Assembly: GCA_001485605.1 (NCBI GenBank)
Contig: FAON01000012.1
Span: 62,001 to 126,000, forward strand
Source of the DNA: Candidatus Kryptobacter tengchongensis
Lineage (GTDB): Bacteria; Bacteroidota; Ignavibacteria; Kryptoniales; Kryptoniaceae
Direction: 5' to 3'
DNA: 64,000 bases
Shown here: positions 1 through 64,000 of the stretch, piece by piece
Numbering within the stretch: the stretch's first letter is position 1
How the letters are laid out: each line of letters starts with the position of its first letter
Program-made: the position numbers and the translations under genes
Notes under the pieces: generated by a model
What the model saw: the letters and a program-made list of their open reading frames with translations, nothing else
Databases searched by the model: none
Told to the model about the DNA's origin: nothing

Positions 1-239
1 CTGAAGGTGGATTCAATGTTAAAGGGAAAATTTATACTACTGGCAATGAACCATTTGTTGAGCTTGCGATTCAAACTGATGATGGCAAAATTTTTATCAT
101 TTCAAAAAATTCACCCGTGTATAAAGAGCTTTGGAAAAATCAGGGAGCTTTAGTTATCCTTGAGGTTGAAAAAAGAGAAACAAAGGGAATGGAAAAAGGC
201 AAGATAGTTGTTAAAGATTTTAAAATTTTATCAAAATAA
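1..239 (+). CDS. 3' end of an unrecognised gene (partial)
   Basis: An open frame entering from the left edge, read from base 3, gives the last 78 residues of a protein and ends at a TAA (237-239). The visible part alternates short beta-type segments and charged turns (for example VELAIQTDDGKIFIIS and ALVILEVEKRE) and ends KDFKILSK, which could suit a small OB-fold or beta-barrel domain, but no family is recognised. The next gene starts 17 bases later behind a strong Shine-Dalgarno sequence, so the two may be co-transcribed. The start and N-terminus are outside the window. Confidence 0.6.
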   Translation, partial: EGGFNVKGKIYTTGNEPFVELAIQTDDGKIFIISKNSPVYKELWKNQGALVILEVEKRETKGMEKGKIVVKDFKILSK

Positions 240-256
240 ACTCAAGGAGGGTCAAA

Positions 257-3200
257 ATGAAGTTGAAAATTTTCTTATTTTTTACTCTTTTTGCTCTCAT
301 AAATTTCTCTGCACTTGGGCAAAACCCACTTAAAAGCCAAGGAATAAATAAAGCAACACTTGAGAATATAAGCGATGAACCTGGGATACCAATATGCGCG
401 ACAATTTTCCTCAATGATGAAATAGCGAAACAAGCAGTTGAAAATACAAAAATTTATAATCCTGAAGTTTATGCGTTGATGCAAAAGGCGATGCTTGAAA
501 AAACATTGCCATTAAAAACTGCCGATACCGTTGGAACACGGAGAAACTTTTTCGTTTACAATCTCGTGACAAACCAATTTGATAATATTGTCGCAGAATT
601 AAGAGCGATTGGGAATTTAACTCAAGTTTGGGTGGATACAGTAGAACTTTACAATCAACATGTCACGCAGGTAGAAGTTAACGCAATTTTAAATGCTCTT
701 GAGAATCAAACCCCACCAGCTTCACGAAATCCCAACCTTGGGATAGTTGCACTTGACCATCAGTACTTCGGGAATCCGCCAAATAAAGATGGCGATGGGA
801 AAACAGATTTTCTAATAACCGATATAAAAGACGGATGGCAACCTGGTGGAAGTTATGTGGCTGGATTTTTCTTCTCTTGGGATCAAACAAATAACCAAGG
901 AAGCAACCAAAGGGACATACTTTATATTGATTCGTATCCTGGGATTTATTACAATAACACGAGAGATCCTCAAAGACCATTAAGCACCCTTGCCCATGAA
1001 TATCAACATTTAATCCATTACAACTATGATAAAGATGAAGCAACTTTTGTAAACGAAGGATTATCAGAAGTCGCAGAATATATCTGCGGGTATCCGCTCA
1101 GAAGTCCATCAAGATATTTCGCCAAGACAGATGTTCCTCTCTTTGATTGGAATAACATAAGCGGAGATGTTCTGGCTGATTATTCAAGAGCTGCCCTTTT
1201 CACACTTTATTACACAGAACAACTTGGAGATGATGTTTTAAAACTTGTTGTGCAAGAGCCCGGGAACGGGACTGCTGGTTTGAACAATGTCTTCATGAGT
1301 AAGGGAACAAATTTCACACAAATTTTAACAAATTGGTTCATTGCAAATTATCTAAATGATAAAACTGTTAACCCAAGATATGGATATACATATCAAATTT
1401 CTGGTAAACCGAAAGAAGCAAACTACCACACAGACCCAAATGTTAATGTTTTAAATCAAACTGTCTATGGTTATGCTGTTGATTACATTGCCTTTGCCTA
1501 TGGCGAGTCACTAAAGGTAACATTCACAACAAGTTCTTCACTTGTAAATATAAAAGCCATAAAACTTGGTTCATCAATTAAACAAGTTGTTGATGTAACC
1601 CCCGGGGTACAATTTGAGGTCCCAGAATTTGGTTCAACTGTGCAAATAGTTGTTTTCGTTGTGATAAATACAGGCTCAACATCTGCAACTTATTCTTACA
1701 GCTCCCAAGGGAGGCAAGTTGCTTTTTATGTTGAAACAGCCTACGATGATGGAATACCTGATAGATTCGCAGGTAACGCGAATTTTCTTGGTTTTGGAAA
1801 TAACAGGGCTGGGTTTGGTTGGGCTGTGAAATTTATCCCAGAAGTTAACACTAACCAACTCGTTTCTGCTAAAATACTTGCTGCATTTGCTCAGGAATTT
1901 TCAGGTTCAAACATCCCTGCTGATGCCCCAAAGGATTTCTACTTCCATATTTGGGCTGATAATAATGGTCTTCCAGGAAATGACATCATAACACCATTCA
2001 TTTACTCAACAAACAGACCTTCTTATGATGGACAGTTTTTAACAATTGATCTGACACCATATGCCTCGCAACTTAAAAATCTTGGAACAATTTATATTGG
2101 TTTTATTGAAAATGACACCATAGGAACTTATGTTGGGATGGATAGCACAACGAAAGCAAATTATACCTATGCTTTCTTTGGACCAACTTATCCAAACAAT
2201 CCAAACACATGGGTTCCGATGGAAAATTTGTCAGTGTCAAGTGGTGGAACGACCGTTCCTCTAAGGGGTTGGAATATGATGATGAGGGCAACATTTGCCT
2301 ATACTGATACGACGAAACCAAAGCTTATTGTTGGGTTTTTCCAAAATCCTATCTTTAGCGAGCGACTTGATGTCTTCGTTGCAAGTTCGTCAAAGCTCAA
2401 TAAAAACAATCTTTCAGGGACATTAACACAAGGTTCAAATGTTGTTAATCTACTTTTCCAACCAGTTCCAAATTCAAACGATAAAGTTTTCGTTGATAAT
2501 AACATTACTCTGACATCCAGCGGGACGATTGAGATAAGGGTTAGAGGAACAACAAAATATGGTTTCATTTATTCCGATACGGCGTATACATTTAATGTTC
2601 AATTTCTGCAATCGGTAAACGGTGGATATATCGCTTCAACAGATGGGAAAATGGAGGTTGAATTCGGGAAGAATTCACTCAGAGACAATTTGTATGTGAT
2701 TGCGTTTGCTGGCAATTCAGATGTTTTGAACACTGAAATTGAAAGATCAATTAATACAAAATTGAGTCAAATTTATACGCTAAGCCCCATTGGTTATGAG
2801 CTTAACAAACCAGCAACACTTAAAATTTATCTTGACCCCAATAAAATTTCATCCATACCATTAGATGAATTAACAATTGCATATTGGGATGGAACGCAAT
2901 GGGTACGGTTAAACTCCGTCGTTTCAAACTCAGGTGATTTTATCACAGCTGAAATAAGCAAATTGGGGCACTTCATAGTGACGAGGAAAAGTGAAGTTAC
3001 TGAAGTTAGCAGTCCTATGGTTGATATACCTCAAAGATTTGAACTTTATCAAAATTACCCAAATCCATTTAACCCATCAACGAGCATAACATTTGATCTT
3101 CCTGAAGACGCCTTTGTTACACTTAAAATTTACAACATCATCGGACAGGAGATAAGAACGATTGTGAATGATTTTAAAAACGCTGGAAGATACACAGTTG

Positions 3201-3310
3201 TATGGGATGGGAAAGATAATAGTGGTAAAATTGCCCCATCTGGAATTTATCTTTATAGAATAACGGCTGGAAAATTTAGCAAAACATTAAAAATGGTTTT
3301 GTCAAAATAA
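257..3310 (+). CDS. Secreted zinc metalloprotease with type IX sorting domain
   Basis: A 1017-residue exported protein. A signal peptide covers about residues 1-22 (hydrophobic run ending SALGQ). The catalytic region carries H247-E248-x-x-H251 followed by N266-E267-G-L-S-E271. HExxH plus a downstream NEGLSE is the gluzincin layout seen in M30 (hyicolysin)-like peptidases, in which the later Glu is the third zinc ligand. A long beta-rich middle follows. Residues 927-1017 form a C-terminal sorting domain (LYQNYPNPFNPS start, then GQEIRTIV and SGIYLYRI) that directs export through the type IX system in related bacteria. The start is fixed by AAGGAGGG at 244-251, five bases before ATG. A TPR lipoprotein follows 16 bases downstream. 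The substrate is unknown. Confidence 0.8.
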   Translation: MKLKIFLFFTLFALINFSALGQNPLKSQGINKATLENISDEPGIPICATIFLNDEIAKQAVENTKIYNPEVYALMQKAMLEKTLPLKTADTVGTRRNFFVYNLVTNQFDNIVAELRAIGNLTQVWVDTVELYNQHVTQVEVNAILNALENQTPPASRNPNLGIVALDHQYFGNPPNKDGDGKTDFLITDIKDGWQPGGSYVAGFFFSWDQTNNQGSNQRDILYIDSYPGIYYNNTRDPQRPLSTLAHEYQHLIHYNYDKDEATFVNEGLSEVAEYICGYPLRSPSRYFAKTDVPLFDWNNISGDVLADYSRAALFTLYYTEQLGDDVLKLVVQEPGNGTAGLNNVFMSKGTNFTQILTNWFIANYLNDKTVNPRYGYTYQISGKPKEANYHTDPNVNVLNQTVYGYAVDYIAFAYGESLKVTFTTSSSLVNIKAIKLGSSIKQVVDVTPGVQFEVPEFGSTVQIVVFVVINTGSTSATYSYSSQGRQVAFYVETAYDDGIPDRFAGNANFLGFGNNRAGFGWAVKFIPEVNTNQLVSAKILAAFAQEFSGSNIPADAPKDFYFHIWADNNGLPGNDIITPFIYSTNRPSYDGQFLTIDLTPYASQLKNLGTIYIGFIENDTIGTYVGMDSTTKANYTYAFFGPTYPNNPNTWVPMENLSVSSGGTTVPLRGWNMMMRATFAYTDTTKPKLIVGFFQNPIFSERLDVFVASSSKLNKNNLSGTLTQGSNVVNLLFQPVPNSNDKVFVDNNITLTSSGTIEIRVRGTTKYGFIYSDTAYTFNVQFLQSVNGGYIASTDGKMEVEFGKNSLRDNLYVIAFAGNSDVLNTEIERSINTKLSQIYTLSPIGYELNKPATLKIYLDPNKISSIPLDELTIAYWDGTQWVRLNSVVSNSGDFITAEISKLGHFIVTRKSEVTEVSSPMVDIPQRFELYQNYPNPFNPSTSITFDLPEDAFVTLKIYNIIGQEIRTIVNDFKNAGRYTVVWDGKDNSGKIAPSGIYLYRITAGKFSKTLKMVLSK

Positions 3311-3326
3311 AATTTCGGAGAAAAAA

Positions 3327-4295
3327 ATGAAAGGCTTTTTTAAGTTAACTTCAACTGTAACACTGGGTTTGCTAATTGTTTTCGCTCTCTTATCACTTAC
3401 ATCGTGCAAGAAACAACAACCATCTGGACCAAGTGAAACCATTTACATTAGCGTTTCGCCCAGCTCCCTTAACTTTGGATATGTTCCTGTAAATCAAAGT
3501 AAAGATATGCCATTTGTAATAAAGAATGGAAATAATTCAACAGGTAGATTAACTGGGGCTTTAAATGTAAGCGGGAATGGATTTTCACTTCAAGGTGCTA
3601 CACAATTTAATTTATCCCCGGGTGAATCTCTTTCGGTTTATGTAAGATTTGCCCCAGCTTCAGATGGAGCTTTTGCAGGGGCTCTTTCAATTACGCATAA
3701 TGCGACTAACCTTTCTTCACCTTTAACAATTCAATTAAATGGAAATGGCGATGCGACAATAAATCAAATCGTATCATTAATTCAATCTGGCTGGCAATCG
3801 TTTAGCAATAAAAATTATAACGACGCTTTCGCAAAGTTTGATCAGGCTGTTTCACTTGCGAGGACAAATTCAAGGTATGATAGTTTACAAGCCGAAGCAG
3901 AATGTGGTCGTGGGTGGTCAAGAGCATATAATCGTGAATTTCAACTTGCTAAAAATGATTTGTTAAGTGCACTTGCTCATCAAAGCGCATCTCAAAATGT
4001 CACCCTTAACTCAAAAGCTGGGCTTGCTTTCGTTCATCATGCGCTGAATGAATTTTCATCCGCAATTCAACGAGCGCTTGAGGTTTTAAATGCAAATCCA
4101 AATTATGTCTTCGTATATGACAATCGTGTGTATCATAAACGACTTCGCCTTGTCCTCGCCCAGTCATACTACACACTTGGAGATTTTCAGAACGCAGCAA
4201 GTCAGCTTGATATCATTGATCCTGCAGGAGCACCTCATTCAACTGATCCCACCGTTCTTCTAAGACAAATTCAGGAAATGTGGAGCAGGTTATGA
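3327..4295 (+). CDS. Lipoprotein with ASH-like domain and TPR repeats
   Basis: 322 residues. The N-terminus is a lipoprotein signal peptide with lipobox L24-T-S-C27, so the mature protein should be membrane-anchored. Residues about 40-145 read as an ASPM/SPD-2/Hydin-type (choice-of-anchor D) immunoglobulin fold: SPSSLNFGYVPVNQSKD at the start and FAPASDGAFAGALSI later are the usual signatures. From about residue 150 on there are helical TPR-like units (FSNKNYNDAFAKFDQAV, ALNEFSSAIQRALEVL, YYTLGDFQNAASQLD). A GGAG precedes the ATG by eight bases. TPR lipoproteins of this kind often act as scaffolds; the partner cannot be told from the sequence. It probably shares a transcript with the protease upstream. 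Confidence 0.7.
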   Translation: MKGFFKLTSTVTLGLLIVFALLSLTSCKKQQPSGPSETIYISVSPSSLNFGYVPVNQSKDMPFVIKNGNNSTGRLTGALNVSGNGFSLQGATQFNLSPGESLSVYVRFAPASDGAFAGALSITHNATNLSSPLTIQLNGNGDATINQIVSLIQSGWQSFSNKNYNDAFAKFDQAVSLARTNSRYDSLQAEAECGRGWSRAYNREFQLAKNDLLSALAHQSASQNVTLNSKAGLAFVHHALNEFSSAIQRALEVLNANPNYVFVYDNRVYHKRLRLVLAQSYYTLGDFQNAASQLDIIDPAGAPHSTDPTVLLRQIQEMWSRL

Positions 4296-4339
4296 TAAAA
4301 CATTATATTTTCTCCCAAACTTAAAGCGGAGCAAAAACG

Positions 4340-4585
4340 ATGTGCCTTGGGATTCCAGGAAAAATAATTGAAATTTTTGAAGAGAATGGATTAAAAATGG
4401 GGAAAGTTGATTTTGGTGGAGTTGTTAAAACCGTTTGCCTTGAGTATATACCCGATGCGCAAGTTGGAGATTATACTGTAGTTCATGTCGGCTTTGGGAT
4501 AAGCAAACTTAACGAACAAGAAGCTCAAGAGATGCTTTATTACCTTGAAAAAATGGGATTTTTAAGAAATGAACTCGGGGATTAA
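4340..4585 (+). CDS. hypC: Hydrogenase maturation chaperone HypC
   Basis: 81 residues, the normal size for HypC/HybG. It starts with the family signature MCLGIPGKI; Cys2 is the residue that binds HypD and the hydrogenase large-subunit precursor during assembly of the Fe(CN)2CO centre of [NiFe] hydrogenases. The rest (VDFGGVVKTVCLEYIPDAQVGDYTVVHVGF) matches the OB-like barrel of the family. A GCGGAG motif precedes the ATG. The 3' end overlaps hypE by 17 bases, implying coupled translation. No hydrogenase structural gene lies in this window, so the target enzyme must be encoded elsewhere. Confidence 0.95.
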   Translation: MCLGIPGKIIEIFEENGLKMGKVDFGGVVKTVCLEYIPDAQVGDYTVVHVGFGISKLNEQEAQEMLYYLEKMGFLRNELGD

Positions 4586-5642
4586 AAAAACTTTACACTT
4601 AGGATCAGATCCTGATTGCATGAAATTTTCCTCAACCTATGAAAAGATTTTACTCGGTCACGGAAGTGGAGGTAAATTAACAAGTGAACTTATAAAAAAT
4701 ATATTTCTTCCAGCTTTTTACAACCCTTATCTTTCAGAGCTTGGAGACCAGGCAATAATAAGCATAAACGGTTTAAAAATAGCTTTTACGACAGATTCAT
4801 ATGTTGTTGATCCAATTTTCTTTCCTGGTGGAAACATCGGGGAACTTGCGATAAATGGAACTGTAAACGATTTAGCCGTTGGAGGTGCAAAACCGCTATT
4901 CATAAGCGCGGGCTTCATAATTGAAGAAGGCTTCCAAATCTCAGATCTATGTTTAATCGTTGAAAGCATGAAAAAAGCATGCGAAAGAGCTGATGTGCTC
5001 CTTGTCACAGGCGACACTAAAGTTGTTGAAAAAGGAAAAGGTGATAAAATTTTTATCAACACATCTGGAATTGGGGTAATTGATCATGATATTGAAATTT
5101 CTCCGCGCAGAGTTAAACCTGGGGATAAAATTTTGATAAATGGTCCAATAGGATTACATGGGATAGCTATTTTATCAAAGCGCGAAGGCTTGGAATTTGA
5201 GATAGAAATTCAAAGTGATACAGCTCCGTTAAACCATCTTGTTCAGGATATTTTATCCATAAGTAAAAACATACACTGGATGCGTGATCCAACCCGAGGT
5301 GGTATATCAAGCGCGTTAAACGAACTCGCTCAATCTGCGAAAATTGGAGTTGAAATATGGGAACCGGAAATTCCAATACCTGAACCTGTCAAAGCAGCTT
5401 GTGAAATGCTTGGACTTGATCCACTTTATGTTGCTAACGAAGGTAAATTGATCGTAGTTGTATCACCAGAAGATGCAGAAAAAGTCCTTGAAACAATGCA
5501 AAATAATCCCTTCGGAAAAGAAGCAAGAATAATTGGCGAAATCACAGAAGAACATCCGGGAGTTGTCCTGATGAAAACTATCATCGGTGGGAAAAGAGTT
5601 GTTGATATGCTTGCTGGTGAACAACTCCCGAGAATATGCTAA
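4569..5642 (+). CDS. hypE: Hydrogenase maturation factor HypE
   Basis: 357 residues from this start. HypE dehydrates the thiocarboxamide that HypF builds on its C-terminal cysteine to thiocyanate, and then donates the cyanide for the hydrogenase iron. The N-terminal HGSGG and the DSYVVDPIFFPGG and NDLAVGGA motifs are those of the PurM/HypE ATP-binding fold, and the protein ends in the diagnostic PRIC with the acceptor Cys last. An internal ATG at 4620 would give 340 residues. I keep the first start because the stretch before it (DPDCMKFSSTYEKILL) resembles the N-terminal CPxP...Y segment of many HypE proteins. hypD, which usually lies between hypC and hypE, is absent. Confidence 0.94.
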   Translation: MNSGIKKTLHLGSDPDCMKFSSTYEKILLGHGSGGKLTSELIKNIFLPAFYNPYLSELGDQAIISINGLKIAFTTDSYVVDPIFFPGGNIGELAINGTVNDLAVGGAKPLFISAGFIIEEGFQISDLCLIVESMKKACERADVLLVTGDTKVVEKGKGDKIFINTSGIGVIDHDIEISPRRVKPGDKILINGPIGLHGIAILSKREGLEFEIEIQSDTAPLNHLVQDILSISKNIHWMRDPTRGGISSALNELAQSAKIGVEIWEPEIPIPEPVKAACEMLGLDPLYVANEGKLIVVVSPEDAEKVLETMQNNPFGKEARIIGEITEEHPGVVLMKTIIGGKRVVDMLAGEQLPRIC

Positions 5643-5696
5643 ATAGCCAATCTATGTAAGCAAAAATTTAGCAGATTAAACAAATATCTGTTAAAA

Positions 5697-6231
5697 TCAC
5701 TTGATTCTTTGAATTGCAATCTTCGCCATTTTGATGCCAATCTCTTTAGAAGGTAATGGATATGGGGGCAATGGATATATTTCAAGCACACTGTCTTTAA
5801 CTCGTACTACAAGCCGATTACCACCGGTCCAGTATGCTTCATCTCCGAGGTCAGAAATAGATTCGGTCTCTGGATCGTAGATAGTGCTCCCTTTCCGAGT
5901 TCTTTCTTTAACCCACTCCAACATTTCCAAAGCTTTCTTCCCACGACTATAATAGACGCCCACAGAGTGATGGCGTCCTGCTTTCCCACCCTCATAATAA
6001 CTATACCAACACACACATCTGGGCTGGTCCTTCTCAATTTCCACATCAACAACGGTTACACTCCCAAAATCACCAGATAGAGCATTTTCTACTTCTTTTT
6101 TAGTAAGTAAGTCACATGGATTAACTGCAGTTGATAAGGAAGATCCAATTTTTTGCTTTTGGCTGTGTTTGTGCATCAAGGGCTACGGGGAGAAGAAATG
6201 CTAATATCAAGGGCACGATTTTTATTCCCAC
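5697..6231 (-). pseudogene. Small exported protein, signal peptide out of frame
   Basis: The intact ORF runs from 6179 to 5697 (160 residues) and starts with an odd hydrophilic MMHKHSQKQK. It then has NPCDLLTKKEVENAL, CVCWYSYYEGG and SDLGDEAYWTGG, a pattern loosely like DUF3558-type small extracytoplasmic domains (weak resemblance). Immediately upstream, in the frame starting with GTG at 6231, is a textbook signal peptide: VGIKIVPLILAFLLPVALDA then QTQPKAK. That frame runs into a stop, but removing one A from the A6 run at 6149-6154 joins the two frames exactly at PKAK/IGSSLSTAVNP. It is therefore either a frameshifted gene, a sequencing error in the homopolymer, or slippage. No recognised function. 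It lies downstream of, and on the same strand as, a sorting-domain protein. Confidence 0.6.
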
Positions 6232-6287
6232 AAGCTTTAATTGCTTTACAAAGATTCCCCAAATAGCACTCCCAGTATATGTTCCTC

Positions 6288-7778
6288 TTATTTTATCATT
6301 TCCATTTTGTTTTGTTGAATAAATTTTCCTGCCTGTAAGCGAACAAAATAGACCCCACTTGGCAAACCCTTTGCCTCAAAAACAACTGAATATTCGCCTG
6401 AGTTTAATTCCTCATTCACCAGCGTTGCTACTTCTCTGCCAAGGATATCAAAAACTTTCAGGGTTACATGTTCTCGCTGCGGAAGGGAAAAGCGAATTGT
6501 AGTTGTTGGGTTAAATGGATTAGGATAATTTTGATAAAGTTTAAATTCTAATGGAGATCCGCTAACACTTTCAACTTTCGTGATCGGTGAAATCGTTACA
6601 CCGTAAACATCTCCATCCGTAAGATAAAGTTGATCGCCCCGAAAGCTTAATCTAAACCTTGTCGTAAAAGCAAGATATTTTCCATCTGCATAAACGGCAA
6701 AGCAAGAAACTGGATTTTTTATACCAAGGGTATCAAAAACTACAAATTCGTCACTCTTTGGACTTAAAGATAAATCAAAAAAGCGACCAATAACTTTTGA
6801 TGTTAAGTGATTTCCTGAAAATTCAAACCCTGTGCATGTAAACAATATCTCATCGTTGTTCACCACAGCGTAAGGAAGAATATGAGCATTAGAAGTAATC
6901 AAATTTCGTCCGCTTTGAGTTACTCCATCAGGACTTACAAATCTCGCATAAATTTTCCAACCGGTTATTTCCTCATCTGGGAAAAAGCAAATAAATTTTG
7001 CCCCGTCAAAAGTAACGAATAGCGGGTTATCGCTTGGTTCAGAACTTCCATCAATTAAAAAAGCTCCACCAATTTGATATCCACTTTCACTGATTATTTG
7101 TCCCCAAACTTCATTGTCATAGTCGCCTGCCTCTTTAATGAAACAAATCAGATATTTAGAACTGCCATAAGCAAGCGAATATTCTTTTCGCGCAGGAACA
7201 TTGGATATCTGAAAAGAACCTTCCATGTATCCATCCGGTCGTATAAATGTCCCAGCTAAATAATAAGCACCCGCGCTTTTAATTGCAAAAACAAGAAAAT
7301 ACTTATTGAGCGCTGAATTAAAATGAAGAGTTGAAACACCGCTTAAATAACATCGCAAAGTTGAATCTGAATATAAATTGCTTAACTGGAAAGTTTTAGC
7401 ATCAATAAAGCGATATTTAATTCCACCATATTCTCCATCTGTCCACACAACAAGAAAGCGACTGCCGTCAAAAGCAACCTGTGGGATACCAACTTCTAAA
7501 GCAGTATCTGGTATATTGGTTATCCCAAATAAAATTGGAGATCCTATTAAAGAGTTATCAACTTTTGATAAAAACTGCCCAATTATTTGAGCTCCACCTG
7601 TTGGTAATTCCTTCCGCATAATAACAAGATATTTTTCGCTGTCAAATGCACCCGCAAGTGCAAAAACGGAATCACTTCCAATTTCAACTAAAAATTCTGT
7701 TCCAATTTTTGGAACTTGGGAATTTAAAAGGTTCAGCGCGAATAAAAAAGTTAGAAAAATAAAAATTGAGGTTCTCAT
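6288..7778 (-). CDS. Secreted protein with type IX sorting domain
   Basis: 496 residues. Signal peptide at about 1-21 (MRTSIFIFLTFLFALNLLNSQ). The body, about 25-400, is a series of beta-strand repeats of the form YLVIMRKE, FLVVWTDGEYGG, YFLVFAIKSAGAYY, YLICFIKEAGDYDNEVWGQ and FICFFPDE, spaced like blades of a propeller, with no catalytic motif that I recognise. Residues 411-496 are a sorting domain (KLYQNYPNPFNPTTT start, LGREVATLV, PSGVYFVRLQAGK). An AAGGAG lies seven bases before the ATG. It is probably a surface or secreted protein. It is followed by the small frame-shifted exported gene, and upstream by the terminator of the ccm genes. Confidence 0.75.
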   Translation of the reverse strand: MRTSIFIFLTFLFALNLLNSQVPKIGTEFLVEIGSDSVFALAGAFDSEKYLVIMRKELPTGGAQIIGQFLSKVDNSLIGSPILFGITNIPDTALEVGIPQVAFDGSRFLVVWTDGEYGGIKYRFIDAKTFQLSNLYSDSTLRCYLSGVSTLHFNSALNKYFLVFAIKSAGAYYLAGTFIRPDGYMEGSFQISNVPARKEYSLAYGSSKYLICFIKEAGDYDNEVWGQIISESGYQIGGAFLIDGSSEPSDNPLFVTFDGAKFICFFPDEEITGWKIYARFVSPDGVTQSGRNLITSNAHILPYAVVNNDEILFTCTGFEFSGNHLTSKVIGRFFDLSLSPKSDEFVVFDTLGIKNPVSCFAVYADGKYLAFTTRFRLSFRGDQLYLTDGDVYGVTISPITKVESVSGSPLEFKLYQNYPNPFNPTTTIRFSLPQREHVTLKVFDILGREVATLVNEELNSGEYSVVFEAKGLPSGVYFVRLQAGKFIQQNKMEMIK

Positions 7779-7920
7779 AGTTATTTCTCCTTAAAAGCTA
7801 AATTTTTAAAGTTATTTTAATCAAAAGAACAGATGGGGCAGATTTATAATTTTCCCACCCCCTAAAATAGCCTCGCACGATAGCACCTAACAAGATAAAT
7901 AGAAAAACTATAAAAACAAA

Positions 7921-7951
7921 TTAAAAAGGTGTGCGTAAATCGCACACCTTT
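7921..7951 (-). terminator. Intrinsic terminator after ccmF
   Basis: A perfect 8-bp inverted repeat, GGTGTGCG (7928-7935) and CGCACACC (7941-7948), encloses a 5-base loop (TAAAT). On the minus strand the hairpin is followed by five T (complement of A at 7923-7927). It lies 43 bases past the ccmF stop, so it should end the ccm transcript and insulate the gene that starts at 7778. The flanking A/T runs would also allow weak termination on the plus strand. Confidence 0.8.
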
Positions 7952-7993
7952 ATTTAACTTATCTTTTGCCCCCAAATTTAAATAAAATTGAAG

Positions 7994-10303
7994 TTATCCC
8001 TTTACTTCAGATATTCTTCTGACCATTGAAACTATAAATCCAGCAAGGATAACAAGAACACCAAACCAAACAAGATTTATAAAAGGTTTAACACTTGCTT
8101 CAATTACAAGAACTTCTACTGGCTCACTCTGAACCTGCAAGTTAGCATCATCGGAGCGAAAACTTACTGCAATCTGTCCCGATTCAACATTTAGATTTAT
8201 AAATGTTAACTGTTTATCTCCGACCTTAACCGCTTCTGGCATCGGCATGTTGTTCCGATAATAAATCTTCGGAATGATTTGCTGTTTTTTGCCTTTGTAT
8301 GTAACTTCAATTACCGCACCTATTGCGAAATCCTGTCCGGCCATCATTTTTGCCATATCATCCGAGGTCATATCAAAGCGAATAAATTTCAATGTGTAAT
8401 CCCCAACGGTTCGCTCTTGATCTTTGCTTAGTATAATGATATCTCCAGTTGCATGCGGGTTAAATCCAGAGCTCTTTTCCAAACTCATTGGAGAAAGATA
8501 AAGATCGTTCATAAGCATATTTTTGACAAGGAAAGCTGGAAGTTTGGGATTGCTGAATATATCATAATTCAGTAAACTAAAGATATAAGGATGTCTCATC
8601 ACACCCTGATTATATTCACTGAAATACATCTGCAACGGTGCAATGAATGAATCACCATCCTTCTCAACTTTTACATTGTAAGCAACTCTTTCTTTATCAA
8701 TTTTTTGATTCCCAATATAGGTCAATTTATATCCAAAAGCGCTTATCGTTTGATTCTTTGGAAGTGAGACAACTTGAGTTTTATCATATTTTGTTGATGC
8801 GATAACTCCCAGAAGGAAAAGCCCAACCCCCACATGAGTTAAAGAAGCTCCTATATACTTTGGATTACCACGAGCAATTTTATAAGCAATTCTCAAATTA
8901 ACAAAGAAAGCAAAAGAAGATGTTAAGACAAATAGAGCTATTAAAATTTCTCTGACACCAATAATTATTAAAATTGAGGTAAAAATCGTTGATGCTGCTG
9001 TGGGAAATACAAGTGTTTTCATTAATGCTTCTGGCTTCGTTTTTCTCCACCACATAACTTGAGCAAGCCCAATCAATAGAGCCATTACTATCCCAAGTGG
9101 AAGCGTTGTTTTATTGTAATAAGAAACATCAACAGCGCTTGCTTTCCCCTGGAGAATTTTTGTTATTATCGGGGAAGATGTCCCTACTATCACAAAGCCA
9201 GCAATTATAACAAGTATAACAGAAGCAAGGAACAAATTATACTCCCTTGACAAGAGATCTGATTCAACTTTAACCTTTGGAATCTCCTTCCTTCTGGCAA
9301 ACAATAATCCGAAACCTATTCCTGTGAAGATCACCATCAATGAAATTAAAAGTGAATAAACCCACATTCCAGGATCAACGAATGAATGAACAGATGTATC
9401 TCCAAGAACTCCACTTCTTGTTAAAAATGTGCTATACAAAACCAGGACAAAAGCCAAGATTGACATTCCCAAATTCCATCGTGTGAAAGCTCCTGTTCTT
9501 CTTTGAACATACATTGTGTGGATTGTTCCAACTGCGATAAGCCATGGAACTAAAGATGAATTTTCAACAGGGTCCCATCCCCAGAATCCACCCCATCCGA
9601 GTGTCTCATAAGCCCAAAAACCACCTATTGCAAGACCAGCGCCAAGCGTTAAGGCAGCAAAAATCGTCCACGGCATCGCTGGTTTAACCCATGTCAAATA
9701 CTCTCGTCTTAAAAGCGCTGTTATGGCATGAGAATATGGTATCGCCATTGAAGCAAAGCCAATAAAAATTATCGGTGGATGGATCACCATCCAAAAATTT
9801 TGAAGCAAGGGATTAAGACCTCGTCCTTCCGGCGGGATAAAACCTTCATGAACTTGACCAGGCCATGTTTCCCACACATACTCAAATGGACTCTTAACAA
9901 TTAAAATCAGCAATAGAAAAACCTTAACAAGTGAGTAAATGCTCATAACTTCCGGTTCATATCCATTACGCCTTGCATAGCTCATTAAAAATAACCCAAG
10001 TATTGCAGTATAAAAAGTCCATAACATAAAACTTCCTTCCTGACCAGCATAAAAAGTTGAAATTAGAAGTGGCGTTGATAAATCAGTTGAGCTATAACTC
10101 CAGACATACGTATATTGAAATTGATGCGTTAAAATCAAATATAGCAGAAAGGCAGAGGCAAGTATTACTGTAATTGCTGATATGTGATAGCTTAACCTCG
10201 CCTTTTCAATCAAATGTTTTCGCCCTCTATATGAAAGATAATAGGCAATTGTCGCAAAGAGAGCAGTCATAAAAGCAATATATATTAAAATTCTGCCTAA
10301 CAT
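7994..10303 (-). CDS. ccmF: Cytochrome c maturation protein CcmF (haem lyase subunit)
   Basis: 769 residues, a polytopic membrane protein that passes haem from CcmE to apocytochrome c on the outer face of the cytoplasmic membrane. The tryptophan-rich WWD haem-handling segment (WGGFWGWDPVENSSLVPWL) is clear near residues 235-250, with flanking TM helices and the conserved HPP in FWMVIHPPIIFIG. The C-terminal ~250 residues form a large periplasmic domain before a last TM helix (FGVLVILAGFIVSMVRR). It is longer than a typical proteobacterial CcmF of about 650 residues. It is the last gene of ccmC-D-E-F, 22 bases after ccmE, and a terminator follows. Confidence 0.93.
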   Translation of the reverse strand: MLGRILIYIAFMTALFATIAYYLSYRGRKHLIEKARLSYHISAITVILASAFLLYLILTHQFQYTYVWSYSSTDLSTPLLISTFYAGQEGSFMLWTFYTAILGLFLMSYARRNGYEPEVMSIYSLVKVFLLLILIVKSPFEYVWETWPGQVHEGFIPPEGRGLNPLLQNFWMVIHPPIIFIGFASMAIPYSHAITALLRREYLTWVKPAMPWTIFAALTLGAGLAIGGFWAYETLGWGGFWGWDPVENSSLVPWLIAVGTIHTMYVQRRTGAFTRWNLGMSILAFVLVLYSTFLTRSGVLGDTSVHSFVDPGMWVYSLLISLMVIFTGIGFGLLFARRKEIPKVKVESDLLSREYNLFLASVILVIIAGFVIVGTSSPIITKILQGKASAVDVSYYNKTTLPLGIVMALLIGLAQVMWWRKTKPEALMKTLVFPTAASTIFTSILIIIGVREILIALFVLTSSFAFFVNLRIAYKIARGNPKYIGASLTHVGVGLFLLGVIASTKYDKTQVVSLPKNQTISAFGYKLTYIGNQKIDKERVAYNVKVEKDGDSFIAPLQMYFSEYNQGVMRHPYIFSLLNYDIFSNPKLPAFLVKNMLMNDLYLSPMSLEKSSGFNPHATGDIIILSKDQERTVGDYTLKFIRFDMTSDDMAKMMAGQDFAIGAVIEVTYKGKKQQIIPKIYYRNNMPMPEAVKVGDKQLTFINLNVESGQIAVSFRSDDANLQVQSEPVEVLVIEASVKPFINLVWFGVLVILAGFIVSMVRRISEVKG

Positions 10304-10325
10304 TTTTCACACCAAAATTTAATTT

Positions 10326-10712
10326 TTATTTATATTGTTTCAATGCATCTGCAGATTGATATTTTGATGGACACTTCGTCAGAATCTCTTTAGATTCAAA
10401 AACCCCATTCACATAATGACCTTTTACAACGACATGGGATGCGATCTCAAAATTATTTGGTTTTGCACCATGATGAACAACTTTAACAATATCTCCATTA
10501 TCATCCTTGAGATAAAAAACGAACTGATTTGTGCTCGCATCATAATAACTTTCCTTCTCCCTAACCCATTCACCAACGATTTGAACTTTTTTTGCCGTCT
10601 TTTTCGCTTCTTCTATAGTCACATACTTAACATTGCTTTCCATGAATGAGTAAGCCCCAAAAATTATAAAACCGGCAATTAAAACGGAACCAACAACAAT
10701 TTTAAGCTTCAT
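10326..10712 (-). CDS. ccmE: Haem chaperone CcmE, CxxxY variant
   Basis: 128 residues: one N-terminal TM anchor (about 4-24) and a periplasmic OB-fold (VQIVGEWVREKE, FVFYLKDDNGDIVKVVHHG, ASHVVVKGHYVNGVFESKEILTKC). CcmE binds haem covalently and delivers it to CcmF. Classical CcmE has His in HxxxY; here the equivalent place is C114-P-S-K-Y118, the CxxxY form known from a variant System I in some sulfate reducers and archaea. The C-terminal tail is short (ten residues after the Tyr). The ATG overlaps the end of ccmD (ATGA), so the two are translationally coupled. Confidence 0.9.
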   Translation of the reverse strand: MKLKIVVGSVLIAGFIIFGAYSFMESNVKYVTIEEAKKTAKKVQIVGEWVREKESYYDASTNQFVFYLKDDNGDIVKVVHHGAKPNNFEIASHVVVKGHYVNGVFESKEILTKCPSKYQSADALKQYK

Positions 10713-10876
10713 CTTTCAACCTCCTCTTTGTTTTCAAGCTTTGAAAATTCATCCTCAAGCTTTTTCAACTTAACATCAACCCTTATAAGATAAGCAAAGA
10801 CAAATAGCCAAACAATTAAAGCGATAATTAAAACAAGATAGATTGAGTTCTTCTCAAGAAATTCATAAATGCTCAA
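10709..10876 (-). CDS. ccmD: Small membrane protein CcmD
   Basis: A 55-residue protein starting at TTG (10876-10874), with GGAGG seven bases before it. The start overlaps the ccmC stop by two bases, and the stop overlaps the ccmE start as ATGA. It has a short N-terminal stretch (MSIYEFLEKNS), one TM helix at about residues 12-31 (IYLVLIIALIVWLFVFAYLI) and a charged helical tail (DVKLKKLEDEFSKLENKEE). Size, topology and position between ccmC and ccmE are those of CcmD, which stabilises the CcmABC release complex and CcmE. It would be missed by an ATG-only or minimum-length search. Confidence 0.85.
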   Translation of the reverse strand: MSIYEFLEKNSIYLVLIIALIVWLFVFAYLIRVDVKLKKLEDEFSKLENKEEVER

Positions 10877-11559
10877 CTTTGAACCTCCCGATATATTTTG
10901 TTTTCAATTTTAATTTTCAAAATCTCCGTTCTTGAACGAAGACTGAAAATCCATAAATATACAAGCGTAAACCCGATTAAAGAAGCAAAGAAAAGAATCC
11001 TCATATTTGGGTCCATCTTGAAACTCACAACTGGTCCAGCTCCTTCAGGGTCACCCTTTGAACCCGGATGAAGACCTGGCATAATTCTCGGCATAATGAA
11101 AATAAAGAATGGAACCGTAACAAAAGCAATTATTGAATAAACTGCTGAAAGCGTTGCTTTCCTTTCTTCAATCTCAATTGCAGACCTTAAAACAAAATAA
11201 GCCCCATAAATCAAAAGAAGGACAAAAATTGATGTCTCACGTGGATCCCAATTCCAAAAAGAACCCCAGTTAAATTTCGCCCAGATTGAACCAGTTATAG
11301 TGGTGATGAAGCAAAACAAAAATCCAATTTCTGCAGAAGCAACAGATTTAATGTCATTGTATATATCTTTTGACTTAAGATAACGAATTCCATAAAGCAT
11401 AGACACAAAAAAAGCAATTACACTTAACCACGCAGAAGGCACATGAAGGAAAATTATTCTTGCCCTTTCCCCAAGCCCGGGGATAAATCCAATTGGAATT
11501 ATAAATGCAAGGACTGTGATCACTCCAATATATAAGCTAAGCAAAATTTTCCAAATCAT
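10873..11559 (-). CDS. ccmC: Haem handling protein CcmC
   Basis: 228 residues with six predicted TM helices. CcmC loads haem onto CcmE. The WWD motif is at residues 98-110 (NWGSFWNWDPRET) and the two external axial histidines are H39 (FLHVPSAW) and H164 (MPGLHPGSKG), all three elements present. It is followed by ccmD with an overlapping start. A gap of 161 bases separates it from ccmB upstream, so a separate promoter for ccmC-D-E-F is possible. Confidence 0.95.
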   Translation of the reverse strand: MIWKILLSLYIGVITVLAFIIPIGFIPGLGERARIIFLHVPSAWLSVIAFFVSMLYGIRYLKSKDIYNDIKSVASAEIGFLFCFITTITGSIWAKFNWGSFWNWDPRETSIFVLLLIYGAYFVLRSAIEIEERKATLSAVYSIIAFVTVPFFIFIMPRIMPGLHPGSKGDPEGAGPVVSFKMDPNMRILFFASLIGFTLVYLWIFSLRSRTEILKIKIENKIYREVQS

Positions 11560-11658
11560 TAAGTTTTTCTCTTTTGGTTTATTTTCATTTAAATTTCAAA
11601 TATCAATTCGTATGCCAGAGATAAAAAGATTGATTTTTATTCAACTATACACAATTCA

Positions 11659-11673
11659 GGACACCTTGTGTCC
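11659..11673. promoter_or_regulatory. Inverted repeat in the ccmB-ccmC gap
   Basis: GGACAC-CTT-GTGTCC, a perfect 6-bp inverted repeat with a 3-base centre, about 100 bases upstream of the ccmC start in the only sizeable gap of the ccm cluster. No T-run follows on the minus strand, so it does not look like an intrinsic terminator. It could be an operator or an mRNA hairpin. No clear promoter could be read beside it. Confidence 0.35.
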
Positions 11674-11720
11674 AAATTCTCAACACTCACTCAATAAGTA
11701 AAACAAAACTGACACATAAC

Positions 11721-12386
11721 TTATTCCTTCCAAATGTAATCAAATAAAAGGTACGATGCGATTATAACAACAAAAAAATAAGAGATTAAAATCCTTAAAT
11801 GCCCTGCGGTTTCAGTAAGAGTGGTTCCTTGAGTTGAAAGTTGGGTTATATTTATCGCTGTTATCAAAAGAGGTAAAAGCACTGGAAAAGAAAGCACCGG
11901 ATAAAGTGTCCCTTTTGTGTTCGCCTTCGCAATTATCGCTGCAATTATCGTTGACGCCGAAGCAAGCCCCACGCCTCCAAGAATCAACCCAACAAGGAAG
12001 ACATCAAAGCTTTTAATTTTAAAATTTTCCATGGTTAAAAGATAAGCTATGACGACAAAAAAATTGATCCCAAAAATTAGAACAAGATTGAAAAGCAACT
12101 TACCAAAATATACAACGCTTGGTCGTGTCGCAAGCTGGAGAAAGATAACAGTTCCCCTATCTTCTTCACTTACAAATGTTCTTGAAAGCCCTGACATGGC
12201 AGAGAAAAATATCACAACCCAAAGCAATCCCGAAAGCAACTCAGCACTTATGATCTCACCAGCAGTTGCAAATAAGATCATTGAAATAGTAACAACAACA
12301 AACATGATCAAAGCATTTAAAGCATACCTTGTCCTCAGCTCCGACTTTAAATCCTTCAAAAAAATTGCCCAGATGCTACTTAACAA
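11721..12386 (-). CDS. ccmB: Haem exporter ABC permease CcmB
   Basis: 221 residues, an integral membrane protein with six hydrophobic segments. The N-terminal stretch with KDLKSELRTRYALN followed by MFVVVTISMILFA, and the loop LSRTFVSEEDRGTVIFLQLATRP, are the conserved CcmB landmarks. With CcmA and CcmC it forms the ABC complex that releases holo-CcmE. Its start overlaps the end of ccmA by 11 bases. Only the short tail (LLFDYIWKE) follows the last TM helix. Confidence 0.92.
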   Translation of the reverse strand: MLSSIWAIFLKDLKSELRTRYALNALIMFVVVTISMILFATAGEIISAELLSGLLWVVIFFSAMSGLSRTFVSEEDRGTVIFLQLATRPSVVYFGKLLFNLVLIFGINFFVVIAYLLTMENFKIKSFDVFLVGLILGGVGLASASTIIAAIIAKANTKGTLYPVLSFPVLLPLLITAINITQLSTQGTTLTETAGHLRILISYFFVVIIASYLLFDYIWKE

Positions 12387-13029
12387 TTTGATTTCTTACC
12401 CTTTGTTTTAATTCATCAAGATTTATAACATCATCACACATTTGAAGCTCTTCTGGTTCATTAGTTGCAACGATCAAAATTCCTTTTTTCTTTTGTTCCT
12501 CAGCTATAGCCCAAACCATCTCAACCCCTTCTATGTCAAGGTTTGATGTTGGTTCATCAAGTATTAAGAGAATAGGCTCATGAAGAAGCGCACAAGCATA
12601 TTTCAAGCGCTGTTTCATCCCGGAAGAATAGCCACGGACAAGATCATAACGGCGAGAGTAAAGGTTTACACGCTTTAAAACATCTTCAATTTTTTCTTTA
12701 TAATTTTTCAAACCCCTTATCCTTGCAAGTATTTCAAGATTTTCATATCCCGTGAATTCATCATAAATCTGCAGGTAAGGAGCAACAAATCCAACATATT
12801 TAAACCAGTCAATTTTATCTATCTTTTTACCATCAATTTGATAAATTACTTCACCAGAGCTTGGGCTCAAAAGACCTGCGATTATCTTGACAAGTGTTGA
12901 TTTCCCAGAACCATTCTTTCCAGCAATAGCAAGGGATGAGCCAACACCAAGCTCAAAATTTACCGAATCAAAAACAAGCAAACGCCCAAAACTTTTCCTT
13001 ATGTTCTTTCCTATCAATTTGAATTCCAC
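12376..13029 (-). CDS. ccmA: Haem exporter ABC ATPase CcmA
   Basis: 217 residues, a single ABC ATPase domain. Walker A is G37-KNGSGKS-T45, the signature is YSSGMKQRLKYACAL, and Walker B is ILLILDEPTSNLD, followed by the H-loop position occupied by N (VATNEPEE). ATP hydrolysis by CcmAB drives release of haem-loaded CcmE from CcmC. It overlaps ccmB by 11 bases and begins 18 bases after a secreted protease gene on the same strand, with no terminator in between, so the operon may start well upstream. Confidence 0.9.
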   Translation of the reverse strand: MEFKLIGKNIRKSFGRLLVFDSVNFELGVGSSLAIAGKNGSGKSTLVKIIAGLLSPSSGEVIYQIDGKKIDKIDWFKYVGFVAPYLQIYDEFTGYENLEILARIRGLKNYKEKIEDVLKRVNLYSRRYDLVRGYSSGMKQRLKYACALLHEPILLILDEPTSNLDIEGVEMVWAIAEEQKKKGILIVATNEPEELQMCDDVINLDELKQRVRNQIVK

Positions 13030-13047
13030 TTGAAAATCAAATTTGAT

Positions 13048-14712
13048 TCATTTTCTTATCAAAACGAACTTACCGGTCTTTTCACTTCCACCTGAATTAA
13101 CGAAATAAATATAAACCCCGCTTTTCACAAGTTGACCGAGATTATTTCTCCCATTCCAGCTCACAAAATAATTTCCGAAATTAAATTCGGGTTTCAACTT
13201 TTCCGAATACACAAGGTCAAGTCCAACAGTGAAAATTTTTAATTCAACTTCATCAGCTCCAGAATCAACAGGGATCAAAATTTTTTCAATCCCATCCGCA
13301 TAAAAAGGATTTGGGAAAACATTTCTATCTTTGACAAATGCAACTTGCAAATTTAAGATATTTAAATTCCCCCAATTATCAAAATCTGGAACAATTAACT
13401 TTACCCTTAAACCATTTCCAAGTGATGTATAACCTTCGCTATAGGTTCCAGTGGTTATGTGATACTGGAAAATGAATTCATCTTCAGAGCGAGCAAACCC
13501 AGAATTTAAATTCACATTTGAAATCACAGCAACCACTGTGTCATTTCGCCAGATGAACATATAATACTGCGTGGAAAATGCTCCTGCGGAATTTTTTACG
13601 CTCGCTTCGTTTGATGTCATAATAACTGGTTGTGTTTCAAATCTAACCTCCGGGTAATTCGCTCCTTCTTTATAATACCCCGCTCTCGCCCTTCTTCCTG
13701 TGTAATAATTCCAAAGCGAAAACTCAACAAATTCACGCTTTAAACTGCTGTTAAAGGAATTTAAACTGAGCTCAAGCGAAGCAAGAGCTGAGTGATTTCT
13801 TATATTTTCCCATGCTTTAACAATCACCTCATGCGTGAACCTTTCCTGCAAGAATATCCCCAAAACCACAAGGTCATAGCCATCATGGAAATAAATTGGG
13901 GTGCTCGTTGCTCTGAAAAATCTTGGTATATATGCATAATAATCATTTACATCATCAAAAACAGCTTCCTCAAGCCAAGTTGAGGTCATCTCGTAAAACC
14001 ATATATCTTCCTCCCAAAGTCCATAGGATAAAAGTTGAACTGCATGACCAAATTCATGCGCAAGCGTTACCTTAAGAGCGTTTATTCCACGAGTATAGTA
14101 GGAAGCTTCATAATAAGAGTTGTCAATTCGCATAAAGCTTATATATCTTTTTGCAACCCCGTTTCTTGGGAGCGGATTTAAATAATCAAAGACTGTTTCT
14201 CCGTAAAGCCCCTCCTGAAGATTTTGAATGTAAATATCATACTCAACCCCACCCCCGATGCCACCATCGTTGAAATCAAACTCAAAGCCGAAAAAATTCA
14301 CCACGACATTAAAAACTGAATCAATATACTTTGAAACTGAATCAACATACATCTTCCACGAGTTTGGAATTTTCCTCCCATACTCATCAAAAAGAAATGG
14401 TTCATTTACGCCCGTTGTATCAAAATGAATTCTAAATTTCCCGCTTTGAGATAAAACGCTTGTTTGAAGTTGCGGTCTTTCAAGTGACTTTTTTATATTG
14501 CTCTTTTGAATCTCGTTAAACTTATCCCAGTTTTTACCAGCTTCAACATAAAGTCTGAAACCACATTTACCCGTATCAAAAGGCTTAAAGTCAAAGGGTT
14601 TATCAACTTCAATTCCAGATCTATCGCAAATCGTGTAATAAATTTGCTCAATTTTCTTATCCTGCGAAAGCAAAAAACCAGCAAGTAAGAAAAGGAAAAC
14701 AAATTTTCTCAT
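13048..14712 (-). CDS. Secreted metalloprotease, MXAN_6640-like
   Basis: 554 residues. Signal peptide about 1-16 (MRKFVFLFLLAGFLLS). The zinc site is H219-E-F-G-H223, followed about 25 residues on by TSTWLEEAVFDDVNDYYAY. That WxE-E...DDVNDY pattern after HEFxH is the layout of the MXAN_6640 family of putative metalloproteases. The last ~90 residues (NPFYADGIEKILIP, then NNLGQLVKSGVYIYFV, ending GKFVLIRK) form a divergent type IX/FlgD-like sorting domain. Its ATG overlaps the stop of the FG-GAP gene upstream (4 bases), so the two are coupled. The catalytic call is from motifs only; the substrate is unknown. Confidence 0.75.
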   Translation of the reverse strand: MRKFVFLFLLAGFLLSQDKKIEQIYYTICDRSGIEVDKPFDFKPFDTGKCGFRLYVEAGKNWDKFNEIQKSNIKKSLERPQLQTSVLSQSGKFRIHFDTTGVNEPFLFDEYGRKIPNSWKMYVDSVSKYIDSVFNVVVNFFGFEFDFNDGGIGGGVEYDIYIQNLQEGLYGETVFDYLNPLPRNGVAKRYISFMRIDNSYYEASYYTRGINALKVTLAHEFGHAVQLLSYGLWEEDIWFYEMTSTWLEEAVFDDVNDYYAYIPRFFRATSTPIYFHDGYDLVVLGIFLQERFTHEVIVKAWENIRNHSALASLELSLNSFNSSLKREFVEFSLWNYYTGRRARAGYYKEGANYPEVRFETQPVIMTSNEASVKNSAGAFSTQYYMFIWRNDTVVAVISNVNLNSGFARSEDEFIFQYHITTGTYSEGYTSLGNGLRVKLIVPDFDNWGNLNILNLQVAFVKDRNVFPNPFYADGIEKILIPVDSGADEVELKIFTVGLDLVYSEKLKPEFNFGNYFVSWNGRNNLGQLVKSGVYIYFVNSGGSEKTGKFVLIRK

Positions 14713-16853
14713 TTGAATTCGCCATTTTTGTTTATCAAAAATCCAAGCCCTCCATTTGTTCCATTAAGCAAAATTAAATCTGGATAACCATCATAATTCA
14801 CATCAGCAACACCGATTGAGTTAATTTTATCTCCAGAGCTGTAAATCTGCGTTTTTTCAAATTTTTCATCTTTGTTTATGTAAAGGTAAAATTTATTCCT
14901 TAATTTATCAAAAACAACAAAGTCCTTTTTAAAATCCCCGGTGAAATCCGCAACTTTTAGAAGTTTATGAGCGGAAAGGTGGATATGAGTATCTATTCTT
15001 TTCCTTAGTTTAAATTTCCCCAACCCATCATTAAAGAAGAGATTTATCTCTCCATCTGAAATTTTCACTGTTGAATAATCGTAATAGACAAGTATATCTT
15101 GATAACCATCACCGTTGAAATCATCAATATAAAGAAAAGCACGCCTTATTAACCTATTCAAATTCACCGAATAATCCCTCACATATTCTCCCTCCTTTTT
15201 TCTGATAAAAATGTTAAATTTAACACTGCCCCCATCCCGATTGATAAGCGCAATATCAAAGAAACCATCTCTGTTAAAATCACCAACTGCAAAGGCGATG
15301 ACCTTTGTGCTGTCAATTTCTTTTATGGTGATCTCATTAAATTCGGACTGACCCTCTGGCTTTATCAAAATTAGATTTGAATCAGATATGGAAAGAAAAA
15401 TGGCAGGTGTTTTATCACTGGACAAACCCATAAAAACTGGCTTCGGCTTATCAAAATTGTATTTAAAAATTTCCGTTACTTTCCCCTTTCCCTCAAACTT
15501 AAAAATAGAAACATTTCCAGTCTCGTAATTTGAGCATAAAAGATAATTAAGATTTGAAAAAGAGAATAACTTAACATCTGTAAATGCTCCATCCCCTCTA
15601 TTCAAAACAATTGAAAAACCATCATTCATAGAGTAAATGAGTGGGAAACCTAAACTATCCCCAACAGTTATAAAATCAATGCATCCATCCCTATCAAAGT
15701 CTGCAACCGCAAGGTCAGATGAATTTGATCCCACAGCAAGCCATGAATTTTCAAATGTTTTAAATCTATCGCTAGAGTAAAAAATTCTAAGTCTATTTCT
15801 AACGGAATCAAGAGAGATGATATCATCCCTTCCGTTTCCGTCAAGGTCTGCACATTCAATATGAGCGGTTCCTTCGCTCAAAAATTCATATCTTTCAAAA
15901 TCAATTCCAGAGTTTATAAAAATAAACAGTTTCTCCCCATTGCTTACCGCAACATCTTTAAAACCATCACCATTAAAATCACCAATTGAAATCATTAATG
16001 GCTTTGGGATTTTAAATTTAAATTTTAAATTTATCCCCGCTTGTGTAGTGTAATAAAATTGAACCTCGCCAAGATAATAAAAAGAGATAACATAATCAAA
16101 AAAGCCATCGTTGTTTAAATCTGCGACCACAAAATCATTTGGTTCTTCTGGAAGTTTATAATTATATGTGAGCCCGAACTTTCCATCCCCCCTTCCGTAT
16201 GAGATAACGAGCAAATTATTTAGCCAATCAATTCCAGCAAGATCTGGGACATCGTCATAGTTTAAATCTTGAATTTGAATTTTTTTGAAAGGCGTCTTCG
16301 GGAGAAGATTAACGGGATTTGAGAATTGATTTAACTTTGTTTGATAATTTACCGTTATACCAAGCATTATCTTTCCGACCGTTATCACATCTTTAAGCCC
16401 ATTTAAATCAACATCTGAGCAAATAAGCATATCTGGATAAACCCCCGTTTCAAAAAAAGCAAATTTTCTAAAACCAAGCGTATCTCTTTTAAAAATTTCA
16501 ACTGTTGATCTTGCTCTGTAAACCGCAAGGATTTCAGATACACCGTCATTATCAATATCATTTAACTTAACATCTGCTGGCATTTCTCTTACCGGGATGC
16601 TGAAGTAAAAGTTAAATTCTCCTTTTCCATTATTTTCAAGACAAGTTATCGCACGACGTGAGGAAACAACTATATCGTAAAAATTATCTCCATTTAAATT
16701 TCCGATTGAAAAAGTGGATGAACCTTCGGGAAGAGGAAATTCACTTATAAAAAAAATTGGGGAAAATCTATTTTGAGAAGTTAAAACCTCAATGTAAAAC
16801 GTGAACAAAAAAAGGAAAAGTCTATGGATTTTCAGCTCTTTGTTTTCTGGCAT
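14709..16853 (-). CDS. FG-GAP/VCBS repeat protein
   Basis: 714 residues, exported by an N-terminal hydrophobic segment (RLFLFLFTFYIEVLTSQ, about 11-27). At least twelve calcium-loop motifs of the DxNxDGxxD type are spread evenly, for example NLNGDNFYDIVV, DIDNDGVSEIL, DLNNDGFFDYVI, DFNGDGFKDVAV, DFDRDGCIDFIT, DFNRDGFFDIAL, DFNGDGYQDILV and DVNYDGYPDLIL, which fits an integrin-like beta-propeller. No sorting domain is seen at the C-terminus, unlike its neighbours. The start overlaps the thioesterase end by 32 bases and the stop overlaps the metalloprotease start, so it sits in a tightly coupled set. Confidence 0.75.
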   Translation of the reverse strand: MPENKELKIHRLFLFLFTFYIEVLTSQNRFSPIFFISEFPLPEGSSTFSIGNLNGDNFYDIVVSSRRAITCLENNGKGEFNFYFSIPVREMPADVKLNDIDNDGVSEILAVYRARSTVEIFKRDTLGFRKFAFFETGVYPDMLICSDVDLNGLKDVITVGKIMLGITVNYQTKLNQFSNPVNLLPKTPFKKIQIQDLNYDDVPDLAGIDWLNNLLVISYGRGDGKFGLTYNYKLPEEPNDFVVADLNNDGFFDYVISFYYLGEVQFYYTTQAGINLKFKFKIPKPLMISIGDFNGDGFKDVAVSNGEKLFIFINSGIDFERYEFLSEGTAHIECADLDGNGRDDIISLDSVRNRLRIFYSSDRFKTFENSWLAVGSNSSDLAVADFDRDGCIDFITVGDSLGFPLIYSMNDGFSIVLNRGDGAFTDVKLFSFSNLNYLLCSNYETGNVSIFKFEGKGKVTEIFKYNFDKPKPVFMGLSSDKTPAIFLSISDSNLILIKPEGQSEFNEITIKEIDSTKVIAFAVGDFNRDGFFDIALINRDGGSVKFNIFIRKKEGEYVRDYSVNLNRLIRRAFLYIDDFNGDGYQDILVYYDYSTVKISDGEINLFFNDGLGKFKLRKRIDTHIHLSAHKLLKVADFTGDFKKDFVVFDKLRNKFYLYINKDEKFEKTQIYSSGDKINSIGVADVNYDGYPDLILLNGTNGGLGFLINKNGEFK

Positions 16854-17361
16854 TTTTGAGCTCTTCTTTATGCTTCAATCTTTGTTGCCGTCTTATCAGT
16901 GCCTCCTCATATCTTCTTTTTTCATCTTCAGTTTCGGGGACTATCGGGGGCACAGGGATAGGTTTACCGTTTTCATCAATCGCAACGAAGGTAAGATAAG
17001 CAGAATTCGCATGCCTTAATTCACCAGTGAGCGGGTTCATTGCAAAAACCTTTACACCAACTTCCATTGAAGTTCTAAAAACACGATTCACAGACGCCTT
17101 TAAAATCACAACTTCACCAATTTTTATCGGGCATAGGAAATTTAACTCGTCAACACTTGCAGTTACAACAACCTTACCAGCATGCTTCATTGCGGACATC
17201 GCTGCACATATATCAATCCAATGCATTAATCTCCCACCAAGCAAGAAACCAAACGGATTTGCATCGCTTGGAAGTATAAGTTCCGTCATTTCAACCTGCG
17301 AATCCTTTACATATTTAGCCCCCTCTATTCTATCTCCCCGTTCGCAACTCTTTTCCAACAT
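16822..17361 (-). CDS. Acyl-CoA thioesterase, hotdog fold
   Basis: 179 residues. The hotdog signature NPFGFLLGGRLMHWIDICAAMSA, followed by ASVDELNFLCPIKIGE and a VGVKVFAMNPLTGE strand, matches YciA/BACH-type acyl-CoA thioesterases, which hydrolyse long-chain acyl-CoA in the cytoplasm. A charged C-terminal tail (EDEKRRYEEALIRRQQRLKHKEEL) extends the domain. The start overlaps bamD by 32 bases; no better in-frame ATG lies before the conserved KDSQVEMTEL segment. The fatty-acyl specificity cannot be read from the sequence. Confidence 0.85.
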   Translation of the reverse strand: MLEKSCERGDRIEGAKYVKDSQVEMTELILPSDANPFGFLLGGRLMHWIDICAAMSAMKHAGKVVVTASVDELNFLCPIKIGEVVILKASVNRVFRTSMEVGVKVFAMNPLTGELRHANSAYLTFVAIDENGKPIPVPPIVPETEDEKRRYEEALIRRQQRLKHKEELKNARKQRAENP

Positions 17362-18112
17362 AAAATTTAGCTTCTTCTTTTATTTTCCTCACCTTACCAA
17401 TAAGATCACTTGATGGGAATTTCCTCTCAAACTCTTCCGCAATTTTTATTACTTCACTGTAGTTTTCCCTCTTCAATAGACATTCAATCTTCCCCGCATA
17501 AGCCCTTTCAAGGTAATCTGAATCTGGATAACGCTCAATGATTGAATCAAAATAAATCATAGCTGCCCTGTAAAATTCCATCTTCATATAAAATATACCT
17601 GTCTCATAATCTCTTTTCGCAAGCTTGTTGATAAGTTCATGGATCTTCCTTTCCGCATCTTGAACAAACTCACTTGTCGGATGATACTCAATGAATCCTT
17701 GAAGAGCATCAATAGCTTTATAAGTGTATGTCTGATCAAGCTGTGATTTTGGAGAGAGATTATAATAGCAAAGACCAAGTTTATATCTTGCCATTGGAAC
17801 ATATTCACTTGACGGATAACCTCTTATGAGATTTTCATATTCAGATGAAGCAAGCAAATACTCACCACGATTGTAATAACATTCCGCAAGATAAAACTGG
17901 GCATCATCTGCAACCGCACTTCCTGGATATTGAATTAGGATATACTTAAAGTCCTCAATTGCATCAAGATATTTTCTCTTGTCAAATTTATCTTTGCCGA
18001 TTTCAAATCTGTCCTCTGCAGAAAGATTAGCAATCTCTTTTGAGGAGGAGCAACCTATGAGAAAAAACATCACAGGTAAAATTAGAAACGCAACATATTT
18101 TGTTTTCAGCAT
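17330..18112 (-). CDS. bamD: Outer membrane assembly lipoprotein BamD
   Basis: 260 residues, with a lipoprotein signal peptide and lipobox L18-I-G-C21. TPR units follow: FDKRKYLDAIEDFKYILIQYPGSAVADDAQFYLAECYY, LLASSEYENLIRGYPSSEYV, and later FYRAAMIYFDSIIERYPDSD. The spacing and PxSxxxxxAxxxLAxCYY-type repeats are typical of BamD/YfiO, the essential partner of BamA in inserting outer-membrane beta-barrels. Its presence shows a diderm envelope. It lies 17 bases downstream of an unknown membrane protein and overlaps the thioesterase gene. Confidence 0.88.
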   Translation of the reverse strand: MLKTKYVAFLILPVMFFLIGCSSSKEIANLSAEDRFEIGKDKFDKRKYLDAIEDFKYILIQYPGSAVADDAQFYLAECYYNRGEYLLASSEYENLIRGYPSSEYVPMARYKLGLCYYNLSPKSQLDQTYTYKAIDALQGFIEYHPTSEFVQDAERKIHELINKLAKRDYETGIFYMKMEFYRAAMIYFDSIIERYPDSDYLERAYAGKIECLLKRENYSEVIKIAEEFERKFPSSDLIGKVRKIKEEAKFYVGKELRTGR

Positions 18113-18129
18113 TTTTTAACTTTGAAAAT

Positions 18130-18714
18130 TTATTTTCTCACGGCAAAAAGAAGATAGATTGCAATTCCAATTGACGAAGCAATTATCAATCCTTCAATTA
18201 TTTTGTCAAAAATTGAATTTTCCCTGACAAATTTACCATGCGTAAATTTAAAATTCTCATCTTCAAGGTCTTGAATTTCATCTGGCTTTATATAATCAAA
18301 ATATTCCCTCTTAAAATCACGGCTGAACAAAACCTTGCCATTCTCAACTGCTGAACAATACAAATTCACCTCTATATTTCTTCTAATCATAAGACCTTTG
18401 AACAATCCTTTTGATTGAGGTATATAGTTAATTTTGCTACTAAAGGCATCAAGTCGCACAACGCTTGCATCATCAGGGATATCGTCAAAAAAAAGGGAAA
18501 AATTTTTCAAGAGTGAACTTAAAATTCTATTTTCAACGAGCTTATCTTGTAGATTGGATTCAATTTTAATTTTCTCCGACTTTATATATGTTGAGATTTC
18601 ATCAGCGATTGAATTTATCAAACTATCAATTATTTCAAAATTCGTTTGGCTTTGTGCAAATGAAAAATTCATACAAACAAAAAAAAGAAAAATTTTACGG
18701 AAAAAATCAGCCAT
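18130..18714 (-). CDS. Unknown exported protein with C-terminal membrane anchor
   Basis: 194 residues from ATG at 18714; a GTG at 18723 would add three. It has a signal peptide (FFRKIFLFFVCMNFSFAQS), a helical then mixed domain with no family that I recognise, and a C-terminal hydrophobic helix (IIEGLIIASSIGIAIYLLFAV) followed by RK, so it looks anchored in the membrane by its tail. The chosen start overlaps the gdhA stop by eight bases. The position between gdhA and bamD might hint at an envelope role, but this is only context. Confidence 0.65.
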   Translation of the reverse strand: MADFFRKIFLFFVCMNFSFAQSQTNFEIIDSLINSIADEISTYIKSEKIKIESNLQDKLVENRILSSLLKNFSLFFDDIPDDASVVRLDAFSSKINYIPQSKGLFKGLMIRRNIEVNLYCSAVENGKVLFSRDFKREYFDYIKPDEIQDLEDENFKFTHGKFVRENSIFDKIIEGLIIASSIGIAIYLLFAVRK

Positions 18715-19987
18715 AAATTCCACGGAGTTTCAAAGTTTTAGCAACTTTATCAACCGCAAGTATATAAGCTCCAAGTCGCAATGATACATTATAACTTTTT
18801 GCGCAATTATAAACATTTTCAAAAGCAGTAAGCATCATCCTTTCAAGGCGTTCATTTACTGTTTCAATTGTCCAATAAAATCCCATTCTATCTTGCACCC
18901 ACTCAAAATATGAGACAGTAACTCCACCTGCATTTGCGACTATATCAGGAACGACAAGTATTCCTTTATCTTCAAGGATTGGGTCAGCGCTTGCGGTTGT
19001 TGGACCATTTGCACCTTCAACTATTAATTTCGCTTTTATCCTTGGAGCATTATACTTTGTTATCTGATCTTCACGAGCAGCTGGAATCAAAACATCGCAT
19101 TCAAGTTCAAGTAACTCCTCATTTGTAATTTTCTCACCGCCATTAAAACCTTCAAGCGTTCTGTCTGGATTTTTCTGAACATACTGGATAGCTTTTTCAA
19201 CATCAATTCCCTTCTTATTGTAATATCCTCCTGTTATATCGCTTATAGCGATGATTTTAAGACCGCGTTCTGCTAAAAGCTTTGCTGAGATGGAACCAAC
19301 ATTTCCAAAGCCTTGAACAACAGCTGTTGATTTTTTGGGGTTAAGTTTTAATTTTTCCATCGCAGCAAGGGTAACTATCATAACGCCCCGCCCCGTTGCT
19401 TCCCGTCTGCCAGGGGAACCACCAAGTATAAGTGGCTTCCCGGTAACAACTGCTCTTTCAGTTCTTCTGACATGCATACTGTAAGTATCCATTATCCAAG
19501 CCATTATCTGCTCGTCTGTGTTAAGGTCAGGTGCGGGTATATCCTTGTCAGGTCCGATTATGTCAAGAAGGTTTGCGGTATATCTTCGCGTTATTTTTTC
19601 AAGTTCAACTTTGGTTAATTTTTTGGGATCGCACTTCACAGCCCCCTTTGCCCCGCCAAAAGGTATATCCATCACAGCACACTTCCATGTCATCCATGCA
19701 GCAAGAGCTTTGACCTCATCAAGAGTAACATCTGGAGCATACCTTATTCCACCCTTAGCAGGACCAAGAGCATAGTTATGGATCACACGATAACCTTCAA
19801 AAACTTGGATTCTTCCATCATCCATTTGAATTGGTATTGAGACAATAACCTGTAAAGCTGGCGTTTTTAAAAATTCATAAACACCTTTTTCAAGTTGAAG
19901 TATCTCAGCAGCTTTATCAAATCTCTTCATCATTGATTCAAACGGATTTTCCTTATCCGGAATTGGGGCAGGTTCTTTGTATGACAT
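18707..19987 (-). CDS. gdhA: Glutamate dehydrogenase
   Basis: 426 residues, the usual length for the hexameric Glu/Leu/Phe/Val dehydrogenase family. It interconverts glutamate with 2-oxoglutarate and ammonia. The three active-site lysines are in place: K78 (GPAKGGIRY), K102 (MTWKCA) and the catalytic K114 (FGGAKGAV). The Rossmann motif GFGNVGS and the later ANAGGVTVSYFEW stretch complete the fold. The pattern is closest to thermophile-type catabolic or NAD(P)-dependent GDH, but cofactor choice is not decided here. It lies 20 bases downstream of the coiled-coil nuclease gene. Confidence 0.93.
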   Translation of the reverse strand: MSYKEPAPIPDKENPFESMMKRFDKAAEILQLEKGVYEFLKTPALQVIVSIPIQMDDGRIQVFEGYRVIHNYALGPAKGGIRYAPDVTLDEVKALAAWMTWKCAVMDIPFGGAKGAVKCDPKKLTKVELEKITRRYTANLLDIIGPDKDIPAPDLNTDEQIMAWIMDTYSMHVRRTERAVVTGKPLILGGSPGRREATGRGVMIVTLAAMEKLKLNPKKSTAVVQGFGNVGSISAKLLAERGLKIIAISDITGGYYNKKGIDVEKAIQYVQKNPDRTLEGFNGGEKITNEELLELECDVLIPAAREDQITKYNAPRIKAKLIVEGANGPTTASADPILEDKGILVVPDIVANAGGVTVSYFEWVQDRMGFYWTIETVNERLERMMLTAFENVYNCAKSYNVSLRLGAYILAVDKVAKTLKLRGIYG

Positions 19988-20007
19988 TTTCTTTTAAAAT
20001 TTAATTT

Positions 20008-21120
20008 TTAATCAAGTTCAAAGGACCAAAAATATTTTATGCCTTTATCTTGGAGATACTCCTCAACTTTTGGATGAAAATCGGATGCAACAAAAATAAG
20101 TAATACAGGGGGCTCTCCCTCTCTTTTTTGTATTTCACGCGCCAATTTTAAAAACTTATCTATCTCTTTCTTTGAAGCTCTCATTTTAACCTCGCCGAGA
20201 ATCAAAATTTTACTTCCATTTTTCCTACCCCAGCCAAAAATGTTAATCTGATTGTAATCATCCTTGATCCAGTAGTATTTTCGCACGAGCCTACCTTCAA
20301 CTTCAATGCCATCCTTTTTTAAAAGTTCAGGTAAAACTCTTAACGATTTATCCTCAATTGCAAATCCAATTGAATGGAAAACCCAATCAACCCGCTCCTC
20401 CAGAGTTTTCATTCTTCCAAGCAATATAGCGACAGCCTCTTCAAGCCTTGTTTGAGCCTCTGCAAGTTTATCCAACTTCTCTTCTGTCTTTCTCTGCGCC
20501 TCCGCAAGCTGATCCACTCTAATTGCAAGTTGATTTAATCTCTCTTCTGTCCTTCTCTGCGCCTCCGCAAGCTGATCTAACTTCTCCTCCGTCCTTCTCT
20601 GTGCCTCCGCAAGTTGATCCATCCTAACCGCAAGCTGATCTAACCTCTCCTCCGTCTTCCTCTGCGCCTCCGCAAGCTGATCTAATCTCTCCTCCGTTTT
20701 CCTCTGTGCCTCAGCAAGCTGATCCACTCTAATTGTAAGCTGATTCAGTCTCTCCTCCGTCCTCCTTTGTGCCTCTGTAAGCTGATTTATGCTCTCCCAT
20801 ACTCTCTTAAAGTTTTCCTCCGTCGCCTTCTCAAACGCATCTAACCTCTCCTCAGTCCTCCTCTGCGCCTCCGCAAGTTGGTTTATGCTCTCCCAAACCC
20901 TCCTAAAATTCTCCTCCGTTGCTATCTTAAACGCAATTAAGCTTTCCTCTGTTCTCCTCTGAGCATCGGCAAGATCTTTTATCGCCAACCTCACTTCATC
21001 CATATCAACCATCTTCATCATCTGCTCATAAACCATAGCTATTATCTCAATTAAAGCACTTACCTGTTGCTCGTTAAATGCTTGCAGAAGCTTATTTTTT
21101 ATCTCTGAAATCCCAAGCAT
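20008..21120 (-). CDS. Repeat coiled-coil protein with PD-(D/E)XK nuclease-like domain
   Basis: 370 residues. A short N-terminal helical part is followed by about 190 residues of near-identical coiled-coil units, each beginning LAEAQRRTEERL. Unit lengths in order are 32, 32, 21, 14, 21, 14, 21, 14, then a final degenerate unit. The C-terminal ~120 residues (from AIEDKSLRVLPELL) contain INIFGWGRKNG and ILILGEVKMRASK, where E-x-K after a hydrophobic strand is the PD-(D/E)XK nuclease core, and end in VASDFHPKVEEYL...GIKYFWSFELD. This resembles the DUF3782-type proteins scattered through thermophiles, whose function is unknown. No toxin or phage gene is adjacent. Confidence 0.75.
   Translation of the reverse strand: MLGISEIKNKLLQAFNEQQVSALIEIIAMVYEQMMKMVDMDEVRLAIKDLADAQRRTEESLIAFKIATEENFRRVWESINQLAEAQRRTEERLDAFEKATEENFKRVWESINQLTEAQRRTEERLNQLTIRVDQLAEAQRKTEERLDQLAEAQRKTEERLDQLAVRMDQLAEAQRRTEEKLDQLAEAQRRTEERLNQLAIRVDQLAEAQRKTEEKLDKLAEAQTRLEEAVAILLGRMKTLEERVDWVFHSIGFAIEDKSLRVLPELLKKDGIEVEGRLVRKYYWIKDDYNQINIFGWGRKNGSKILILGEVKMRASKKEIDKFLKLAREIQKREGEPPVLLIFVASDFHPKVEEYLQDKGIKYFWSFELD
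20400..20990 (-). repeat. In-gene direct repeats coding for LAEAQRRTEERL units
   Basis: Tandem coding repeats inside the nuclease-like gene. The unit lengths are 42, 63 and 96 bases (14, 21 and 32 residues). The distal part is three copies of a 105-base super-unit (63+42). On the plus strand the visible marker is the recurring CTCTGCGCCTCCGCAAG-type string with few changes, so the copies are recent or kept alike by recombination. Repeat number is likely to differ between strains. Confidence 0.8.
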
Positions 21121-21250
21121 TAGTTAAAAAATAAATTTAAATTTTTAAACCAACACCGAAAATTGAAACATTGTCAAAAACTGTTTTATCAACCGTTAAC
21201 ACAAAAGTTTATCAATAACTTGAACCTTGAAATCAAAACATAATGCTTGA

Positions 21251-22117
21251 TCAATAGTAAACTCCCATTTCACGTGCTATTTTTTCAAGTCGCTTCACTC
21301 TTTCGGTGATCGGGGGATGTGTTGAGAACAGCTTTAATATCCCCTCACCACGCAATGGATTTACTATAAACATATGCGCTGTTTCGGGCTTAGCATTTCC
21401 CATAGGGATAGATTCAACGCCACGAGCAAGCTTTTTCAAAGCACTTGCAAGAGCAAGGGGCTTTCCTGAAATTTTTGCACCACCCTCATCAGCCGCAAAT
21501 TCTCTGGCCCTTGAAATAGCAAGTTGAATTAAAACAGCTGCTATCGGCGCAACAATGATTAAAACAAGCTCAGCTATCCAATTCATATTGTTTTCTCTAT
21601 CCCTGCTTCCACCAAAAAAGAAAAGCGACCATTGAGCCATACGAGCAAGAAATACTATAGCCCCAACCATTGTTGCAACAATTGTTGCAGTTAAAATATC
21701 TCTATGTTTAATGTGGGCAAGTTCATGACCCAAAACTCCTTCAAGTTCATCCTCGTCCAAAAGCCTCAAAATTCCCTCGGTTACAGCAACGGCAGCGTTT
21801 TGTGGATTTCTTCCAGTTGCAAATGCATTCGGAGTTAAACTTGGTATAATATAAACTTTTGGCATCGGAAGACCAGCCTTCGTAGTTAAACGCCGAACCA
21901 TTGAATATAACTTCGGAGCCTCTGCCTCGGAAACCTCCCTTGCACCATACATCGCAAGAACAATTTTATCAGAAAACCAATACGAAAAGAAATTCATCAG
22001 CAATGAAAAAACAAATGCTATCATAACTCCAGACTTCCCACCTATCACACTTCCAACCGCAAGTAAAAGAACTGTCATTAATGTCATCAAAAATACGGTT
22101 TTTAAGGTGTTGTTCAT
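21251..22117 (-). CDS. htpX: Zinc metalloprotease HtpX
   Basis: 288 residues, M48 family membrane protease for quality control of cytoplasmic-membrane proteins. Two N-terminal TM helices (about 7-24 and 30-48), the zinc motif H131-E-L-A-H135 ([14 protein letters not shown]), a second pair of hydrophobic segments ([18 protein letters not shown] and [18 protein letters not shown]) and the third-ligand region [13 protein letters not shown] are all present. Typical HtpX length. Between it and the nuclease gene are 130 bases in which I see no gene. Confidence 0.93.
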
Positions 22118-22202
22118 CTCTATTCACCCCTCATTTATTTTTATCAAACAAAATTATTAAAAGCACTTTAAATTTATCAAAAAGGGTAAATTTTTACAAA
22201 TT

Positions 22203-23105
22203 TTAGCCCTGAACCACACCACGAGATACAACATCAATAAAAATTGAATGCAATGATGGTTCTTTCACCTCAAATTTCTTCAAGTTCATATATTTGATCA
22301 ATTCCCTTAAAACATCAGTTGAACTCATACCATCTTCAAGTGTTATTTCGGCATAGTTCGGGTATATATTCACCTTTTTCACTCCAGTTAGATATTTCAA
22401 AACATCAGCATCACCTTCAAACTCAATATGAATTGTATTTTTCCCAAATTTACTTTTGACCTCTGTGAGTGAACCCGAAAGAACAGGTTTTCCCTTGTTT
22501 ATAAGACAAATTGAATCACACAACTTCTCAACTTGATCCATCTGATGCGTTGAAAAAATGATTGCCTTACCCTTATCTCTCAACTCAAGCAAAACCTCTT
22601 TCAGCAGTTCTTGATTAACTGGGTCAAGTCCTGCAAACGGTTCATCAAGTATCACGAGCTCGGGATCGTGGAGAATTGAAATTATAATTTGAATCTTCTG
22701 CTGATTCCCCTTGGATAGTTCCTCAATTTTGCTGTTTACTCTATCAATCAAGCCAAACCTTTTGAGCCAATACCTTGCTCTTTCAAGCGCTGTTTTTTTC
22801 TCAATCCCTTTCAGCTGTGCAAAGTAAAGAATTGTTTCAAAGACTTTTGTTTTTCTGTAAAGACCTCTTTCTTCGGGCAAATATCCAATTTTACTTTTGA
22901 TCTCATCGTTAATTTCTTTCCCGTCAAATTTTATCACTCCATAGTCTGGCTTAATTATGTCAAGTATCATTCTTATTGTGGTCGTCTTTCCAGCGCCGTT
23001 TGGACCAAGTAGTCCAAATATCTCACCACGGTTCACCTCAAACGATACACCATCAACAGCAACGACATCCGAGAAAGTTTTTCTTAGGTTTTCAACTTTA
23101 AGCAT
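22203..23105 (-). CDS. ABC transporter ATPase, NatA/ABC-2 exporter type
   Basis: 300 residues: an ABC domain (Walker A GPNGAGKTT, Q-loop near YLPEERGLYRKTKV, signature LSKGNQQK, Walker B LVILDEPFAGLDP, H-loop STHQMDQVE) plus a ~90-residue C-terminal extension of the DUF4162 type. GYLPEERGLY is common in NatA-like exporters. The genes on both sides (htpX and asnS) are unrelated and no ABC-2 permease is present in the window, so its membrane partner must lie elsewhere. The substrate is unknown. Confidence 0.85.
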   Translation of the reverse strand: MLKVENLRKTFSDVVAVDGVSFEVNRGEIFGLLGPNGAGKTTTIRMILDIIKPDYGVIKFDGKEINDEIKSKIGYLPEERGLYRKTKVFETILYFAQLKGIEKKTALERARYWLKRFGLIDRVNSKIEELSKGNQQKIQIIISILHDPELVILDEPFAGLDPVNQELLKEVLLELRDKGKAIIFSTHQMDQVEKLCDSICLINKGKPVLSGSLTEVKSKFGKNTIHIEFEGDADVLKYLTGVKKVNIYPNYAEITLEDGMSSTDVLRELIKYMNLKKFEVKEPSLHSIFIDVVSRGVVQG

Positions 23106-23122
23106 TTTAAATCTAATTTTCG

Positions 23123-24421
23123 TTAAGGTTTTATTCTATAAATCATCCTTGGAAATGGTATTGTTTCCCTCACATGGTCAAGTCCACATATCCAAGCAAG
23201 TGTCCTTTCAACACCAAGTCCAAATCCAGAATGTGGAACACTGCCATACTTTCTCAAGTCAAGATACCAATCAAAAGCCTCAACGGGAAGATTATGCTCT
23301 TTAATTCTTTTTAAAAGTGTGTCATAATCATCTTCTCTCTGACTTCCACCTATGATTTCACCATAACCTTCGGGTGCAAGCATATCAAAGGCAAGCGCGT
23401 AAGTTTCGTCATCGGGATCACGCTTCATATAAAACGCCTTAACAGCAGCTGGATAGTGATGAACTATAACGGGTTTATCAAACTGCTGAGAAATTATAGT
23501 TTCATCTGTGTTGCCAAAGTCATTGCCCCATTGAAAGTCAACGCCATTTTTCTTCAAAATTTCAACTGCTTCATTATAAGAAATCCTTGGGAAAGGTCGT
23601 TTTATTTTTTCAAGTGGCTCGGTGTTTCGTTCAAGAATTTCAAATTCTTTTTTACTTGTTTCAAGAACTCTTCCAACGATATATTCAACAAATTCCTCTG
23701 CAAGGTTCATTATATCTTCAAGTTCATAAAACGCAACCTCAGGCTCAACCATCCAAAATTCTGTTAAATGTCTTCTTGTTTTTGATTTTTCAGCTCTAAA
23801 AGTTGGACCAAAACAATAAACTTTTCCAAAAGCCATCGCAGCTGCCTCAACATATAATTGTCCAGATTGGGAAAGGTAGGCTTTCCCGAGGTCAAAGTAA
23901 TCCGTCTCAAAAAGGGTTGTCGTTCCTTCACACGCTGCTGGAGTCAGAATTGGTGCATCAATTAAAATAAATCCTTTAGAATCAAAGAATTCCCTTATTG
24001 CTTTAACAAGGCGATGTCTTATCCTTAAAATTGCATGTGGTCTCCTTGATCTAAGCCAAAGGTGCCTGTGATCCATTAGAAAATCAACCCCATGCTCTTT
24101 CGGGGTTATAGGATAATCCTGTGCTATATGAATTACCTGAATATCTTTTATGTGAAGTTCGTAGCCACCAGGGGCTCTTTTATCTTCATTTACAATCCCA
24201 CTTACAATAAGAGATGTTTCCTGGGTCAAAATATCGTATTTATCAAAGACTTCATCCGGTGTTTCTCCTTTTGCCATCACACATTGTAAAATCCCCGTCC
24301 CATCACGAACAAGAACAAAACGAATTTTTCCGCTTGATCTTTTATTATAAACCCAGCCGTAAATTTTTACCTCCTTACCAACATAATTGGATAAGTTCTC
24401 AATATAAACCTCGGGAGCCAT
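23123..24421 (-). CDS. asnS: Asparaginyl-tRNA synthetase
   Basis: 432 residues, class IIb synthetase that charges tRNA-Asn. The N-terminal OB-fold anticodon domain ([20 protein letters not shown]) is followed by the catalytic core with motif 2 ([27 protein letters not shown]) and motif 3 ([29 protein letters not shown]). The end [12 protein letters not shown] is characteristic of AsnS and archaeal-type Asp[12 protein letters not shown] favours Asn. It is the first gene of a possible asnS-ABC ATPase pair, 17 bases apart. Confidence 0.92.
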
Positions 24422-24484
24422 CCGTTTGAAAGAATTTTGTTTTGAATTTTAAAAAAGTTAAAAAAAGCAAAATGAAAAAACAAT

Positions 24485-25849
24485 TTATCCCTCATCTTTA
24501 TCCTTTGAATTCGTAATTATACTTTCAAGACTTATGAAAACCCTGAAAATCGCGGTGCTTATTGAATCAATCATAGCCAAAAATGGTTTTGACTCCGCCT
24601 CTGGAATCTTCATCAACTTTATTGCGCCCAATATCCTCAAAATGAACGAGATAAAAAACAAAATGTGAAGATTTATAAATTTTAAACCAAATATCTCAAA
24701 CGAGAATTCCTTAAGCAAAGTTGCAATATATCCAGCAAGCATAGAAGCAAATAAATAACCGAAGCCAGATGAAATTGAAAGCACCGCCACATAAGTTGAA
24801 CGATTTTCTTTAGGGGCTTTTGATAAAGGTATGTTAAACGCAGCAAGATTAAATCCGCTCCACGCAATCCCAACCATTATAGCATCAATATAAAGTGGCA
24901 AAAGAAAATCAGGTGTGGCAAGAAGCCAAAGAATGGGTATATATGCGATGTTTGAGGCATTGAACATAAGCACATTTTTAGCGCCAAACTTATCAATTAG
25001 CTTTCCCCACCACTGGGATAAAAAAATGTTAAGCACCATCGTCAACATATTGAAAATTGCGATAGTTGAAAAACTAACATTTAAATTCTTCAGCATATGA
25101 AAAGTCATAAATGGCGCAGAAATCCCAACCGCAAAATTCCACTGAGCGAAAAACAAAATAAAACTGCGAAAATTCTTATCTCTTAACGGCTTTAAAATCT
25201 CGTCCCTCAACGAACCCCCACCCTCCAACTCAAATTTTACATCAGGGTGATGTTTGAATAAAAATGTCGTAATGACACCACTTATAAAACAAATTGATGT
25301 TATGACAAGATATCCAATCTTTATGTCTATCTTCTTTAAATCATCAAGTATGAGGGCAGAGATGAAGAAAATTGCAACATTGACGATATTATTATAAGCA
25401 GTTCTCTTGCCAAAGTATTTACCCCAAACACTTTTGGGGACAATTTCCCCTATCCAGGTTGTCCAAATGTTTGCAAGAATGCTCCCAGACGAGAAAGAAA
25501 TAAGAAGAGTTAAAAGAAAAATTAAAATTTTTATTTCAGATCCAAGATTTAAAAACGGCAAAAAAATCAAGACAACCCAGATCCAGCGATTAAATATGCT
25601 CGCAATGATGGAAAGCTTTTGAGGGCTTTTGTACCTTTTTAAAAGATAAGAACCCAAAATTTGCATCGTCTGCGATATAAACGGAATCGCACCAATTAAC
25701 CCAATAATAAATTCATTGGCACCAAGCATTAAAGCATAACCTGTCAAAAATGCACCCGTTGAAAGAACTATAAAAACCGTTGCGAAACTTCCCTCAATGA
25801 TTGAATATTTCATCCCACGACGAGACGAATCTATATCAAGCGACGACAT
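24485..25849 (-). CDS. Major facilitator superfamily transporter
   Basis: 454 residues with about twelve hydrophobic helices, for example ATVFIVLSTGAFLTGYALMLGANEFIIGLIGAIPFIS at the N-terminus and LHILFFISFILRILGAIKLMKI near the end. Loops such as SQWWGKLIDKFGAKNVL resemble the MFS loop motif GxLxDRxGRR. It is transcribed away from the histidine kinase gene. The substrate cannot be inferred; related sequences are annotated only as MFS. Confidence 0.8.
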   Translation of the reverse strand: MSSLDIDSSRRGMKYSIIEGSFATVFIVLSTGAFLTGYALMLGANEFIIGLIGAIPFISQTMQILGSYLLKRYKSPQKLSIIASIFNRWIWVVLIFLPFLNLGSEIKILIFLLTLLISFSSGSILANIWTTWIGEIVPKSVWGKYFGKRTAYNNIVNVAIFFISALILDDLKKIDIKIGYLVITSICFISGVITTFLFKHHPDVKFELEGGGSLRDEILKPLRDKNFRSFILFFAQWNFAVGISAPFMTFHMLKNLNVSFSTIAIFNMLTMVLNIFLSQWWGKLIDKFGAKNVLMFNASNIAYIPILWLLATPDFLLPLYIDAIMVGIAWSGFNLAAFNIPLSKAPKENRSTYVAVLSISSGFGYLFASMLAGYIATLLKEFSFEIFGLKFINLHILFFISFILRILGAIKLMKIPEAESKPFLAMIDSISTAIFRVFISLESIITNSKDKDEG

Positions 25850-25875
25850 AAAATGTGCTTTTTGTTTTCGCTAAA

Positions 25876-25903
25876 TTTATAAACAAAAATTTGCAAAAAA
25901 CAA
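25876..25903 (-). promoter_or_regulatory. Possible promoter of the MFS gene
   Basis: On the minus strand TTGTTT (25903-25898), 16 bases, TATAAA (25881-25876), with the ATG of the MFS gene 27 bases after the -10 box. The -35 match is only partial and the region is very AT-rich, so this is tentative. Confidence 0.35.
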
Positions 25904-25931
25904 TTTAAAAAGCCCACAAAAATAACTTCCT

Positions 25932-25960
25932 TTGACAATTTTCAGTCAATTTTCTATATT
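25932..25960 (+). promoter_or_regulatory. Sigma70-type promoter of the histidine kinase
   Basis: TTGACA (25932-25937), a 17-base spacer, TATATT (25955-25960). Start of transcription would be near 25967, about 25 bases before the ATG at 25992. A longer reading frame beginning with TTG at 25932 would start inside the -35 box, which argues against that start. Confidence 0.75.
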
Positions 25961-25991
25961 TTTAATGTTAAAACTTTTTAGAAAAACATCC

Positions 25992-27539
25992 ATGAAGATA
26001 TTGATCGTTGACGATGTAAGCGAAAGCCTTGAACTTTTAAAGGAAGTTTTTGAAACTATGGGTCACGCTGTTTTAACCGCAAGCAACGGGATTGAAGCTC
26101 TTAAAATTCTTGAGCAAGAAAAGGTTGATGCCATAATTTCGGATGTTCTAATGCCAAAGATGGATGGATTTCAACTATGTAGAGAGGTGAAAAAAATTGA
26201 ATTCTTTAAAAACGTCCCATTCATATTTTACACTGCAAATTACACCGACCCTGAAGATGAAAAATTCGGGCTTAGCCTTGGGGCGGATGCTTATTTAGTT
26301 AAACCGGTTGACATTCAAATTCTTATAAACACAGTTGAAAAACTGCTTCAAAAAGAGAAATACCAAGTTTCAAAAATTGAATCAATAGGTGACGATGTTC
26401 AATATCTGAGGGAATACAACACTATTTTAATTCGCAAGCTTGAGGATAAAATGTATGAGCTTGAGCGAGCAAACGAGATGTTAAGAAAAATGAACGAAGA
26501 GCTTCAAATTTCACACGAGCAGTATAAAAGCCTGTTTGAAAACGCAGGAAAGCCAATTTTTATCGTTCAACCAGAAACATGGATGGTCCTTGACGCAAAC
26601 GATCAGGCGGAAGCCCTTTTGAAATGCACAAGGGATGAGATTTTAAATTTAAATTTTGCAAAGTATAAAAAATTTTTCCAGCCACTTTTTAAGGGCGTAA
26701 GGGTTGTTAATTTTGAAACGACCATGATTGATTTTGAAGGAACAGAAAAATTCGTTGAGATGACGGCTAATTTAATTGGCTACGCACATACAAGCACAAT
26801 TCAAGTTATAGTTTCAGACCTAACGGAGAAAAGAAAAATTCAGGAAGAACTGATACAAACGGAAAAGCTTGCTTCGCTTGGGAGATTATCCGCATCAATT
26901 GCCCACGAGATAAGAAATCCGCTCTCTGCGATAAATGTTAATCTTCAATTTCTACTTAAAAAATTTCCAGAGGGAGCTCAAGAAAGAAAATATCTTGATC
27001 TTGCACTTGAAGGCGTTCGTAGAATTGAAAAAATAGTTGAGGCAACACTAAACTTTGCTAAGCCGAGTAAGCCAATCGTCAAAGAAGAAAACATAAACGA
27101 TGTTATAAATGCAACTCTCCCACTTGTTGAAATATCAACGCTTAAGAAAAAAATTGAAATAATAACAAAACTTGAACCGAACCTTCCAAAAGTTAAAATT
27201 GACTTTAAGCAAATCCAGCAGGTCATACTAAACATATTGACAAATGCGGTTGATGCGATTGATAATGCTGGTCAAATAAAGATAAAGTCATATCGTGAAA
27301 TGGAAAACGATATGGATTATGTTGTCGTTTCAATTTCTGATACTGGTTGTGGAATTCCAAAAGATGAGCTTACAAAAATTTTTGAACCATTCTACACAAA
27401 AAAAAGCGATGGCACAGGGCTTGGTCTCGCAATAAGCAAACAAGTTATGAACCAGCATGATGGAAAAATTGAAGTTGAAAGCGAAGTAAATCGTGGAACA
27501 ACCTTTTATTTAAAATTTAAGGTAAAACAAGAGAGGTAG
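25992..27539 (+). CDS. Hybrid sensor histidine kinase (REC-PAS-HisKA-HATPase)
   Basis: 515 residues from ATG at 25992. Order of domains: an N-terminal receiver (DD at 7-8, phospho-acceptor D51 in ISDVLMPKMDG, K104), a coiled-coil linker (NTILIRKLEDKMYELERANEML), a PAS-like domain (about 190-290), a HisKA box with H305 (SIAHEIRNPLSAI), and a HATPase domain with N (ILTNAVDAI), G1 (DTGCGIP) and G2 (GTGLGLAIS) boxes. No TM segment, so it is cytoplasmic. An NtrC-type regulator starts four bases after its stop, and the two form a two-component pair. The longer TTG start is rejected because it lies in the promoter. Confidence 0.9.
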   Translation: MKILIVDDVSESLELLKEVFETMGHAVLTASNGIEALKILEQEKVDAIISDVLMPKMDGFQLCREVKKIEFFKNVPFIFYTANYTDPEDEKFGLSLGADAYLVKPVDIQILINTVEKLLQKEKYQVSKIESIGDDVQYLREYNTILIRKLEDKMYELERANEMLRKMNEELQISHEQYKSLFENAGKPIFIVQPETWMVLDANDQAEALLKCTRDEILNLNFAKYKKFFQPLFKGVRVVNFETTMIDFEGTEKFVEMTANLIGYAHTSTIQVIVSDLTEKRKIQEELIQTEKLASLGRLSASIAHEIRNPLSAINVNLQFLLKKFPEGAQERKYLDLALEGVRRIEKIVEATLNFAKPSKPIVKEENINDVINATLPLVEISTLKKKIEIITKLEPNLPKVKIDFKQIQQVILNILTNAVDAIDNAGQIKIKSYREMENDMDYVVVSISDTGCGIPKDELTKIFEPFYTKKSDGTGLGLAISKQVMNQHDGKIEVESEVNRGTTFYLKFKVKQER

Positions 27540-27543
27540 CAAA

Positions 27544-28938
27544 ATGAAGTTCAAAGTTATGGTGATTGATGATGACGAGCTTTTTAATCAATCCATAACA
27601 CAGGTTTTGAATGATTCAGGATATAATGTTGCTTCGTATCTATCTGGGGAGGAAGCATTGAAAAATCTGCAGAATGAGCGACCTGATATAATTTTGCTTG
27701 ATATTTTTTTGAAAGGTGAAAATGGACTTGACATTTTGAAAAAAATCAAGCAGGAAGAACCCACTCTTCCAGTTCTTATGATAACAGCTTATTCCGATGT
27801 AAACCTTGCGGTTCAGGCGATAAAACTTGGAGCGGATGATTTCATACTCAAACCCCTTGATTTTGAACAGCTTGAAATTGCCATGCAAAAAGCAGTTAAA
27901 AATCTCAAACTTCAGCGTGAGGTCCAACAGTTAAAGGAGACACTTGCAGAACATGCAGGGGAATATCGCCTAATCGGGCAAAGCAAGGGATTTCTTGAGG
28001 CTTTGCAGCTTGCAGAAAAATACTCAATTAGCGAAGATACAACCGTTTTAATAACGGGGGAAACAGGAACAGGTAAGGAGCTTATTGCAAGATATATTCA
28101 CGAAAAAAGCCCGAGGAAAGATGGACCGTTTATTGCCATAAATTGTGGAGCGATACCAAAAGATTTGGTTGAAAGCGAACTTTTTGGATATGAACGCGGG
28201 GCATTTACAGGTGCAACTGAAAAAATGAAACAGGGAAAATTTGAACTCGCACATGGCGGAACGCTTCTACTTGACGAAATAGGTGAGCTAAACCCCGAAG
28301 CACAGGTTAAATTATTACGAGTCCTCCAGGATAAAAAGTTCTATAGGCTTGGCGGAACAAAAGAAATATCAGTTAATGTCAGGGTTATCGCTTCAACAAA
28401 TAAAAACCTCAAAGAAGAAGTAGAAGCAGGCAGATTCAGAAGTGATCTTTATTACCGTTTGAACGTAGCAACGATACATCTTCCACCACTTCGCGAAAGA
28501 AAAGAGGATATACCGCTTCTTGTGATGAGCTTTATTGATGAATTTAATAGAAAATTTAGAAAAAACTTTAGCGATATTGATGAAAAAGCACTTGAGATTT
28601 TAAAATCATATCCGTGGCCTGGGAATATCCGTGAACTTCGCAACACAATAGAGAGAGTAATACTTATTGAAAATGACACAAAGATAAAACCTGAACACCT
28701 AAAACATCTTCAGGTTCCAAAAGTTGATTTTGAATCCAACGACGAAAGCGATTTTGTTCTTAAAATTCCTCCCAACGGAATAACTATGGATAAAGTTTTG
28801 CGTGAGCTTATAATTCAAACATTGAGGATGACAAACGGAAATCAAGTTCAAGCAGCAAAAATCCTCGGGATCAGTCGTTCAAAATTAAGATATAGAATGG
28901 AACAATTAAAAATTGAACAAAGAAAAATCTTAAAATAA
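27544..28938 (+). CDS. NtrC-family sigma54 response regulator
   Basis: 464 residues. Receiver domain with D9-D10-D11, phospho-acceptor D53 and K103-type lysine (FILKPLDFEQ); AAA+ domain with Walker A G172-ETGTGKE, the sigma54-contact loop G219-AFTGA-A224 and Walker B (GGTLLLDEIGEL); C-terminal Fis-type helix-turn-helix (GNQVQAAKILGISRSKLRYRM). It should activate sigma54 promoters when phosphorylated by the kinase just upstream. Its targets are not visible here; the next gene, dcd, follows by 14 bases and is probably only co-transcribed. Confidence 0.93.
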   Translation: MKFKVMVIDDDELFNQSITQVLNDSGYNVASYLSGEEALKNLQNERPDIILLDIFLKGENGLDILKKIKQEEPTLPVLMITAYSDVNLAVQAIKLGADDFILKPLDFEQLEIAMQKAVKNLKLQREVQQLKETLAEHAGEYRLIGQSKGFLEALQLAEKYSISEDTTVLITGETGTGKELIARYIHEKSPRKDGPFIAINCGAIPKDLVESELFGYERGAFTGATEKMKQGKFELAHGGTLLLDEIGELNPEAQVKLLRVLQDKKFYRLGGTKEISVNVRVIASTNKNLKEEVEAGRFRSDLYYRLNVATIHLPPLRERKEDIPLLVMSFIDEFNRKFRKNFSDIDEKALEILKSYPWPGNIRELRNTIERVILIENDTKIKPEHLKHLQVPKVDFESNDESDFVLKIPPNGITMDKVLRELIIQTLRMTNGNQVQAAKILGISRSKLRYRMEQLKIEQRKILK

Positions 28939-28952
28939 TTTACAAGGGAGAG

Positions 28953-29489
28953 ATGATACTTAGCGATAAAAGAATACTTGAGGAAATTGAAAAAGGCAAC
29001 ATTGTAATTGACCCATTTGATATAAACTGCCTGGGGACAAATAGTTATGACGTTCATCTTGGCGAATGGATGGCGGTTTATAAAAACGAGATACTTGATG
29101 CGAAAATTGAAAACGAACTTGAATATTTTAAAATCCCGCCGGAAGGGATAATACTTTATCCAAACAGACTTTATCTTGGGGTCACGCTTGAATATACCGA
29201 AACGCATGGCTTTGTTCCATTTCTTGAGGGTAAGTCAAGCGTTGGACGACTTGGGATAGATATTCATTCAACCGCCGGCAAAGGCGACGCTGGATATTGC
29301 AACCATTGGACACTTGAAATCTCAGTCAAGCAACCTGTTAGAATTTATGCGGGAATGCCGATCGGACAATTGATCTACTTTGAAATCTCTGGTGAAATTC
29401 TAACACCATATAACAAAAAGAAAAGTGCAAAATATAATCAGCGTTCAAATAAACCGATCGGCTCAATGATGTGGAAGAATTTTATATAA
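28953..29489 (+). CDS. dcd: dCTP deaminase
   Basis: 178 residues. Converts dCTP to dUTP in pyrimidine deoxynucleotide synthesis. The trimeric dUTPase-like fold is recognisable from INCLGTNSYDVHLG, EGKSSVGRLGIDIHSTAGKGDAGY and WTLEISVKQPVRIYAGMPIGQLIYF. An AAGGGAGAG sequence precedes the ATG. Whether it is mono- or bifunctional (with dUTPase activity) is not resolved. It converges with the pterin dehydratase gene, five bases apart, with no hairpin in between. Confidence 0.9.
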   Translation: MILSDKRILEEIEKGNIVIDPFDINCLGTNSYDVHLGEWMAVYKNEILDAKIENELEYFKIPPEGIILYPNRLYLGVTLEYTETHGFVPFLEGKSSVGRLGIDIHSTAGKGDAGYCNHWTLEISVKQPVRIYAGMPIGQLIYFEISGEILTPYNKKKSAKYNQRSNKPIGSMMWKNFI

Positions 29490-29494
29490 TCAAC

Positions 29495-29776
29495 TTACTC
29501 AATTTTGTCAATTTTCTCCGCTATCTTAAAATCCTTTTCGGTTACACCATTTTCACTATGAGTTCTTAAGGAAAGATTAACACGATTATATGAAATAAAA
29601 ATGTCCGGGTGATGATCAAGCTCTTCCGCTTCAAATGCAACTCTTAACACAAAAGCCATCGCTTCACGAAAGTCTTTAAATTTAAATTCTTTAACGATCG
29701 CATCACTTGTCTCGCTATAAACCCAGCCGTTTAAGTTTTTCAATCTATTTTCTAATTCGGATTTAGTAAGTTTCAT
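29495..29776 (-). CDS. phhB: 4a-hydroxytetrahydrobiopterin dehydratase
   Basis: 93 residues, the size of pterin-4a-carbinolamine dehydratase (PCD/DCoH). The signature EELDHHPDIFISYNRVNLSLRTH contains the catalytic histidines, and GVTEKDFKIAEKID closes the fold. It recycles the oxidised pterin of aromatic amino-acid hydroxylases; no such hydroxylase is in the window, and many bacteria carry the gene alone. It starts three bases after the ftsZ stop and probably rides on the division-cluster transcript. Confidence 0.88.
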   Translation of the reverse strand: MKLTKSELENRLKNLNGWVYSETSDAIVKEFKFKDFREAMAFVLRVAFEAEELDHHPDIFISYNRVNLSLRTHSENGVTEKDFKIAEKIDKIE

Positions 29777-29779
29777 TGT

Positions 29780-30991
29780 TTAATCCATAACTTGTTTTAA
29801 AAATGTTGGATTATCATCTTCATCATCTTTTGCGTCTTTAGCATTATGAATATCGGATTTATTTATGTTAAGAATAACTCCTCTGCGGATATATGCAGGC
29901 ACATTCAAATTTTCAGTGCGTGAGGTATCTTCCGATCTATCATAAACCGGGGTTATTTTTTTAGAAGGGTGAGGTGGTGTTTTTTTCGTCGGATAAGTTG
30001 GCACACCAAGACCAGTTGCGATAACGGTGACCATAATTTCATCGTTCATTGAATTATCAAGGACAACACCATAAATTAAATTCACATCTTCTCCTGTTTT
30101 ATCAGTTATAACTTTAATTGCATCTTCAACTTCTTTAAGTGTAACTTTACTCCCAACGATGTTAATTAGAACACCCTTTGCACCAACTATTGAGAGACCT
30201 TCAACCAATGGATTAGATATTGCCTTTTGCGAAGCTTCGGTTGCTCTGTGTTCACCTCTCGCAGACCCCGTTCCAAGAAGCGCATCTCCCATATCTCGCA
30301 TTATAGTTTTAACATCATTAAAATCAACATTAATTATTCCTGGCTTTATTATTATATCGGTTATACCACGAACAGCGTTATTAAGAACTTCATTTCCATA
30401 CTCAATTGCTGAAAGTATATCCGAATTTCCGGCAAGTGCAAGCAATTTTTGATTGCTTATGACAATTAGAGTATCAACTGATTCCCTAAGATTTTTCAAA
30501 CCATCTTCCGCTATTTTCATTCTTGCGCTACCTTCATAACTAAATGGAGTATAAACTATTCCAATTACGAGAGCTCCTAAGCTTTTGGCAATGTTGGCCA
30601 CTATCGGGGCTCCTCCTGTCCCTGTCCCTTTACCCATTCCAGCCGTGACAAAGACAAGATCACTTCCTTGAAGATATTTTTCAATTTCATCCTGCACCTC
30701 TTCAACTGCTTTTCTTCCAGTTTCAGGTTTTGCGCCAGCACCAAGTCCCTTGGTTAAACTTTTACCCGCCTGAATTTTGATTGGTGCTTTACACTCGGTT
30801 AATGATTGTAAGTCGGTGTTAATCCCGATAAGCTCAACGCCCGTGATTCCCCTTTTAATTAAATTGTTAATTGCATTACACCCACATCCTCCAACTCCAA
30901 CAACTTTTATCCTGGCTCCAGTATTTGACGATTGTTCTGAACCCTCAGCTAAAGTTATCACGGCAGCCTCCAAAGTTAGTTTTTTAACCAA
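29780..30991 (-). CDS. ftsZ: Cell division GTPase FtsZ
   Basis: 403 residues. The tubulin-like GTPase domain has [12 protein letters not shown] and the phosphate-binding loop [13 protein letters not shown] (the family usually shows GGGTGTG; here it is GKGTGTG), plus the T7 loop [11 protein letters not shown]. The conserved C-terminal peptide appears as [11 protein letters not shown], followed by an acidic tail of about 30 residues ending [10 protein letters not shown], similar to the double-ended tails seen in Bacteroidota. Forms the Z-ring. The start overlaps ftsA by eight bases. Confidence 0.95.
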
Positions 30992-32216
30992 AAATTGTTT
31001 TGAAAAAATCTTTTAACTTTTTCACCGTCTCATTAATAACACTTCCTTTGCTTTTCATTCCTTGTTTAATTTCCTCAGCTTTATATAAAACTAAACCTGC
31101 AGCGGTTGAATAAATTGGATTTTGAACTTCCTCTAAAAATCCTCCTGCAAATCCTTTCGTTGGGATCCCCAAGCGAGCGGGCATTTCAAACTTTTTACTT
31201 GCCAACTCAACTATCCCTTTCAAAAGAGCAGTTCCACCAGTCAAAACAATCCCAGCTGACAAACTTCTCGCAAAACCTTGCTTTCTCAAATGCTCTTCAT
31301 AAAGAATCTCAAATATCTCCTCAACTCTTGGCTGAATCACTTGGCAAAGCATGCTTCTTGTAATTTCAAAAGGTTCTCTGCTACCAATCCCATGAACTAT
31401 AATGCTTTTATCCTCTGTGATAGCATCTAAATAAGCATATCCTTCCTTTACTTTTAATTCCTCAGCGAGATATTTTTGAATTCTAAAAGCTTTTCTTATA
31501 TCTCCTGTTATTCTCTCCCCAGCTATTGGCAAACTTCCAGTATATCTTAGTATCCCATCTTCAAAAACTGCGACATCAGTTGTCCCGGCACCAATATCAA
31601 TTAAGGCTACGCCGATTTCTATTTCCTCGGGTTCAAGCACCGAATACGCAGAAGCGAGAGGTTGAAAAACAAACTCTTCAACTTCAAGACCTGCTCTGTT
31701 AACAGTTCTTCTGAAATTTTCAATTAAAGATACAGAAGCAGTCACAATATGAACCGTTGCTTCAACCCTTATCCCAATCATCCCGATAGGATCTTTTATG
31801 TGCTCAATGCCATCAACCTTGAACTCCTGAGGCAATGTATGTAAAATAATCTTATCGGATGGATACCGCACATTTTTCGCATCCTGGATTAAGCGTGCAA
31901 CATCTTCTTTAGTGATCTCATGATTCGGAGCCCGAGTTGTGATCACGCTCGTACTTAAAATCCCTTTAATATCACTTCCAGCAACGCCAACGATAACCTT
32001 TTTTACAGCTTCGCCAGATTGATTTTCAACCATGCTTATAACATTCCGTATCGCTCTGGATATAGTATCAATGTTAAATATCCCGCCACGAATAAACCCA
32101 TCACACGGGCTTTTCGCAAGCCCAAGAATGTTAACATCTCCATTTTCTTCAACTGATGCAACAAGTGCACAAACTTTACTTGTCCCTATGTCAAGCCCAA
32201 CTATTATCTGCGCCAT
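30984..32216 (-). CDS. ftsA: Cell division actin-like protein FtsA
   Basis: 410 residues. Actin-type ATP site: VGLDIGTSKVCALVA at the N-terminus, VALIDIGAGTTDVAVF in the middle and SAGIVLTGGTALLKGI late. The inserted 1C domain and a C-terminal amphipathic membrane-targeting helix ([17 protein letters not shown]) are present. It tethers FtsZ to the membrane and recruits later division proteins. Classic order ftsQ-ftsA-ftsZ. Confidence 0.95.
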   Translation of the reverse strand: MAQIIVGLDIGTSKVCALVASVEENGDVNILGLAKSPCDGFIRGGIFNIDTISRAIRNVISMVENQSGEAVKKVIVGVAGSDIKGILSTSVITTRAPNHEITKEDVARLIQDAKNVRYPSDKIILHTLPQEFKVDGIEHIKDPIGMIGIRVEATVHIVTASVSLIENFRRTVNRAGLEVEEFVFQPLASAYSVLEPEEIEIGVALIDIGAGTTDVAVFEDGILRYTGSLPIAGERITGDIRKAFRIQKYLAEELKVKEGYAYLDAITEDKSIIVHGIGSREPFEITRSMLCQVIQPRVEEIFEILYEEHLRKQGFARSLSAGIVLTGGTALLKGIVELASKKFEMPARLGIPTKGFAGGFLEEVQNPIYSTAAGLVLYKAEEIKQGMKSKGSVINETVKKLKDFFKTIFG

Positions 32217-32233
32217 AACCGATTCCCAATTTT

Positions 32234-32956
32234 TTAATTGAATTTCGCATATAACTTTTCATCATATCTTAAATCAATGTAAATAGGATAACCACGCTCT
32301 GGAACAACCTGAGTCCAAAATTCCCTTAACAGGATGAGTTTCTCTCCAATTTTATCCCCACCGAGAAAAACCATAACCGCACCTTCTGATGTAAAAAGGA
32401 TAAATTCACCATTTTCAAATCTAACCTCAGAGATCAAATCATAAACTTTTTCATCAATTGCATTTTTGATAAGTTCAAATTGCTTTTTTATCTGCCCAAT
32501 TGTATCCGAATTGAGATTTACCGGTTTGTAATTTATCCCGCTTAATAAAGGAACCGCAAATATCCTTCCGACCTCGTCAAATGGGATAATCTTGCCATCT
32601 AAATCAATGTAATAAATTCTGCCTCCATATATTGTCATAGCAATAGGCTTTCTCTCAAGCACCTCTATGAAAAGTACATCTGGCAAATTCGTGTAAACTT
32701 CAGCATATTTTATAAAACTATGTCTCTCAACTTTTCTTCTTATCTGGGCTAAGTTAATCTCCGAAATTTTAACACCCAACTTAACATCAGCAAGCTCGGT
32801 TATTTTTTCATCAGGTATCACTTTGTTCCCCTTAACAATTATTTTATTTACCACTCTGTTTTCACGCCAGTTCATTGCTCCAAAAACCAGGACAAGCATA
32901 AAGCCGATAAAAATTAAAAGCGTCCACATTTTTATTTCTCTTTCAACCAACCTCAT
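32234..32956 (-). CDS. ftsQ: Cell division protein FtsQ/DivIB
   Basis: 240 residues: a short cytoplasmic part, one TM helix (about 11-27, LLIFIGFMLVLVFGAMN), a POTRA domain (NKIIVKGNKVIPDEKITELADVKLG) and the FtsQ beta domain (ADVLFIEVLERKPIAM-like strand, then IYYIDLDGKIIPFD). Sequence conservation of FtsQ is low, so position between murB and ftsA is important support. It starts inside the murB stop (4-base overlap). Confidence 0.88.
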   Translation of the reverse strand: MRLVEREIKMWTLLIFIGFMLVLVFGAMNWRENRVVNKIIVKGNKVIPDEKITELADVKLGVKISEINLAQIRRKVERHSFIKYAEVYTNLPDVLFIEVLERKPIAMTIYGGRIYYIDLDGKIIPFDEVGRIFAVPLLSGINYKPVNLNSDTIGQIKKQFELIKNAIDEKVYDLISEVRFENGEFILFTSEGAVMVFLGGDKIGEKLILLREFWTQVVPERGYPIYIDLRYDEKLYAKFN

Positions 32957-33870
32957 ACCAAATTTTGAATTTCTTCTTCCTTAAACCCAATTAATCTAAC
33001 TTCAAGTTCAAGTTTTATCCCAAATTTTTCATAAACTTTATCCTGTATAAGTTTTATCAATTCAAGGACATCGCTTGCGGTTGCATTACCTTTATTGATG
33101 ATGAAATTTGCATGTTTTTCGGAGATTTGAGCATCGCCAATTTGAACTCCTTTCAACCCTGCCTCCTCTATTAATTTGCCAGCATAATTTCCAGGTGGAT
33201 TCTTGAAAATGCTTCCTGCATTTGGGAAATTAACAGGCTGCGTTTGATTTCGCTTGATCAAAATTTCACGCCTTACCCTTCTCATCTCATTAACATCACC
33301 ATAAGGGAATTTAAATCTCGCCTGAACGATAACATCTTTAGTTAAACCTGAAGTTCTATATCCAAACCCACAATCCTCTTTGTTCAACCTAATGAGTTCC
33401 AAATTTCTTATAACATCTACATCAATAAGATAATCTGAAATTTCACCAGAATAAGCCCCTGCGTTCATAACTATAGCTCCTCCCAATGTCCCTGGAATTC
33501 CTGCAAGCATTTCAACTCCACGAAAGCCATTTTCAATACAGAAATCAACAAACTTTGCAAGTTTAACGCCAGCCCCTGCGATAACACATTCACCTTCAAC
33601 TCTTATAAAATTCAAACCAGCCTCAAGGTTTATAACCGCACCCCTGAAACCCGCATCACTTATCAAAACATTACTTCCATTTCCGAGAATTACAAAATCA
33701 ATATCCTTCTCTTTAAGATATCGTATCAATCTCAAAAGTTCATCAACATCTTTTGGCTCAATATATAAATCAGCCGGTCCGCCTATCTTGAATGTTGAAT
33801 ACTTCGCAAGCGGTTCGTTGATCAAAATTTTACCTTTAACTATTTTTCTTATCTCTTCAAGATTTATCAT
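32953..33870 (-). CDS. murB: UDP-N-acetylenolpyruvoylglucosamine reductase MurB
   Basis: About 305 residues from ATG at 33870; a GTG at 33885 would add five. FAD-binding motifs STFKIGGPADLYIEP and ILGNGSNVLISD, catalytic segments FGYRTSGLTKDVI and NAGSIFKNPPGNYAGKLIEEAGLKG (with the proton-donor Ser) are present. Reduces enolpyruvyl-UDP-GlcNAc to UDP-MurNAc. Either start overlaps the murC end (14 or 29 bases). No ddl gene is found between murB and ftsQ. Confidence 0.94.
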   Translation of the reverse strand: MINLEEIRKIVKGKILINEPLAKYSTFKIGGPADLYIEPKDVDELLRLIRYLKEKDIDFVILGNGSNVLISDAGFRGAVINLEAGLNFIRVEGECVIAGAGVKLAKFVDFCIENGFRGVEMLAGIPGTLGGAIVMNAGAYSGEISDYLIDVDVIRNLELIRLNKEDCGFGYRTSGLTKDVIVQARFKFPYGDVNEMRRVRREILIKRNQTQPVNFPNAGSIFKNPPGNYAGKLIEEAGLKGVQIGDAQISEKHANFIINKGNATASDVLELIKLIQDKVYEKFGIKLELEVRLIGFKEEEIQNLV

Positions 33871-35254
33871 CTTTGAAGGAGTCACTAAGTTTTTTAATAA
33901 AATCGCCGCATATTCTCGTTATATCACCAGCTCCCATAAATACGACCATATCTCCAGGCTTAACAAGTTTTAAAACATAATTTGGGATTTCTTCCTTATT
34001 TTGAACATAATGAACTTCCTTATGACCGAAATTTCTCGCTGAATTTGCAATCAATTCACCGGTCACACCTTCAATTGGCTCTTCCCTCGCTGGATAAATA
34101 TCGGTTATAACACAAACATCCGCGTTAAAAAAAGAACGTCCAAATTCCTGATAAAAATCTCTTGTCCTTGAATAAAGATGCGGTTGAAATACAGCTATAA
34201 CCCTTCTTTTCCAACCGTCTTTCGCTGCTTGAAGAACCGCCTTTATTTCCGTCGGATGATGAGCGTAATCATCAACGACCATCACATTGTTAACCTCAGC
34301 TCTTATTTCAAAGCGTCTGTAAACACCTTTAAACTTTTCAACAGCGCTTTTTACTATTTCAAACTCAATCCCGAGTTCCATACCAACTGCAATCGCTGCA
34401 AGAGAATTTTTAACATTATGAATCCCTGGGACTTGCAGGTTTATCCTTCCATAATTTTTGCCCTTATAAATCAAATTGTAAGATGAGCTTCTTTCTTTAA
34501 ACTCTGGCTCAACAGCTTGAATATCTGCTTGAGCATTCAATCCGTAGGTTATAACTCTCTTTTTTATTAGCGGCATTATGTCTTGAATCATTGGCTCATC
34601 AAGGCAAAGGACAACAAAACCATAAAACGGGACTTTATTGGCAAAATCAACAAAGGCAGATTTTAATTCCTCAATGTTCCCATAAGAATCAAGATGTTCA
34701 GCTTCAAGCGTTGTTATGACCGCAATCGTTGGGGTAAGTTGAAGAAAAGACCTATCAAATTCATCAGCTTCAACGACAATAAAATTTCCATGCCCGAGCC
34801 GTGCGTTTGTCCCACCAAGGTCACGAAGAACTCCACCTACAATAACCGTTGGATCAAAGCCACCTTCAATTAAAACAAGTCCAACCATTGATGTTGTCGT
34901 CGTCTTCCCATGTGTTCCAGCTATACCAATTCCATACTTCAATCTCATAAGCTCCGCAAGCATCTCAGCCCTTCTTATCACTGGGATTTTTCTTCTCATC
35001 GCTTCCTGAATTTCTGGATTATCCATCTTTACGGCGGAAGAATAAACAACAACATCAACATCATCTTCAACATGTTCTGGGGCATGACCTTGATAAATTT
35101 TCGCCCCAAGATTTTCAAGCCTTTGCGTAATCTCGGACAATTGTTTATCTGAACCTGTGACCTTAAAACCTTGGTCAATCAAAATCTCCGCAATACCACT
35201 CATTCCAATTCCACCAATTCCAACGAAGTGTATTTTCTTAACCGTGCTGAACAT
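33857..35254 (-). CDS. murC: UDP-N-acetylmuramate-L-alanine ligase MurC
   Basis: 465 residues. N-terminal Rossmann motif FVGIGGIGMSGIAEILI, P-loop GIAGTHGKTTTTSMVG, central NFIVVEADEFDRSFLQL and C-terminal VVDDYAHHPTEIKAVL, all hallmarks of MurC. Adds the first amino acid (L-Ala) to UDP-MurNAc. Its start overlaps the murG end by 17 bases. Confidence 0.96.
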   Translation of the reverse strand: MFSTVKKIHFVGIGGIGMSGIAEILIDQGFKVTGSDKQLSEITQRLENLGAKIYQGHAPEHVEDDVDVVVYSSAVKMDNPEIQEAMRRKIPVIRRAEMLAELMRLKYGIGIAGTHGKTTTTSMVGLVLIEGGFDPTVIVGGVLRDLGGTNARLGHGNFIVVEADEFDRSFLQLTPTIAVITTLEAEHLDSYGNIEELKSAFVDFANKVPFYGFVVLCLDEPMIQDIMPLIKKRVITYGLNAQADIQAVEPEFKERSSSYNLIYKGKNYGRINLQVPGIHNVKNSLAAIAVGMELGIEFEIVKSAVEKFKGVYRRFEIRAEVNNVMVVDDYAHHPTEIKAVLQAAKDGWKRRVIAVFQPHLYSRTRDFYQEFGRSFFNADVCVITDIYPAREEPIEGVTGELIANSARNFGHKEVHYVQNKEEIPNYVLKLVKPGDMVVFMGAGDITRICGDFIKKLSDSFKDDKS

Positions 35255-36344
35255 TTTTCTTCCTTGCCAATTTTAAAATTGATTTTGCAATTAATTCACT
35301 TGCATTTGGGTTAGAAAGCGCCTTCGCTTTTTCTCTCATCATTTGAAGCTTTTCATCATCATTGATCAATTTAAAAATTTTTTCCTTTAATTTTGACTTT
35401 AATTCTGCGTCAAGCAAAATTTCACCAGCTCCATTTTCAAATAAAACTCTCGCATTTTCATATTGATGATTTGCGGTCGCAAACGGATACGGAACAAGGA
35501 TTGATGGAACACCAAAATATGTAATTTCAGATATCGTCGTTGCCCCAGCCCTACACAAAACAAGATCACAAGCAGAATAAGCATAATCAATTTCATCTAT
35601 AAATTTAAAAACCCTCACCCCAATTTCACCTTCACACCTTTTTTTAATATCTTCAAAATCAAGAGCCCCTGTTTGCCATATTACCTGAATTCCCTCACTG
35701 ATAAGTTCATCAATTACCTCAAGCACCGCTTGATTTATTGACCTTGCTCCAGCACTGCCACCAAAAATAAATAATGTTTTCTTCCCTATATCTAACCCAA
35801 AGAATCTCAATGCCTCATCCTTTGGATAAATTTTTAGATTACTTCTTACAGGATTCCCAGAGAGAAAAACATTATCTTTCCTTTTCAAATACTTACGAGT
35901 TATATCAAAACTTATATGAACCTCATCAACAAGCGACGAAAGAAGACGGGTTGTGATCCCTGGATAACTGTTCTGTTCTTGAATTAGCGTTGGGATGCCA
36001 GCTAAAGAAGCAACAAAAACTGGAGGACCACTTACATATCCACCAGTCCCAACAACAACATCAGGTTTGAACTTTTTCAGAATAAAAAAAGATTGAATTA
36101 AACTTACAACAAGCTTTAACGGGAAAAGCAAATTTCTTGGATCAAGTGAACGCCTGAAACCTGAAATCCAAATGGGCACAAACTTATACCCTGCTTTTGG
36201 AACAACTCTTGATTCAATCCTTCCTTTCGTGCCAACAAAAATTATCTCAGCGTTTTGTTCAATTTTTTTAATCGCATCTGCAAGCGCTATCCCTGGGAAA
36301 ATATGTCCTCCAGTTCCACCACCTGCAAACATTATCCTTACCAT
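35238..36344 (-). CDS. murG: Lipid II synthase glycosyltransferase MurG
   Basis: 368 residues, GT28 family. Glycine-rich loops FAGGGTGGHIFPGIALADAI and VGTGGYVSGPPVFVASL, and the donor-binding ICRAG-like segment CDLVLCRAGATTISEI with PSILVPYPFATANHQ. Transfers GlcNAc from UDP-GlcNAc to lipid I on the inner face of the membrane. The murG start is one base from the ftsW stop. Confidence 0.96.
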   Translation of the reverse strand: MVRIMFAGGGTGGHIFPGIALADAIKKIEQNAEIIFVGTKGRIESRVVPKAGYKFVPIWISGFRRSLDPRNLLFPLKLVVSLIQSFFILKKFKPDVVVGTGGYVSGPPVFVASLAGIPTLIQEQNSYPGITTRLLSSLVDEVHISFDITRKYLKRKDNVFLSGNPVRSNLKIYPKDEALRFFGLDIGKKTLFIFGGSAGARSINQAVLEVIDELISEGIQVIWQTGALDFEDIKKRCEGEIGVRVFKFIDEIDYAYSACDLVLCRAGATTISEITYFGVPSILVPYPFATANHQYENARVLFENGAGEILLDAELKSKLKEKIFKLINDDEKLQMMREKAKALSNPNASELIAKSILKLARKKNVQHG

Positions 36345-36345
36345 C

Positions 36346-37440
36346 TCAATGTTTAATTTGCTTTGAAATGTTTAGCAATATACCCACTCCAATACAATTT
36401 GAAATCATCGCGCTACCACCATAACTTATAAACGGAAGAGGTATTCCCGTCGGGGGCAAAAGCCCCGAAACAACTCCAATATGAACAAGCGCCGTCAGAA
36501 AAATCAAAAATGTAATCCCAGCAGAAAGAAATTTCCCAAAATCATCAATAGCATATTTTGCAATTCTAATTCCACGATAAAAAAAGGCAAAAAAGATAAA
36601 AATCAAAAACAATGAACCAATAAAGCCATATTCCTCACCAAAAATTGAAAATATATAATCATCATACGCAAGCGGTAGATAAAACTCACGCTGCCTGCTA
36701 TGCCCAGGACCAACCCCAAATAAACCGCCAGTCCCAAGCCCGATCAAAGCCTGCAACGCCTGATATCTAACCCTACCTAATGCACCTCCAGAATCAATAT
36801 AGGCAAGCAATCTTTGTAATCTGTATGGCTCAATTATAGAAAAAAGAACAATCACAGGAAAACTTATTGATAACATAATTGCAAGATGCTTTACCTTAAC
36901 ACCAGCAAGAAAAATCAAAATGATACCTGAAACAAAAATCAAAAATGACATTGTAAAGCTTTTCTGCAATAAAACAAGTCCAGATACAAGCGCAACAACA
37001 AAAAACAAAGGGAAAAAACCAAATTTAAAATCGGTAATTCTCCCACGATTCTTTTCAATCAAATACGCAAGGTAAATCATCATTCCAATTTTTGCAAACT
37101 CTGAAACTTGAAAATTTATCGGACCAATTGAAAGCCACCTTGTCGCATTCCCCTTACCGAATATCAAAACAAGAATCAATAAAATTAACACAGTAATGAA
37201 AATGTAAAGTGCATACTCTCTAATTTTCCTGTAGTCAACAAACACAGCAAATAAAACCATAACTACAAATCCAAGCAATACCCTAAGAAAATGCTTTTCA
37301 AGAAAATAACTTACGGAATTATATCTTGAACTTGCGATATAAAGCGTTGAAGAAAAGACAACCAAAAGCCCGATAAACATCAAAGTGGTGACAAGCAAAA
37401 ACAAAATCCTATCAATATGTTGTTGTTCCGATTTTTTCAT
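36346..37440 (-). CDS. ftsW: SEDS peptidoglycan polymerase FtsW
   Basis: 364 residues, about ten TM helices. Conserved SEDS stretches: GKGNATRWLSIGPINFQVSEFAKIGMMIYLA, the long extracytoplasmic loop with GVGPGHSRQREFYLPLAYDDYIFSIFGEEYGFIG, and PPTGIPLPFISYGGSAM near the end. FtsW polymerises septal lipid II together with the PBP encoded as ftsI in the same cluster. A 4-base overlap with murD implies translational coupling. Confidence 0.95.
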   Translation of the reverse strand: MKKSEQQHIDRILFLLVTTLMFIGLLVVFSSTLYIASSRYNSVSYFLEKHFLRVLLGFVVMVLFAVFVDYRKIREYALYIFITVLILLILVLIFGKGNATRWLSIGPINFQVSEFAKIGMMIYLAYLIEKNRGRITDFKFGFFPLFFVVALVSGLVLLQKSFTMSFLIFVSGIILIFLAGVKVKHLAIMLSISFPVIVLFSIIEPYRLQRLLAYIDSGGALGRVRYQALQALIGLGTGGLFGVGPGHSRQREFYLPLAYDDYIFSIFGEEYGFIGSLFLIFIFFAFFYRGIRIAKYAIDDFGKFLSAGITFLIFLTALVHIGVVSGLLPPTGIPLPFISYGGSAMISNCIGVGILLNISKQIKH

Positions 37441-38819
37441 CTCAACTCATTCACAAGTTTCTTAAAAACCTCTCCCCTATGCTCATAATCCCTGAACATA
37501 TCAAAACTTGCACATGCAGGCGAAAGCAAAACAACATCCCCAGGATTAGCCTCCTCATAAGCTTTTTTCACAGCCTCATCCATTGAATCAACCTTGACGA
37601 CTTTGGTTAAGTTCTTAAACTCGTTATAAATCTTTTCCCTTGACTCACCTATCGCAATTATCAGTTTAACTTTTCTTTTCACAAGATCATAAACTTTTGA
37701 GTAATCATTTCCCTTATCCCTTCCCCCAGCAATTAAAATTATCGGTTCATCAAAACTTTCAAGCGCATACCATAGAGAATTTACATTTGTAGCCTTTGAA
37801 TCATTGATAAACTTAACACCATTTATCTCACGGACAAACTCAAGCCGATGTTCAACCCCCTCAAAACTTCGTAAGCTTTCCCTTATTATTTCATCTTTTA
37901 CTTCCATTGCCCTCGCTGCAAGAGCAGCAGCAAGGGAATTGTAAACATTGTGAATTCCCCTTATTTTTAGCTCCCTCATCTCTAAAATTTTCTCTTTTTT
38001 ATTTTTATAGCTTAAGACAATATGATCATCCTCAATAAATGCACCACACGGCAATTTTTCTACAACGCTAAAAGGTAACTTTACAACATCCAAACCTTCA
38101 ACATACGGCTGAACTATTTCATCATCATAATTGTAAACTGCGAAATCATCCTCTTTTTGATTTTTAAAGATTCTAAACTTTGAAATGACATAATCGCCAA
38201 ATGAATCATACCTATCAAGATGATCAGGGGTTATATTCAATAAAACTGCCACTTTGGGTTTAAAACTTTCAATATGATCAAGTTGAAAACTGCTCACTTC
38301 AAGAACTACAACGCTATCTTCAGTTGCATCAAGGGCGAAATCCGAAAATGGTGTCCCGATATTTCCAGCTACGATTGTTTTAAACCCAGCGGTTTTGAAA
38401 ATATGTCCAATCAAACTTGTCGTCGTTGTTTTTCCATTTGTCCCGGTCACAGCAACAATTGGCGCCCTACAAAACCAAGACGCAACCTCAATCTCGCTCC
38501 ATACTTTAACCCCAAGTTCTGTCGCTCTTTTAACAACAGGCGCGTTTGATGGAACACCAGGGCTTATCACCATGAAATCACAATCATAAACCTTCTCACT
38601 ATGTCCACCAAATTCATATCTTATCCCAAGCGAACTAAGCTCATCTGTTGTAAACTTAACATACTTTATTTCCTCAATATTTTTCATATCACTTATCAAA
38701 ACATCCGCACCAAGTTTTTTAAGAAGCTTTGCCACCGCAAGACCACTTCTTGCTCCTCCAATCACGCTGATTCTTTTGCCACTGATACTTTGAGCTGTCA
38801 AACTCATAAAATTTTTCAT
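37437..38819 (-). CDS. murD: UDP-MurNAc-L-Ala-D-glutamate ligase MurD
   Basis: 460 residues. N-terminal Rossmann SVIGGARSGLAVAKLL, P-loop VAVTGTNGKTTTTSLIG, HPDHLDR-type motif NITPDHLDRYDSF and VKFINDSKATNVNSLWYAL with later LIAGGRDKGNDYS and LLSPACASFDMFRDYEHRG. These are diagnostic for MurD. Adds D-Glu to UDP-MurNAc-L-Ala. Overlaps both mraY and ftsW by four bases. Confidence 0.96.
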   Translation of the reverse strand: MKNFMSLTAQSISGKRISVIGGARSGLAVAKLLKKLGADVLISDMKNIEEIKYVKFTTDELSSLGIRYEFGGHSEKVYDCDFMVISPGVPSNAPVVKRATELGVKVWSEIEVASWFCRAPIVAVTGTNGKTTTTSLIGHIFKTAGFKTIVAGNIGTPFSDFALDATEDSVVVLEVSSFQLDHIESFKPKVAVLLNITPDHLDRYDSFGDYVISKFRIFKNQKEDDFAVYNYDDEIVQPYVEGLDVVKLPFSVVEKLPCGAFIEDDHIVLSYKNKKEKILEMRELKIRGIHNVYNSLAAALAARAMEVKDEIIRESLRSFEGVEHRLEFVREINGVKFINDSKATNVNSLWYALESFDEPIILIAGGRDKGNDYSKVYDLVKRKVKLIIAIGESREKIYNEFKNLTKVVKVDSMDEAVKKAYEEANPGDVVLLSPACASFDMFRDYEHRGEVFKKLVNELR

Positions 38820-39931
38820 CTAATTTTAAATGTGACCAAGCTTAAAATTGAAAAAATTATTGCGATGATATAAAACCTTATCACAATCTTTGGTTCATCC
38901 CACCCAAGAAGTTCAAAATGGTGATGAATTGGCGCCATTTTGAAAACTCTTCTCCCTTCACCATATTTTCTCTTTGTATACTTAAAATAAAGACGCTGAA
39001 TTATCACGCTCAATGTCTCTATAACGAAAATGCCACCGAAGACCGGAAGCAAAAGTTCTTTCTTTATCATCACTGAAACCGCACCAATTATTCCACCAAG
39101 TGCGAGCGAGCCAGTATCCCCCATAAAAACCTGTGCCGGATAAGCATTAAACCATAAAAATCCCAGTGATGCACCAACAAGTGCAGAAAGAAAAACGGCA
39201 AGCTCTCCAGAACCACGAAGATAAACTATACTTAAATATCTACTGAACTCAATATGTCCCGAAACATAAGCCATAACCGTAAGCGTTAAAGCAGCAATCC
39301 CAACAGTTCCAATTGCAAGCCCATCAAGCCCGTCTGTTAAATTCACAGCGTTTGATGTCGCAGTTATTATAAAAACGATAACGGGAATATAAATCCACCA
39401 ATAAACATAATCCCAATTCAAATTCTTTATAAACGGTAATGTCGTTATAGTTTCTATCCCATCAAATTCGGGCGAATTATAAAGTATAACTCCAACAATT
39501 AAACCAATGCTTATTTGTCCTATCAACTTATACCTTGCAATCAAACCTTTCGGATATTTCTTAACAACCTTGAGATAATCATCAATAAAACCAACGATTC
39601 CAAGCCAAATCGTGACAAGAATTATCAGCCAAACATACATATTTTTCAAATCCCCCCATAACAAAATCGGCACAAGAATCCCAAGGTGAATTATTAAACC
39701 ACCCATCGTTGGGGTTCCCGCCTTAGCCTTATGTCTTTCGGGTCCATCCTCACGAACCATCTCACCAATTTGTTTCTCCTTCAATTTATTAATTATCTTC
39801 GGTCCAAACCAGAAACAAATAATCAAAGAAGTTAACACAGCAAGACCACTTCTAAATGTTATGAACTTGAAAGCGTCAAATCCAGGAGGTGCATACAACC
39901 TATTTATCCAATCAAAAAGATAATATAACAT
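38816..39931 (-). CDS. mraY: Phospho-MurNAc-pentapeptide transferase MraY
   Basis: 371 residues, about ten TM helices. Conserved cytoplasmic loops: KAGTPTMGGLIIH, the Asp pair region in NAVNLTDGLDGLAIG, FMGDTGSLALGG and the HHHFELLGW loop near the C-terminus. It makes lipid I by moving phospho-MurNAc-pentapeptide to undecaprenyl phosphate. Starts four bases after the murF stop. Confidence 0.96.
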   Translation of the reverse strand: MLYYLFDWINRLYAPPGFDAFKFITFRSGLAVLTSLIICFWFGPKIINKLKEKQIGEMVREDGPERHKAKAGTPTMGGLIIHLGILVPILLWGDLKNMYVWLIILVTIWLGIVGFIDDYLKVVKKYPKGLIARYKLIGQISIGLIVGVILYNSPEFDGIETITTLPFIKNLNWDYVYWWIYIPVIVFIITATSNAVNLTDGLDGLAIGTVGIAALTLTVMAYVSGHIEFSRYLSIVYLRGSGELAVFLSALVGASLGFLWFNAYPAQVFMGDTGSLALGGIIGAVSVMIKKELLLPVFGGIFVIETLSVIIQRLYFKYTKRKYGEGRRVFKMAPIHHHFELLGWDEPKIVIRFYIIAIIFSILSLVTFKIR

Positions 39932-39935
39932 TACC

Positions 39936-41330
39936 TCAAGCCCCTATAAGTTTTATAAATTTTTCAACCACTTCTTCCATTTGCATACCTCTTGAACCTT
40001 TTACAAGAATTACATCTCCTTTCCCCACCACCTCAAAAAGATGATAAACAAGCAGATCCTTATCGTCAAAATGCATCGCATGTTTTATCAAACTTGAAGC
40101 AACCTCATAAGCATAGTGCATAGCTGAACCATAAGTAAATAAATAATCAATTCCAAACTCAGCCACCTTCCGACCAACTTCCCTATGTGCCTCCTCGGAA
40201 TATGACCCAAGTTCAAGCATATCACCAAGCACCGCGATTCTTTTACCCGAACATTTTATCTGCACGAGCGTTTTAAGTGACGCCACCATGGAATCAGGAT
40301 TTGCATTGTATGTGTCATTTATCACCGTTATCCCTTTTATCTTCACGACTTCCATCCGCTTTGAAAATGGTTTATAAGATTGCAAAGCCTTCTTGATAAG
40401 CGAAAGCGGAACCCCAAACTTTAATCCAACCGCAAACGCACAAAGTGCATTCATCACAAGATGCTCGCCTGGAATTGCCAGTTTCAAAACTTGCTCCTTT
40501 CCATTGAATTTGACTTTAAATTTAAATCTTGCAAGCGAATCAAATTCAATTATTTCCCCTTTAACATCCGCATCTTCCGAAAAGCCAAATGTGATTTTGT
40601 CTTTAAATTTTTCACCCATCTTCTTTAAATACACATCATCAACATTAACAAAAACAAATCCCTTTCTCTCATAAAGATAATCAAATAGCGAACCTTCTTC
40701 CCTTGCAACCCCCTCAAGGTTTTCAAAAAATTCAATATGCTCCCGTCCTATGTTCGTTATCAAACCATAATTTGGCTCTGCAACTTCACACAAATATCTA
40801 ACCTCGCCAAAATGATTCGTCCCAAACTCAACCACCGCAATTTGATGTCTTTTTCTAAGTTTGAAAAGCGTCAGCGGAACACCAATTTGATTATTAAGAT
40901 TTCCCTCCGATTTTAAAACTCTATATCTTTGCCCGAGAACCGACGCTACCATCTCTTTCGTAGTTGTTTTACCATTACTCCCAGCAATGGCAATTATTGG
41001 AATGTCAAAATCTTTCCTATAAGCATTCGCAAGCCTGCCAAGCGCTTTTAAAGTATCATCAACAGCAATTAAAACCTTCCCTTTGAATTTTCCCACATTT
41101 TTTTCAAACCATTCAGAATTAACCACGCAAGCAACAGCACCCTTTCTAAAAGCAGATTTAACAAAATCATGACCATCAAATTTTTCTCCCTTTATCGCAA
41201 AAAATATCTCGCCTTTCTTTATCCTCCTTGAATCAGTTGAAACTCCGACAATCCTCTTCCCTTCAATCTTTCTCAAATTCATCGCGGAAACAAAACCCAT
41301 GCCTTCTATGTGCTTAATACTTAAACTCAA
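39936..41330 (-). CDS. murF: UDP-MurNAc-tripeptide D-alanyl-D-alanine ligase MurF
   Basis: 464 residues. VSTDSRRIKKGEIFFAIKG at the N-terminus, P-loop IAGSNGKTTTKEMVASVL, VEFGTNHFGEVRYL and VINDTYNANPDSMVASL are the MurF landmarks. Adds D-Ala-D-Ala to complete the pentapeptide precursor. It follows murE by two bases. Confidence 0.95.
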   Translation of the reverse strand: MSLSIKHIEGMGFVSAMNLRKIEGKRIVGVSTDSRRIKKGEIFFAIKGEKFDGHDFVKSAFRKGAVACVVNSEWFEKNVGKFKGKVLIAVDDTLKALGRLANAYRKDFDIPIIAIAGSNGKTTTKEMVASVLGQRYRVLKSEGNLNNQIGVPLTLFKLRKRHQIAVVEFGTNHFGEVRYLCEVAEPNYGLITNIGREHIEFFENLEGVAREEGSLFDYLYERKGFVFVNVDDVYLKKMGEKFKDKITFGFSEDADVKGEIIEFDSLARFKFKVKFNGKEQVLKLAIPGEHLVMNALCAFAVGLKFGVPLSLIKKALQSYKPFSKRMEVVKIKGITVINDTYNANPDSMVASLKTLVQIKCSGKRIAVLGDMLELGSYSEEAHREVGRKVAEFGIDYLFTYGSAMHYAYEVASSLIKHAMHFDDKDLLVYHLFEVVGKGDVILVKGSRGMQMEEVVEKFIKLIGA

Positions 41331-41332
41331 CT

Positions 41333-42823
41333 TTATACCTTTCTTTTAGTTTGAAAAAACTCCAAAACAACCTGACTATCGCTAAATGGAATTTTTACAT
41401 CCCTTACTATTTGATACTCCTCATGCCCTTTCCCAGCAATCAAAACTATATCGCCTTTCTCTGCCATCTCAAGCGCCCTCCAAATTGCTTCCTTACGGTC
41501 AACAAAAATGTAATAAACCGAATTTATCTTTACCCCCTCAAGAATATCAGATATGATTTTTTCAGGATCTTCAAACCTTGGATTATCCGAAGTTATAACT
41601 GTGATATCACTTTTCTCGGTTGAAATTCTTCCCATTATTGGTCTTTTACCTTTATCCCTATCACCACCACATCCAAAAACAGTTATCAGTTTTCCTCCGC
41701 CAGTTTGTTCCTTCAATTTCAAAATCGTATCAATACATTTTTCAAGCGCATCGGGTGTATGTGCATAATCAATTATCACAGTATAACCATCTGGCGAAAT
41801 CATCCTTTCAAATCTCCCCTTGACATTTTCAAGTTTTTCAATCCCCTTTTTTATATCTTCATATTCAACTCCAAGAGCATAACCGACCGCAACTGCAGAA
41901 AGAATGTTATAAACATTGAACTCACCAATTAATTTTGAATTTATCTCAAGTGCATTTTCCGTTGGGGTTTGAATAACAACATATGTCCCCTCAAAACCCA
42001 ACCTCACATCCTTAACCTTGATATCTGCTCTTTCGCTCTTTCCATAAGATAATCTCATCGCTTTTGTATCAGCGACAATTCTTTCGCCGTTTGGATCATC
42101 AATATTGTAAATTGCATAAGCAGATTGCTTTAATGAATCAAACAAAATTTTCTTTGCTTGTAAATACGCCTCAAATGTCCGATGAAAATCAAGATGATCT
42201 TGTGTTAAGTTTGTAAAAACACCGACATCAAAATCAAGACCATAAACACGATCAAGTGCCAAAGCATGTGATGAAACTTCCATTGCACACGCCGAAATCC
42301 CTCTTTCAATCATCTTGCTCAAAAACATATTAATTTCAGCTGACTCTGGCGTTGTCTGTCCAGCTGGGATTATCTCATCTTCAATTACATAGTTTATCGT
42401 CCCAATTAAACCAGTTTTTAAACCAGATGATTCAAGAATTGATTTAATAAGATGGGTTGTCGTTGTTTTCCCATTCGTTCCAGTTACACCTATAAGCTTT
42501 AACTTTTGCGACGGGAAATCGTAAAACGCAGACGAAATGAGCGCAAGTGCTTTCCTTGAATCAGCAACGACAACCTTCGCAACTCCTCTTTCAACAAAAT
42601 AACTATCTTCTATCACATCATCTTCAAGCACAACTGCAACCGCACCAGAAAGCACAGCCTCTGGAATAAATCTATGCCCATCAACATTTAAGCCTTTTAT
42701 CGCAACGAAAAGATCCCCTTCATTAACCACACGGGAGTCATAAGCAATACCCTTTATCTCAAGATTTTCATCACCAACGAATCTCTTAACCTTAAGATAT
42801 TTTAAAATTCTGGAAAGATTCAT
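41333..42823 (-). CDS. murE: UDP-MurNAc-tripeptide synthetase MurE (mDAP type)
   Basis: 496 residues from ATG at 42823, which overlaps the ftsI stop as ATGA; an upstream TTG at 42835 is less likely. P-loop LIGVTGTNGKTTTTHLIK, NLTQDHLDFHRTFEAYLQAK, and the specificity motif DNPR in SDNPRFEDPEKI, which in characterised MurE enzymes goes with meso-diaminopimelate. So the wall peptide is predicted to carry mDAP at position 3. Confidence 0.95.
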   Translation of the reverse strand: MNLSRILKYLKVKRFVGDENLEIKGIAYDSRVVNEGDLFVAIKGLNVDGHRFIPEAVLSGAVAVVLEDDVIEDSYFVERGVAKVVVADSRKALALISSAFYDFPSQKLKLIGVTGTNGKTTTTHLIKSILESSGLKTGLIGTINYVIEDEIIPAGQTTPESAEINMFLSKMIERGISACAMEVSSHALALDRVYGLDFDVGVFTNLTQDHLDFHRTFEAYLQAKKILFDSLKQSAYAIYNIDDPNGERIVADTKAMRLSYGKSERADIKVKDVRLGFEGTYVVIQTPTENALEINSKLIGEFNVYNILSAVAVGYALGVEYEDIKKGIEKLENVKGRFERMISPDGYTVIIDYAHTPDALEKCIDTILKLKEQTGGGKLITVFGCGGDRDKGKRPIMGRISTEKSDITVITSDNPRFEDPEKIISDILEGVKINSVYYIFVDRKEAIWRALEMAEKGDIVLIAGKGHEEYQIVRDVKIPFSDSQVVLEFFQTKRKV

Positions 42824-44856
42824 CTTTCGTTCCAACTTACTTTTAAATCATCCCGACAGTAAAGAACGCATTCCATCCCAGGTTTTATCTTTGTTCCTGG
42901 CTTTGGGTTTTGCTCAACAACTATACCAGACCCAACAATGCTAACTTTTAGATCAAAGGATGAAATTCTCTCAAGTGCGGAACGAATGCTTAAATTTTTT
43001 AAATTGGGCATCAAATTAACACTTTCAACATTTTCTGTCTCTGTTTTTTCTAAAAATGATATTTTCTCGCTTTTACCAGCAGTGAAATCTTTTCTACCTG
43101 GTTCAAACTCAATTGGAGATAAATTGCTTAACTGTTCCGCGATTCTTCTAAAAACAGGCGCTGCAACGATTCCACCAGCATAGTTTTTCTCGGGTGATTC
43201 AAGCATGACAAAGCATACATATTTTGGTTTATCAACAGGAAAAAACCCAACAAATGAAGCACGATAATGTGATTTTGAATAAAAACCGAACTCATACATC
43301 TGCGCTGTGCCAGTTTTCCCAGCAATTCTTAAACCTTCAACTTTTGCCTGAACCCCAGTGCCTTCATTTACAACTTCTTCAAGTATATCTGTTAAAACCT
43401 TCGCCGTTGACTCTGAAATAACCCTTCTGATTTTGACAACTGGAAAACTCTTGACAACTTCACCCCTTGAATTGATTATCTCCTTTACTATTCTTGGTTT
43501 AAACAGAATTCCCCCGTTTGCAATACTCGCATAAGCCATTGCAATCTGTAGTGCCGTTGCCCTCAATTCATACCCGAAAGACATGTAAATTTTTGTCGCA
43601 GGAGACCATTTATCAGGCACTTTTACCTCCCCTCGTGCTTCCGCAGGAAGCTCAATGCCAGTATAAGTCCCGAAACCAAAGTTTTTGATATGCCTATAAA
43701 ATTCAATTTTATCAAGCTCAAGCCCAAGCTTCGCCATCCCTATATTACTTGAATACTTCAAAACCTCCCTAAAACTCAAAAAACTGTTGGGTTTAAAATC
43801 AATTACCCTAACCCCTCGTATGATGCTTTTACCTCCTTCAACATCCACTTTTAAATTTAACTTTGACGGATCCTTCTCAAGTAAAAGCGAAGCTGGAACA
43901 ATTTTAAATGTTGAGCCTGGTTCAAAAGCGTCAATGATTGCTCTATTTTTGAATCTTTCCGAATCAAATAACCAATAATTATTTGGATTAAAATTTGGAT
44001 AATTCGCAAGCCCAAGTATATCCCCAGTCCACGGATCAACAACTATTACAACCCCACTTTTTGCTTTAAATTCTTTTACCGCTTTCTCAAGCTCCGTTTC
44101 AATTATCGTTTGAACGCCAACATCTATCGTCAATTTTAAATTATACCCATCAATTGGCTCAACTTTTTCAATCTCAACCGACGCCTTCACATCACCAAGC
44201 GCATCTCTCGTCAATTTCATAAAACCATTTTCCCCTCTTAAAATTTTATCAAATTCAAGTTCAATCCCCATCAAAGCTTCACCATCGCTATTAACAACTC
44301 CAAGCACATGGCTTGCAAGATTATCATACGGATAATATCTCTTAAACTTCTCAATTTTAATTATCCCCCGATAAATCTCCTTTTCTCGGCGTGACCTCAA
44401 ACCGTTCACAAATTCATCAAATTTAGCAATTGCTTCGGATGTTGCGTTCTTAACAAGCCAGATAAATCTTTTATCACTTTCTCGCAATTTTTCAAGATAA
44501 TCTCTTTTCTCACCCCCAAAAATTCTCACAAGCTTATCCGCAACTTTATCCACATTTGCACCAATTTTCTTCAAATAAAATGGGTCCGCACCGATATCCG
44601 CTACAATATGATTTGTCACAAGAATCCGCCCTTCTCTATCAAATATCAAACCACGCTTTGCTGGTAAAGTTATCTTTGTGTAATACTGAACATTTGAAAG
44701 GGAAACATAATACCTGTGGTCAAAAATCTGAACCTTTAAAAGTCTCAACACAATAAATACAATAAACACGATGAAAAGATAAAACAAAAAGTTCAACCTA
44801 CTTTTAAAAACAATCCCAAAATCTTTTCCAGCATTATTTTTAACTTCAAGACTCAC
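42820..44856 (-). CDS. ftsI: Septal penicillin-binding protein FtsI with PASTA domain
   Basis: 678 residues. One N-terminal TM helix (LNFLFYLFIVFIVFIVLRLL), a PBP dimerisation domain (FDREGRILVTNHIVADIGAD) and a transpeptidase domain with the three active-site motifs S315-T-F-K318, S369-S-N371 and K514-T-G516. The last ~60 residues form one PASTA domain (PNLKNLSIRSALERI, VEQNPKPGTKIKPGMECVLY), as in SpoVD-type PBPs and many FCB FtsI proteins rather than E. coli FtsI. Cross-links septal peptidoglycan with FtsW. The start overlaps the ftsL end by four bases. Confidence 0.94.
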   Translation of the reverse strand: MSLEVKNNAGKDFGIVFKSRLNFLFYLFIVFIVFIVLRLLKVQIFDHRYYVSLSNVQYYTKITLPAKRGLIFDREGRILVTNHIVADIGADPFYLKKIGANVDKVADKLVRIFGGEKRDYLEKLRESDKRFIWLVKNATSEAIAKFDEFVNGLRSRREKEIYRGIIKIEKFKRYYPYDNLASHVLGVVNSDGEALMGIELEFDKILRGENGFMKLTRDALGDVKASVEIEKVEPIDGYNLKLTIDVGVQTIIETELEKAVKEFKAKSGVVIVVDPWTGDILGLANYPNFNPNNYWLFDSERFKNRAIIDAFEPGSTFKIVPASLLLEKDPSKLNLKVDVEGGKSIIRGVRVIDFKPNSFLSFREVLKYSSNIGMAKLGLELDKIEFYRHIKNFGFGTYTGIELPAEARGEVKVPDKWSPATKIYMSFGYELRATALQIAMAYASIANGGILFKPRIVKEIINSRGEVVKSFPVVKIRRVISESTAKVLTDILEEVVNEGTGVQAKVEGLRIAGKTGTAQMYEFGFYSKSHYRASFVGFFPVDKPKYVCFVMLESPEKNYAGGIVAAPVFRRIAEQLSNLSPIEFEPGRKDFTAGKSEKISFLEKTETENVESVNLMPNLKNLSIRSALERISSFDLKVSIVGSGIVVEQNPKPGTKIKPGMECVLYCRDDLKVSWNER

Positions 44857-45140
44857 TTCCTTATCACAATTTCTTTTGAGTTTACCTTCGGGAAAGTAAG
44901 CCCGAGATTTTGCCTTGCATACGGAACGATATAATTTACCGAAACGAGCTTTTCATACCTCGCCTCAAGAAGCAATTTCTCCATTTTCAACTGTTCAAGC
45001 CTTCTTTCAAGTTTAACAATCTCATCAGCTCTTCTATCAACAATGAAAGAATTCCATATATACACAACCGTTATCAAGCCAGCAAATAAAAGAAAAATAA
45101 AAATCTTCGCTCCAGTTATTTTATCTTTTTCCTTACTCAT
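44853..45140 (-). CDS. ftsL: FtsL-like division protein
   Basis: 95 residues: short charged N-terminus, one TM helix (about 11-30, AKIFIFLLFAGLITVVYIWN) and a coiled coil rich in leucine and charge (ADEIVKLERRLEQLKMEKLLLEARYEKL), then a VPYARQNLGLTFPK turn like the end of FtsL/DivIC proteins. FtsL sequence is poorly conserved; topology, size and the place between rsmH and ftsI carry the call. Four-base overlaps on both sides. Confidence 0.82.
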   Translation of the reverse strand: MSKEKDKITGAKIFIFLLFAGLITVVYIWNSFIVDRRADEIVKLERRLEQLKMEKLLLEARYEKLVSVNYIVPYARQNLGLTFPKVNSKEIVIRK

Positions 45141-46072
45141 GGAAATTCAAAAATTTTTTCTCCAGCTCTCAACTTTGCACTCCTCGCCCTTGGATTTGAA
45201 CTTATCTCTCTTTCACTTGGAACGACAGGTTTCTTCGTGAGAATTTTTATCACTTGAACTTTCCCACATCTACACTCTGAAACATCAGGCGGACAAATAC
45301 ATCTTCTTTCATTGCTTTTGAAAAATGCCTTCACAATTCTATCTTCAAGTGAATGATAAGAGATAACAACAATCCTTCCACCCCTCTCAATAATATCAAT
45401 CACGGAGTCAAGCGCAATTTTTAAATTGTCAAGTTCTTTATTCACAGCTATTCTTAAACCTTGGAAGACCCTTGCAAGAACTTTTAATCTATATTTTTTG
45501 CTTGCAACTTTATCAATTATCTTCACAAGCTCGCCGGTCGTTTCTATCCTTTTTCTCTGCCTATATCTTACAATTTCCCTTGCTATCGCCCTTGCCCTTG
45601 GCTCTTCCCCAAACCTGAAAATTATATCAGATATTTCCCTTTCAGAATAATTGTTCAAGATATATTCAGCTGTCAACTCATAGCCTCTGTCCATTCTCAT
45701 ATCAAGTTTATCATCAAATCTGAAACTAAAACCGCCACCATGGTCAAGCTGAAAAGATGAAACCCCGAGATCAAGCAAAAAACCTGTTATTTTTTCCACA
45801 CCAATTTCTTTCAAGCTTTCCTTCACACTTGCATAATTTTTGTTAAGGATCAAAATCCTTTCCCCAAAACTTTTCAACCTCTCACTTGCAAATTTCACCG
45901 CCTCTGGATCAATATCAAAACCTATAACTTTTGCATTCGTCCTCTTTAAAATTTCCTCGCTGTGACCTCCACCTCCAATGGTTCCATCAACATAAATCCC
46001 ATCGTCCCTCGTTATCAAAAATTTCATCACCTCATCAACCATCACAGGTATGTGAAAAACTTTTTCCATCAT
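45137..46072 (-). CDS. rsmH: 16S rRNA m4C1402 methyltransferase RsmH
   Basis: 311 residues. SAM-binding motif VDGTIGGGGHSEEIL, then GFLLDLGVSSFQLDHGGGFSFRFDDKLDMRM and late VVISYHSLEDRIVKAFFK, all conserved in RsmH (MraW). Methylates N4 of C1402 in 16S rRNA. Second gene of the division/cell-wall cluster, overlapping mraZ by four bases. Confidence 0.96.
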   Translation of the reverse strand: MMEKVFHIPVMVDEVMKFLITRDDGIYVDGTIGGGGHSEEILKRTNAKVIGFDIDPEAVKFASERLKSFGERILILNKNYASVKESLKEIGVEKITGFLLDLGVSSFQLDHGGGFSFRFDDKLDMRMDRGYELTAEYILNNYSEREISDIIFRFGEEPRARAIAREIVRYRQRKRIETTGELVKIIDKVASKKYRLKVLARVFQGLRIAVNKELDNLKIALDSVIDIIERGGRIVVISYHSLEDRIVKAFFKSNERRCICPPDVSECRCGKVQVIKILTKKPVVPSEREISSNPRARSAKLRAGEKIFEFP

Positions 46073-46515
46073 TTCATTCCCAAAACTTTTTCTGCAATGC
46101 TTTCATAACTTTCAGGTTGAGTATTAACATATTCATTAAAGACCTCTGGATTCCATATCTCAATTCTATCAAGAGCACCAATTATAAGTGCCTCTTTATC
46201 AATTTTCGCAAACTCAAGAAGATTTTTTGGAATCATTATCCTTGATTGGTTGTCAAGCGTGACCTCAACAGCCCACATCAAAAGAATTCTAACTAACAAC
46301 CGATGCTGTGGATTAAATGTGTTCAGCTCTTTTAATCTTTTCTCAAGCTTTTCCCATTCATCAAGCGGAAACAGAAAAAGGCAAGTCTCAGTGCCCCTTG
46401 TGATCACAAAAGTTTCATTTGCCTCTGGCGAAAGATACTTACGCATCCTCGCCGGGATGCTCACTCGCCCTTTCTCGTCCACTGCGTATATGTAACTTCC
46501 TTTAAATGATGACAT
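46069..46515 (-). CDS. mraZ: Transcriptional regulator MraZ
   Basis: 148 residues with two SpoVT/AbrB-like domains, each with the DEKGRVSIPARMR / DNQSRIMIPKNLL motif. MraZ is a ring-forming DNA-binding protein that in E. coli represses its own operon by binding short direct repeats near the promoter. Here three matching repeats lie at 46533-46557, just before the ATG. First gene of the cluster. No Shine-Dalgarno sequence is visible. Confidence 0.95.
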   Translation of the reverse strand: MSSFKGSYIYAVDEKGRVSIPARMRKYLSPEANETFVITRGTETCLFLFPLDEWEKLEKRLKELNTFNPQHRLLVRILLMWAVEVTLDNQSRIMIPKNLLEFAKIDKEALIIGALDRIEIWNPEVFNEYVNTQPESYESIAEKVLGMK

Positions 46516-46532
46516 AAAAACTTAATTTTTTT

Positions 46533-46557
46533 ACCACAATTCACCACAATTTACCAC
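46533..46557 (-). promoter_or_regulatory. MraZ operator, three GTGGT direct repeats
   Basis: On the minus strand GTGGT occurs three times at an exact 10-base period (46557-46553, 46547-46543, 46537-46533), each followed by an A/T-rich 5-base spacer. In E. coli MraZ binds three TGGG-N5 repeats between its promoter and gene; the arrangement is the same with T for the last G. The repeats cover about +3 to +28 of the predicted transcript, where bound protein would block initiation. Confidence 0.75.
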
Positions 46558-46566
46558 TGCACTTTA

Positions 46567-46594
46567 AATATACATTTTTAAATTCTCCAGTCAA
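46567..46594 (-). promoter_or_regulatory. Promoter of the mraZ division/cell-wall cluster
   Basis: TTGACT (46594-46589), 16 bases, TATATT (46572-46567) on the minus strand; initiation near 46560, directly in front of the three GTGGT repeats and about 45 bases before the mraZ ATG. Confidence 0.72.
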
Positions 46595-46620
46595 GCCTTC
46601 ACCTCAATTTGCAAGCCCAA

Positions 46621-46752
46621 ATGCGTTATTTCGCTTTTACAAAAAGAGGCTCTAATGGTAAAATTAACCAAGACTTGATTTTTGAACAAATGTTCAATAT
46701 ATTAAACCAAATCATAGAAGATCTGTTAAAACCTAAAAAAGGAGAAAAGTGA
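46621..46752 (+). other. Possible 43-residue ORF just before the lexA-like gene
   Basis: An ATG at 46621 opens a 43-codon frame (starts MRYFAFTKRGSNGKINQDL, ends KPKKGEK) whose TGA directly abuts the lexA-like ATG. It has no Shine-Dalgarno, and the proposed promoter and SOS-type box lie inside it, so it would need a transcript from further upstream. It could be chance; the composition is protein-like. Confidence 0.25.
46675..46703 (+). promoter_or_regulatory. Promoter of the lexA-like gene with SOS-type box
   Basis: TTGATT (46675-46680), 17 bases, TATATT (46698-46703). The spacer holds the palindrome TTGAACA-AA-TGTTCAA (46682-46697), whose core GAACAAATGTTC (46684-46695) fits GAAC-N4-GTTC, the LexA (Cheo) box of Gram-positive bacteria. 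A repressor bound here would fully cover the promoter. The encoded LexA-like protein is the natural candidate (autoregulation). Leader of about 43 bases to the ATG at 46753. Confidence 0.8.
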
Positions 46753-47382
46753 ATGGAAAAAACATTAACAAAAAGGCAAAACCAGGTCCTTGAATTCATC
46801 AGAAAATACACAATTGAAAATCAAAAACCCCCAACAATACGAGAGATATGTAAAAAGTTTAACTTTAAATCAACAAATTCAGCTCATTCAATTTTGAAAG
46901 CGCTTGAAAAAAAAGGATACATACAGCGGACAAACTTCAAATCAAGAAACATAAACATCAACAATTTCAAACTAAATGAAACGCCGAACGAAATCAAAGA
47001 AATACCTCTTGTTTCAACATTTGACTCTCAAAATCCTTTCATGATGTTTGCAAACTTAAGTGGAACCATCAAGCTTGACCCCAAATTGTTCGCCCATTCA
47101 CCTCTATTTGCCCTTGAAGTTCCAGACGATGGGATGCAGAAATACGGAATTTTCAAAGGAGATATCGCAATAGTAACACAAAATCCAGATATAAAGAATG
47201 GAAGCATTGTCTTCGCTGTGGTAGGCACCGAAGGATTAATTCGCTACTATAAAAACGAAAATGGAGAAATTTACCTAATTCCATCAAGCAGAGGTTATGA
47301 AACCCTCAAATTTAAAGAAGAGGATAAAACCTTATGGATTGGTGGAGAAGTTTCTCTCATAATCAGAAAATTGAACCGATAA
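46753..47382 (+). CDS. LexA-like repressor without autoproteolysis residues
   Basis: 209 residues. The N-terminal winged helix (LTKRQNQVLEFIRKYTIE, PPTIREICKKF, SILKALEKKGYI) and the C-terminal S24-like fold (KEIPLVSTF, LFALEVPDDGM, GIFKGDIAIV, NGSIVFAVVGTEG) align along their length with LexA. At the places of the three cleavage elements it has S92-Q93 instead of Ala-Gly, G127 instead of the catalytic Ser, and R164 instead of the catalytic Lys. It should therefore not self-cleave. LexA of the cyanobacterium Synechocystis is a known case of altered cleavage residues with non-SOS roles. GGAG (46741-46744) sets the start. The 3' end overlaps mfd by 51 bases. Confidence 0.88.
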   Translation: MEKTLTKRQNQVLEFIRKYTIENQKPPTIREICKKFNFKSTNSAHSILKALEKKGYIQRTNFKSRNININNFKLNETPNEIKEIPLVSTFDSQNPFMMFANLSGTIKLDPKLFAHSPLFALEVPDDGMQKYGIFKGDIAIVTQNPDIKNGSIVFAVVGTEGLIRYYKNENGEIYLIPSSRGYETLKFKEEDKTLWIGGEVSLIIRKLNR

Positions 47383-50300
47383 CTCCTCAAGCAAACCATA
47401 GAATTTAACAAGATTTTGCCTCACCGAAGTTGAATATTTAAACTTTAATACCAGTCTCGTTTCCTTGCCTCTTTTTTCAAACTTCAAATTTGAACCCCTT
47501 GAAAAAACATCAACTATTTCCCTGAAAACTTCCGAATTCAACACCTCCTCCCTCAAAATAACGACAACATATTCCCTCCCGACCTCAACCCGCTGAATGT
47601 AATTCTTTTCACATAAATGTTTTATCTTTGAAACAAAAATCAAATTTTCAACCTCTTCTGGTAACTTCCCAAACCTATCTTCAAGCTCATCTCTTATCAC
47701 ATCAATTTCATCTAAACTCCCCGCTTCATACAATTTTTGATAATAGCTGAATCGTTCAGAGTCAGAATCAACATAATAATCAGGAATGAAAGCGCTCACA
47801 TCAACAGAAACGATGGCATCAAATTTTTTCTTCAACTTTTTTTCATCTTTGAAAATCTCTTTAAACTCCTGCGCTTTTAATTCTTCAAGCGCTTCCTCAA
47901 GAATCCTGCAATAAAGATCAAAACCGATGGAATTTATAAATCCCGTTTGCTCTTTCCCGAACAAATTTCCAATTCCACGAATTTCCATATCTTTTAAAGC
48001 AAGATTTAAACCCGAACCGAGTTCAGTAAATTCTTCAATTGCGGATAATCTACGAATTGCATTTGTCCCTATCGTTTCAACAGGTGGTATTATAAGGTAA
48101 GCATACGCTTGTCTGTTTGAACGCCCAACTCTCCCACGAAGTTGATAAATTTCAGCAAGCCCAAATGTGTGCGCATTGTAAATGAAAATAGTATTCACAT
48201 TTGGAATATCTATCCCCGCCTCAATTATCTTCGTTGAAATTAAAATATCAAATTTCTGCTCAAGAAATCTCAACATCACTTTTTCAATCGCCGATGGCTT
48301 CATCTTACCATGAACCACATCAAATTTTAACTCTGGAACAATCCCACTTAAAAATTTAGCCACCTCCTCAATTTCTACAATTTTATCAACCACAAAATAA
48401 ACTTGACCCCCTCGGCTTATCTCATAATAAATTGCATTTTTAACGATATCTTTAAACTTCGGAGAATCAACAGTTATTATCTTTGTGATTATCGGAAGAC
48501 GATTTGGCGGTGGGGTGTTAATTATTGACATATCCCTTGCACCCATAAGCGAAAAATAAAGCGTCCTCGGGATCGGAGTAGCACTCAAAGTCAAGGTATC
48601 CACATTAACCTTCATTTTCCTCAACTTCTCCTTCGCTTCAACTCCAAATCTGTGCTCTTCATCTATGATCAACAAGCCAAGGTCTTTAAATCTTATGTCA
48701 TTTGAAAGCAATCTATGTGTTCCAATGATAATATCAACATCCCCTTTCTCAATGTCTTCAATTATCTTCAATTGCTTTGATCTTGGAACCAATCTTGAAA
48801 GAACTTCAATTCTGACAGGATAATTTTTCAATCTCTCCCTAAATGTTTTATAATGTTGATGGGCAAGGATCGTTGTTGGGACAAGCACCGCAACCTGCTT
48901 TTTATCAAGAACTGCTTTGAAAGATGCTCTTATGGCAACCTCTGTTTTCCCGAAACCAACATCACCACATATTAATCTATCCATTGGTTTTTCGCTTTCC
49001 ATATCTTGTTTAACTTCAATTGTTGCCCTCCGCTGGTCTGGTGTATCCTCGTAAATAAAAGAAGCTTCCATTTCCTTTTGCAGATAATTATCAGGCGAAA
49101 ATTTAAATCCCTTTACATAACTTCGCTTTGCGTAAAGCCATATAAGGTCTCTTGCAACCCTTTTAATGCTATCTTTTGTTCGTTCTTTAAGTTTTTCCCA
49201 TTCAGCCGAGCCAAGTTTATTTAACTTTGGAACAACCCCTTCTTCTCCGCGATACTTTTTTATCCTGTTGATATAATTCAAATTCACATAAAGAATTCCT
49301 CCATCAGCATATTCAAGCCGAACTGCTTCCTGTTCAATCCCGTTTATCTTTATCTTTTGAAGCCCCACAAATTTACCAACGCCATAATCAACATGAACGA
49401 CAAAATCACCTGGTTTTAACATTTCAAGCTCGTGAAGTGTGATACCCTTAAATTTTCGGTATTTTAGAAAATTTCTCGCCTTGATCCTATTGAAAATCTC
49501 ATGTTCAGTAAGAACAGCGATTTTATCCTTCATTAAGATGAAGCCTAAATTTAGAGATTTCCCTTTAAAATGAATCTTTGCCATTTGCTCAAACCCCATC
49601 GTCTCTTCAACAAGTTCCCTCATCCTTTCCATTTGCTCATTCCCATCACAGAGAAGATAAACCTCAAACCCGTTTTTGAGCATCCTTGAAACTTCATCGG
49701 AAAATAAAGTTATACTGCTATTAAAAAATGGTTGTCCCTTTGATGAAAAATCCATCAAATTTCCACTAAAATTCCCTGCTTCAAGTCGCAAGATATTGAT
49801 TAATTTTTTAAACTCAACCCCCTCAAATATATCTTCATCAAGCGCTTGAATTACAAGGTTTATATCCTCAATGATACAAATAGAATCGTTAAGCAACTTT
49901 GAGATTTCAATCATTTCAACATTCACATCAACAAGTTTCGGAACGATCAGCGTCCGATTTAAGTTACGAAGCGACCTCTGTGTGAAAATATCAAATTCCC
50001 TTATTGAGGCAACCTCATCGTCAAAAAACTCTATTCTTACAGGATACTCACCCACAAAGCCAAAAACATCAACTATGCTTCCCCTTATGCTGTAATCCCC
50101 TCTTGATTCAACATACCTTTTTCTCTCAAATCCACTTCTTAAAAGATAAGAGACGAAATGGTCATAATTTATTTTCTCTCCAACCGAGATCGGGAAGGAA
50201 TAAAAGTTAAGTTCTTTACTTAAAGGTATTCTTTCATCAATTTGCTTTACTGAAAGGATAATTATCTTTTCCCCTTGTGCATATTCATACGCAAATTTTA

Positions 50301-50595
50301 CTTTCAAAACATCTATATCATCCGCAAGCATATCTTCGTCTGGGATAAATTCAAAAACTTTGTTCTCACCAATGATGAAATTTAGATCGTCCGCAACCTT
50401 ATGCCCAAACTCTTCATCTTGAACTAAAACGATGATTTTCCCCCCTATGTTCTGATACACATATGCAACAATAAAACTAAAAAGTGAACCTGAAACATTT
50501 TTCAAATTTATTATCGTATCATTGCTCTTGAGAAATTCGCCTAATCTCTCAAACTTATCTATTTTAAAAATTCTTTCAACAAAGTCCATTTCCAA
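47332..50595 (-). CDS. mfd: Transcription-repair coupling factor Mfd
   Basis: 1087 residues. Order: UvrB-like N-terminal region, the RNA polymerase-interacting CarD-like domain (GDFVVHVDYGVGKFVGLQKI, ... LNYINRIKKY), the RecG-type translocase (Walker A GDVGFGKTEVAIRASF, DEEH in LLIIDEEHRFGV, SATPIPRTLYFSL, QLRGRVGRSNRQAYAYL) and a C-terminal TRCF domain. It removes RNA polymerase stalled at lesions and recruits UvrA. The C-terminal coding end overlaps the convergent lexA-like gene by 51 bases. It follows murQ by three bases. Confidence 0.95.
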   Translation of the reverse strand: MEMDFVERIFKIDKFERLGEFLKSNDTIINLKNVSGSLFSFIVAYVYQNIGGKIIVLVQDEEFGHKVADDLNFIIGENKVFEFIPDEDMLADDIDVLKVKFAYEYAQGEKIIILSVKQIDERIPLSKELNFYSFPISVGEKINYDHFVSYLLRSGFERKRYVESRGDYSIRGSIVDVFGFVGEYPVRIEFFDDEVASIREFDIFTQRSLRNLNRTLIVPKLVDVNVEMIEISKLLNDSICIIEDINLVIQALDEDIFEGVEFKKLINILRLEAGNFSGNLMDFSSKGQPFFNSSITLFSDEVSRMLKNGFEVYLLCDGNEQMERMRELVEETMGFEQMAKIHFKGKSLNLGFILMKDKIAVLTEHEIFNRIKARNFLKYRKFKGITLHELEMLKPGDFVVHVDYGVGKFVGLQKIKINGIEQEAVRLEYADGGILYVNLNYINRIKKYRGEEGVVPKLNKLGSAEWEKLKERTKDSIKRVARDLIWLYAKRSYVKGFKFSPDNYLQKEMEASFIYEDTPDQRRATIEVKQDMESEKPMDRLICGDVGFGKTEVAIRASFKAVLDKKQVAVLVPTTILAHQHYKTFRERLKNYPVRIEVLSRLVPRSKQLKIIEDIEKGDVDIIIGTHRLLSNDIRFKDLGLLIIDEEHRFGVEAKEKLRKMKVNVDTLTLSATPIPRTLYFSLMGARDMSIINTPPPNRLPIITKIITVDSPKFKDIVKNAIYYEISRGGQVYFVVDKIVEIEEVAKFLSGIVPELKFDVVHGKMKPSAIEKVMLRFLEQKFDILISTKIIEAGIDIPNVNTIFIYNAHTFGLAEIYQLRGRVGRSNRQAYAYLIIPPVETIGTNAIRRLSAIEEFTELGSGLNLALKDMEIRGIGNLFGKEQTGFINSIGFDLYCRILEEALEELKAQEFKEIFKDEKKLKKKFDAIVSVDVSAFIPDYYVDSDSERFSYYQKLYEAGSLDEIDVIRDELEDRFGKLPEEVENLIFVSKIKHLCEKNYIQRVEVGREYVVVILREEVLNSEVFREIVDVFSRGSNLKFEKRGKETRLVLKFKYSTSVRQNLVKFYGLLEELSVQFSDYERNFSTNP

Positions 50596-50598
50596 AAC

Positions 50599-51534
50599 TT
50601 AAATTAAGGTTTTCCCTTCAATTGCTGCTCTCACAAATCCGTCTGCTTTTCTTAATCTTTCCCGTGCTTCTTCAGCTGAACACCCAGTTTTTATCATAAC
50701 TATTGCGGTTTTTGCATGACCTCCAGCTTCTTTAAGATACCTCTCAGCGGTTTCATAATCAACACCTGTAACAATCATAACAACCCTTTTCGCTCTCTCT
50801 TTTAATTTCTCACTCGTCATCTGAAGGTCAACCATCAAATTTTCATAAACCTTCCCAAGCCTGATCATCGCAGTTGTTGAAATCATATTAAGAATTAACT
50901 TCTGAGCGGTTCCGGATTTCATTCGCGTTGAACCCATTATCACTTCTGGACCAACTTCTGGACATATCGCAACATCAACAAAGGGATAATTAAATTGATT
51001 TCTTGGATTTGTCGTTATGAAAATCGTCTTAGCCCCAAGCTCTTTCGCTCTCCTCACAGCCCCTACAACATATGGAGTTCTACGACTTGCGGCTATTCCA
51101 CAGACGACATCCTTTTCATTTACATTTTTCGCCTCAATATCCCTTGCTCCATCTTCTTCTCTGTCCTCTGCACCTTCTTGAGCTCTGAAAACTGCTTTGG
51201 GACCTCCTGCGATTATTCCCTGAACCATCTCAGGGTCTGTCCCAAATGTTGGCGGACATTCAGCTGCATCCAGAATCCCAAGTCGTCCACTTGTTCCAGC
51301 GCCGACATAAATCAACCTTCCACCCTGCTTAAATGCTTGAACGACAAGTTCAACAGCCTGTGCAATGTAGGGTATTTCCTTCTCAACCGCATAAGGAACT
51401 TTTTTGTCTTCATCATTAATGATTTTTAAAATCTCAATCGTTGACTTTGAATCAATGTCCATACTTGCTGGATTTCTTTGTTCAGTTGTTAGGTTCAGAA
51501 GTTCATCAAATAATTCTTTTCCTGATTTCGCCAT
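50599..51534 (-). CDS. murQ: N-acetylmuramic acid 6-phosphate etherase MurQ
   Basis: 311 residues, SIS-domain lyase that splits D-lactate from MurNAc-6-phosphate in peptidoglycan recycling. [44 protein letters not shown], and [20 protein letters not shown] are family signatures; the C-terminal UBA-like part ([20 protein letters not shown]) is complete. It sits between rsmG (one base away) and mfd, with no MurNAc transporter or AnmK in the window. Confidence 0.94.
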
Positions 51535-51535
51535 T

Positions 51536-52258
51536 TTATACCTTCTTTGTTGTTAATTTCATCAAAACAACCTTTTTATCTTCTAAGTTTATCCTTTCAA
51601 ATCCAAGAAAATTGAGCTCAACAACATCAACTTCAGAAACAAGGGATGTTTTAAATGCATCGTTAATTTCTCTTTCAACATCTCCTCCCTTAAAAGCAAT
51701 TAAAGAGCAAGAGTGAAGATAAAACTTAGACTCCGTTTTTTCCAAGAACTTTTTAGGGAAAATTTCAGGTTTCAAAAATTTAACACTCCATTTCACAACC
51801 TTCTTTAATTCCCCAACAGCCCTACAGATTACATAATCAAATCTATTTCTATACTCGTTCAGTTTTGAAATTTCCTCAGCTCTGCCCCACACCGCTTTTG
51901 CATTTTCAAGTCCAAGCTTTTTGATAATATCAGATACAGCTTCAACTTTTTTCAAAGTCCCGTCAAGAAGGATAAAATTTGAATCTTGTTTTAAAATTGC
52001 CCACGGTATCCCAGGTAGTCCACCACCTGTTCCAAGGTCAAGTATCAAAGAACTTGATTCAATCTCAATTTTAAATAAAGGTGAAATACTGTGAAGTATG
52101 TGCCTCCCCCAGATGTCAGATTCTTTCCTTGAGATTAAATTTATCTTCCTGTTCCAATCTATCAACAAGGAAACATAACTTTGCAAGAGCCTTGCTTTAG
52201 CTTCGTCAATTTCCAGACCATTTAACTTGCATATCTCCCTAAATTCCTCAAATTCCAT
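51536..52258 (-). CDS. rsmG: 16S rRNA m7G527 methyltransferase RsmG
   Basis: 240 residues from ATG at 52258; a TTG one codon upstream is also open. SAM-binding [18 protein letters not shown], preceded by [23 protein letters not shown], is the GidB signature; [16 protein letters not shown] follows. Methylates G527 of 16S rRNA; loss gives low-level streptomycin resistance in other bacteria. It follows mnmG, with a parS-like site between them. Confidence 0.93.
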
Positions 52259-52289
52259 CAAAATTACGACTTTTAACTTGAGGATAGTT

Positions 52290-52319
52290 TTAAAAGTGTT
52301 TCACGTGAAACACTTTTAA
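52290..52319. promoter_or_regulatory. parS-like centromere site 1
   Basis: A perfect 30-bp palindrome centred at 52304/52305. Its inner 16 bases, TGTTTCACGTGAAACA (52297-52312), equal the ParB-binding parS consensus defined in Bacillus and widely kept in bacteria. It lies at the 3' end of mnmG and includes the mnmG stop codon. parS sites cluster near the replication origin, so the window is probably origin-proximal. Confidence 0.9.
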
Positions 52320-54205
52320 CCCTTTAAATAGACCATCAGCACAGATATATCAGCAGGTGAGACCCCAGAGATTCTTGATGCTTGCCCTATTGACCTTGGT
52401 CTTACCTTCATTAGTTTTTCCCTTGCCTCCGTTGAAAGCGACTTAACCTTTGTATAGTCAAAATCTTCAGGGATTTCCATCGCCTCATATTTTTCAAATT
52501 TCTCAATCTCCTCAATCTGTCTCTGGATATAACCTTCGTATTTTATCTCAATTTCAACTTGCCTCAAAACATCCTTCCTCCGCAAAATCTTCTGTAAGAT
52601 ATTATCTGATTTAAATGATTCAAGTTCAAAAAGCTCAGATATATTGACCTCGGGTCTTTTTATTATCTGATCTAATTTCTCGCTTTGTTCAAGCGGTTTT
52701 GAACCTATTCTTTCAAGATATGAGTTAACCTCGGAAGGTTTAACGCTTCTGTTTTTGACAAAGTAAAGCGCTTCTTTTATCATTTCTTCTTTCTCAAGTA
52801 ACCTTTGATAAACATCACTTGGTATTAAACCAAATTTATATCCATATTTCATCAAGCGTCTATCGGCATTGTCTTGTCTTAACATCAATCTATATTCAGC
52901 TCTTGATGTAAACATTCTATAGGGTTCATCTGTGCCTTTGTTTATTAAATCATCAATTAAAACACCTATATAAGCCTCGCTTCGTTTTAAAATGAACTCG
53001 CCCTCACCTTTAATTTTAAGCGCCGCGTTTATTCCTGCTATTATCCCTTGAGCTGCTGCCTCTTCATAACCTGAAGTTCCATTTATCTGTCCAGCAAAAT
53101 AGAGCCCTTCAACCAATTTCGTCTCAAGCGTTAATTTCAACTGATGTGGTGGGAAAAAATCATATTCAACTGCATACCCCGGGCGAAGCATCTTAACATT
53201 TTCAAGCCCAGGGATAGTTTTCAACCCTTCAAGTTGTATTTCAACGGGTAAACTTGTTGAAAAACCGTTAACATACATAACATGCGTATTTCTGCCCTCA
53301 GGTTCAAGGAAAATCTGATGTCTTTCCTTATCACGGAAACGATAAACTTTATCTTCAATTGATGGACAATATCTTGGACCTCTTCCTTTGATTAAACCTG
53401 TAAAAAGCGGAGAACGATCAAAACCTTTCTCAAGAATTTTATGCGTTTTTTCGTTTGTATAAGTTAAGTAACACGGGATTTGATCTTTTATAATTTCCTT
53501 TGTCTGAAAAGAAAACGGTTCAGCATCAGGGTCACCTGGTTCAATTTGAACTTTTGAGTAATCAACAGTTCGAGCATCAATTCTCGGGGGCGTTCCCGTT
53601 TTCAACCTTCCACTTATAAAACCAATTTTTTCAAGTGATTCAGTAAGCCCCACCGCAGCAGGTTCGCCAAATCTTCCTCCAACTCTGCTTACAAGTCCGG
53701 TGTACATCTTGCCATTTAAAAATGTTCCCGCCGCGATAATGAGAGCTTTACATGCAATTTTTATATCAAGCCCAGTTCTGATCCCAACAACTTTGCCATT
53801 TTCAACAAAAATTTCCGTCACAACATCCTGCATTATATCAAGCCCTTCTTGAGCTTCCACACGTCTTCGTGCCTCTATAGAATATTGCTCACGATCATTT
53901 TGTGTTCTCAAGGACCATACCGCTGGACCCTTTGACTTATTTAAAATTCTATACTGGATCGCTGTTGCATCCGCGATTTTCCCTATTTCTCCACCAAGAG
54001 CGTCAATTTCCCTTACAAGATGTCCCTTTGCTGTTCCGCCAACTGCGGGGTTGCATGACATCCGCCCTATTGCGGTTATATCCATTGTCATAAGAAGTGT
54101 TTTCATTCCCATCCTTGCAGATGCAAGCGCAGCTTCAATTCCGGCGTGCCCACCGCCGACAACTATGACATCGTAGATTTCATCTATTGTTGGGTTTATT
54201 ATCAT
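52316..54205 (-). CDS. mnmG: tRNA uridine-34 modification enzyme MnmG (GidA)
   Basis: 629 residues from ATG at 54205 (a GTG sits one codon upstream). FAD-binding [21 protein letters not shown], the [24 protein letters not shown] stretch and [20 protein letters not shown] are diagnostic; [16 protein letters not shown] is the catalytic-region signature. With MnmE it adds the 5-(carboxymethyl)aminomethyl group to wobble uridine. It lies between two parS-like sites and directly follows mnmE. Confidence 0.96.
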
Positions 54206-54233
54206 CACTTCAAGAAAGATTTTGTTTTAAAAA

Positions 54234-54249
54234 CGTTTCACGTGAAACA
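54234..54249. promoter_or_regulatory. parS-like centromere site 2
   Basis: CGTTTCACGTGAAACA: a 14-bp perfect palindrome with one mismatch to the 16-base parS consensus at its first base. It lies in the 45-base gap between mnmG and mnmE, about 1.9 kb from site 1. Confidence 0.82.
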
Positions 54250-54253
54250 CTTT

Positions 54254-55648
54254 TTATTTACCGATGCAAAACTTTGAGAATATGTTATTTAATATATCCT
54301 CTGTCGTCACCTCCCCGATTATCTCCCCAAGATAATTAAGCCCAGCTCTCAAATCTACAGCCACAAGGTCTCCACTCATTCCTTCCTCAAGCGATTTCAA
54401 AGCATAAAGCAAGCTTTGCTTTGCCTTAACAAGCGCATCACGATGTCTTACATTTGTAATAACAACGCTTGCTTCAGTTCTATTCATTCCAAGGAAAGAT
54501 TGCTCAACCATTATCTTCTTAAGCTTATCAAGCCCAAGCCCCGTCAACGCAGATATATGAACAACTGGAAAATCCTCAAATACCTTTTCCATCTGCATTT
54601 GCTTTCCATCTAAAAGGTCAACCTTGTTGAAAACAATTACGCATCTTTTTGACTCATTTACCGCAAGATTCAAAACACGATGATAAAGCCTCATATCCCT
54701 TTCATCAACTTCATCCGTTGAATCTATCACAAGTAAAATCATATCCGCCTTCCTCAATTGTTCTTCCGCTCTCCTAACCCCCTCTTGCTCAATTATATCA
54801 TATGTCTCCCGTAAACCAGCAGTATCAATAACCTTGAAAAGAACACCCTCTATATTTAAGCTTTCCTCAATTACATCCCTTGTTGTCCCAGGAATATCGC
54901 TAACTATAGCTCTATTCTCGTTTAACAACGCATTTAACAAACTTGATTTGCCAGCGTTTGGCTTGCCCGCGATGACAACCTTTATACCCTCACGATAAAT
55001 TTTTCCATATTTAAATGTCTCTATCAACTCATCAATTTCTGCAATTGCATCTCTTATTTTGTTTGCCAGTTCTGGCTTATCAACAAATTCAAGGTCTTCA
55101 TCTGCAAAATCAAGTTCAAGTTCAACAAGCGAACACAAATTTATCAAATCATCACGCATCTTTTTAATTTTCCTTGAAATGGAACCCTCAAGCTGAGAAA
55201 GCGAACTTTGATATGCAAGATCAGTTGCAGAGCGAATCAAATCAGCTATCGCTTCCGCTTGTGAAAGATCAATTTTACCGTTCAAAAAAGCCCTTTTAGT
55301 AAATTCACCAGGTTGTGCAAGTCGTGCACCAGCCTCAAGAATCGCCTCAAGAACTTTTCTTGTAACAAAAATCCCACCGTGACAGCTTATCTCAACTACA
55401 TCTTCACCAGTATAAGAGTGCGGAGATCTGAAGACAGTTGCAACGACATAATCAACAACCTTGCCTGAAGAATCAACTATTTTTCCGTAATGCGCCGTGT
55501 GCGTTTTCACTTCCTCAAGCTTTCTCTTGCCTCTGAAAACTTTATCTGCAATCTTTATCGCATCTTTTCCACTTATTCTAATCACAGAGATGCCAGCTTC
55601 CCCAATCGCCGTTGAAATAGCGGCAATTGTATCGTCAAGATATTTCAT
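54254..55648 (-). CDS. mnmE: tRNA modification GTPase MnmE
   Basis: 464 residues from ATG at 55648, where the conserved N-terminus begins (YLDDTIAAISTAIGEAGISVIRISG). Tetrahydrofolate-binding domain first, then helices, then the G domain (G1 AGKPNAGKSSLLN, G2/G3 IVSDIPGTTRDV and DTAGLRE, G4 NKVD), and the C-terminal FCIGK with the conserved Cys. A frame open to 55732 adds 28 residues with no family match, and a promoter overlaps that part. Partner of MnmG. Confidence 0.95.
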   Translation of the reverse strand: MKYLDDTIAAISTAIGEAGISVIRISGKDAIKIADKVFRGKRKLEEVKTHTAHYGKIVDSSGKVVDYVVATVFRSPHSYTGEDVVEISCHGGIFVTRKVLEAILEAGARLAQPGEFTKRAFLNGKIDLSQAEAIADLIRSATDLAYQSSLSQLEGSISRKIKKMRDDLINLCSLVELELDFADEDLEFVDKPELANKIRDAIAEIDELIETFKYGKIYREGIKVVIAGKPNAGKSSLLNALLNENRAIVSDIPGTTRDVIEESLNIEGVLFKVIDTAGLRETYDIIEQEGVRRAEEQLRKADMILLVIDSTDEVDERDMRLYHRVLNLAVNESKRCVIVFNKVDLLDGKQMQMEKVFEDFPVVHISALTGLGLDKLKKIMVEQSFLGMNRTEASVVITNVRHRDALVKAKQSLLYALKSLEEGMSGDLVAVDLRAGLNYLGEIIGEVTTEDILNNIFSKFCIGK

Positions 55649-55682
55649 CACCGAAGATAAAAAATTTGATTGACTTGTTTTC

Positions 55683-55711
55683 AATTTAAAAAATCGCCAC
55701 CTCAAAATCAA
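55683..55711 (-). promoter_or_regulatory. Promoter of the mnmE-mnmG-rsmG-murQ-mfd operon
   Basis: TTGATT (55711-55706), 17 bases, TAAATT (55688-55683) on the minus strand, about 35 bases before the mnmE ATG at 55648. It lies inside the longer reading frame, supporting the shorter start. Back-to-back with the tetR promoter. Confidence 0.6.
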
Positions 55712-55733
55712 ATCAATATATTTTGAACTCATC

Positions 55734-55778
55734 GGTCAAAATTTGACTTTTTGGTCAAAATGTATTATATTTGGTCAA
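55734..55778 (+). promoter_or_regulatory. tetR promoter with three GGTCAA repeats
   Basis: Promoter TTGACT (55743-55748), 17 bases, TATATT (55766-55771), about 32 bases before the tetR ATG. GGTCAA occurs at 55734, 55753 and 55773, spaced 19 and 20 bases, and GTCAAA-A-TTTGAC (55735-55747) is a perfect inverted repeat over the -35 box. The repeats therefore bracket the promoter on one face of the helix, as expected for an operator of the adjacent TetR protein. Confidence 0.65.
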
Positions 55779-55802
55779 CCTAAAATTTAAAAACAGTTTG
55801 AT

Positions 55803-56426
55803 ATGTCAAAATCAAGAAGGCGTGAAATAATCAAAGAGAGACATAAACAAGAAATCATTGAATCTGCACTGTATCTATTTGGCAAGAAAGGTTACAAGGA
55901 TACAACCATTGAGGAAATTGCAGAATATGCCCAATTTAGCAAAGGCTCTATTTATTCTTATTTCTCAAGTAAAAAACAACTTTTTGACGAAATTTTAAAA
56001 GCACTTTTTGATAAAATTCAACTGTTTGCGGACGAAGCCAAAAGCCTAAAAGGTGAGGCAAGAGAAAAATTAAGGGCTTACGCCTTAAATCTTGTCAATT
56101 TCTTTTTAAACGAAAACAGATACTCTTTTCATGTGATGATGCAGGCGATTATGCAAATGGAAGCAGATGAAAAAGAATCAACAACAAATTATGTTAGAGA
56201 AAGACTTCACCAAATCTCAAAGATATTGCTTGAGATCATCAAAGCAGATATAAAAAATAGACGTTTGAAAAACATCAACCCAAATCTCGTCGTTATGGCT
56301 TTTAATGGCATGCTCAGAGACATCATCTACGGATGTTTGACGGAAGATCAAATTGGGATGAAACCTGAAGAGATGGTTGATATGGTTATTGAGATAATTT
56401 TTGATGGAATTTCAAAAAACAAATAA
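55803..56426 (+). CDS. TetR-family repressor of the efflux operon
   Basis: 207 residues. The N-terminal helix-turn-helix (KQEIIESALYLFGKKGYKDTTIEEIAEYAQFSKGSIYSYFSSKKQLFDEI) is a clear TetR_N domain; the C-terminal ligand domain is helical. It is the first gene of the tolC-adaptor-RND operon and probably represses it, with release by an unknown compound. The tolC gene begins 10 bases after its stop. Confidence 0.9.
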   Translation: MSKSRRREIIKERHKQEIIESALYLFGKKGYKDTTIEEIAEYAQFSKGSIYSYFSSKKQLFDEILKALFDKIQLFADEAKSLKGEAREKLRAYALNLVNFFLNENRYSFHVMMQAIMQMEADEKESTTNYVRERLHQISKILLEIIKADIKNRRLKNINPNLVVMAFNGMLRDIIYGCLTEDQIGMKPEEMVDMVIEIIFDGISKNK

Positions 56427-56436
56427 AAGAAGCAAC

Positions 56437-57762
56437 ATGAGAACACTAATCTTGTTTCTACTACCTGCGATATTACTATCGCAGTCAAAAATATTGACCC
56501 TTGAAAATGCAATCAAAATAGCACTTGAGAATAACAACCAAGTTAAACTTGCAAGACTTGAGATAATCAAATCCGACGAAAAACTTATTGAGGCAAGGTC
56601 TGGTTTAATCCCGCAAATTACCGTTTCAGGCAGTTATTCAAGATATCTCAAAAAACCAGTTTTATTCCTTCCACCTGATTCGCCATTTGGAAGATTAACA
56701 GGGGGGGTGATTGAGATAGGCTTTGATAATTCGTATATTGGTTTGATTAATCTTCAAATGCCACTTTTCTCTTGGTCTGTCTACGCTGGGATAAAAACCG
56801 CAAACAAAGGAAGGTTAATCGCCGAACAAGCATATAAAAGTGCGGTGTTGAAAACGATAAGCGATGTGAAAAAATCTTTTTATGGACTTCTCCTTGCCAA
56901 AGAAGCCTATAAAATAACACAAATGAGGATTGAACTTGCTGAAGACAACTTGAAAAATGTAGAAAAGTTATATCGTCAGGGTGTCGCCTCCGAGTATGAT
57001 TACATCAATGCACAGGTTCAATATCAAAACTTACAACCATTGTTAATTCAAGCCGAAAACAACCTTGAAATTGCAAAGAATGCTCTTAAACTTGTCCTCG
57101 GTATTGATGTAAAACAAGATATAGATGTGGAAGGGGAAATGAATGTTGATAATTTAACAGAGATTGATTATTCAACCGCGCTTAAAGAATTATACGAAAA
57201 CAATCCAGACCTGAAACAGGTTGAGTATCAGGTTGATCTTTCAAAGGATCTTGTTTCGCTTGAGCTTGCTGGGCATCTTCCTTCGCTTTTCCTTACTGGA
57301 AACTTTCAATATCAAGCACAAGCAAATGATTTCAACTTCAATCAATATAGGTGGATAAGGACAACATTTGTCGGCTTGCAAATACAAATTCCAATTTTTA
57401 AAGGATTCGGAACTCAGGCAAGGGTTGACCAAGCTAAGATGTCGCTTCAGCAAACAATGGAAAGAATGACTTTCACGAAACAGTTACTTGAAAACGAATT
57501 AAAAAATACGATTTATAAAATTGAGCAATCAAAAAAGAGAATAGAGGCACAGAAAAAAGCGGTTGAGCTTGCTGAACTTGGTTATAAAATTGCAAGGAAA
57601 AGATTTGAAAGTGGTGTTGGGACACAACTTGAAGTGAGCAATTCCGAATTAAACCTTGCACAGGCAAAGTTAAATTATCAACAGGCAATTTATGATTATT
57701 TGACAGCTCTAAGCGAACTTGAGAAATTAACAGGCAAAACAAATTATATGGAGGAAAGATGA
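56437..57762 (+). CDS. TolC-family outer membrane efflux protein
   Basis: 441 residues from ATG at 56437 (signal peptide MRTLILFLLPAILLSQ); a TTG at 56401 would add 12 hydrophilic residues and overlap tetR. Two OEP repeats are seen, each with the ALENNNQVKLARLEI / LYENNPDLKQVEYQV helix start, and long coiled coils (LLLAKEAYKITQMRIELAEDNL, KKRIEAQKKAVELAELGYKIARKRFESG). It forms the outer-membrane channel of the pump. Stop and adaptor start overlap (ATGA). Confidence 0.92.
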   Translation: MRTLILFLLPAILLSQSKILTLENAIKIALENNNQVKLARLEIIKSDEKLIEARSGLIPQITVSGSYSRYLKKPVLFLPPDSPFGRLTGGVIEIGFDNSYIGLINLQMPLFSWSVYAGIKTANKGRLIAEQAYKSAVLKTISDVKKSFYGLLLAKEAYKITQMRIELAEDNLKNVEKLYRQGVASEYDYINAQVQYQNLQPLLIQAENNLEIAKNALKLVLGIDVKQDIDVEGEMNVDNLTEIDYSTALKELYENNPDLKQVEYQVDLSKDLVSLELAGHLPSLFLTGNFQYQAQANDFNFNQYRWIRTTFVGLQIQIPIFKGFGTQARVDQAKMSLQQTMERMTFTKQLLENELKNTIYKIEQSKKRIEAQKKAVELAELGYKIARKRFESGVGTQLEVSNSELNLAQAKLNYQQAIYDYLTALSELEKLTGKTNYMEER

Positions 57763-58799
57763 ACAAAATCTTTTTAAGCATATTTTTAATAACCTTAATA
57801 ATTTTCGCACTTGGTTGCGCTTCAAGGACTGAAAATTCAAAAGCGAATAATCCTGACGAAGAAATTATTCCTGTTAAAGCCTTAAAAGCGGTAAAAAAGA
57901 ATTATGATATAATACTTGAATACGCTGGAACCGTTGAACCTTATCAAAAAGCCAGGATTGGAGCACAGATGTCTGGAACAATTGAAAAAATTTATGTTAA
58001 AGAGGGTGATTTTGTAAAAGAGGGACAACTCCTCGTTCAGATGAATACACAACAATTAACGCAGGCGAAAATACAGTTTGAACTTGCTGAATCTGACTAT
58101 AAAAGGATGAAATCTCTTTTTGAAACCGGCTCAATCCCAGAACAACAATTTGAAAGGTCAAAAGCAAATTATGAAGCAGCGAAAGCTTCGTATGAACTCA
58201 TGCTATCAAATACTCAAATTCGCGCTCCATTTGATGGTATTGTTACCGAAAGACTTATGAATGAAGGCGAGGTCTTCACACTTGTCCCCTCAGGTGGTGG
58301 AAGCCCTGGGATAATTACCCTTATGCGAATGGATGTCGTAAAAATTAAATTGAGCATCGCTGAGAAAGATTTTCCTTTGATTAAATTAAATCAACCAGCT
58401 GAAGTAATTGTAGATGCTTATCCCGATAAAGTTTTTATGGGGAGGGTGATTCAAAAAAACCCAGCCGTAAGCGCGCTTACAAGAACATTTACTGCCGATG
58501 TTGAGGTCCCAAATCCACAACTCTTGTTAAGACCTGGCATGTTTGCAAAGGTTCGGATAAAAGTTGGTCAGGGTCAGGGAGTAATCATCCCAGAATCAGC
58601 AGTTGTCCCACTCCCGGGCTCAAATGTGAATTATGTCTTCGTTGTACGCGAAGATATTGTTAAAAGAAAGAATATAACTATTGGGAGGAAATTTGATGGT
58701 GAGGTTGAAGTGTTAAACGGCGTTGAGGAAAATGAACTTGTCGTTGTAACAGGTCAAGCGAAACTTTACGACGGAACAAAAGTAAAAATAGTTGAATAA
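57759..58799 (+). CDS. RND efflux periplasmic adaptor lipoprotein
   Basis: 346 residues. Lipobox ALGC at residues 17-20 of the N-terminus, then a lipoyl/barrel-sandwich half motif (GTVEPYQKARIGAQMSGTIEKIYVKEGDFVKEGQLLVQM), a short alpha-hairpin (TQAKIQFELAESDYKRMKSLFETGSIPEQQFERSKANYEAAKASYELM), the second lipoyl half (TQIRAPFDGIVTERLMNEGE) and beta-barrel parts. The hairpin is short, as in MexA/AcrA. It links the RND pump to TolC. Confidence 0.92.
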   Translation: MNKIFLSIFLITLIIFALGCASRTENSKANNPDEEIIPVKALKAVKKNYDIILEYAGTVEPYQKARIGAQMSGTIEKIYVKEGDFVKEGQLLVQMNTQQLTQAKIQFELAESDYKRMKSLFETGSIPEQQFERSKANYEAAKASYELMLSNTQIRAPFDGIVTERLMNEGEVFTLVPSGGGSPGIITLMRMDVVKIKLSIAEKDFPLIKLNQPAEVIVDAYPDKVFMGRVIQKNPAVSALTRTFTADVEVPNPQLLLRPGMFAKVRIKVGQGQGVIIPESAVVPLPGSNVNYVFVVREDIVKRKNITIGRKFDGEVEVLNGVEENELVVVTGQAKLYDGTKVKIVE

Positions 58800-58817
58800 A
58801 AATCAGGAGGTGTAAAA

Positions 58818-61800
58818 ATGAACTTATCTAAATTATCTGTAAATAGACCTGTCACAGTAATAATGTTTTACATGGCACTTGCTGTTTTGGGAGCTTTTGC
58901 ATTCATTCGCCTTGCGATAGATCTACTTCCAAAACTTGAACCCCCAGCGATAAGCGTTGTGACAATTTACCCAGGGGCATCAGCGGAAGAAGTTGAACAG
59001 AAAGTTACAAAACCCATTGAAGAAGAAGTCAGCACAATTAATAATGTGTCAAAAGTTACATCAAATTCAAAAGACAATATTTCAATTATAACTGTATCAT
59101 TTAGCTGGGGGACTGATATTGCAGAGGCGACAAATGATATAAGAGATGCAATAGATAGAGTAAAGAGAAACCTACCTGATGATGCGCAAGAACCTTCAAT
59201 TTTTAAATTCAGCACATCAACTTTGCCAGTTATGATAATAGGTATAAATTCAAGTGAAAGCTTCCCCGGGATTAACAAAATCATAGAGGACAAAATAGCT
59301 CAACCACTGAGACAGGTCCCAGGGGTTGGCGCCGTCTTTGCGATCGGTGGACCCCAACGCGAAATTCTTATAAAAGTTGACCCCAAAAAACTTGAAGCTT
59401 ACAACTTAACAATCCCACAACTCGCTCAAATACTTAAGACCGAAAATTTTTCTCTTCCAGCTGGCATAATTAAAGTTGGGATGAAAGAGTACAATGTTCG
59501 CGTTCCAGGTGAGTTTAAATCAATTGACGAAATTAAATCAACTGTCATTGGGAATTATCAAGGTGCTCTTGTTTATCTAAAAGATGTTGCCGATGTAATT
59601 GATACAATCAAAGAACAAACGCTTTATGTCAAAATAAACAATACCCCTGGGGTTTTACTTTTCATCCAGAAACAGGCAACGGCAAACACAATTGAAGTAG
59701 TTGAAGCCGTTAAAAAAATTCTGCCGAAAATTGAGAAGACTTTACCAAGAGATGTGAAACTCAACATCGCATTTGATTCCTCTGAATTTATCAGAAATTC
59801 AATTCGCAATTTAAATAACGCGATAATTTACGGTGCGATTTTCGTTATACTTGTTGTTCTTTTCTTCCTTCGCAAAGTGAGAGCAAGCTTGATAATAATT
59901 CTAACTATTCCATTTTCACTTATCGTCGCATTCATCACGCTTTATTTAATTGGCGGGACAATAAATCTTATCTCGCTTTCTTCACTTGCCATTGCCGTTG
60001 GGATTGTTGTAGATAATGCCATAGTTGTCCTTGAAAACATAACCCGACACATTGAACGGGGTGAAAATCCAAAAACAGCTTCGGTTATTGGGGCCAGCGA
60101 GGTTGGTCTTGCAATTTTGGCATCATCATTGACGAATATTGCTGTGTTCTTCCCCCTTGCGTTTTTAACTGGAATTGCCGGCTTCCTTTTTAAAGAACTT
60201 GGAATTCTTGTAACCGTGATGGTTTTAACATCACTATTTGCTTCATTGACTCTAACCCCGACCTTATCTTCCAAATGGCTGAGGAAACAGGAAAAATTAA
60301 AAAACAAATTCCTCTCAAAATTTTTTGAAACGAGCGAAAAATGGTTCCGTTCAATTGAAGGAGTCTATGGAAACATCATATCTTGGGCTTTGAAACACAA
60401 AGCTATGGTTATACTTATTGCACTTATTTTATTTGTTGGCTCATTTATATTGTTTAGATTTGTTGGATTTGAATTCTTCCCCGCAAGCGATACAGGACAA
60501 ATCCAGATAATCGCACAACTTCCCGTTGGAACAAGAATTGATGAAACAATAAAGGTTGGCGAGCAATTACAGAAAATTTTAATTGAGGAAATCCCCGAAA
60601 AATGGAGAAAATATATCTTTATGAGAGCTGGAACAACTGAGCAAGGCTTTGCAACAATAACAGGTCAAGTTGAAGGGAGTAATGTTGTAACCGTTGGCGC
60701 AAGACTTGTCCCATTGAAAGAAAGAAGGGTTACAGTCCAGGAACTTGGGGCAAGAATCAGAGAAAAAGCTAAATTGATCCCGGGGATTGATAAAATTGAA
60801 ATTTCCCGTGGATCAGATTTCCAGGCACTGCTATTTGGTGGTGGGAAACCATTGACAGTTGAAATCGTCGGCTATGATTTAAACCTTACATCGCAAGTTG
60901 CCGAAAAAATCAAAGATGAGCTTGAGAAAATCCCTGGTGCAAAAGATGTTCAGATAGGAAGAAGTGGATTAACACCAGAGATAAGAATTGAAATTGATAA
61001 ACAAAAAGCGTCCGCTCTTGGACTTAACACAACAGTTATTGCAAGCACAATAAGATCAAGTATTTACGGACTTAAAGCAACAACCTATAAAGAACTCGGC
61101 GATGAATATGACATATTAATTCAACCTGGCGCTGATCTGCGAAACAGCATTTCATACATCAGTGAAATTCCTGTTCGCACTGTGTCTGGAAACACCGTTA
61201 AAATAAAAGATGTTGCAAAAATTTATGAGACTTTCTCTCCAATTGAAATTCAGCGCAGGGATAGACAACGAATTATACCCGTAGGCGCAAATGTTGAAGG
61301 AAGAGCTCTTGGCGATGTTGTCAAAGACTTACAAGAAAGGATATCAAAAATTGATATACCACCAGGGATTGAAATAAGATTCGCTGGTCAGGTTGAGGAG
61401 CAGGCGAAATCATTCCGTGACCTTTTCCAAGTTTTAATCCTTGGCGTTATATTGACCTATATGATTATGGCTTCACAATTTGAGTCACTGCTTCATCCAT
61501 TCGTTATAATGTTTTCAGTTCCATTTGCGTTCACTGGCGTTGTTTTAGGTCTGCTTGTTTTTGGAGTACCGTTTGGGCTTACAGCTTTTATGGGCTTGAT
61601 AATGCTTGTCGGTATAGTTGTTAATAATGCGATTGTTCTCGTAGATTACACAAATCTTTTAAGAGCTCGTGGTTACGAATTTTACACATCAATAATTACA
61701 GCTGGAAAAACACGCTTGAGACCCGTTTTGATGACAACTTTTACCACGATCTTAGGAACCTTGCCACTTGCCGTTTTCAAAGGTGAAGGTTCTGAACTAT

Positions 61801-61916
61801 GGCGTCCGCTTGGGATAACGATGCTTGGAGGGTTAACTTTTTCAACTTTAATAACACTTGTGCTTGTTCCAACAATCTATTCAATCTTTGAACATAAAAA
61901 AGTGGAGGTTAAATGA
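58818..61916 (+). CDS. RND multidrug efflux permease (HAE1-like)
   Basis: 1032 residues, the full AcrB/MexB-type architecture: TM1 (VIMFYMALAVLGAFAFIRLA), porter domain with PGASAEEVEQKVTKPIEEEV, TM2-6, a second porter domain and TM8-12 ending VLVPTIYSIFEHKK. The TM4 proton-relay segment is IVVD399-N400-AIVVLEN, with one Asp where AcrB has two. A strong AGGAGGTG precedes the start. The substrate range is unknown; the sequence fits drug or lipophilic-compound export rather than heavy-metal RND (no HME motif in TM4). Confidence 0.93.
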   Translation: MNLSKLSVNRPVTVIMFYMALAVLGAFAFIRLAIDLLPKLEPPAISVVTIYPGASAEEVEQKVTKPIEEEVSTINNVSKVTSNSKDNISIITVSFSWGTDIAEATNDIRDAIDRVKRNLPDDAQEPSIFKFSTSTLPVMIIGINSSESFPGINKIIEDKIAQPLRQVPGVGAVFAIGGPQREILIKVDPKKLEAYNLTIPQLAQILKTENFSLPAGIIKVGMKEYNVRVPGEFKSIDEIKSTVIGNYQGALVYLKDVADVIDTIKEQTLYVKINNTPGVLLFIQKQATANTIEVVEAVKKILPKIEKTLPRDVKLNIAFDSSEFIRNSIRNLNNAIIYGAIFVILVVLFFLRKVRASLIIILTIPFSLIVAFITLYLIGGTINLISLSSLAIAVGIVVDNAIVVLENITRHIERGENPKTASVIGASEVGLAILASSLTNIAVFFPLAFLTGIAGFLFKELGILVTVMVLTSLFASLTLTPTLSSKWLRKQEKLKNKFLSKFFETSEKWFRSIEGVYGNIISWALKHKAMVILIALILFVGSFILFRFVGFEFFPASDTGQIQIIAQLPVGTRIDETIKVGEQLQKILIEEIPEKWRKYIFMRAGTTEQGFATITGQVEGSNVVTVGARLVPLKERRVTVQELGARIREKAKLIPGIDKIEISRGSDFQALLFGGGKPLTVEIVGYDLNLTSQVAEKIKDELEKIPGAKDVQIGRSGLTPEIRIEIDKQKASALGLNTTVIASTIRSSIYGLKATTYKELGDEYDILIQPGADLRNSISYISEIPVRTVSGNTVKIKDVAKIYETFSPIEIQRRDRQRIIPVGANVEGRALGDVVKDLQERISKIDIPPGIEIRFAGQVEEQAKSFRDLFQVLILGVILTYMIMASQFESLLHPFVIMFSVPFAFTGVVLGLLVFGVPFGLTAFMGLIMLVGIVVNNAIVLVDYTNLLRARGYEFYTSIITAGKTRLRPVLMTTFTTILGTLPLAVFKGEGSELWRPLGITMLGGLTFSTLITLVLVPTIYSIFEHKKVEVK

Positions 61917-62206
61917 AACTTGTGATGCTTATATTCAATCAAGCTCTTGAAGATGAGGTTATGAAAATTTTTGACAAGTTAAATATACGTGGATTTACAC
62001 AAATTAACGATGTTTATGGTCAGGGCTCAGATAAAGGAGAGCCACACTTTGGTACACATATATGGCCAGATGTCAACACAATGATTTTAACCGTTATTCC
62101 TGATGAAAAAGTTGAAGATTTTTTGAGCGAGGTGAAATTTCTGAACAATAGATTTGAAGAGGAAGGAATCCATGCATTTACTCTTAATGTTGAGCGGATG
62201 GTATAA
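61913..62206 (+). CDS. PG0541-like small transporter-associated protein
   Basis: 97 residues. It matches the small PII/ACT-like proteins (PG0541 type) found directly after RND permeases in Bacteroidota-group genomes: MKLVMLIFNQALEDEVMKIF, then NIRGFTQINDVYGQG, HIWPDVNTMILTVI and LSEVKFLNNRFEEEGIHAFTLNVERM. The ferredoxin-like order suggests a regulatory or sensing role on the pump, but none has been shown to my knowledge. The start overlaps the permease stop (ATGA). Confidence 0.8.
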   Translation: MKLVMLIFNQALEDEVMKIFDKLNIRGFTQINDVYGQGSDKGEPHFGTHIWPDVNTMILTVIPDEKVEDFLSEVKFLNNRFEEEGIHAFTLNVERMV

Positions 62207-62210
62207 AAAT

Positions 62211-62240
62211 AAGGCGGGCTTCTACGCCCGCCTTCACTTT
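62211..62240 (+). terminator. Intrinsic terminator of the efflux operon
   Basis: Perfect 9-bp stem AAGGCGGGC (62211-62219) / GCCCGCCTT (62226-62234), loop TTCTAC, followed by CACTTTTT. Five bases after the PG0541-like stop. The A-run on the other side (TATAAAAAT) could make it serve the convergent SDR gene as well. Confidence 0.88.
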
Positions 62241-63038
62241 TTACCCTGCGATAAACTCCCCCCCATCAACCCCTATGATATTACCAGTAACCCATTGCAT
62301 ATCATCATGGCTTAAATGAACGATTGCTTTTGCAACATCTTCAGGTGTTGTTAGTCTGCCAGATGGGTTTCTCCTAAGCGAATATTCAATCATTTGCTCA
62401 TTTCCTGGTATTTTTCTCAACGCTGGAGTATCTGTAACACCAGCTCTTATACCATTAACAGTTATTCCATATTTTGCAAGTTCGTATGCAAGCTGTCTTA
62501 TATGAGATTCAAGTGCAGCTTTTGCTGCTGAAACGGGTCCATAATATGCCCAAACTCTCGTTGACCCCTCACTTGTCATAGCGAAGATCCTTGTCCCTTT
62601 CCCTATCAACTTACGATGAAATAAATCCTGAACCCAGTAAACCAAACTATGTGCCATTACATCAAGTGTCATATCCATTTGCTTCGGCGTCACCTGTTCC
62701 TCGGGATTTTCGGCTATATACGGTCTTAAAGTTCCAAAAGCAAGTGAGTGAAGAACAACTTTTATAATTGATGGTTCGCTTGAAAATCTTTTTTCAATAG
62801 CGTCCAAAACCTCTTTTCTTTTTTCATGATCTGCTGCATTTACATTAAAAAATTCAACCTCAACTCCATTTTCCTTTATCTGATTTATAACCTTCTCAAC
62901 ATTTGGCATTGTAGCAGCTCTATCAAGATGGACTCCGAAGATATTATAACCATTTTTTGAAAGTTCAATTGCAGTGGCAGCACCAAAGCCACTTGATGAA
63001 CCAAGAATTAATGCCCATTTTTTCATCTCTTTCTCCAT
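62241..63038 (-). CDS. Enoyl-ACP reductase-like SDR
   Basis: 265 residues. Rossmann motif LGSSSGFGAATAIELSKNGY, VVLHSLAFGT (NAG-like position), an active-site stretch AMTSEGSTRVWAYYGPVSAAKAALESHIRQLAYEL with Tyr-x6-Lys, and WVTGNIIGVDGGEF at the end. Tyr-x6-Lys rather than Tyr-x3-Lys is the FabI/FabL pattern, so an enoyl-ACP reductase of fatty-acid synthesis is likely. An ordinary SDR oxidoreductase is the alternative. It follows a small unknown gene by 16 bases. Confidence 0.7.
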   Translation of the reverse strand: MEKEMKKWALILGSSSGFGAATAIELSKNGYNIFGVHLDRAATMPNVEKVINQIKENGVEVEFFNVNAADHEKRKEVLDAIEKRFSSEPSIIKVVLHSLAFGTLRPYIAENPEEQVTPKQMDMTLDVMAHSLVYWVQDLFHRKLIGKGTRIFAMTSEGSTRVWAYYGPVSAAKAALESHIRQLAYELAKYGITVNGIRAGVTDTPALRKIPGNEQMIEYSLRRNPSGRLTTPEDVAKAIVHLSHDDMQWVTGNIIGVDGGEFIAG

Positions 63039-63054
63039 TTTATTTCACTTTGAT

Positions 63055-63312
63055 TTAAATTCCCCTTTCCTTTAATCTCATCCTTATAATTTTTATCGCC
63101 TCTTCCTCCGGTATATTCAATCTTGCCCTTGCCATCTTAACAGCTATCTCAAGCGAATCAATTTTGCCCGTAAGATAAAGCCAAATATGATATCCAAGAC
63201 GATTTAAATCATTTGGTTCTTCTGCTGGGATACCCTCAACGCTTGAATAAGCGATTTTCTCAAGACTATCAGATGGAAATTCTTTAACCGAAGATGGGGC
63301 TTTTGTCGTCAT
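63055..63312 (-). CDS. Small protein of unknown function
   Basis: 85 residues, soluble, no signal or TM segment. The middle is LNRLGYHIWLYLTGKIDSLEIAVKMARARLNIPEEEAIKIIRMRLKER, mostly amphipathic helix. I do not recognise a family. Codon use looks like its neighbours, and it is the first gene of a likely two-gene unit with the SDR, which is the only clue to its role. Confidence 0.55.
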   Translation of the reverse strand: MTTKAPSSVKEFPSDSLEKIAYSSVEGIPAEEPNDLNRLGYHIWLYLTGKIDSLEIAVKMARARLNIPEEEAIKIIRMRLKERGI

Positions 63313-63399
63313 TTAAATTTTTAACTTTTTTTACAATTTTACGATTTTACGATGAAAATTTCAAGTTTATATAACTCAAAAGTCACCGAATAGCTCAAT

Positions 63400-63428
63400 T
63401 TGATTTTTTACGGACTATAACTTATATT
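63400..63428 (+). promoter_or_regulatory. Promoter of the yggS-like gene
   Basis: TTGATT (63400-63405), 17 bases, TATATT (63423-63428); ATG at 63459, leader of about 25 bases. Same consensus as the other promoters of the window. Confidence 0.65.
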
Positions 63429-63458
63429 TAAAACTCAAAAGCACACTTTATTTTCCTA

Positions 63459-64000
63459 ATGATCGCTGAAAACATCTCTGAAATAAAGAAAAGGATTTGG
63501 GAGGTCTGTAAAAAAGTAGGTAGAAATCCAGAGGAAATCACTATAGTAGCAGTTACAAAAACTGTTCCTGTTGATAAGATAAAAGAAGCCATAAACGCTG
63601 GGATTTACGACATAGGTGAAAACAAGGTTCAGGAGCTCCTTGAAAAAAGGAATTCAATTGAAAATGTAAGATGGCATTTCGTTGGACACCTCCAGACTAA
63701 TAAAGTTAAATACATAGTTGATTTCGTTTACCTGATACATTCTGTTGATAGCTTGAAACTCGCACTTGAGATTGAAAAGCGAGCTAAAAAAATAAATCGC
63801 ATAATTGATATTTTGATTGAGGTTAATACATCTGGAGAGAAAACAAAATATGGAGTAAAGCCAGAAGAGGCAATTGAACTTGTCAGACAGATTTCTGAAA
63901 GATGCGAGTTTGTCAGAATAAAAGGATTGATGACGGTTGCAGCATATTTGCCAAATCCAGAGGATGTTCGCCCGATGTTTAGATTATTAAAGCAACTGAA
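63459..64000 (+). CDS. YggS/PLPBP family pyridoxal-phosphate homeostasis protein (partial)
   Basis: 180 codons to the right edge; the C-terminus lies outside. PLP Lys34 in ITIVAVTKTVP, IGENKVQELLEK, the HFVGHLQTNKVKYI signature, IEVNTSGEKTKYG and IKGLMTVAAY identify the family, a TIM-barrel protein that binds PLP and balances vitamin B6 and amino-acid pools. No Shine-Dalgarno is visible before the ATG. Confidence 0.92.
   Translation, partial: MIAENISEIKKRIWEVCKKVGRNPEEITIVAVTKTVPVDKIKEAINAGIYDIGENKVQELLEKRNSIENVRWHFVGHLQTNKVKYIVDFVYLIHSVDSLKLALEIEKRAKKINRIIDILIEVNTSGEKTKYGVKPEEAIELVRQISERCEFVRIKGLMTVAAYLPNPEDVRPMFRLLKQL

Follow-up and report, generated by a model that had tools for sequence, protein, structure and literature searches.

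We describe a signal peptide that the evidence supports as being split from its protein by one base, on the minus strand of contig FAON01000012.1 of the heat-loving bacterium Candidatus Kryptobacter tengchongensis. The window, meaning the whole 64,000-nucleotide stretch that was analyzed, covers positions 62,001 to 126,000 of that contig. We consider it highly probable that the gene of a small exported DUF3558-like protein carries a one-base indel at this point, due either to a recent mutation or to an error in the consensus. Frameshifts of this kind, by one base between a signal peptide and the small exported protein to which it belongs, are ordinary events. The features concerned are as follows.

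5697..6179, minus strand: ORF of 160 codons; starts TTG-ATG; begins MMHKHSQKQK; domain from NPCDLLT (residue ~20), containing DLGDEAYW; probable member of a distant DUF3558-like family
6172..6231, minus strand: out-of-frame signal peptide MGIKIVPLILAFLLPVALDA; GTG start; Q is the first residue after the predicted cleavage
6121..6231, minus strand: ORF of the signal peptide in the sequence as read; 36 codons, then a stop
6154-6149, minus strand: A6 run; likeliest indel site; longest homopolymer within 6179-6125
6288..7778, minus strand: upstream neighbor, a Por_Secre_tail protein of type IX secretion; its signal peptide is in frame and has Q after it (cleavage placed by eye)

The 160-codon ORF (6179-5697, minus strand) reads MMHKHSQKQKIGSSLSTAVNPCDLLTKKEVENAL... 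from its start. One frame over lies a signal peptide of 20 residues that ends in ALDA and is followed by Q, in a frame reading V/M-GIKIVPLILAFLLPVALDA-QTQPKAK-NWIFLINCS and then a stop. This frame is open from 6375 to the stop at 6121, and GTG 6231 is the first ATG, GTG or TTG within it. The two frames are offset by one base and overlap at 6179-6121, a segment that spans the A6 run and in which, within 6179-6125, the only other runs of at least three bases are one A3 and one A4. The earlier note had reported a signal peptide one frame over from its protein and off by a single base of an A6 run, and both the sequence and the frames proved to be as it described them. Because the 160 downstream codons are otherwise unbroken, the lesion would be either recent or false. 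The intact form of the gene would be a fusion of the two frames, and an indel of one base, for which the A6 run is the likeliest site, would have put the signal peptide out of frame, with the caveat that an indel elsewhere in the overlap would equally join the frames. Translation of the sequence in its present form would yield one of two products, a signal-peptide fragment of 36 residues or an unexported protein begun at the TTG or ATG at 6179 or 6176.

Codon log-odds, computed with this genome's own usage, distinguish the two frames. Across 6231-6154 the signal-peptide frame scored +7.2 bits and the other two frames -55 and -13, and across 6151-5700 the ORF frame scored +22.3 bits and the other two -45 and -224. 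The best position for a switch between frames was 6131, at 20.7 bits, which is better by 2.3 than the 18.4 bits obtained at the 5' end of the A6 run (6154), while the ORF frame alone from 6179 scored 9.2 bits. A frame switch falling in the overlap, near the A6 run, is supported by these scores, the exact base being left free by the codon test.

Signal peptides were scored with a simple home-made rule (positive n-region, uncharged hydrophobic core and small residues at -3/-1), which is crude and is not a trained predictor. The sample for the chance test consisted of 352 ORFs of at least 100 aa in 400 kb of the same contig, with 704 out-of-frame trials around ORF starts. An out-of-frame signal peptide overlapping an ORF start occurred in one of the 704 trials, the single case being the gene described here, and no second one was found in the 400 kb. 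The out-of-frame signal peptide is above chance. That result, together with the codon usage and the export segments of the homologues described below, makes it very unlikely that the signal-peptide reading is fortuitous and that the protein is cytoplasmic and starts at 6176, even though no Shine-Dalgarno-like motif was found just upstream of GTG 6231, as such a reading would have it. The Q-rule reported for Bacteroidetes in PMC5837995 concerns signal peptidase I substrates with Q after the signal peptide. Q occupies +1 here as well, in the signal-peptide frame, and does so in 18 of the 53 ORFs of this genome with an in-frame predicted signal peptide of similar score, a count that agrees with the rule as published there. 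The gene is thus like the Q-rule substrates of that report in having a signal peptide and then Q, and differs from them in that its signal peptide and its protein lie in different frames.

A closely related intact copy was not found, and no fused form came to light in this lineage. Single-sequence searches for close homologues matched one of 7 genus genomes and one of 61 genomes of relatives, in both cases the genome itself, and a peptide scan of the genome contigs gave 152 stretches, none of which was confirmed. The search of the phylum matched 18 of 395 genomes at E <= 0.1, one of them its own, with 18 foreign places (best E 0.0064) and no close relative among them. Thirteen of these 18 places were translated, and the seven on the plus strand look like unrelated proteins or non-genes; places L029, L031, L032, L039, L040 and L042, on the minus strand, were set aside on weak E-values only.

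Distant relatives were found by other routes. A tblastn search of plasmids led, without use of any motif and at a search E of 0.09, to a protein of Thermus thermophilus that aligns with the window protein over 142 columns at a pairwise E of 1e-9. The motif [DG]LGDEA[YF]W is typical of such proteins. A degenerate DNA pattern for it, applied to the genome collection, gave 54 loci, of which 15 were kept by a sequence rule and 39 dropped, L072 and L083 among the latter looking by eye like cut-off family members. Profile searches matched 19 of the 395 genomes of the phylum and 5 of the 391 of the class (its own genome counted in both), with matches L107, L113, L120 and L122 left out of the tally as having no motif-bearing ORF by the rule used. 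These searches gave a same-genus protein, L123 in genome G006 (profile E 1.4e-18; pairwise E 3e-9 against the window protein), and also other Bacteroidota members. The profile of 15 homologues scored the window protein at E 3.5e-7, the best of 1000 shuffles being 0.18, and scored it at E 1, equal to the shuffle level, when LGDEAYW was masked. The profile score therefore leans on the motif by which the homologues were selected, which leaves the pairwise matches and the motif as the basis of the family link.

The Thermus thermophilus protein (WP_124105553.1) and L123 resemble the window protein in identity (28-30%), length, motifs and the possession of N-terminal export segments. They differ from it in that their export segments are in frame, and in that the two resemble each other far more than either resembles the window protein. 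L123 (G006:C2:8612-8977) and the Thermus plasmid protein (L103, 2420-2869) are 61% identical over 139 residues, which suggests that such genes may be exchanged among hot-spring bacteria.

DUF3558 (PF12079) was matched by 12 of the 21 aligned proteins at E <= 0.1, with a best E of 1.7e-7; none of the six members listed singly reached the Pfam cut-off, the best having 28.8 of 34.1 bits. The window protein shares with DUF3558 and similar exported lipoproteins a CxLLT start, a conserved cysteine pair and a LGDEAxW-type motif, and differs in that the Pfam search matched it to no family, DUF3558 included, for which it lies below the gathering cut-off. On the strength of significant similarity over the domain, it probably belongs by homology to a distant DUF3558-like exported family. 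Two cysteine positions are unchanged in all 21 rows of the alignment, in keeping with an exported protein. A sequence search of the PDB gave nothing convincing (best E 0.22), a fold search of the PDB with nothing at E <= 0.001 was likewise negative, and the AlphaFold model had a mean pLDDT of 66.9 and was poor in the region of the second cysteine. A literature search for DUF3558 with lipoprotein returned nothing.

Homologues that start at the MMHKH position and have no signal peptide, which the earlier note held would count against a split gene, are not what was found. An N-terminal hydrophobic export segment is present in 31 of 33 homologues by a loose rule, most with a lipobox-like motif, in a tally whose rows are not independent, 10 of them being near relatives from one family (f31). 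The same loose rule is positive for 136 of the 352 ORFs of this genome and negative for the window ORF as read; the in-frame N-terminal signal peptide or lipobox expected of the family is absent from that ORF and present only one frame over. Conservation starts near residue 20 (NPCDLL), leaving the first ~19 residues of the ORF outside the conserved domain, and these residues and the 31 export segments together support a split signal peptide. The case shows that an implausible ORF N-terminus can be the trace of a displaced signal peptide, which codon usage, the Q-rule and distant homologues can jointly confirm.

The two homologues without an export segment are L105, a weak match, and L119. In L119 (genome G331, minus strand) an in-frame TAG at 1882-1884 lies between the lipoprotein signal and the domain of a DUF3558-like gene. 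Its relatives L117, L118 and L121 read through the TAG position, and L119 offers a second, independent example of an export signal that is split.

The split gene sits just after the gene for the type IX secretion protein (7778-6288), on the same strand. The place is a variable one, and segment 5643-6287 of the window, from hypE to the type IX secretion gene or ccmF, is represented across the genus by abutting genes, by a nearly empty interval or by other inserted genes. Genomes G002 and G004 lack the type IX gene here, and in them about a dozen bases separate the hypE match from the ccmF-like one. In G001 hypE immediately adjoins the type IX gene, in G006 other genes come after the type IX gene, and G003 has a gap of about 175 bases at the place. 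The comparison covered G001 to G004 and G006; in G005 the two genes are on different contigs. Counterparts of the type IX gene in G001 and G006 share the signal peptide before Q. The window gene is absent from this place in all 5 other genus genomes in which the place is readable, which makes it an accessory insertion. Its GC content is 42.2%, as against 36.4% for the 400 kb, and ranks 346th of 352 ORFs, which is consistent with recent acquisition. The lineage has probably acquired, at a variable spot next to hypE, the gene of a small exported protein with a distant relationship to DUF3558. It is a minor accessory gene of unassigned function.

A single indel is the simplest account of these data, and the weights that we give to its two forms are a matter of judgement. 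We put at about even the chance that the indel is real and recent, and that an acquired accessory gene is thereby inactivated or its product mislocalised. The atypical GC content of the gene and its accessory position agree with this, as do the clean local assembly and the stop found in L119 between lipoprotein signal and domain; against it, there is no second lesion and there are no close relatives by which the event could be dated. We give a smaller but substantial share to an error in the sequence or consensus only, with a fused gene in the living cell. Such an error would suit an ORF that is otherwise intact, and singleton frameshifts in genomes are described in PMC3711429 as often being errors. 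The gene is like the singleton frameshifted genes of the GeneTack class treated in that source in having one frame transition that is not conserved in relatives, and unlike them in that there is no close protein here to validate the transition. The quality of the assembly speaks against an error. In a frame-break control, 1.19 Mb of G006 was compared with 400 kb of G000, the genome studied here, which gave 101 matched ORFs spanning 101 kb, some of which are not genes. No frame change was found in these 101 ORFs, and four internal stops fell in ORF extensions or in presumed antisense readings. This count bounds the error rate only at about 3 per 100 kb, which leaves room for one error here. In addition, 815 sense-strand A6 or longer runs lie inside the 352 open frames, which argues that A6 is not generally misread.

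The A6 run could also be thought to control export, through a programmed +1 frameshift, transcript slippage or phase variation, and AAA can, to judge from the sequence, re-pair after a +1 slip. We regard this as very improbable. To join the frames, something equivalent to a +1 shift is required, and no stimulatory element was seen on reading the sequence. The A6 is a short run: PMC1088944 reports that in many bacterial genomes runs of A or T are evidently avoided at a length of nine, and taking that length as a guide, a slippage gene would be expected to contain a homopolymer of A or T some nine bases long or longer that its homologues share, where this one has A6 only. Runs of A or T in the 400 kb number 973 at length 6, 24 at length 8 and 1 at length 9, such that runs of nine are nearly absent. 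Runs of A6 or longer are ordinary here, being contained in 296 of the 352 ORFs. As noted above, the 400 kb held no second case; nor is the arrangement conserved in the homologues found, none of which has a split frame at such a run. Slimmer still is the prospect that frameshifting or slippage truly takes place at the A6 run at a low level, so that one gene would yield mostly cytoplasmic and a little exported protein; were regulated slippage true, one gene serving two compartments would be notable. The earlier note had offered four causes, and those of mutation and of sequencing or consensus error stand as likely, whereas phase variation and slippage find no support, given a run that is both short and common, the lack of a second case and the lack of conservation. 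A single indel in the gene of a small exported protein is therefore the reading that we prefer.

The genome carries reverse gyrase and type IX secretion signals, both of which are reported for Ca. Kryptonia in PMC4737851. Elsewhere in it, a match to a hypE-like paralog (G000:C7:156986-157762) contains one internal TAA.

What the first reader, a model, noticed from the sequence alone, without database searches (positions are those of the whole stretch)
7994..13029. Variant System I cytochrome c maturation: CxxxY CcmE and no CcmH
ccmA-B-C-D-E-F is complete, but CcmE has C114-P-S-K-Y118 instead of HxxxY and no ccmH or ccmG lies in the cluster. A CcmE with Cys paired with loss of CcmH is an established variant in some archaea and sulfate reducers; seeing it in an FCB-type genome extends it or points to transfer.
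Basis: partly seen in the sequence, partly recalled or inferred. Interest (0 to 1): 0.65.

Follow-up and report, generated by a model that had tools for sequence, protein, structure and literature searches.

The report
Cysteine-type heme attachment system, inherited lineage-wide
This is a working-looking bacterial machine for attaching heme to cytochromes, of an already described type that uses cysteine in place of histidine; it is standard across this organism's whole phylum rather than borrowed, though its heme-attaching enzyme carries a doubled outer domain that appears to be undescribed.

Summary
Window 7994-13029 (minus strand) encodes CcmA-B-C-D-E-F. CcmE has C114-P-S-K-Y118. The genome (98.7% complete) has one CcmE, no CcmH and no ResB. 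It has six proteins with CXXCH motifs to mature, one CcdA and several unlinked CcmG/TlpA-like thioredoxins. This is the described 'System I*'.

The hints of rarity and transfer fail. All 72 relatives read, from 37 other families of the phylum, have a Cys-type CcmE. CcmH is essentially absent phylum-wide. CcmE and CcmF trees place the window beside its order-mate. The flanking genes are conserved across the class. The system is inherited vertically. Cys-CcmE is also common elsewhere (Coriobacteriia, Desulfovibrionia, Thermoleophilia and others), and some Cys-CcmE loci keep a CcmH-like gene, so Cys and CcmH loss are correlated, not locked; a 2011 review already says so.

New here: CcmF of the Bacteroidota clade has a doubled last periplasmic domain (236 aa in the window; 200-360 aa in the clade; about 102-122 aa, at most 162, elsewhere). 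Each half matches the complete single 'beta-cap' of other CcmFs, and the halves match each other (0 of 100 shuffles), so this is a tandem duplication. Whether it does CcmH's job is untested; Desulfovibrio lacks both.

The parts
12376..13029 (-). ccmA, ABC ATPase of the heme-release complex
   Evidence: PF00005 E 2.8e-27; TIGR01189 ccmA 110 bits, below the equivalog cut-off; position next to ccmB
11721..12386 (-). ccmB, permease
   Evidence: PF03379 64 bits against cut-off 24.9
10873..11559 (-). ccmC, heme-handling WWD protein (WGSFWNWD present)
   Evidence: PF01578 94.6 bits; TIGR01191 117 bits
10709..10876 (-). ccmD, small membrane protein of the alternative CcmD family
   Evidence: TIGR04391 34 bits against cut-off 24
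10326..10712 (-). ccmE, heme chaperone with Cys instead of His
   Evidence: PF03100 54.1 bits against cut-off 24.6; only copy in the genome
10359..10373 (-). codons of the C114-P-S-K-Y118 heme-binding motif of CcmE
   Evidence: sequence; aligned with E. coli His-x-x-x-Tyr
7994..10303 (-). ccmF, heme lyase / cytochrome c synthase, 769 aa; WGWD motif at residues 241-244 and His175, 262, 306, 490 conserved
   Evidence: PF16327 and PF01578; residue comparison; AlphaFold model pLDDT 91 with best PDB match CcmF 6zmq, E 4e-22
8468..8788 (-). CcmF residues 506-612: first copy of the periplasmic beta-cap
   Evidence: matches the single cap of other CcmFs over its whole length, 97.5% probability; 96% against Pseudomonadota caps alone
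8081..8467 (-). CcmF residues 613-741: second copy of the periplasmic beta-cap
   Evidence: matches the single cap, 96% probability, and the first copy, 85%, E 6.5e-7, 0 of 100 shuffles; model's best PDB match is the System II synthase CcsBA, marginal
13048..18112 (-). conserved upstream neighbours (MXAN_6640-like metalloprotease, FG-GAP protein, acyl-CoA thioesterase-like protein, BamD/YfiO-like TPR protein); context only, not part of the system
   Evidence: same order next to ccm in other members of the class

Best explanation
The cluster is a complete, working System I* (CcmH-less, Cys-CcmE) cytochrome c maturation system, inherited vertically in the Ignavibacteria-like part of the Bacteroidota (FCB). 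CcmABCD moves or releases heme and loads it on the periplasmic domain of CcmE, where Cys114 takes the covalent or near-covalent role that His130 has in E. coli and Tyr118 is the axial ligand. CcmF then takes heme from CcmE at its WWD/P-His site and joins it to the reduced CXXCH cysteines of apocytochromes without CcmH. CcdA plus unlinked TlpA/ResA-like thioredoxins probably keep those cysteines reduced. Shown here: gene content, motif, conserved catalytic residues, lineage-wide distribution, vertical inheritance, and tandem duplication of CcmF's periplasmic beta-cap. Inferred from experiments on Desulfovibrio and Methanosarcina: heme attachment to Cys114 and function without CcmH.
For: Genes and motif. 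One CcmE, no CcmH, no ResB in the genome, so this is the only heme-attachment system found; the third PF01578 protein lies directly upstream of hemA and has no WWD motif. Six proteins with 16 CXXCH motifs, one octaheme, need it. CcdA and thioredoxin-like proteins are present. CcmF keeps WGWD and all four functional histidines and models closely on 6zmq. Phylum: CcmE in 161 of 247 genomes, CxxxY in all 72 relatives read, CcmH over cut-off in 2 of 247, where the hits read are a different, metal-linked protein. Vertical inheritance: CcmF puts the window with its order-mate L042 at 99% support and CcmE at 86%, both inside the Bacteroidota clade; the order HtpX-GDH-BamD-like-thioesterase-FG-GAP-metalloprotease-ccm recurs in part or whole in class members L043, L047, L051, L054, L056 and named Ignavibacterium L112, L125. 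Function precedent: a Desulfovibrio ccm operon without CcmH/CcmG made holocytochrome c in E. coli (PMC3601427); CcmABCEF suffices in Methanosarcina (PMC9084895).
Against: Nothing here is biochemical. D. vulgaris Cys-CcmE was reported to bind heme non-covalently (PMC3884852), so the covalent step is uncertain. The assembly is in 16 contigs and 1.3% may be missing, so absence of CcmH in this one genome is not absolute, though it is supported phylum-wide. CcmA falls short of the ccmA equivalog cut-off.
Confidence: 0.9

Rival explanations
1. The ccm cluster was acquired by this genome by transfer from an archaeal or sulfate-reducer donor.
For: Cys-CcmE was first described in archaea and Desulfovibrio.
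Against: CcmE and CcmF sit inside the Bacteroidota clade beside the same-order relative, not beside Desulfovibrionia or, for CcmE, Methanoperedens; the flanking genes are conserved across the class; the cap duplication is shared with the phylum and absent in Desulfovibrionia; GC at the cluster (0.357) is close to the rest of the window (0.366-0.374).
Confidence: 0.03
2. The enlarged, duplicated beta-cap of CcmF has taken over CcmH's role of holding the apocytochrome at the heme site, which is why this lineage lives without CcmH.
For: The duplication is specific to the clade that lacks CcmH and is phylum-wide; the cap lies over the heme site in CcmF structures (PMC10663686); CcmH is thought to help bind CXXCH there (same paper).
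Against: Desulfovibrionia and Coriobacteriia lack a linked CcmH yet keep a single cap, so a second cap is not needed for CcmH-free function. No apocytochrome-binding evidence.
Confidence: 0.25
3. CcmH is present but too divergent or too fragmentary to be found, so the system is an ordinary CcmFH one with a Cys-CcmE.
For: CcmH-like proteins with altered cysteines do sit beside some Cys-CcmE ccmF genes in other phyla.
Against: A profile built from those altered forms plus E. coli CcmH finds nothing in this genome and nothing in the 40 Bacteroidota ccm neighbourhoods. In the class it finds matches in 8 of 80 genomes; those read belong to a CcmH-like protein of a metal-linked cluster, mostly with zinc ribbons and an FtrD-like neighbour.
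Confidence: 0.07

Closest known systems
System I* (Cys-CcmE Ccm system; Allen et al. 2006, Goddard et al. 2010, reviewed in PMC3601427)
   Same: CPSKY CcmE, CcmABCDF, no CcmH or CcmG in the cluster; Desulfovibrio also needs CcmD (PMC9084895)
   Different: CcmF here has a tandem-duplicated periplasmic beta-cap; Desulfovibrionia CcmF has a single cap of about 105 aa. Bacteroidota is not among the groups named in the review.
Archaeal Ccm of Methanosarcina acetivorans (PMC9084895)
   Same: CxxxY CcmE, no CcmH
   Different: archaeal system lacks CcmD, has split CcmF1/CcmF2 and scattered genes; here CcmD is present, CcmF is one protein and the genes form one cluster
Canonical System I of E. coli (CcmABCDEFGH)
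   Same: CcmABCDEF order, WWD domains and CcmF histidines
   Different: HxxxY CcmE and CcmG/CcmH present in E. coli; single CcmF cap of 103 aa
System II synthase CcsBA
   Same: a periplasmic beta-cap fold; best, marginal, PDB match of the second CcmF cap
   Different: no ResB/CcsB in this genome; CcmF matches 6zmq far better than CcsBA

Membership tests
[quoted passage not shown]
   C114-P-S-K-Y118
System I* cytochrome c maturation | no CcmH in the cluster or genome | tested here: met
   genome 98.7% complete; absence not strictly defining per PMC3601427
System I* cytochrome c maturation | no HxxxY CcmE elsewhere | tested here: met
   single CcmE
System I* cytochrome c maturation | CcmF with WWD motif and P-His/TM-His residues | tested here: met
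System I* cytochrome c maturation | heme attached to the Cys of CcmE and passed to cytochromes | not testable with these tools
   needs heme staining and mutants
System I* cytochrome c maturation | CcmE in the Cys-type rather than the His-type branch | tested here: met
   98% SH-aLRT split; the motif columns were kept in that tree
Canonical System I (CcmFH type) | HxxxY CcmE with CcmG and CcmH | tested here: not met
System II (CcsBA/ResBC) | ResB/CcsB protein | tested here: not met
   no PF05140 match at E 1
Duplicated-cap CcmF (proposed here) | two tandem copies of the periplasmic beta-cap | tested here: met
   profile comparison, 0 of 100 shuffles; lengths

The most novel reading that the evidence does not exclude
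In the Bacteroidota clade, CcmF is a self-sufficient cytochrome c synthase: its tandem-duplicated periplasmic beta-cap holds the apocytochrome CXXCH at the heme site, a job done by CcmH in canonical System I, so heme attachment runs on CcmE(Cys) and a two-cap CcmF alone.
Probability: 0.25. Interest if true: 0.6.

Novelty: new variant of a known kind. Interest (0 to 1): 0.38.

Why it matters
It changes the picture of Cys-type heme delivery from an oddity of archaea and sulfate reducers to the standard heme-attachment machine of a whole bacterial phylum (plus Coriobacteriia and others), while the textbook model rests on E. coli His-CcmE and CcmH. It gives a naturally CcmH-free synthase with a doubled cap, a direct handle on the open question of what CcmH does and how CcmF engages apocytochromes.

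Tried and rejected
Transfer into this genome: rejected by both trees, synteny and the shared CcmF cap. A hidden CcmH: rejected with PF03918 and with a wider profile made from atypical CcmHs. System II: no ResB; the extra PF01578 protein precedes hemA and lacks WWD. The marginal PF03918 hits in class relatives looked at first like a CcmH; those read proved to be zinc-ribbon proteins in a metal-linked (FtrD/FtsX) cluster; the remaining marginal hits were not all read. 'Two caps are needed to lose CcmH' is weakened by Desulfovibrionia and Coriobacteriia. A first shuffle control of the cap comparison had unexplained outliers; it was repeated with length-filtered alignments and a fresh output file each time, and only the repeat is used. 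A fold search with the second cap alone gave only a marginal match. Allen 2006 and Goddard 2010 are not held in the library, so they are cited through reviews.

Full report
OBSERVATION. The cluster is real. On the minus strand, in order of transcription, lie ccmA 12376-13029, ccmB 11721-12386, ccmC 10873-11559, ccmD 10709-10876, ccmE 10326-10712 and ccmF 7994-10303. Pfam supports CcmB, CcmC, CcmE and CcmF above cut-off. NCBIfam supports the alternative CcmD family. CcmA is below its equivalog cut-off and is named by position. CcmE carries C114-P-S-K-Y118, aligned with the heme-binding His-x-x-x-Tyr of E. coli CcmE.

GENOME. The window lies in a 2.68 Mb assembly of 16 contigs, 98.7% complete. 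It has a single CcmE and no CcmH: best PF03918 hit 9.8 bits, E 0.83, and none with a wider CcmH profile. It has no ResB. There are three PF01578 proteins: CcmC, CcmF and one directly upstream of hemA without a WWD motif. A CcdA homologue lies on another contig with no thioredoxin beside it, and several TlpA/ResA-like thioredoxins score on the CcmG model below its cut-off. Six proteins with CXXCH motifs, one with eight, were read among the cytochrome c family hits, so a heme-attachment system is needed and this is the only one found.

DISTRIBUTION. In 247 genomes of the phylum CcmE occurs in 161, including all 61 listed members of the window's class and order, the window's own genome included. 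CcmH passes its cut-off in 2. The CcmE motif was read in 72 other genomes from 37 other families: 30, 40 (9 shared with the first set) and 11 weak matches. All are CxxxY, mostly CPSKY. They come from Ignavibacteria, Kapaibacterium, Melioribacter, Saprospiraceae, Coriobacteriia, Desulfovibrionia, Thermoleophilia, Desulfosporosinus, Myxococcota, Armatimonadota, Acidobacteriota, a Methanoperedens archaeon and others. The sample was chosen by the Cys motif, so it says nothing about how often His-type CcmE occurs.

CYS AND CcmH. Of 67 Cys-CcmE loci with at least 700 bases visible beyond ccmF, 5 have a CcmH-like protein (two Desulfosporosinus, one each labelled Myxococcota, Planctomycetota and unclassified). 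The incomplete Eisenbacteria locus L100 and a Metabacillus plasmid also have one. All 8 His-CcmE loci have CcmH. In the non-Desulfosporosinus cases that were read the LRCxxC motif is altered. So the link is a correlation. The 2011 review (PMC3601427) already states that most variant CcmEs are CPSKY and that about one third of such bacteria have CcmH; it names delta-proteobacteria, Chloroflexi and Firmicutes, not Bacteroidota. Searches of the held library found no paper describing the system in Bacteroidota, which is not proof that none exists.

DESCENT. In a CcmE tree (101 rows, 125 columns) the Cys-type and His-type proteins fall on opposite sides of a 98% branch, and the window pairs with its order-mate L042 (86%) among Ignavibacteria. 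In a CcmF tree (70 rows, 631 columns) the window and L042 pair at 99%, inside a 21-row Ignavibacteria-centred group at 99% and a Bacteroidota-centred clade. A few loci labelled Armatimonadota, Spirochaetota or Acidobacteriota fall inside that clade and may be transfers or misbinned contigs. The Pseudonocardia CcmF, which works with His-CcmE and CcmH, falls on the Cys side of the CcmF tree, so the His/Cys state may have changed more than once. Genes upstream of ccmA in the window (metalloprotease of the MXAN_6640 family, FG-GAP protein, thioesterase, BamD-like protein, GDH, HtpX) recur beside ccm, in part or whole, in L043, L047, L051, L054, L056, L094, L112, L125, L150 and L151. Together these show vertical inheritance. 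The organism's name is not known; 'Ignavibacteria-like' is inferred from its neighbours in the trees.

CcmF. The WGWD motif and His175, 262, 306 and 490 are conserved. The AlphaFold model is good (pLDDT 91, pTM 0.87) and its one strong PDB match is the crystal structure of CcmF, 6zmq (E 4e-22). The last periplasmic segment is 236 aa in the window, 200-360 aa in the clade, and 102-122 aa elsewhere except two Thermoleophilia at 157 and 162; one class member with a short segment of 108 aa was not examined further. Split at residue 612, each half aligns by profile comparison with the whole single cap of other CcmFs (97.5% and 96%) and of Pseudomonadota CcmFs alone (96% and 79%), and the halves align with each other (85%, E 6.5e-7). 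No column shuffle in 100 reached any of these scores. The second half modelled alone (pLDDT 85) has the CcsBA synthase as best PDB match, at a marginal E of 0.02. The cap is therefore a tandem duplication. In published structures the cap lies over the heme site (PMC10663686).

MECHANISM. Most likely CcmABCD loads heme on CcmE at Cys114 with Tyr118 as ligand, and CcmF moves it to reduced CXXCH cysteines without CcmH, as shown for the Desulfovibrio operon in E. coli and for Methanosarcina. The covalent nature of the CcmE link is disputed for D. vulgaris. Whether the second cap replaces CcmH in presenting apocytochrome is a hypothesis; single-cap, CcmH-less Desulfovibrionia show that it is not required in general.

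VERDICT. It is ordinary for its phylum, not a transfer. The doubled cap of CcmF is the part that looks new.

Noticed in passing
L250:1459-2085 (same-genus genome G290), L249:1426-2100, L033:1213-2004, L034:1252-2019, L037:1159-2130, L244:1222-1983: A protein with N-terminal zinc ribbons, one membrane segment and one or two CcmH-like domains with CxC-GxC cysteines sits beside an FtrD-like (PF10080) zinc-ribbon protein and, in several loci, an FtsX-type permease, in scattered members of the class. It looks like use of the CcmH fold in an iron or metal uptake cluster; absent from G000.
   Followed up: partly
L157, L169, L163, L199, L202, L236, L100: CcmH-like proteins encoded beside ccmF in genomes with Cys-CcmE; in most of them the canonical LRCxxC motif is altered.
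   Followed up: partly
L219:1369-1704 (G062); L053:9115-9528: Second, weak CcmE-like protein in two relatives; in L219 no C/HxxxY motif is visible in the open frame.
   Followed up: no
L237 (Pseudonocardia plasmid): His-type CcmE with CcmH, but its CcmF branches among Cys-type CcmFs, so the His/Cys switch may have happened more than once.
   Followed up: no
window 20008-21120: 370-aa protein made largely of tandem 'LAEAQRRTEERLDQ' coiled-coil repeats, with DNA repeats of period 42, 96 and 105.
   Followed up: no
window 257-3310 and 6288-7778: Large secreted proteins with C-terminal sorting-tail similarity; the tail of 6288-7778 passes the type IX (T9SS) model cut-offs, that of 257-3310 only weakly.
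   Followed up: no
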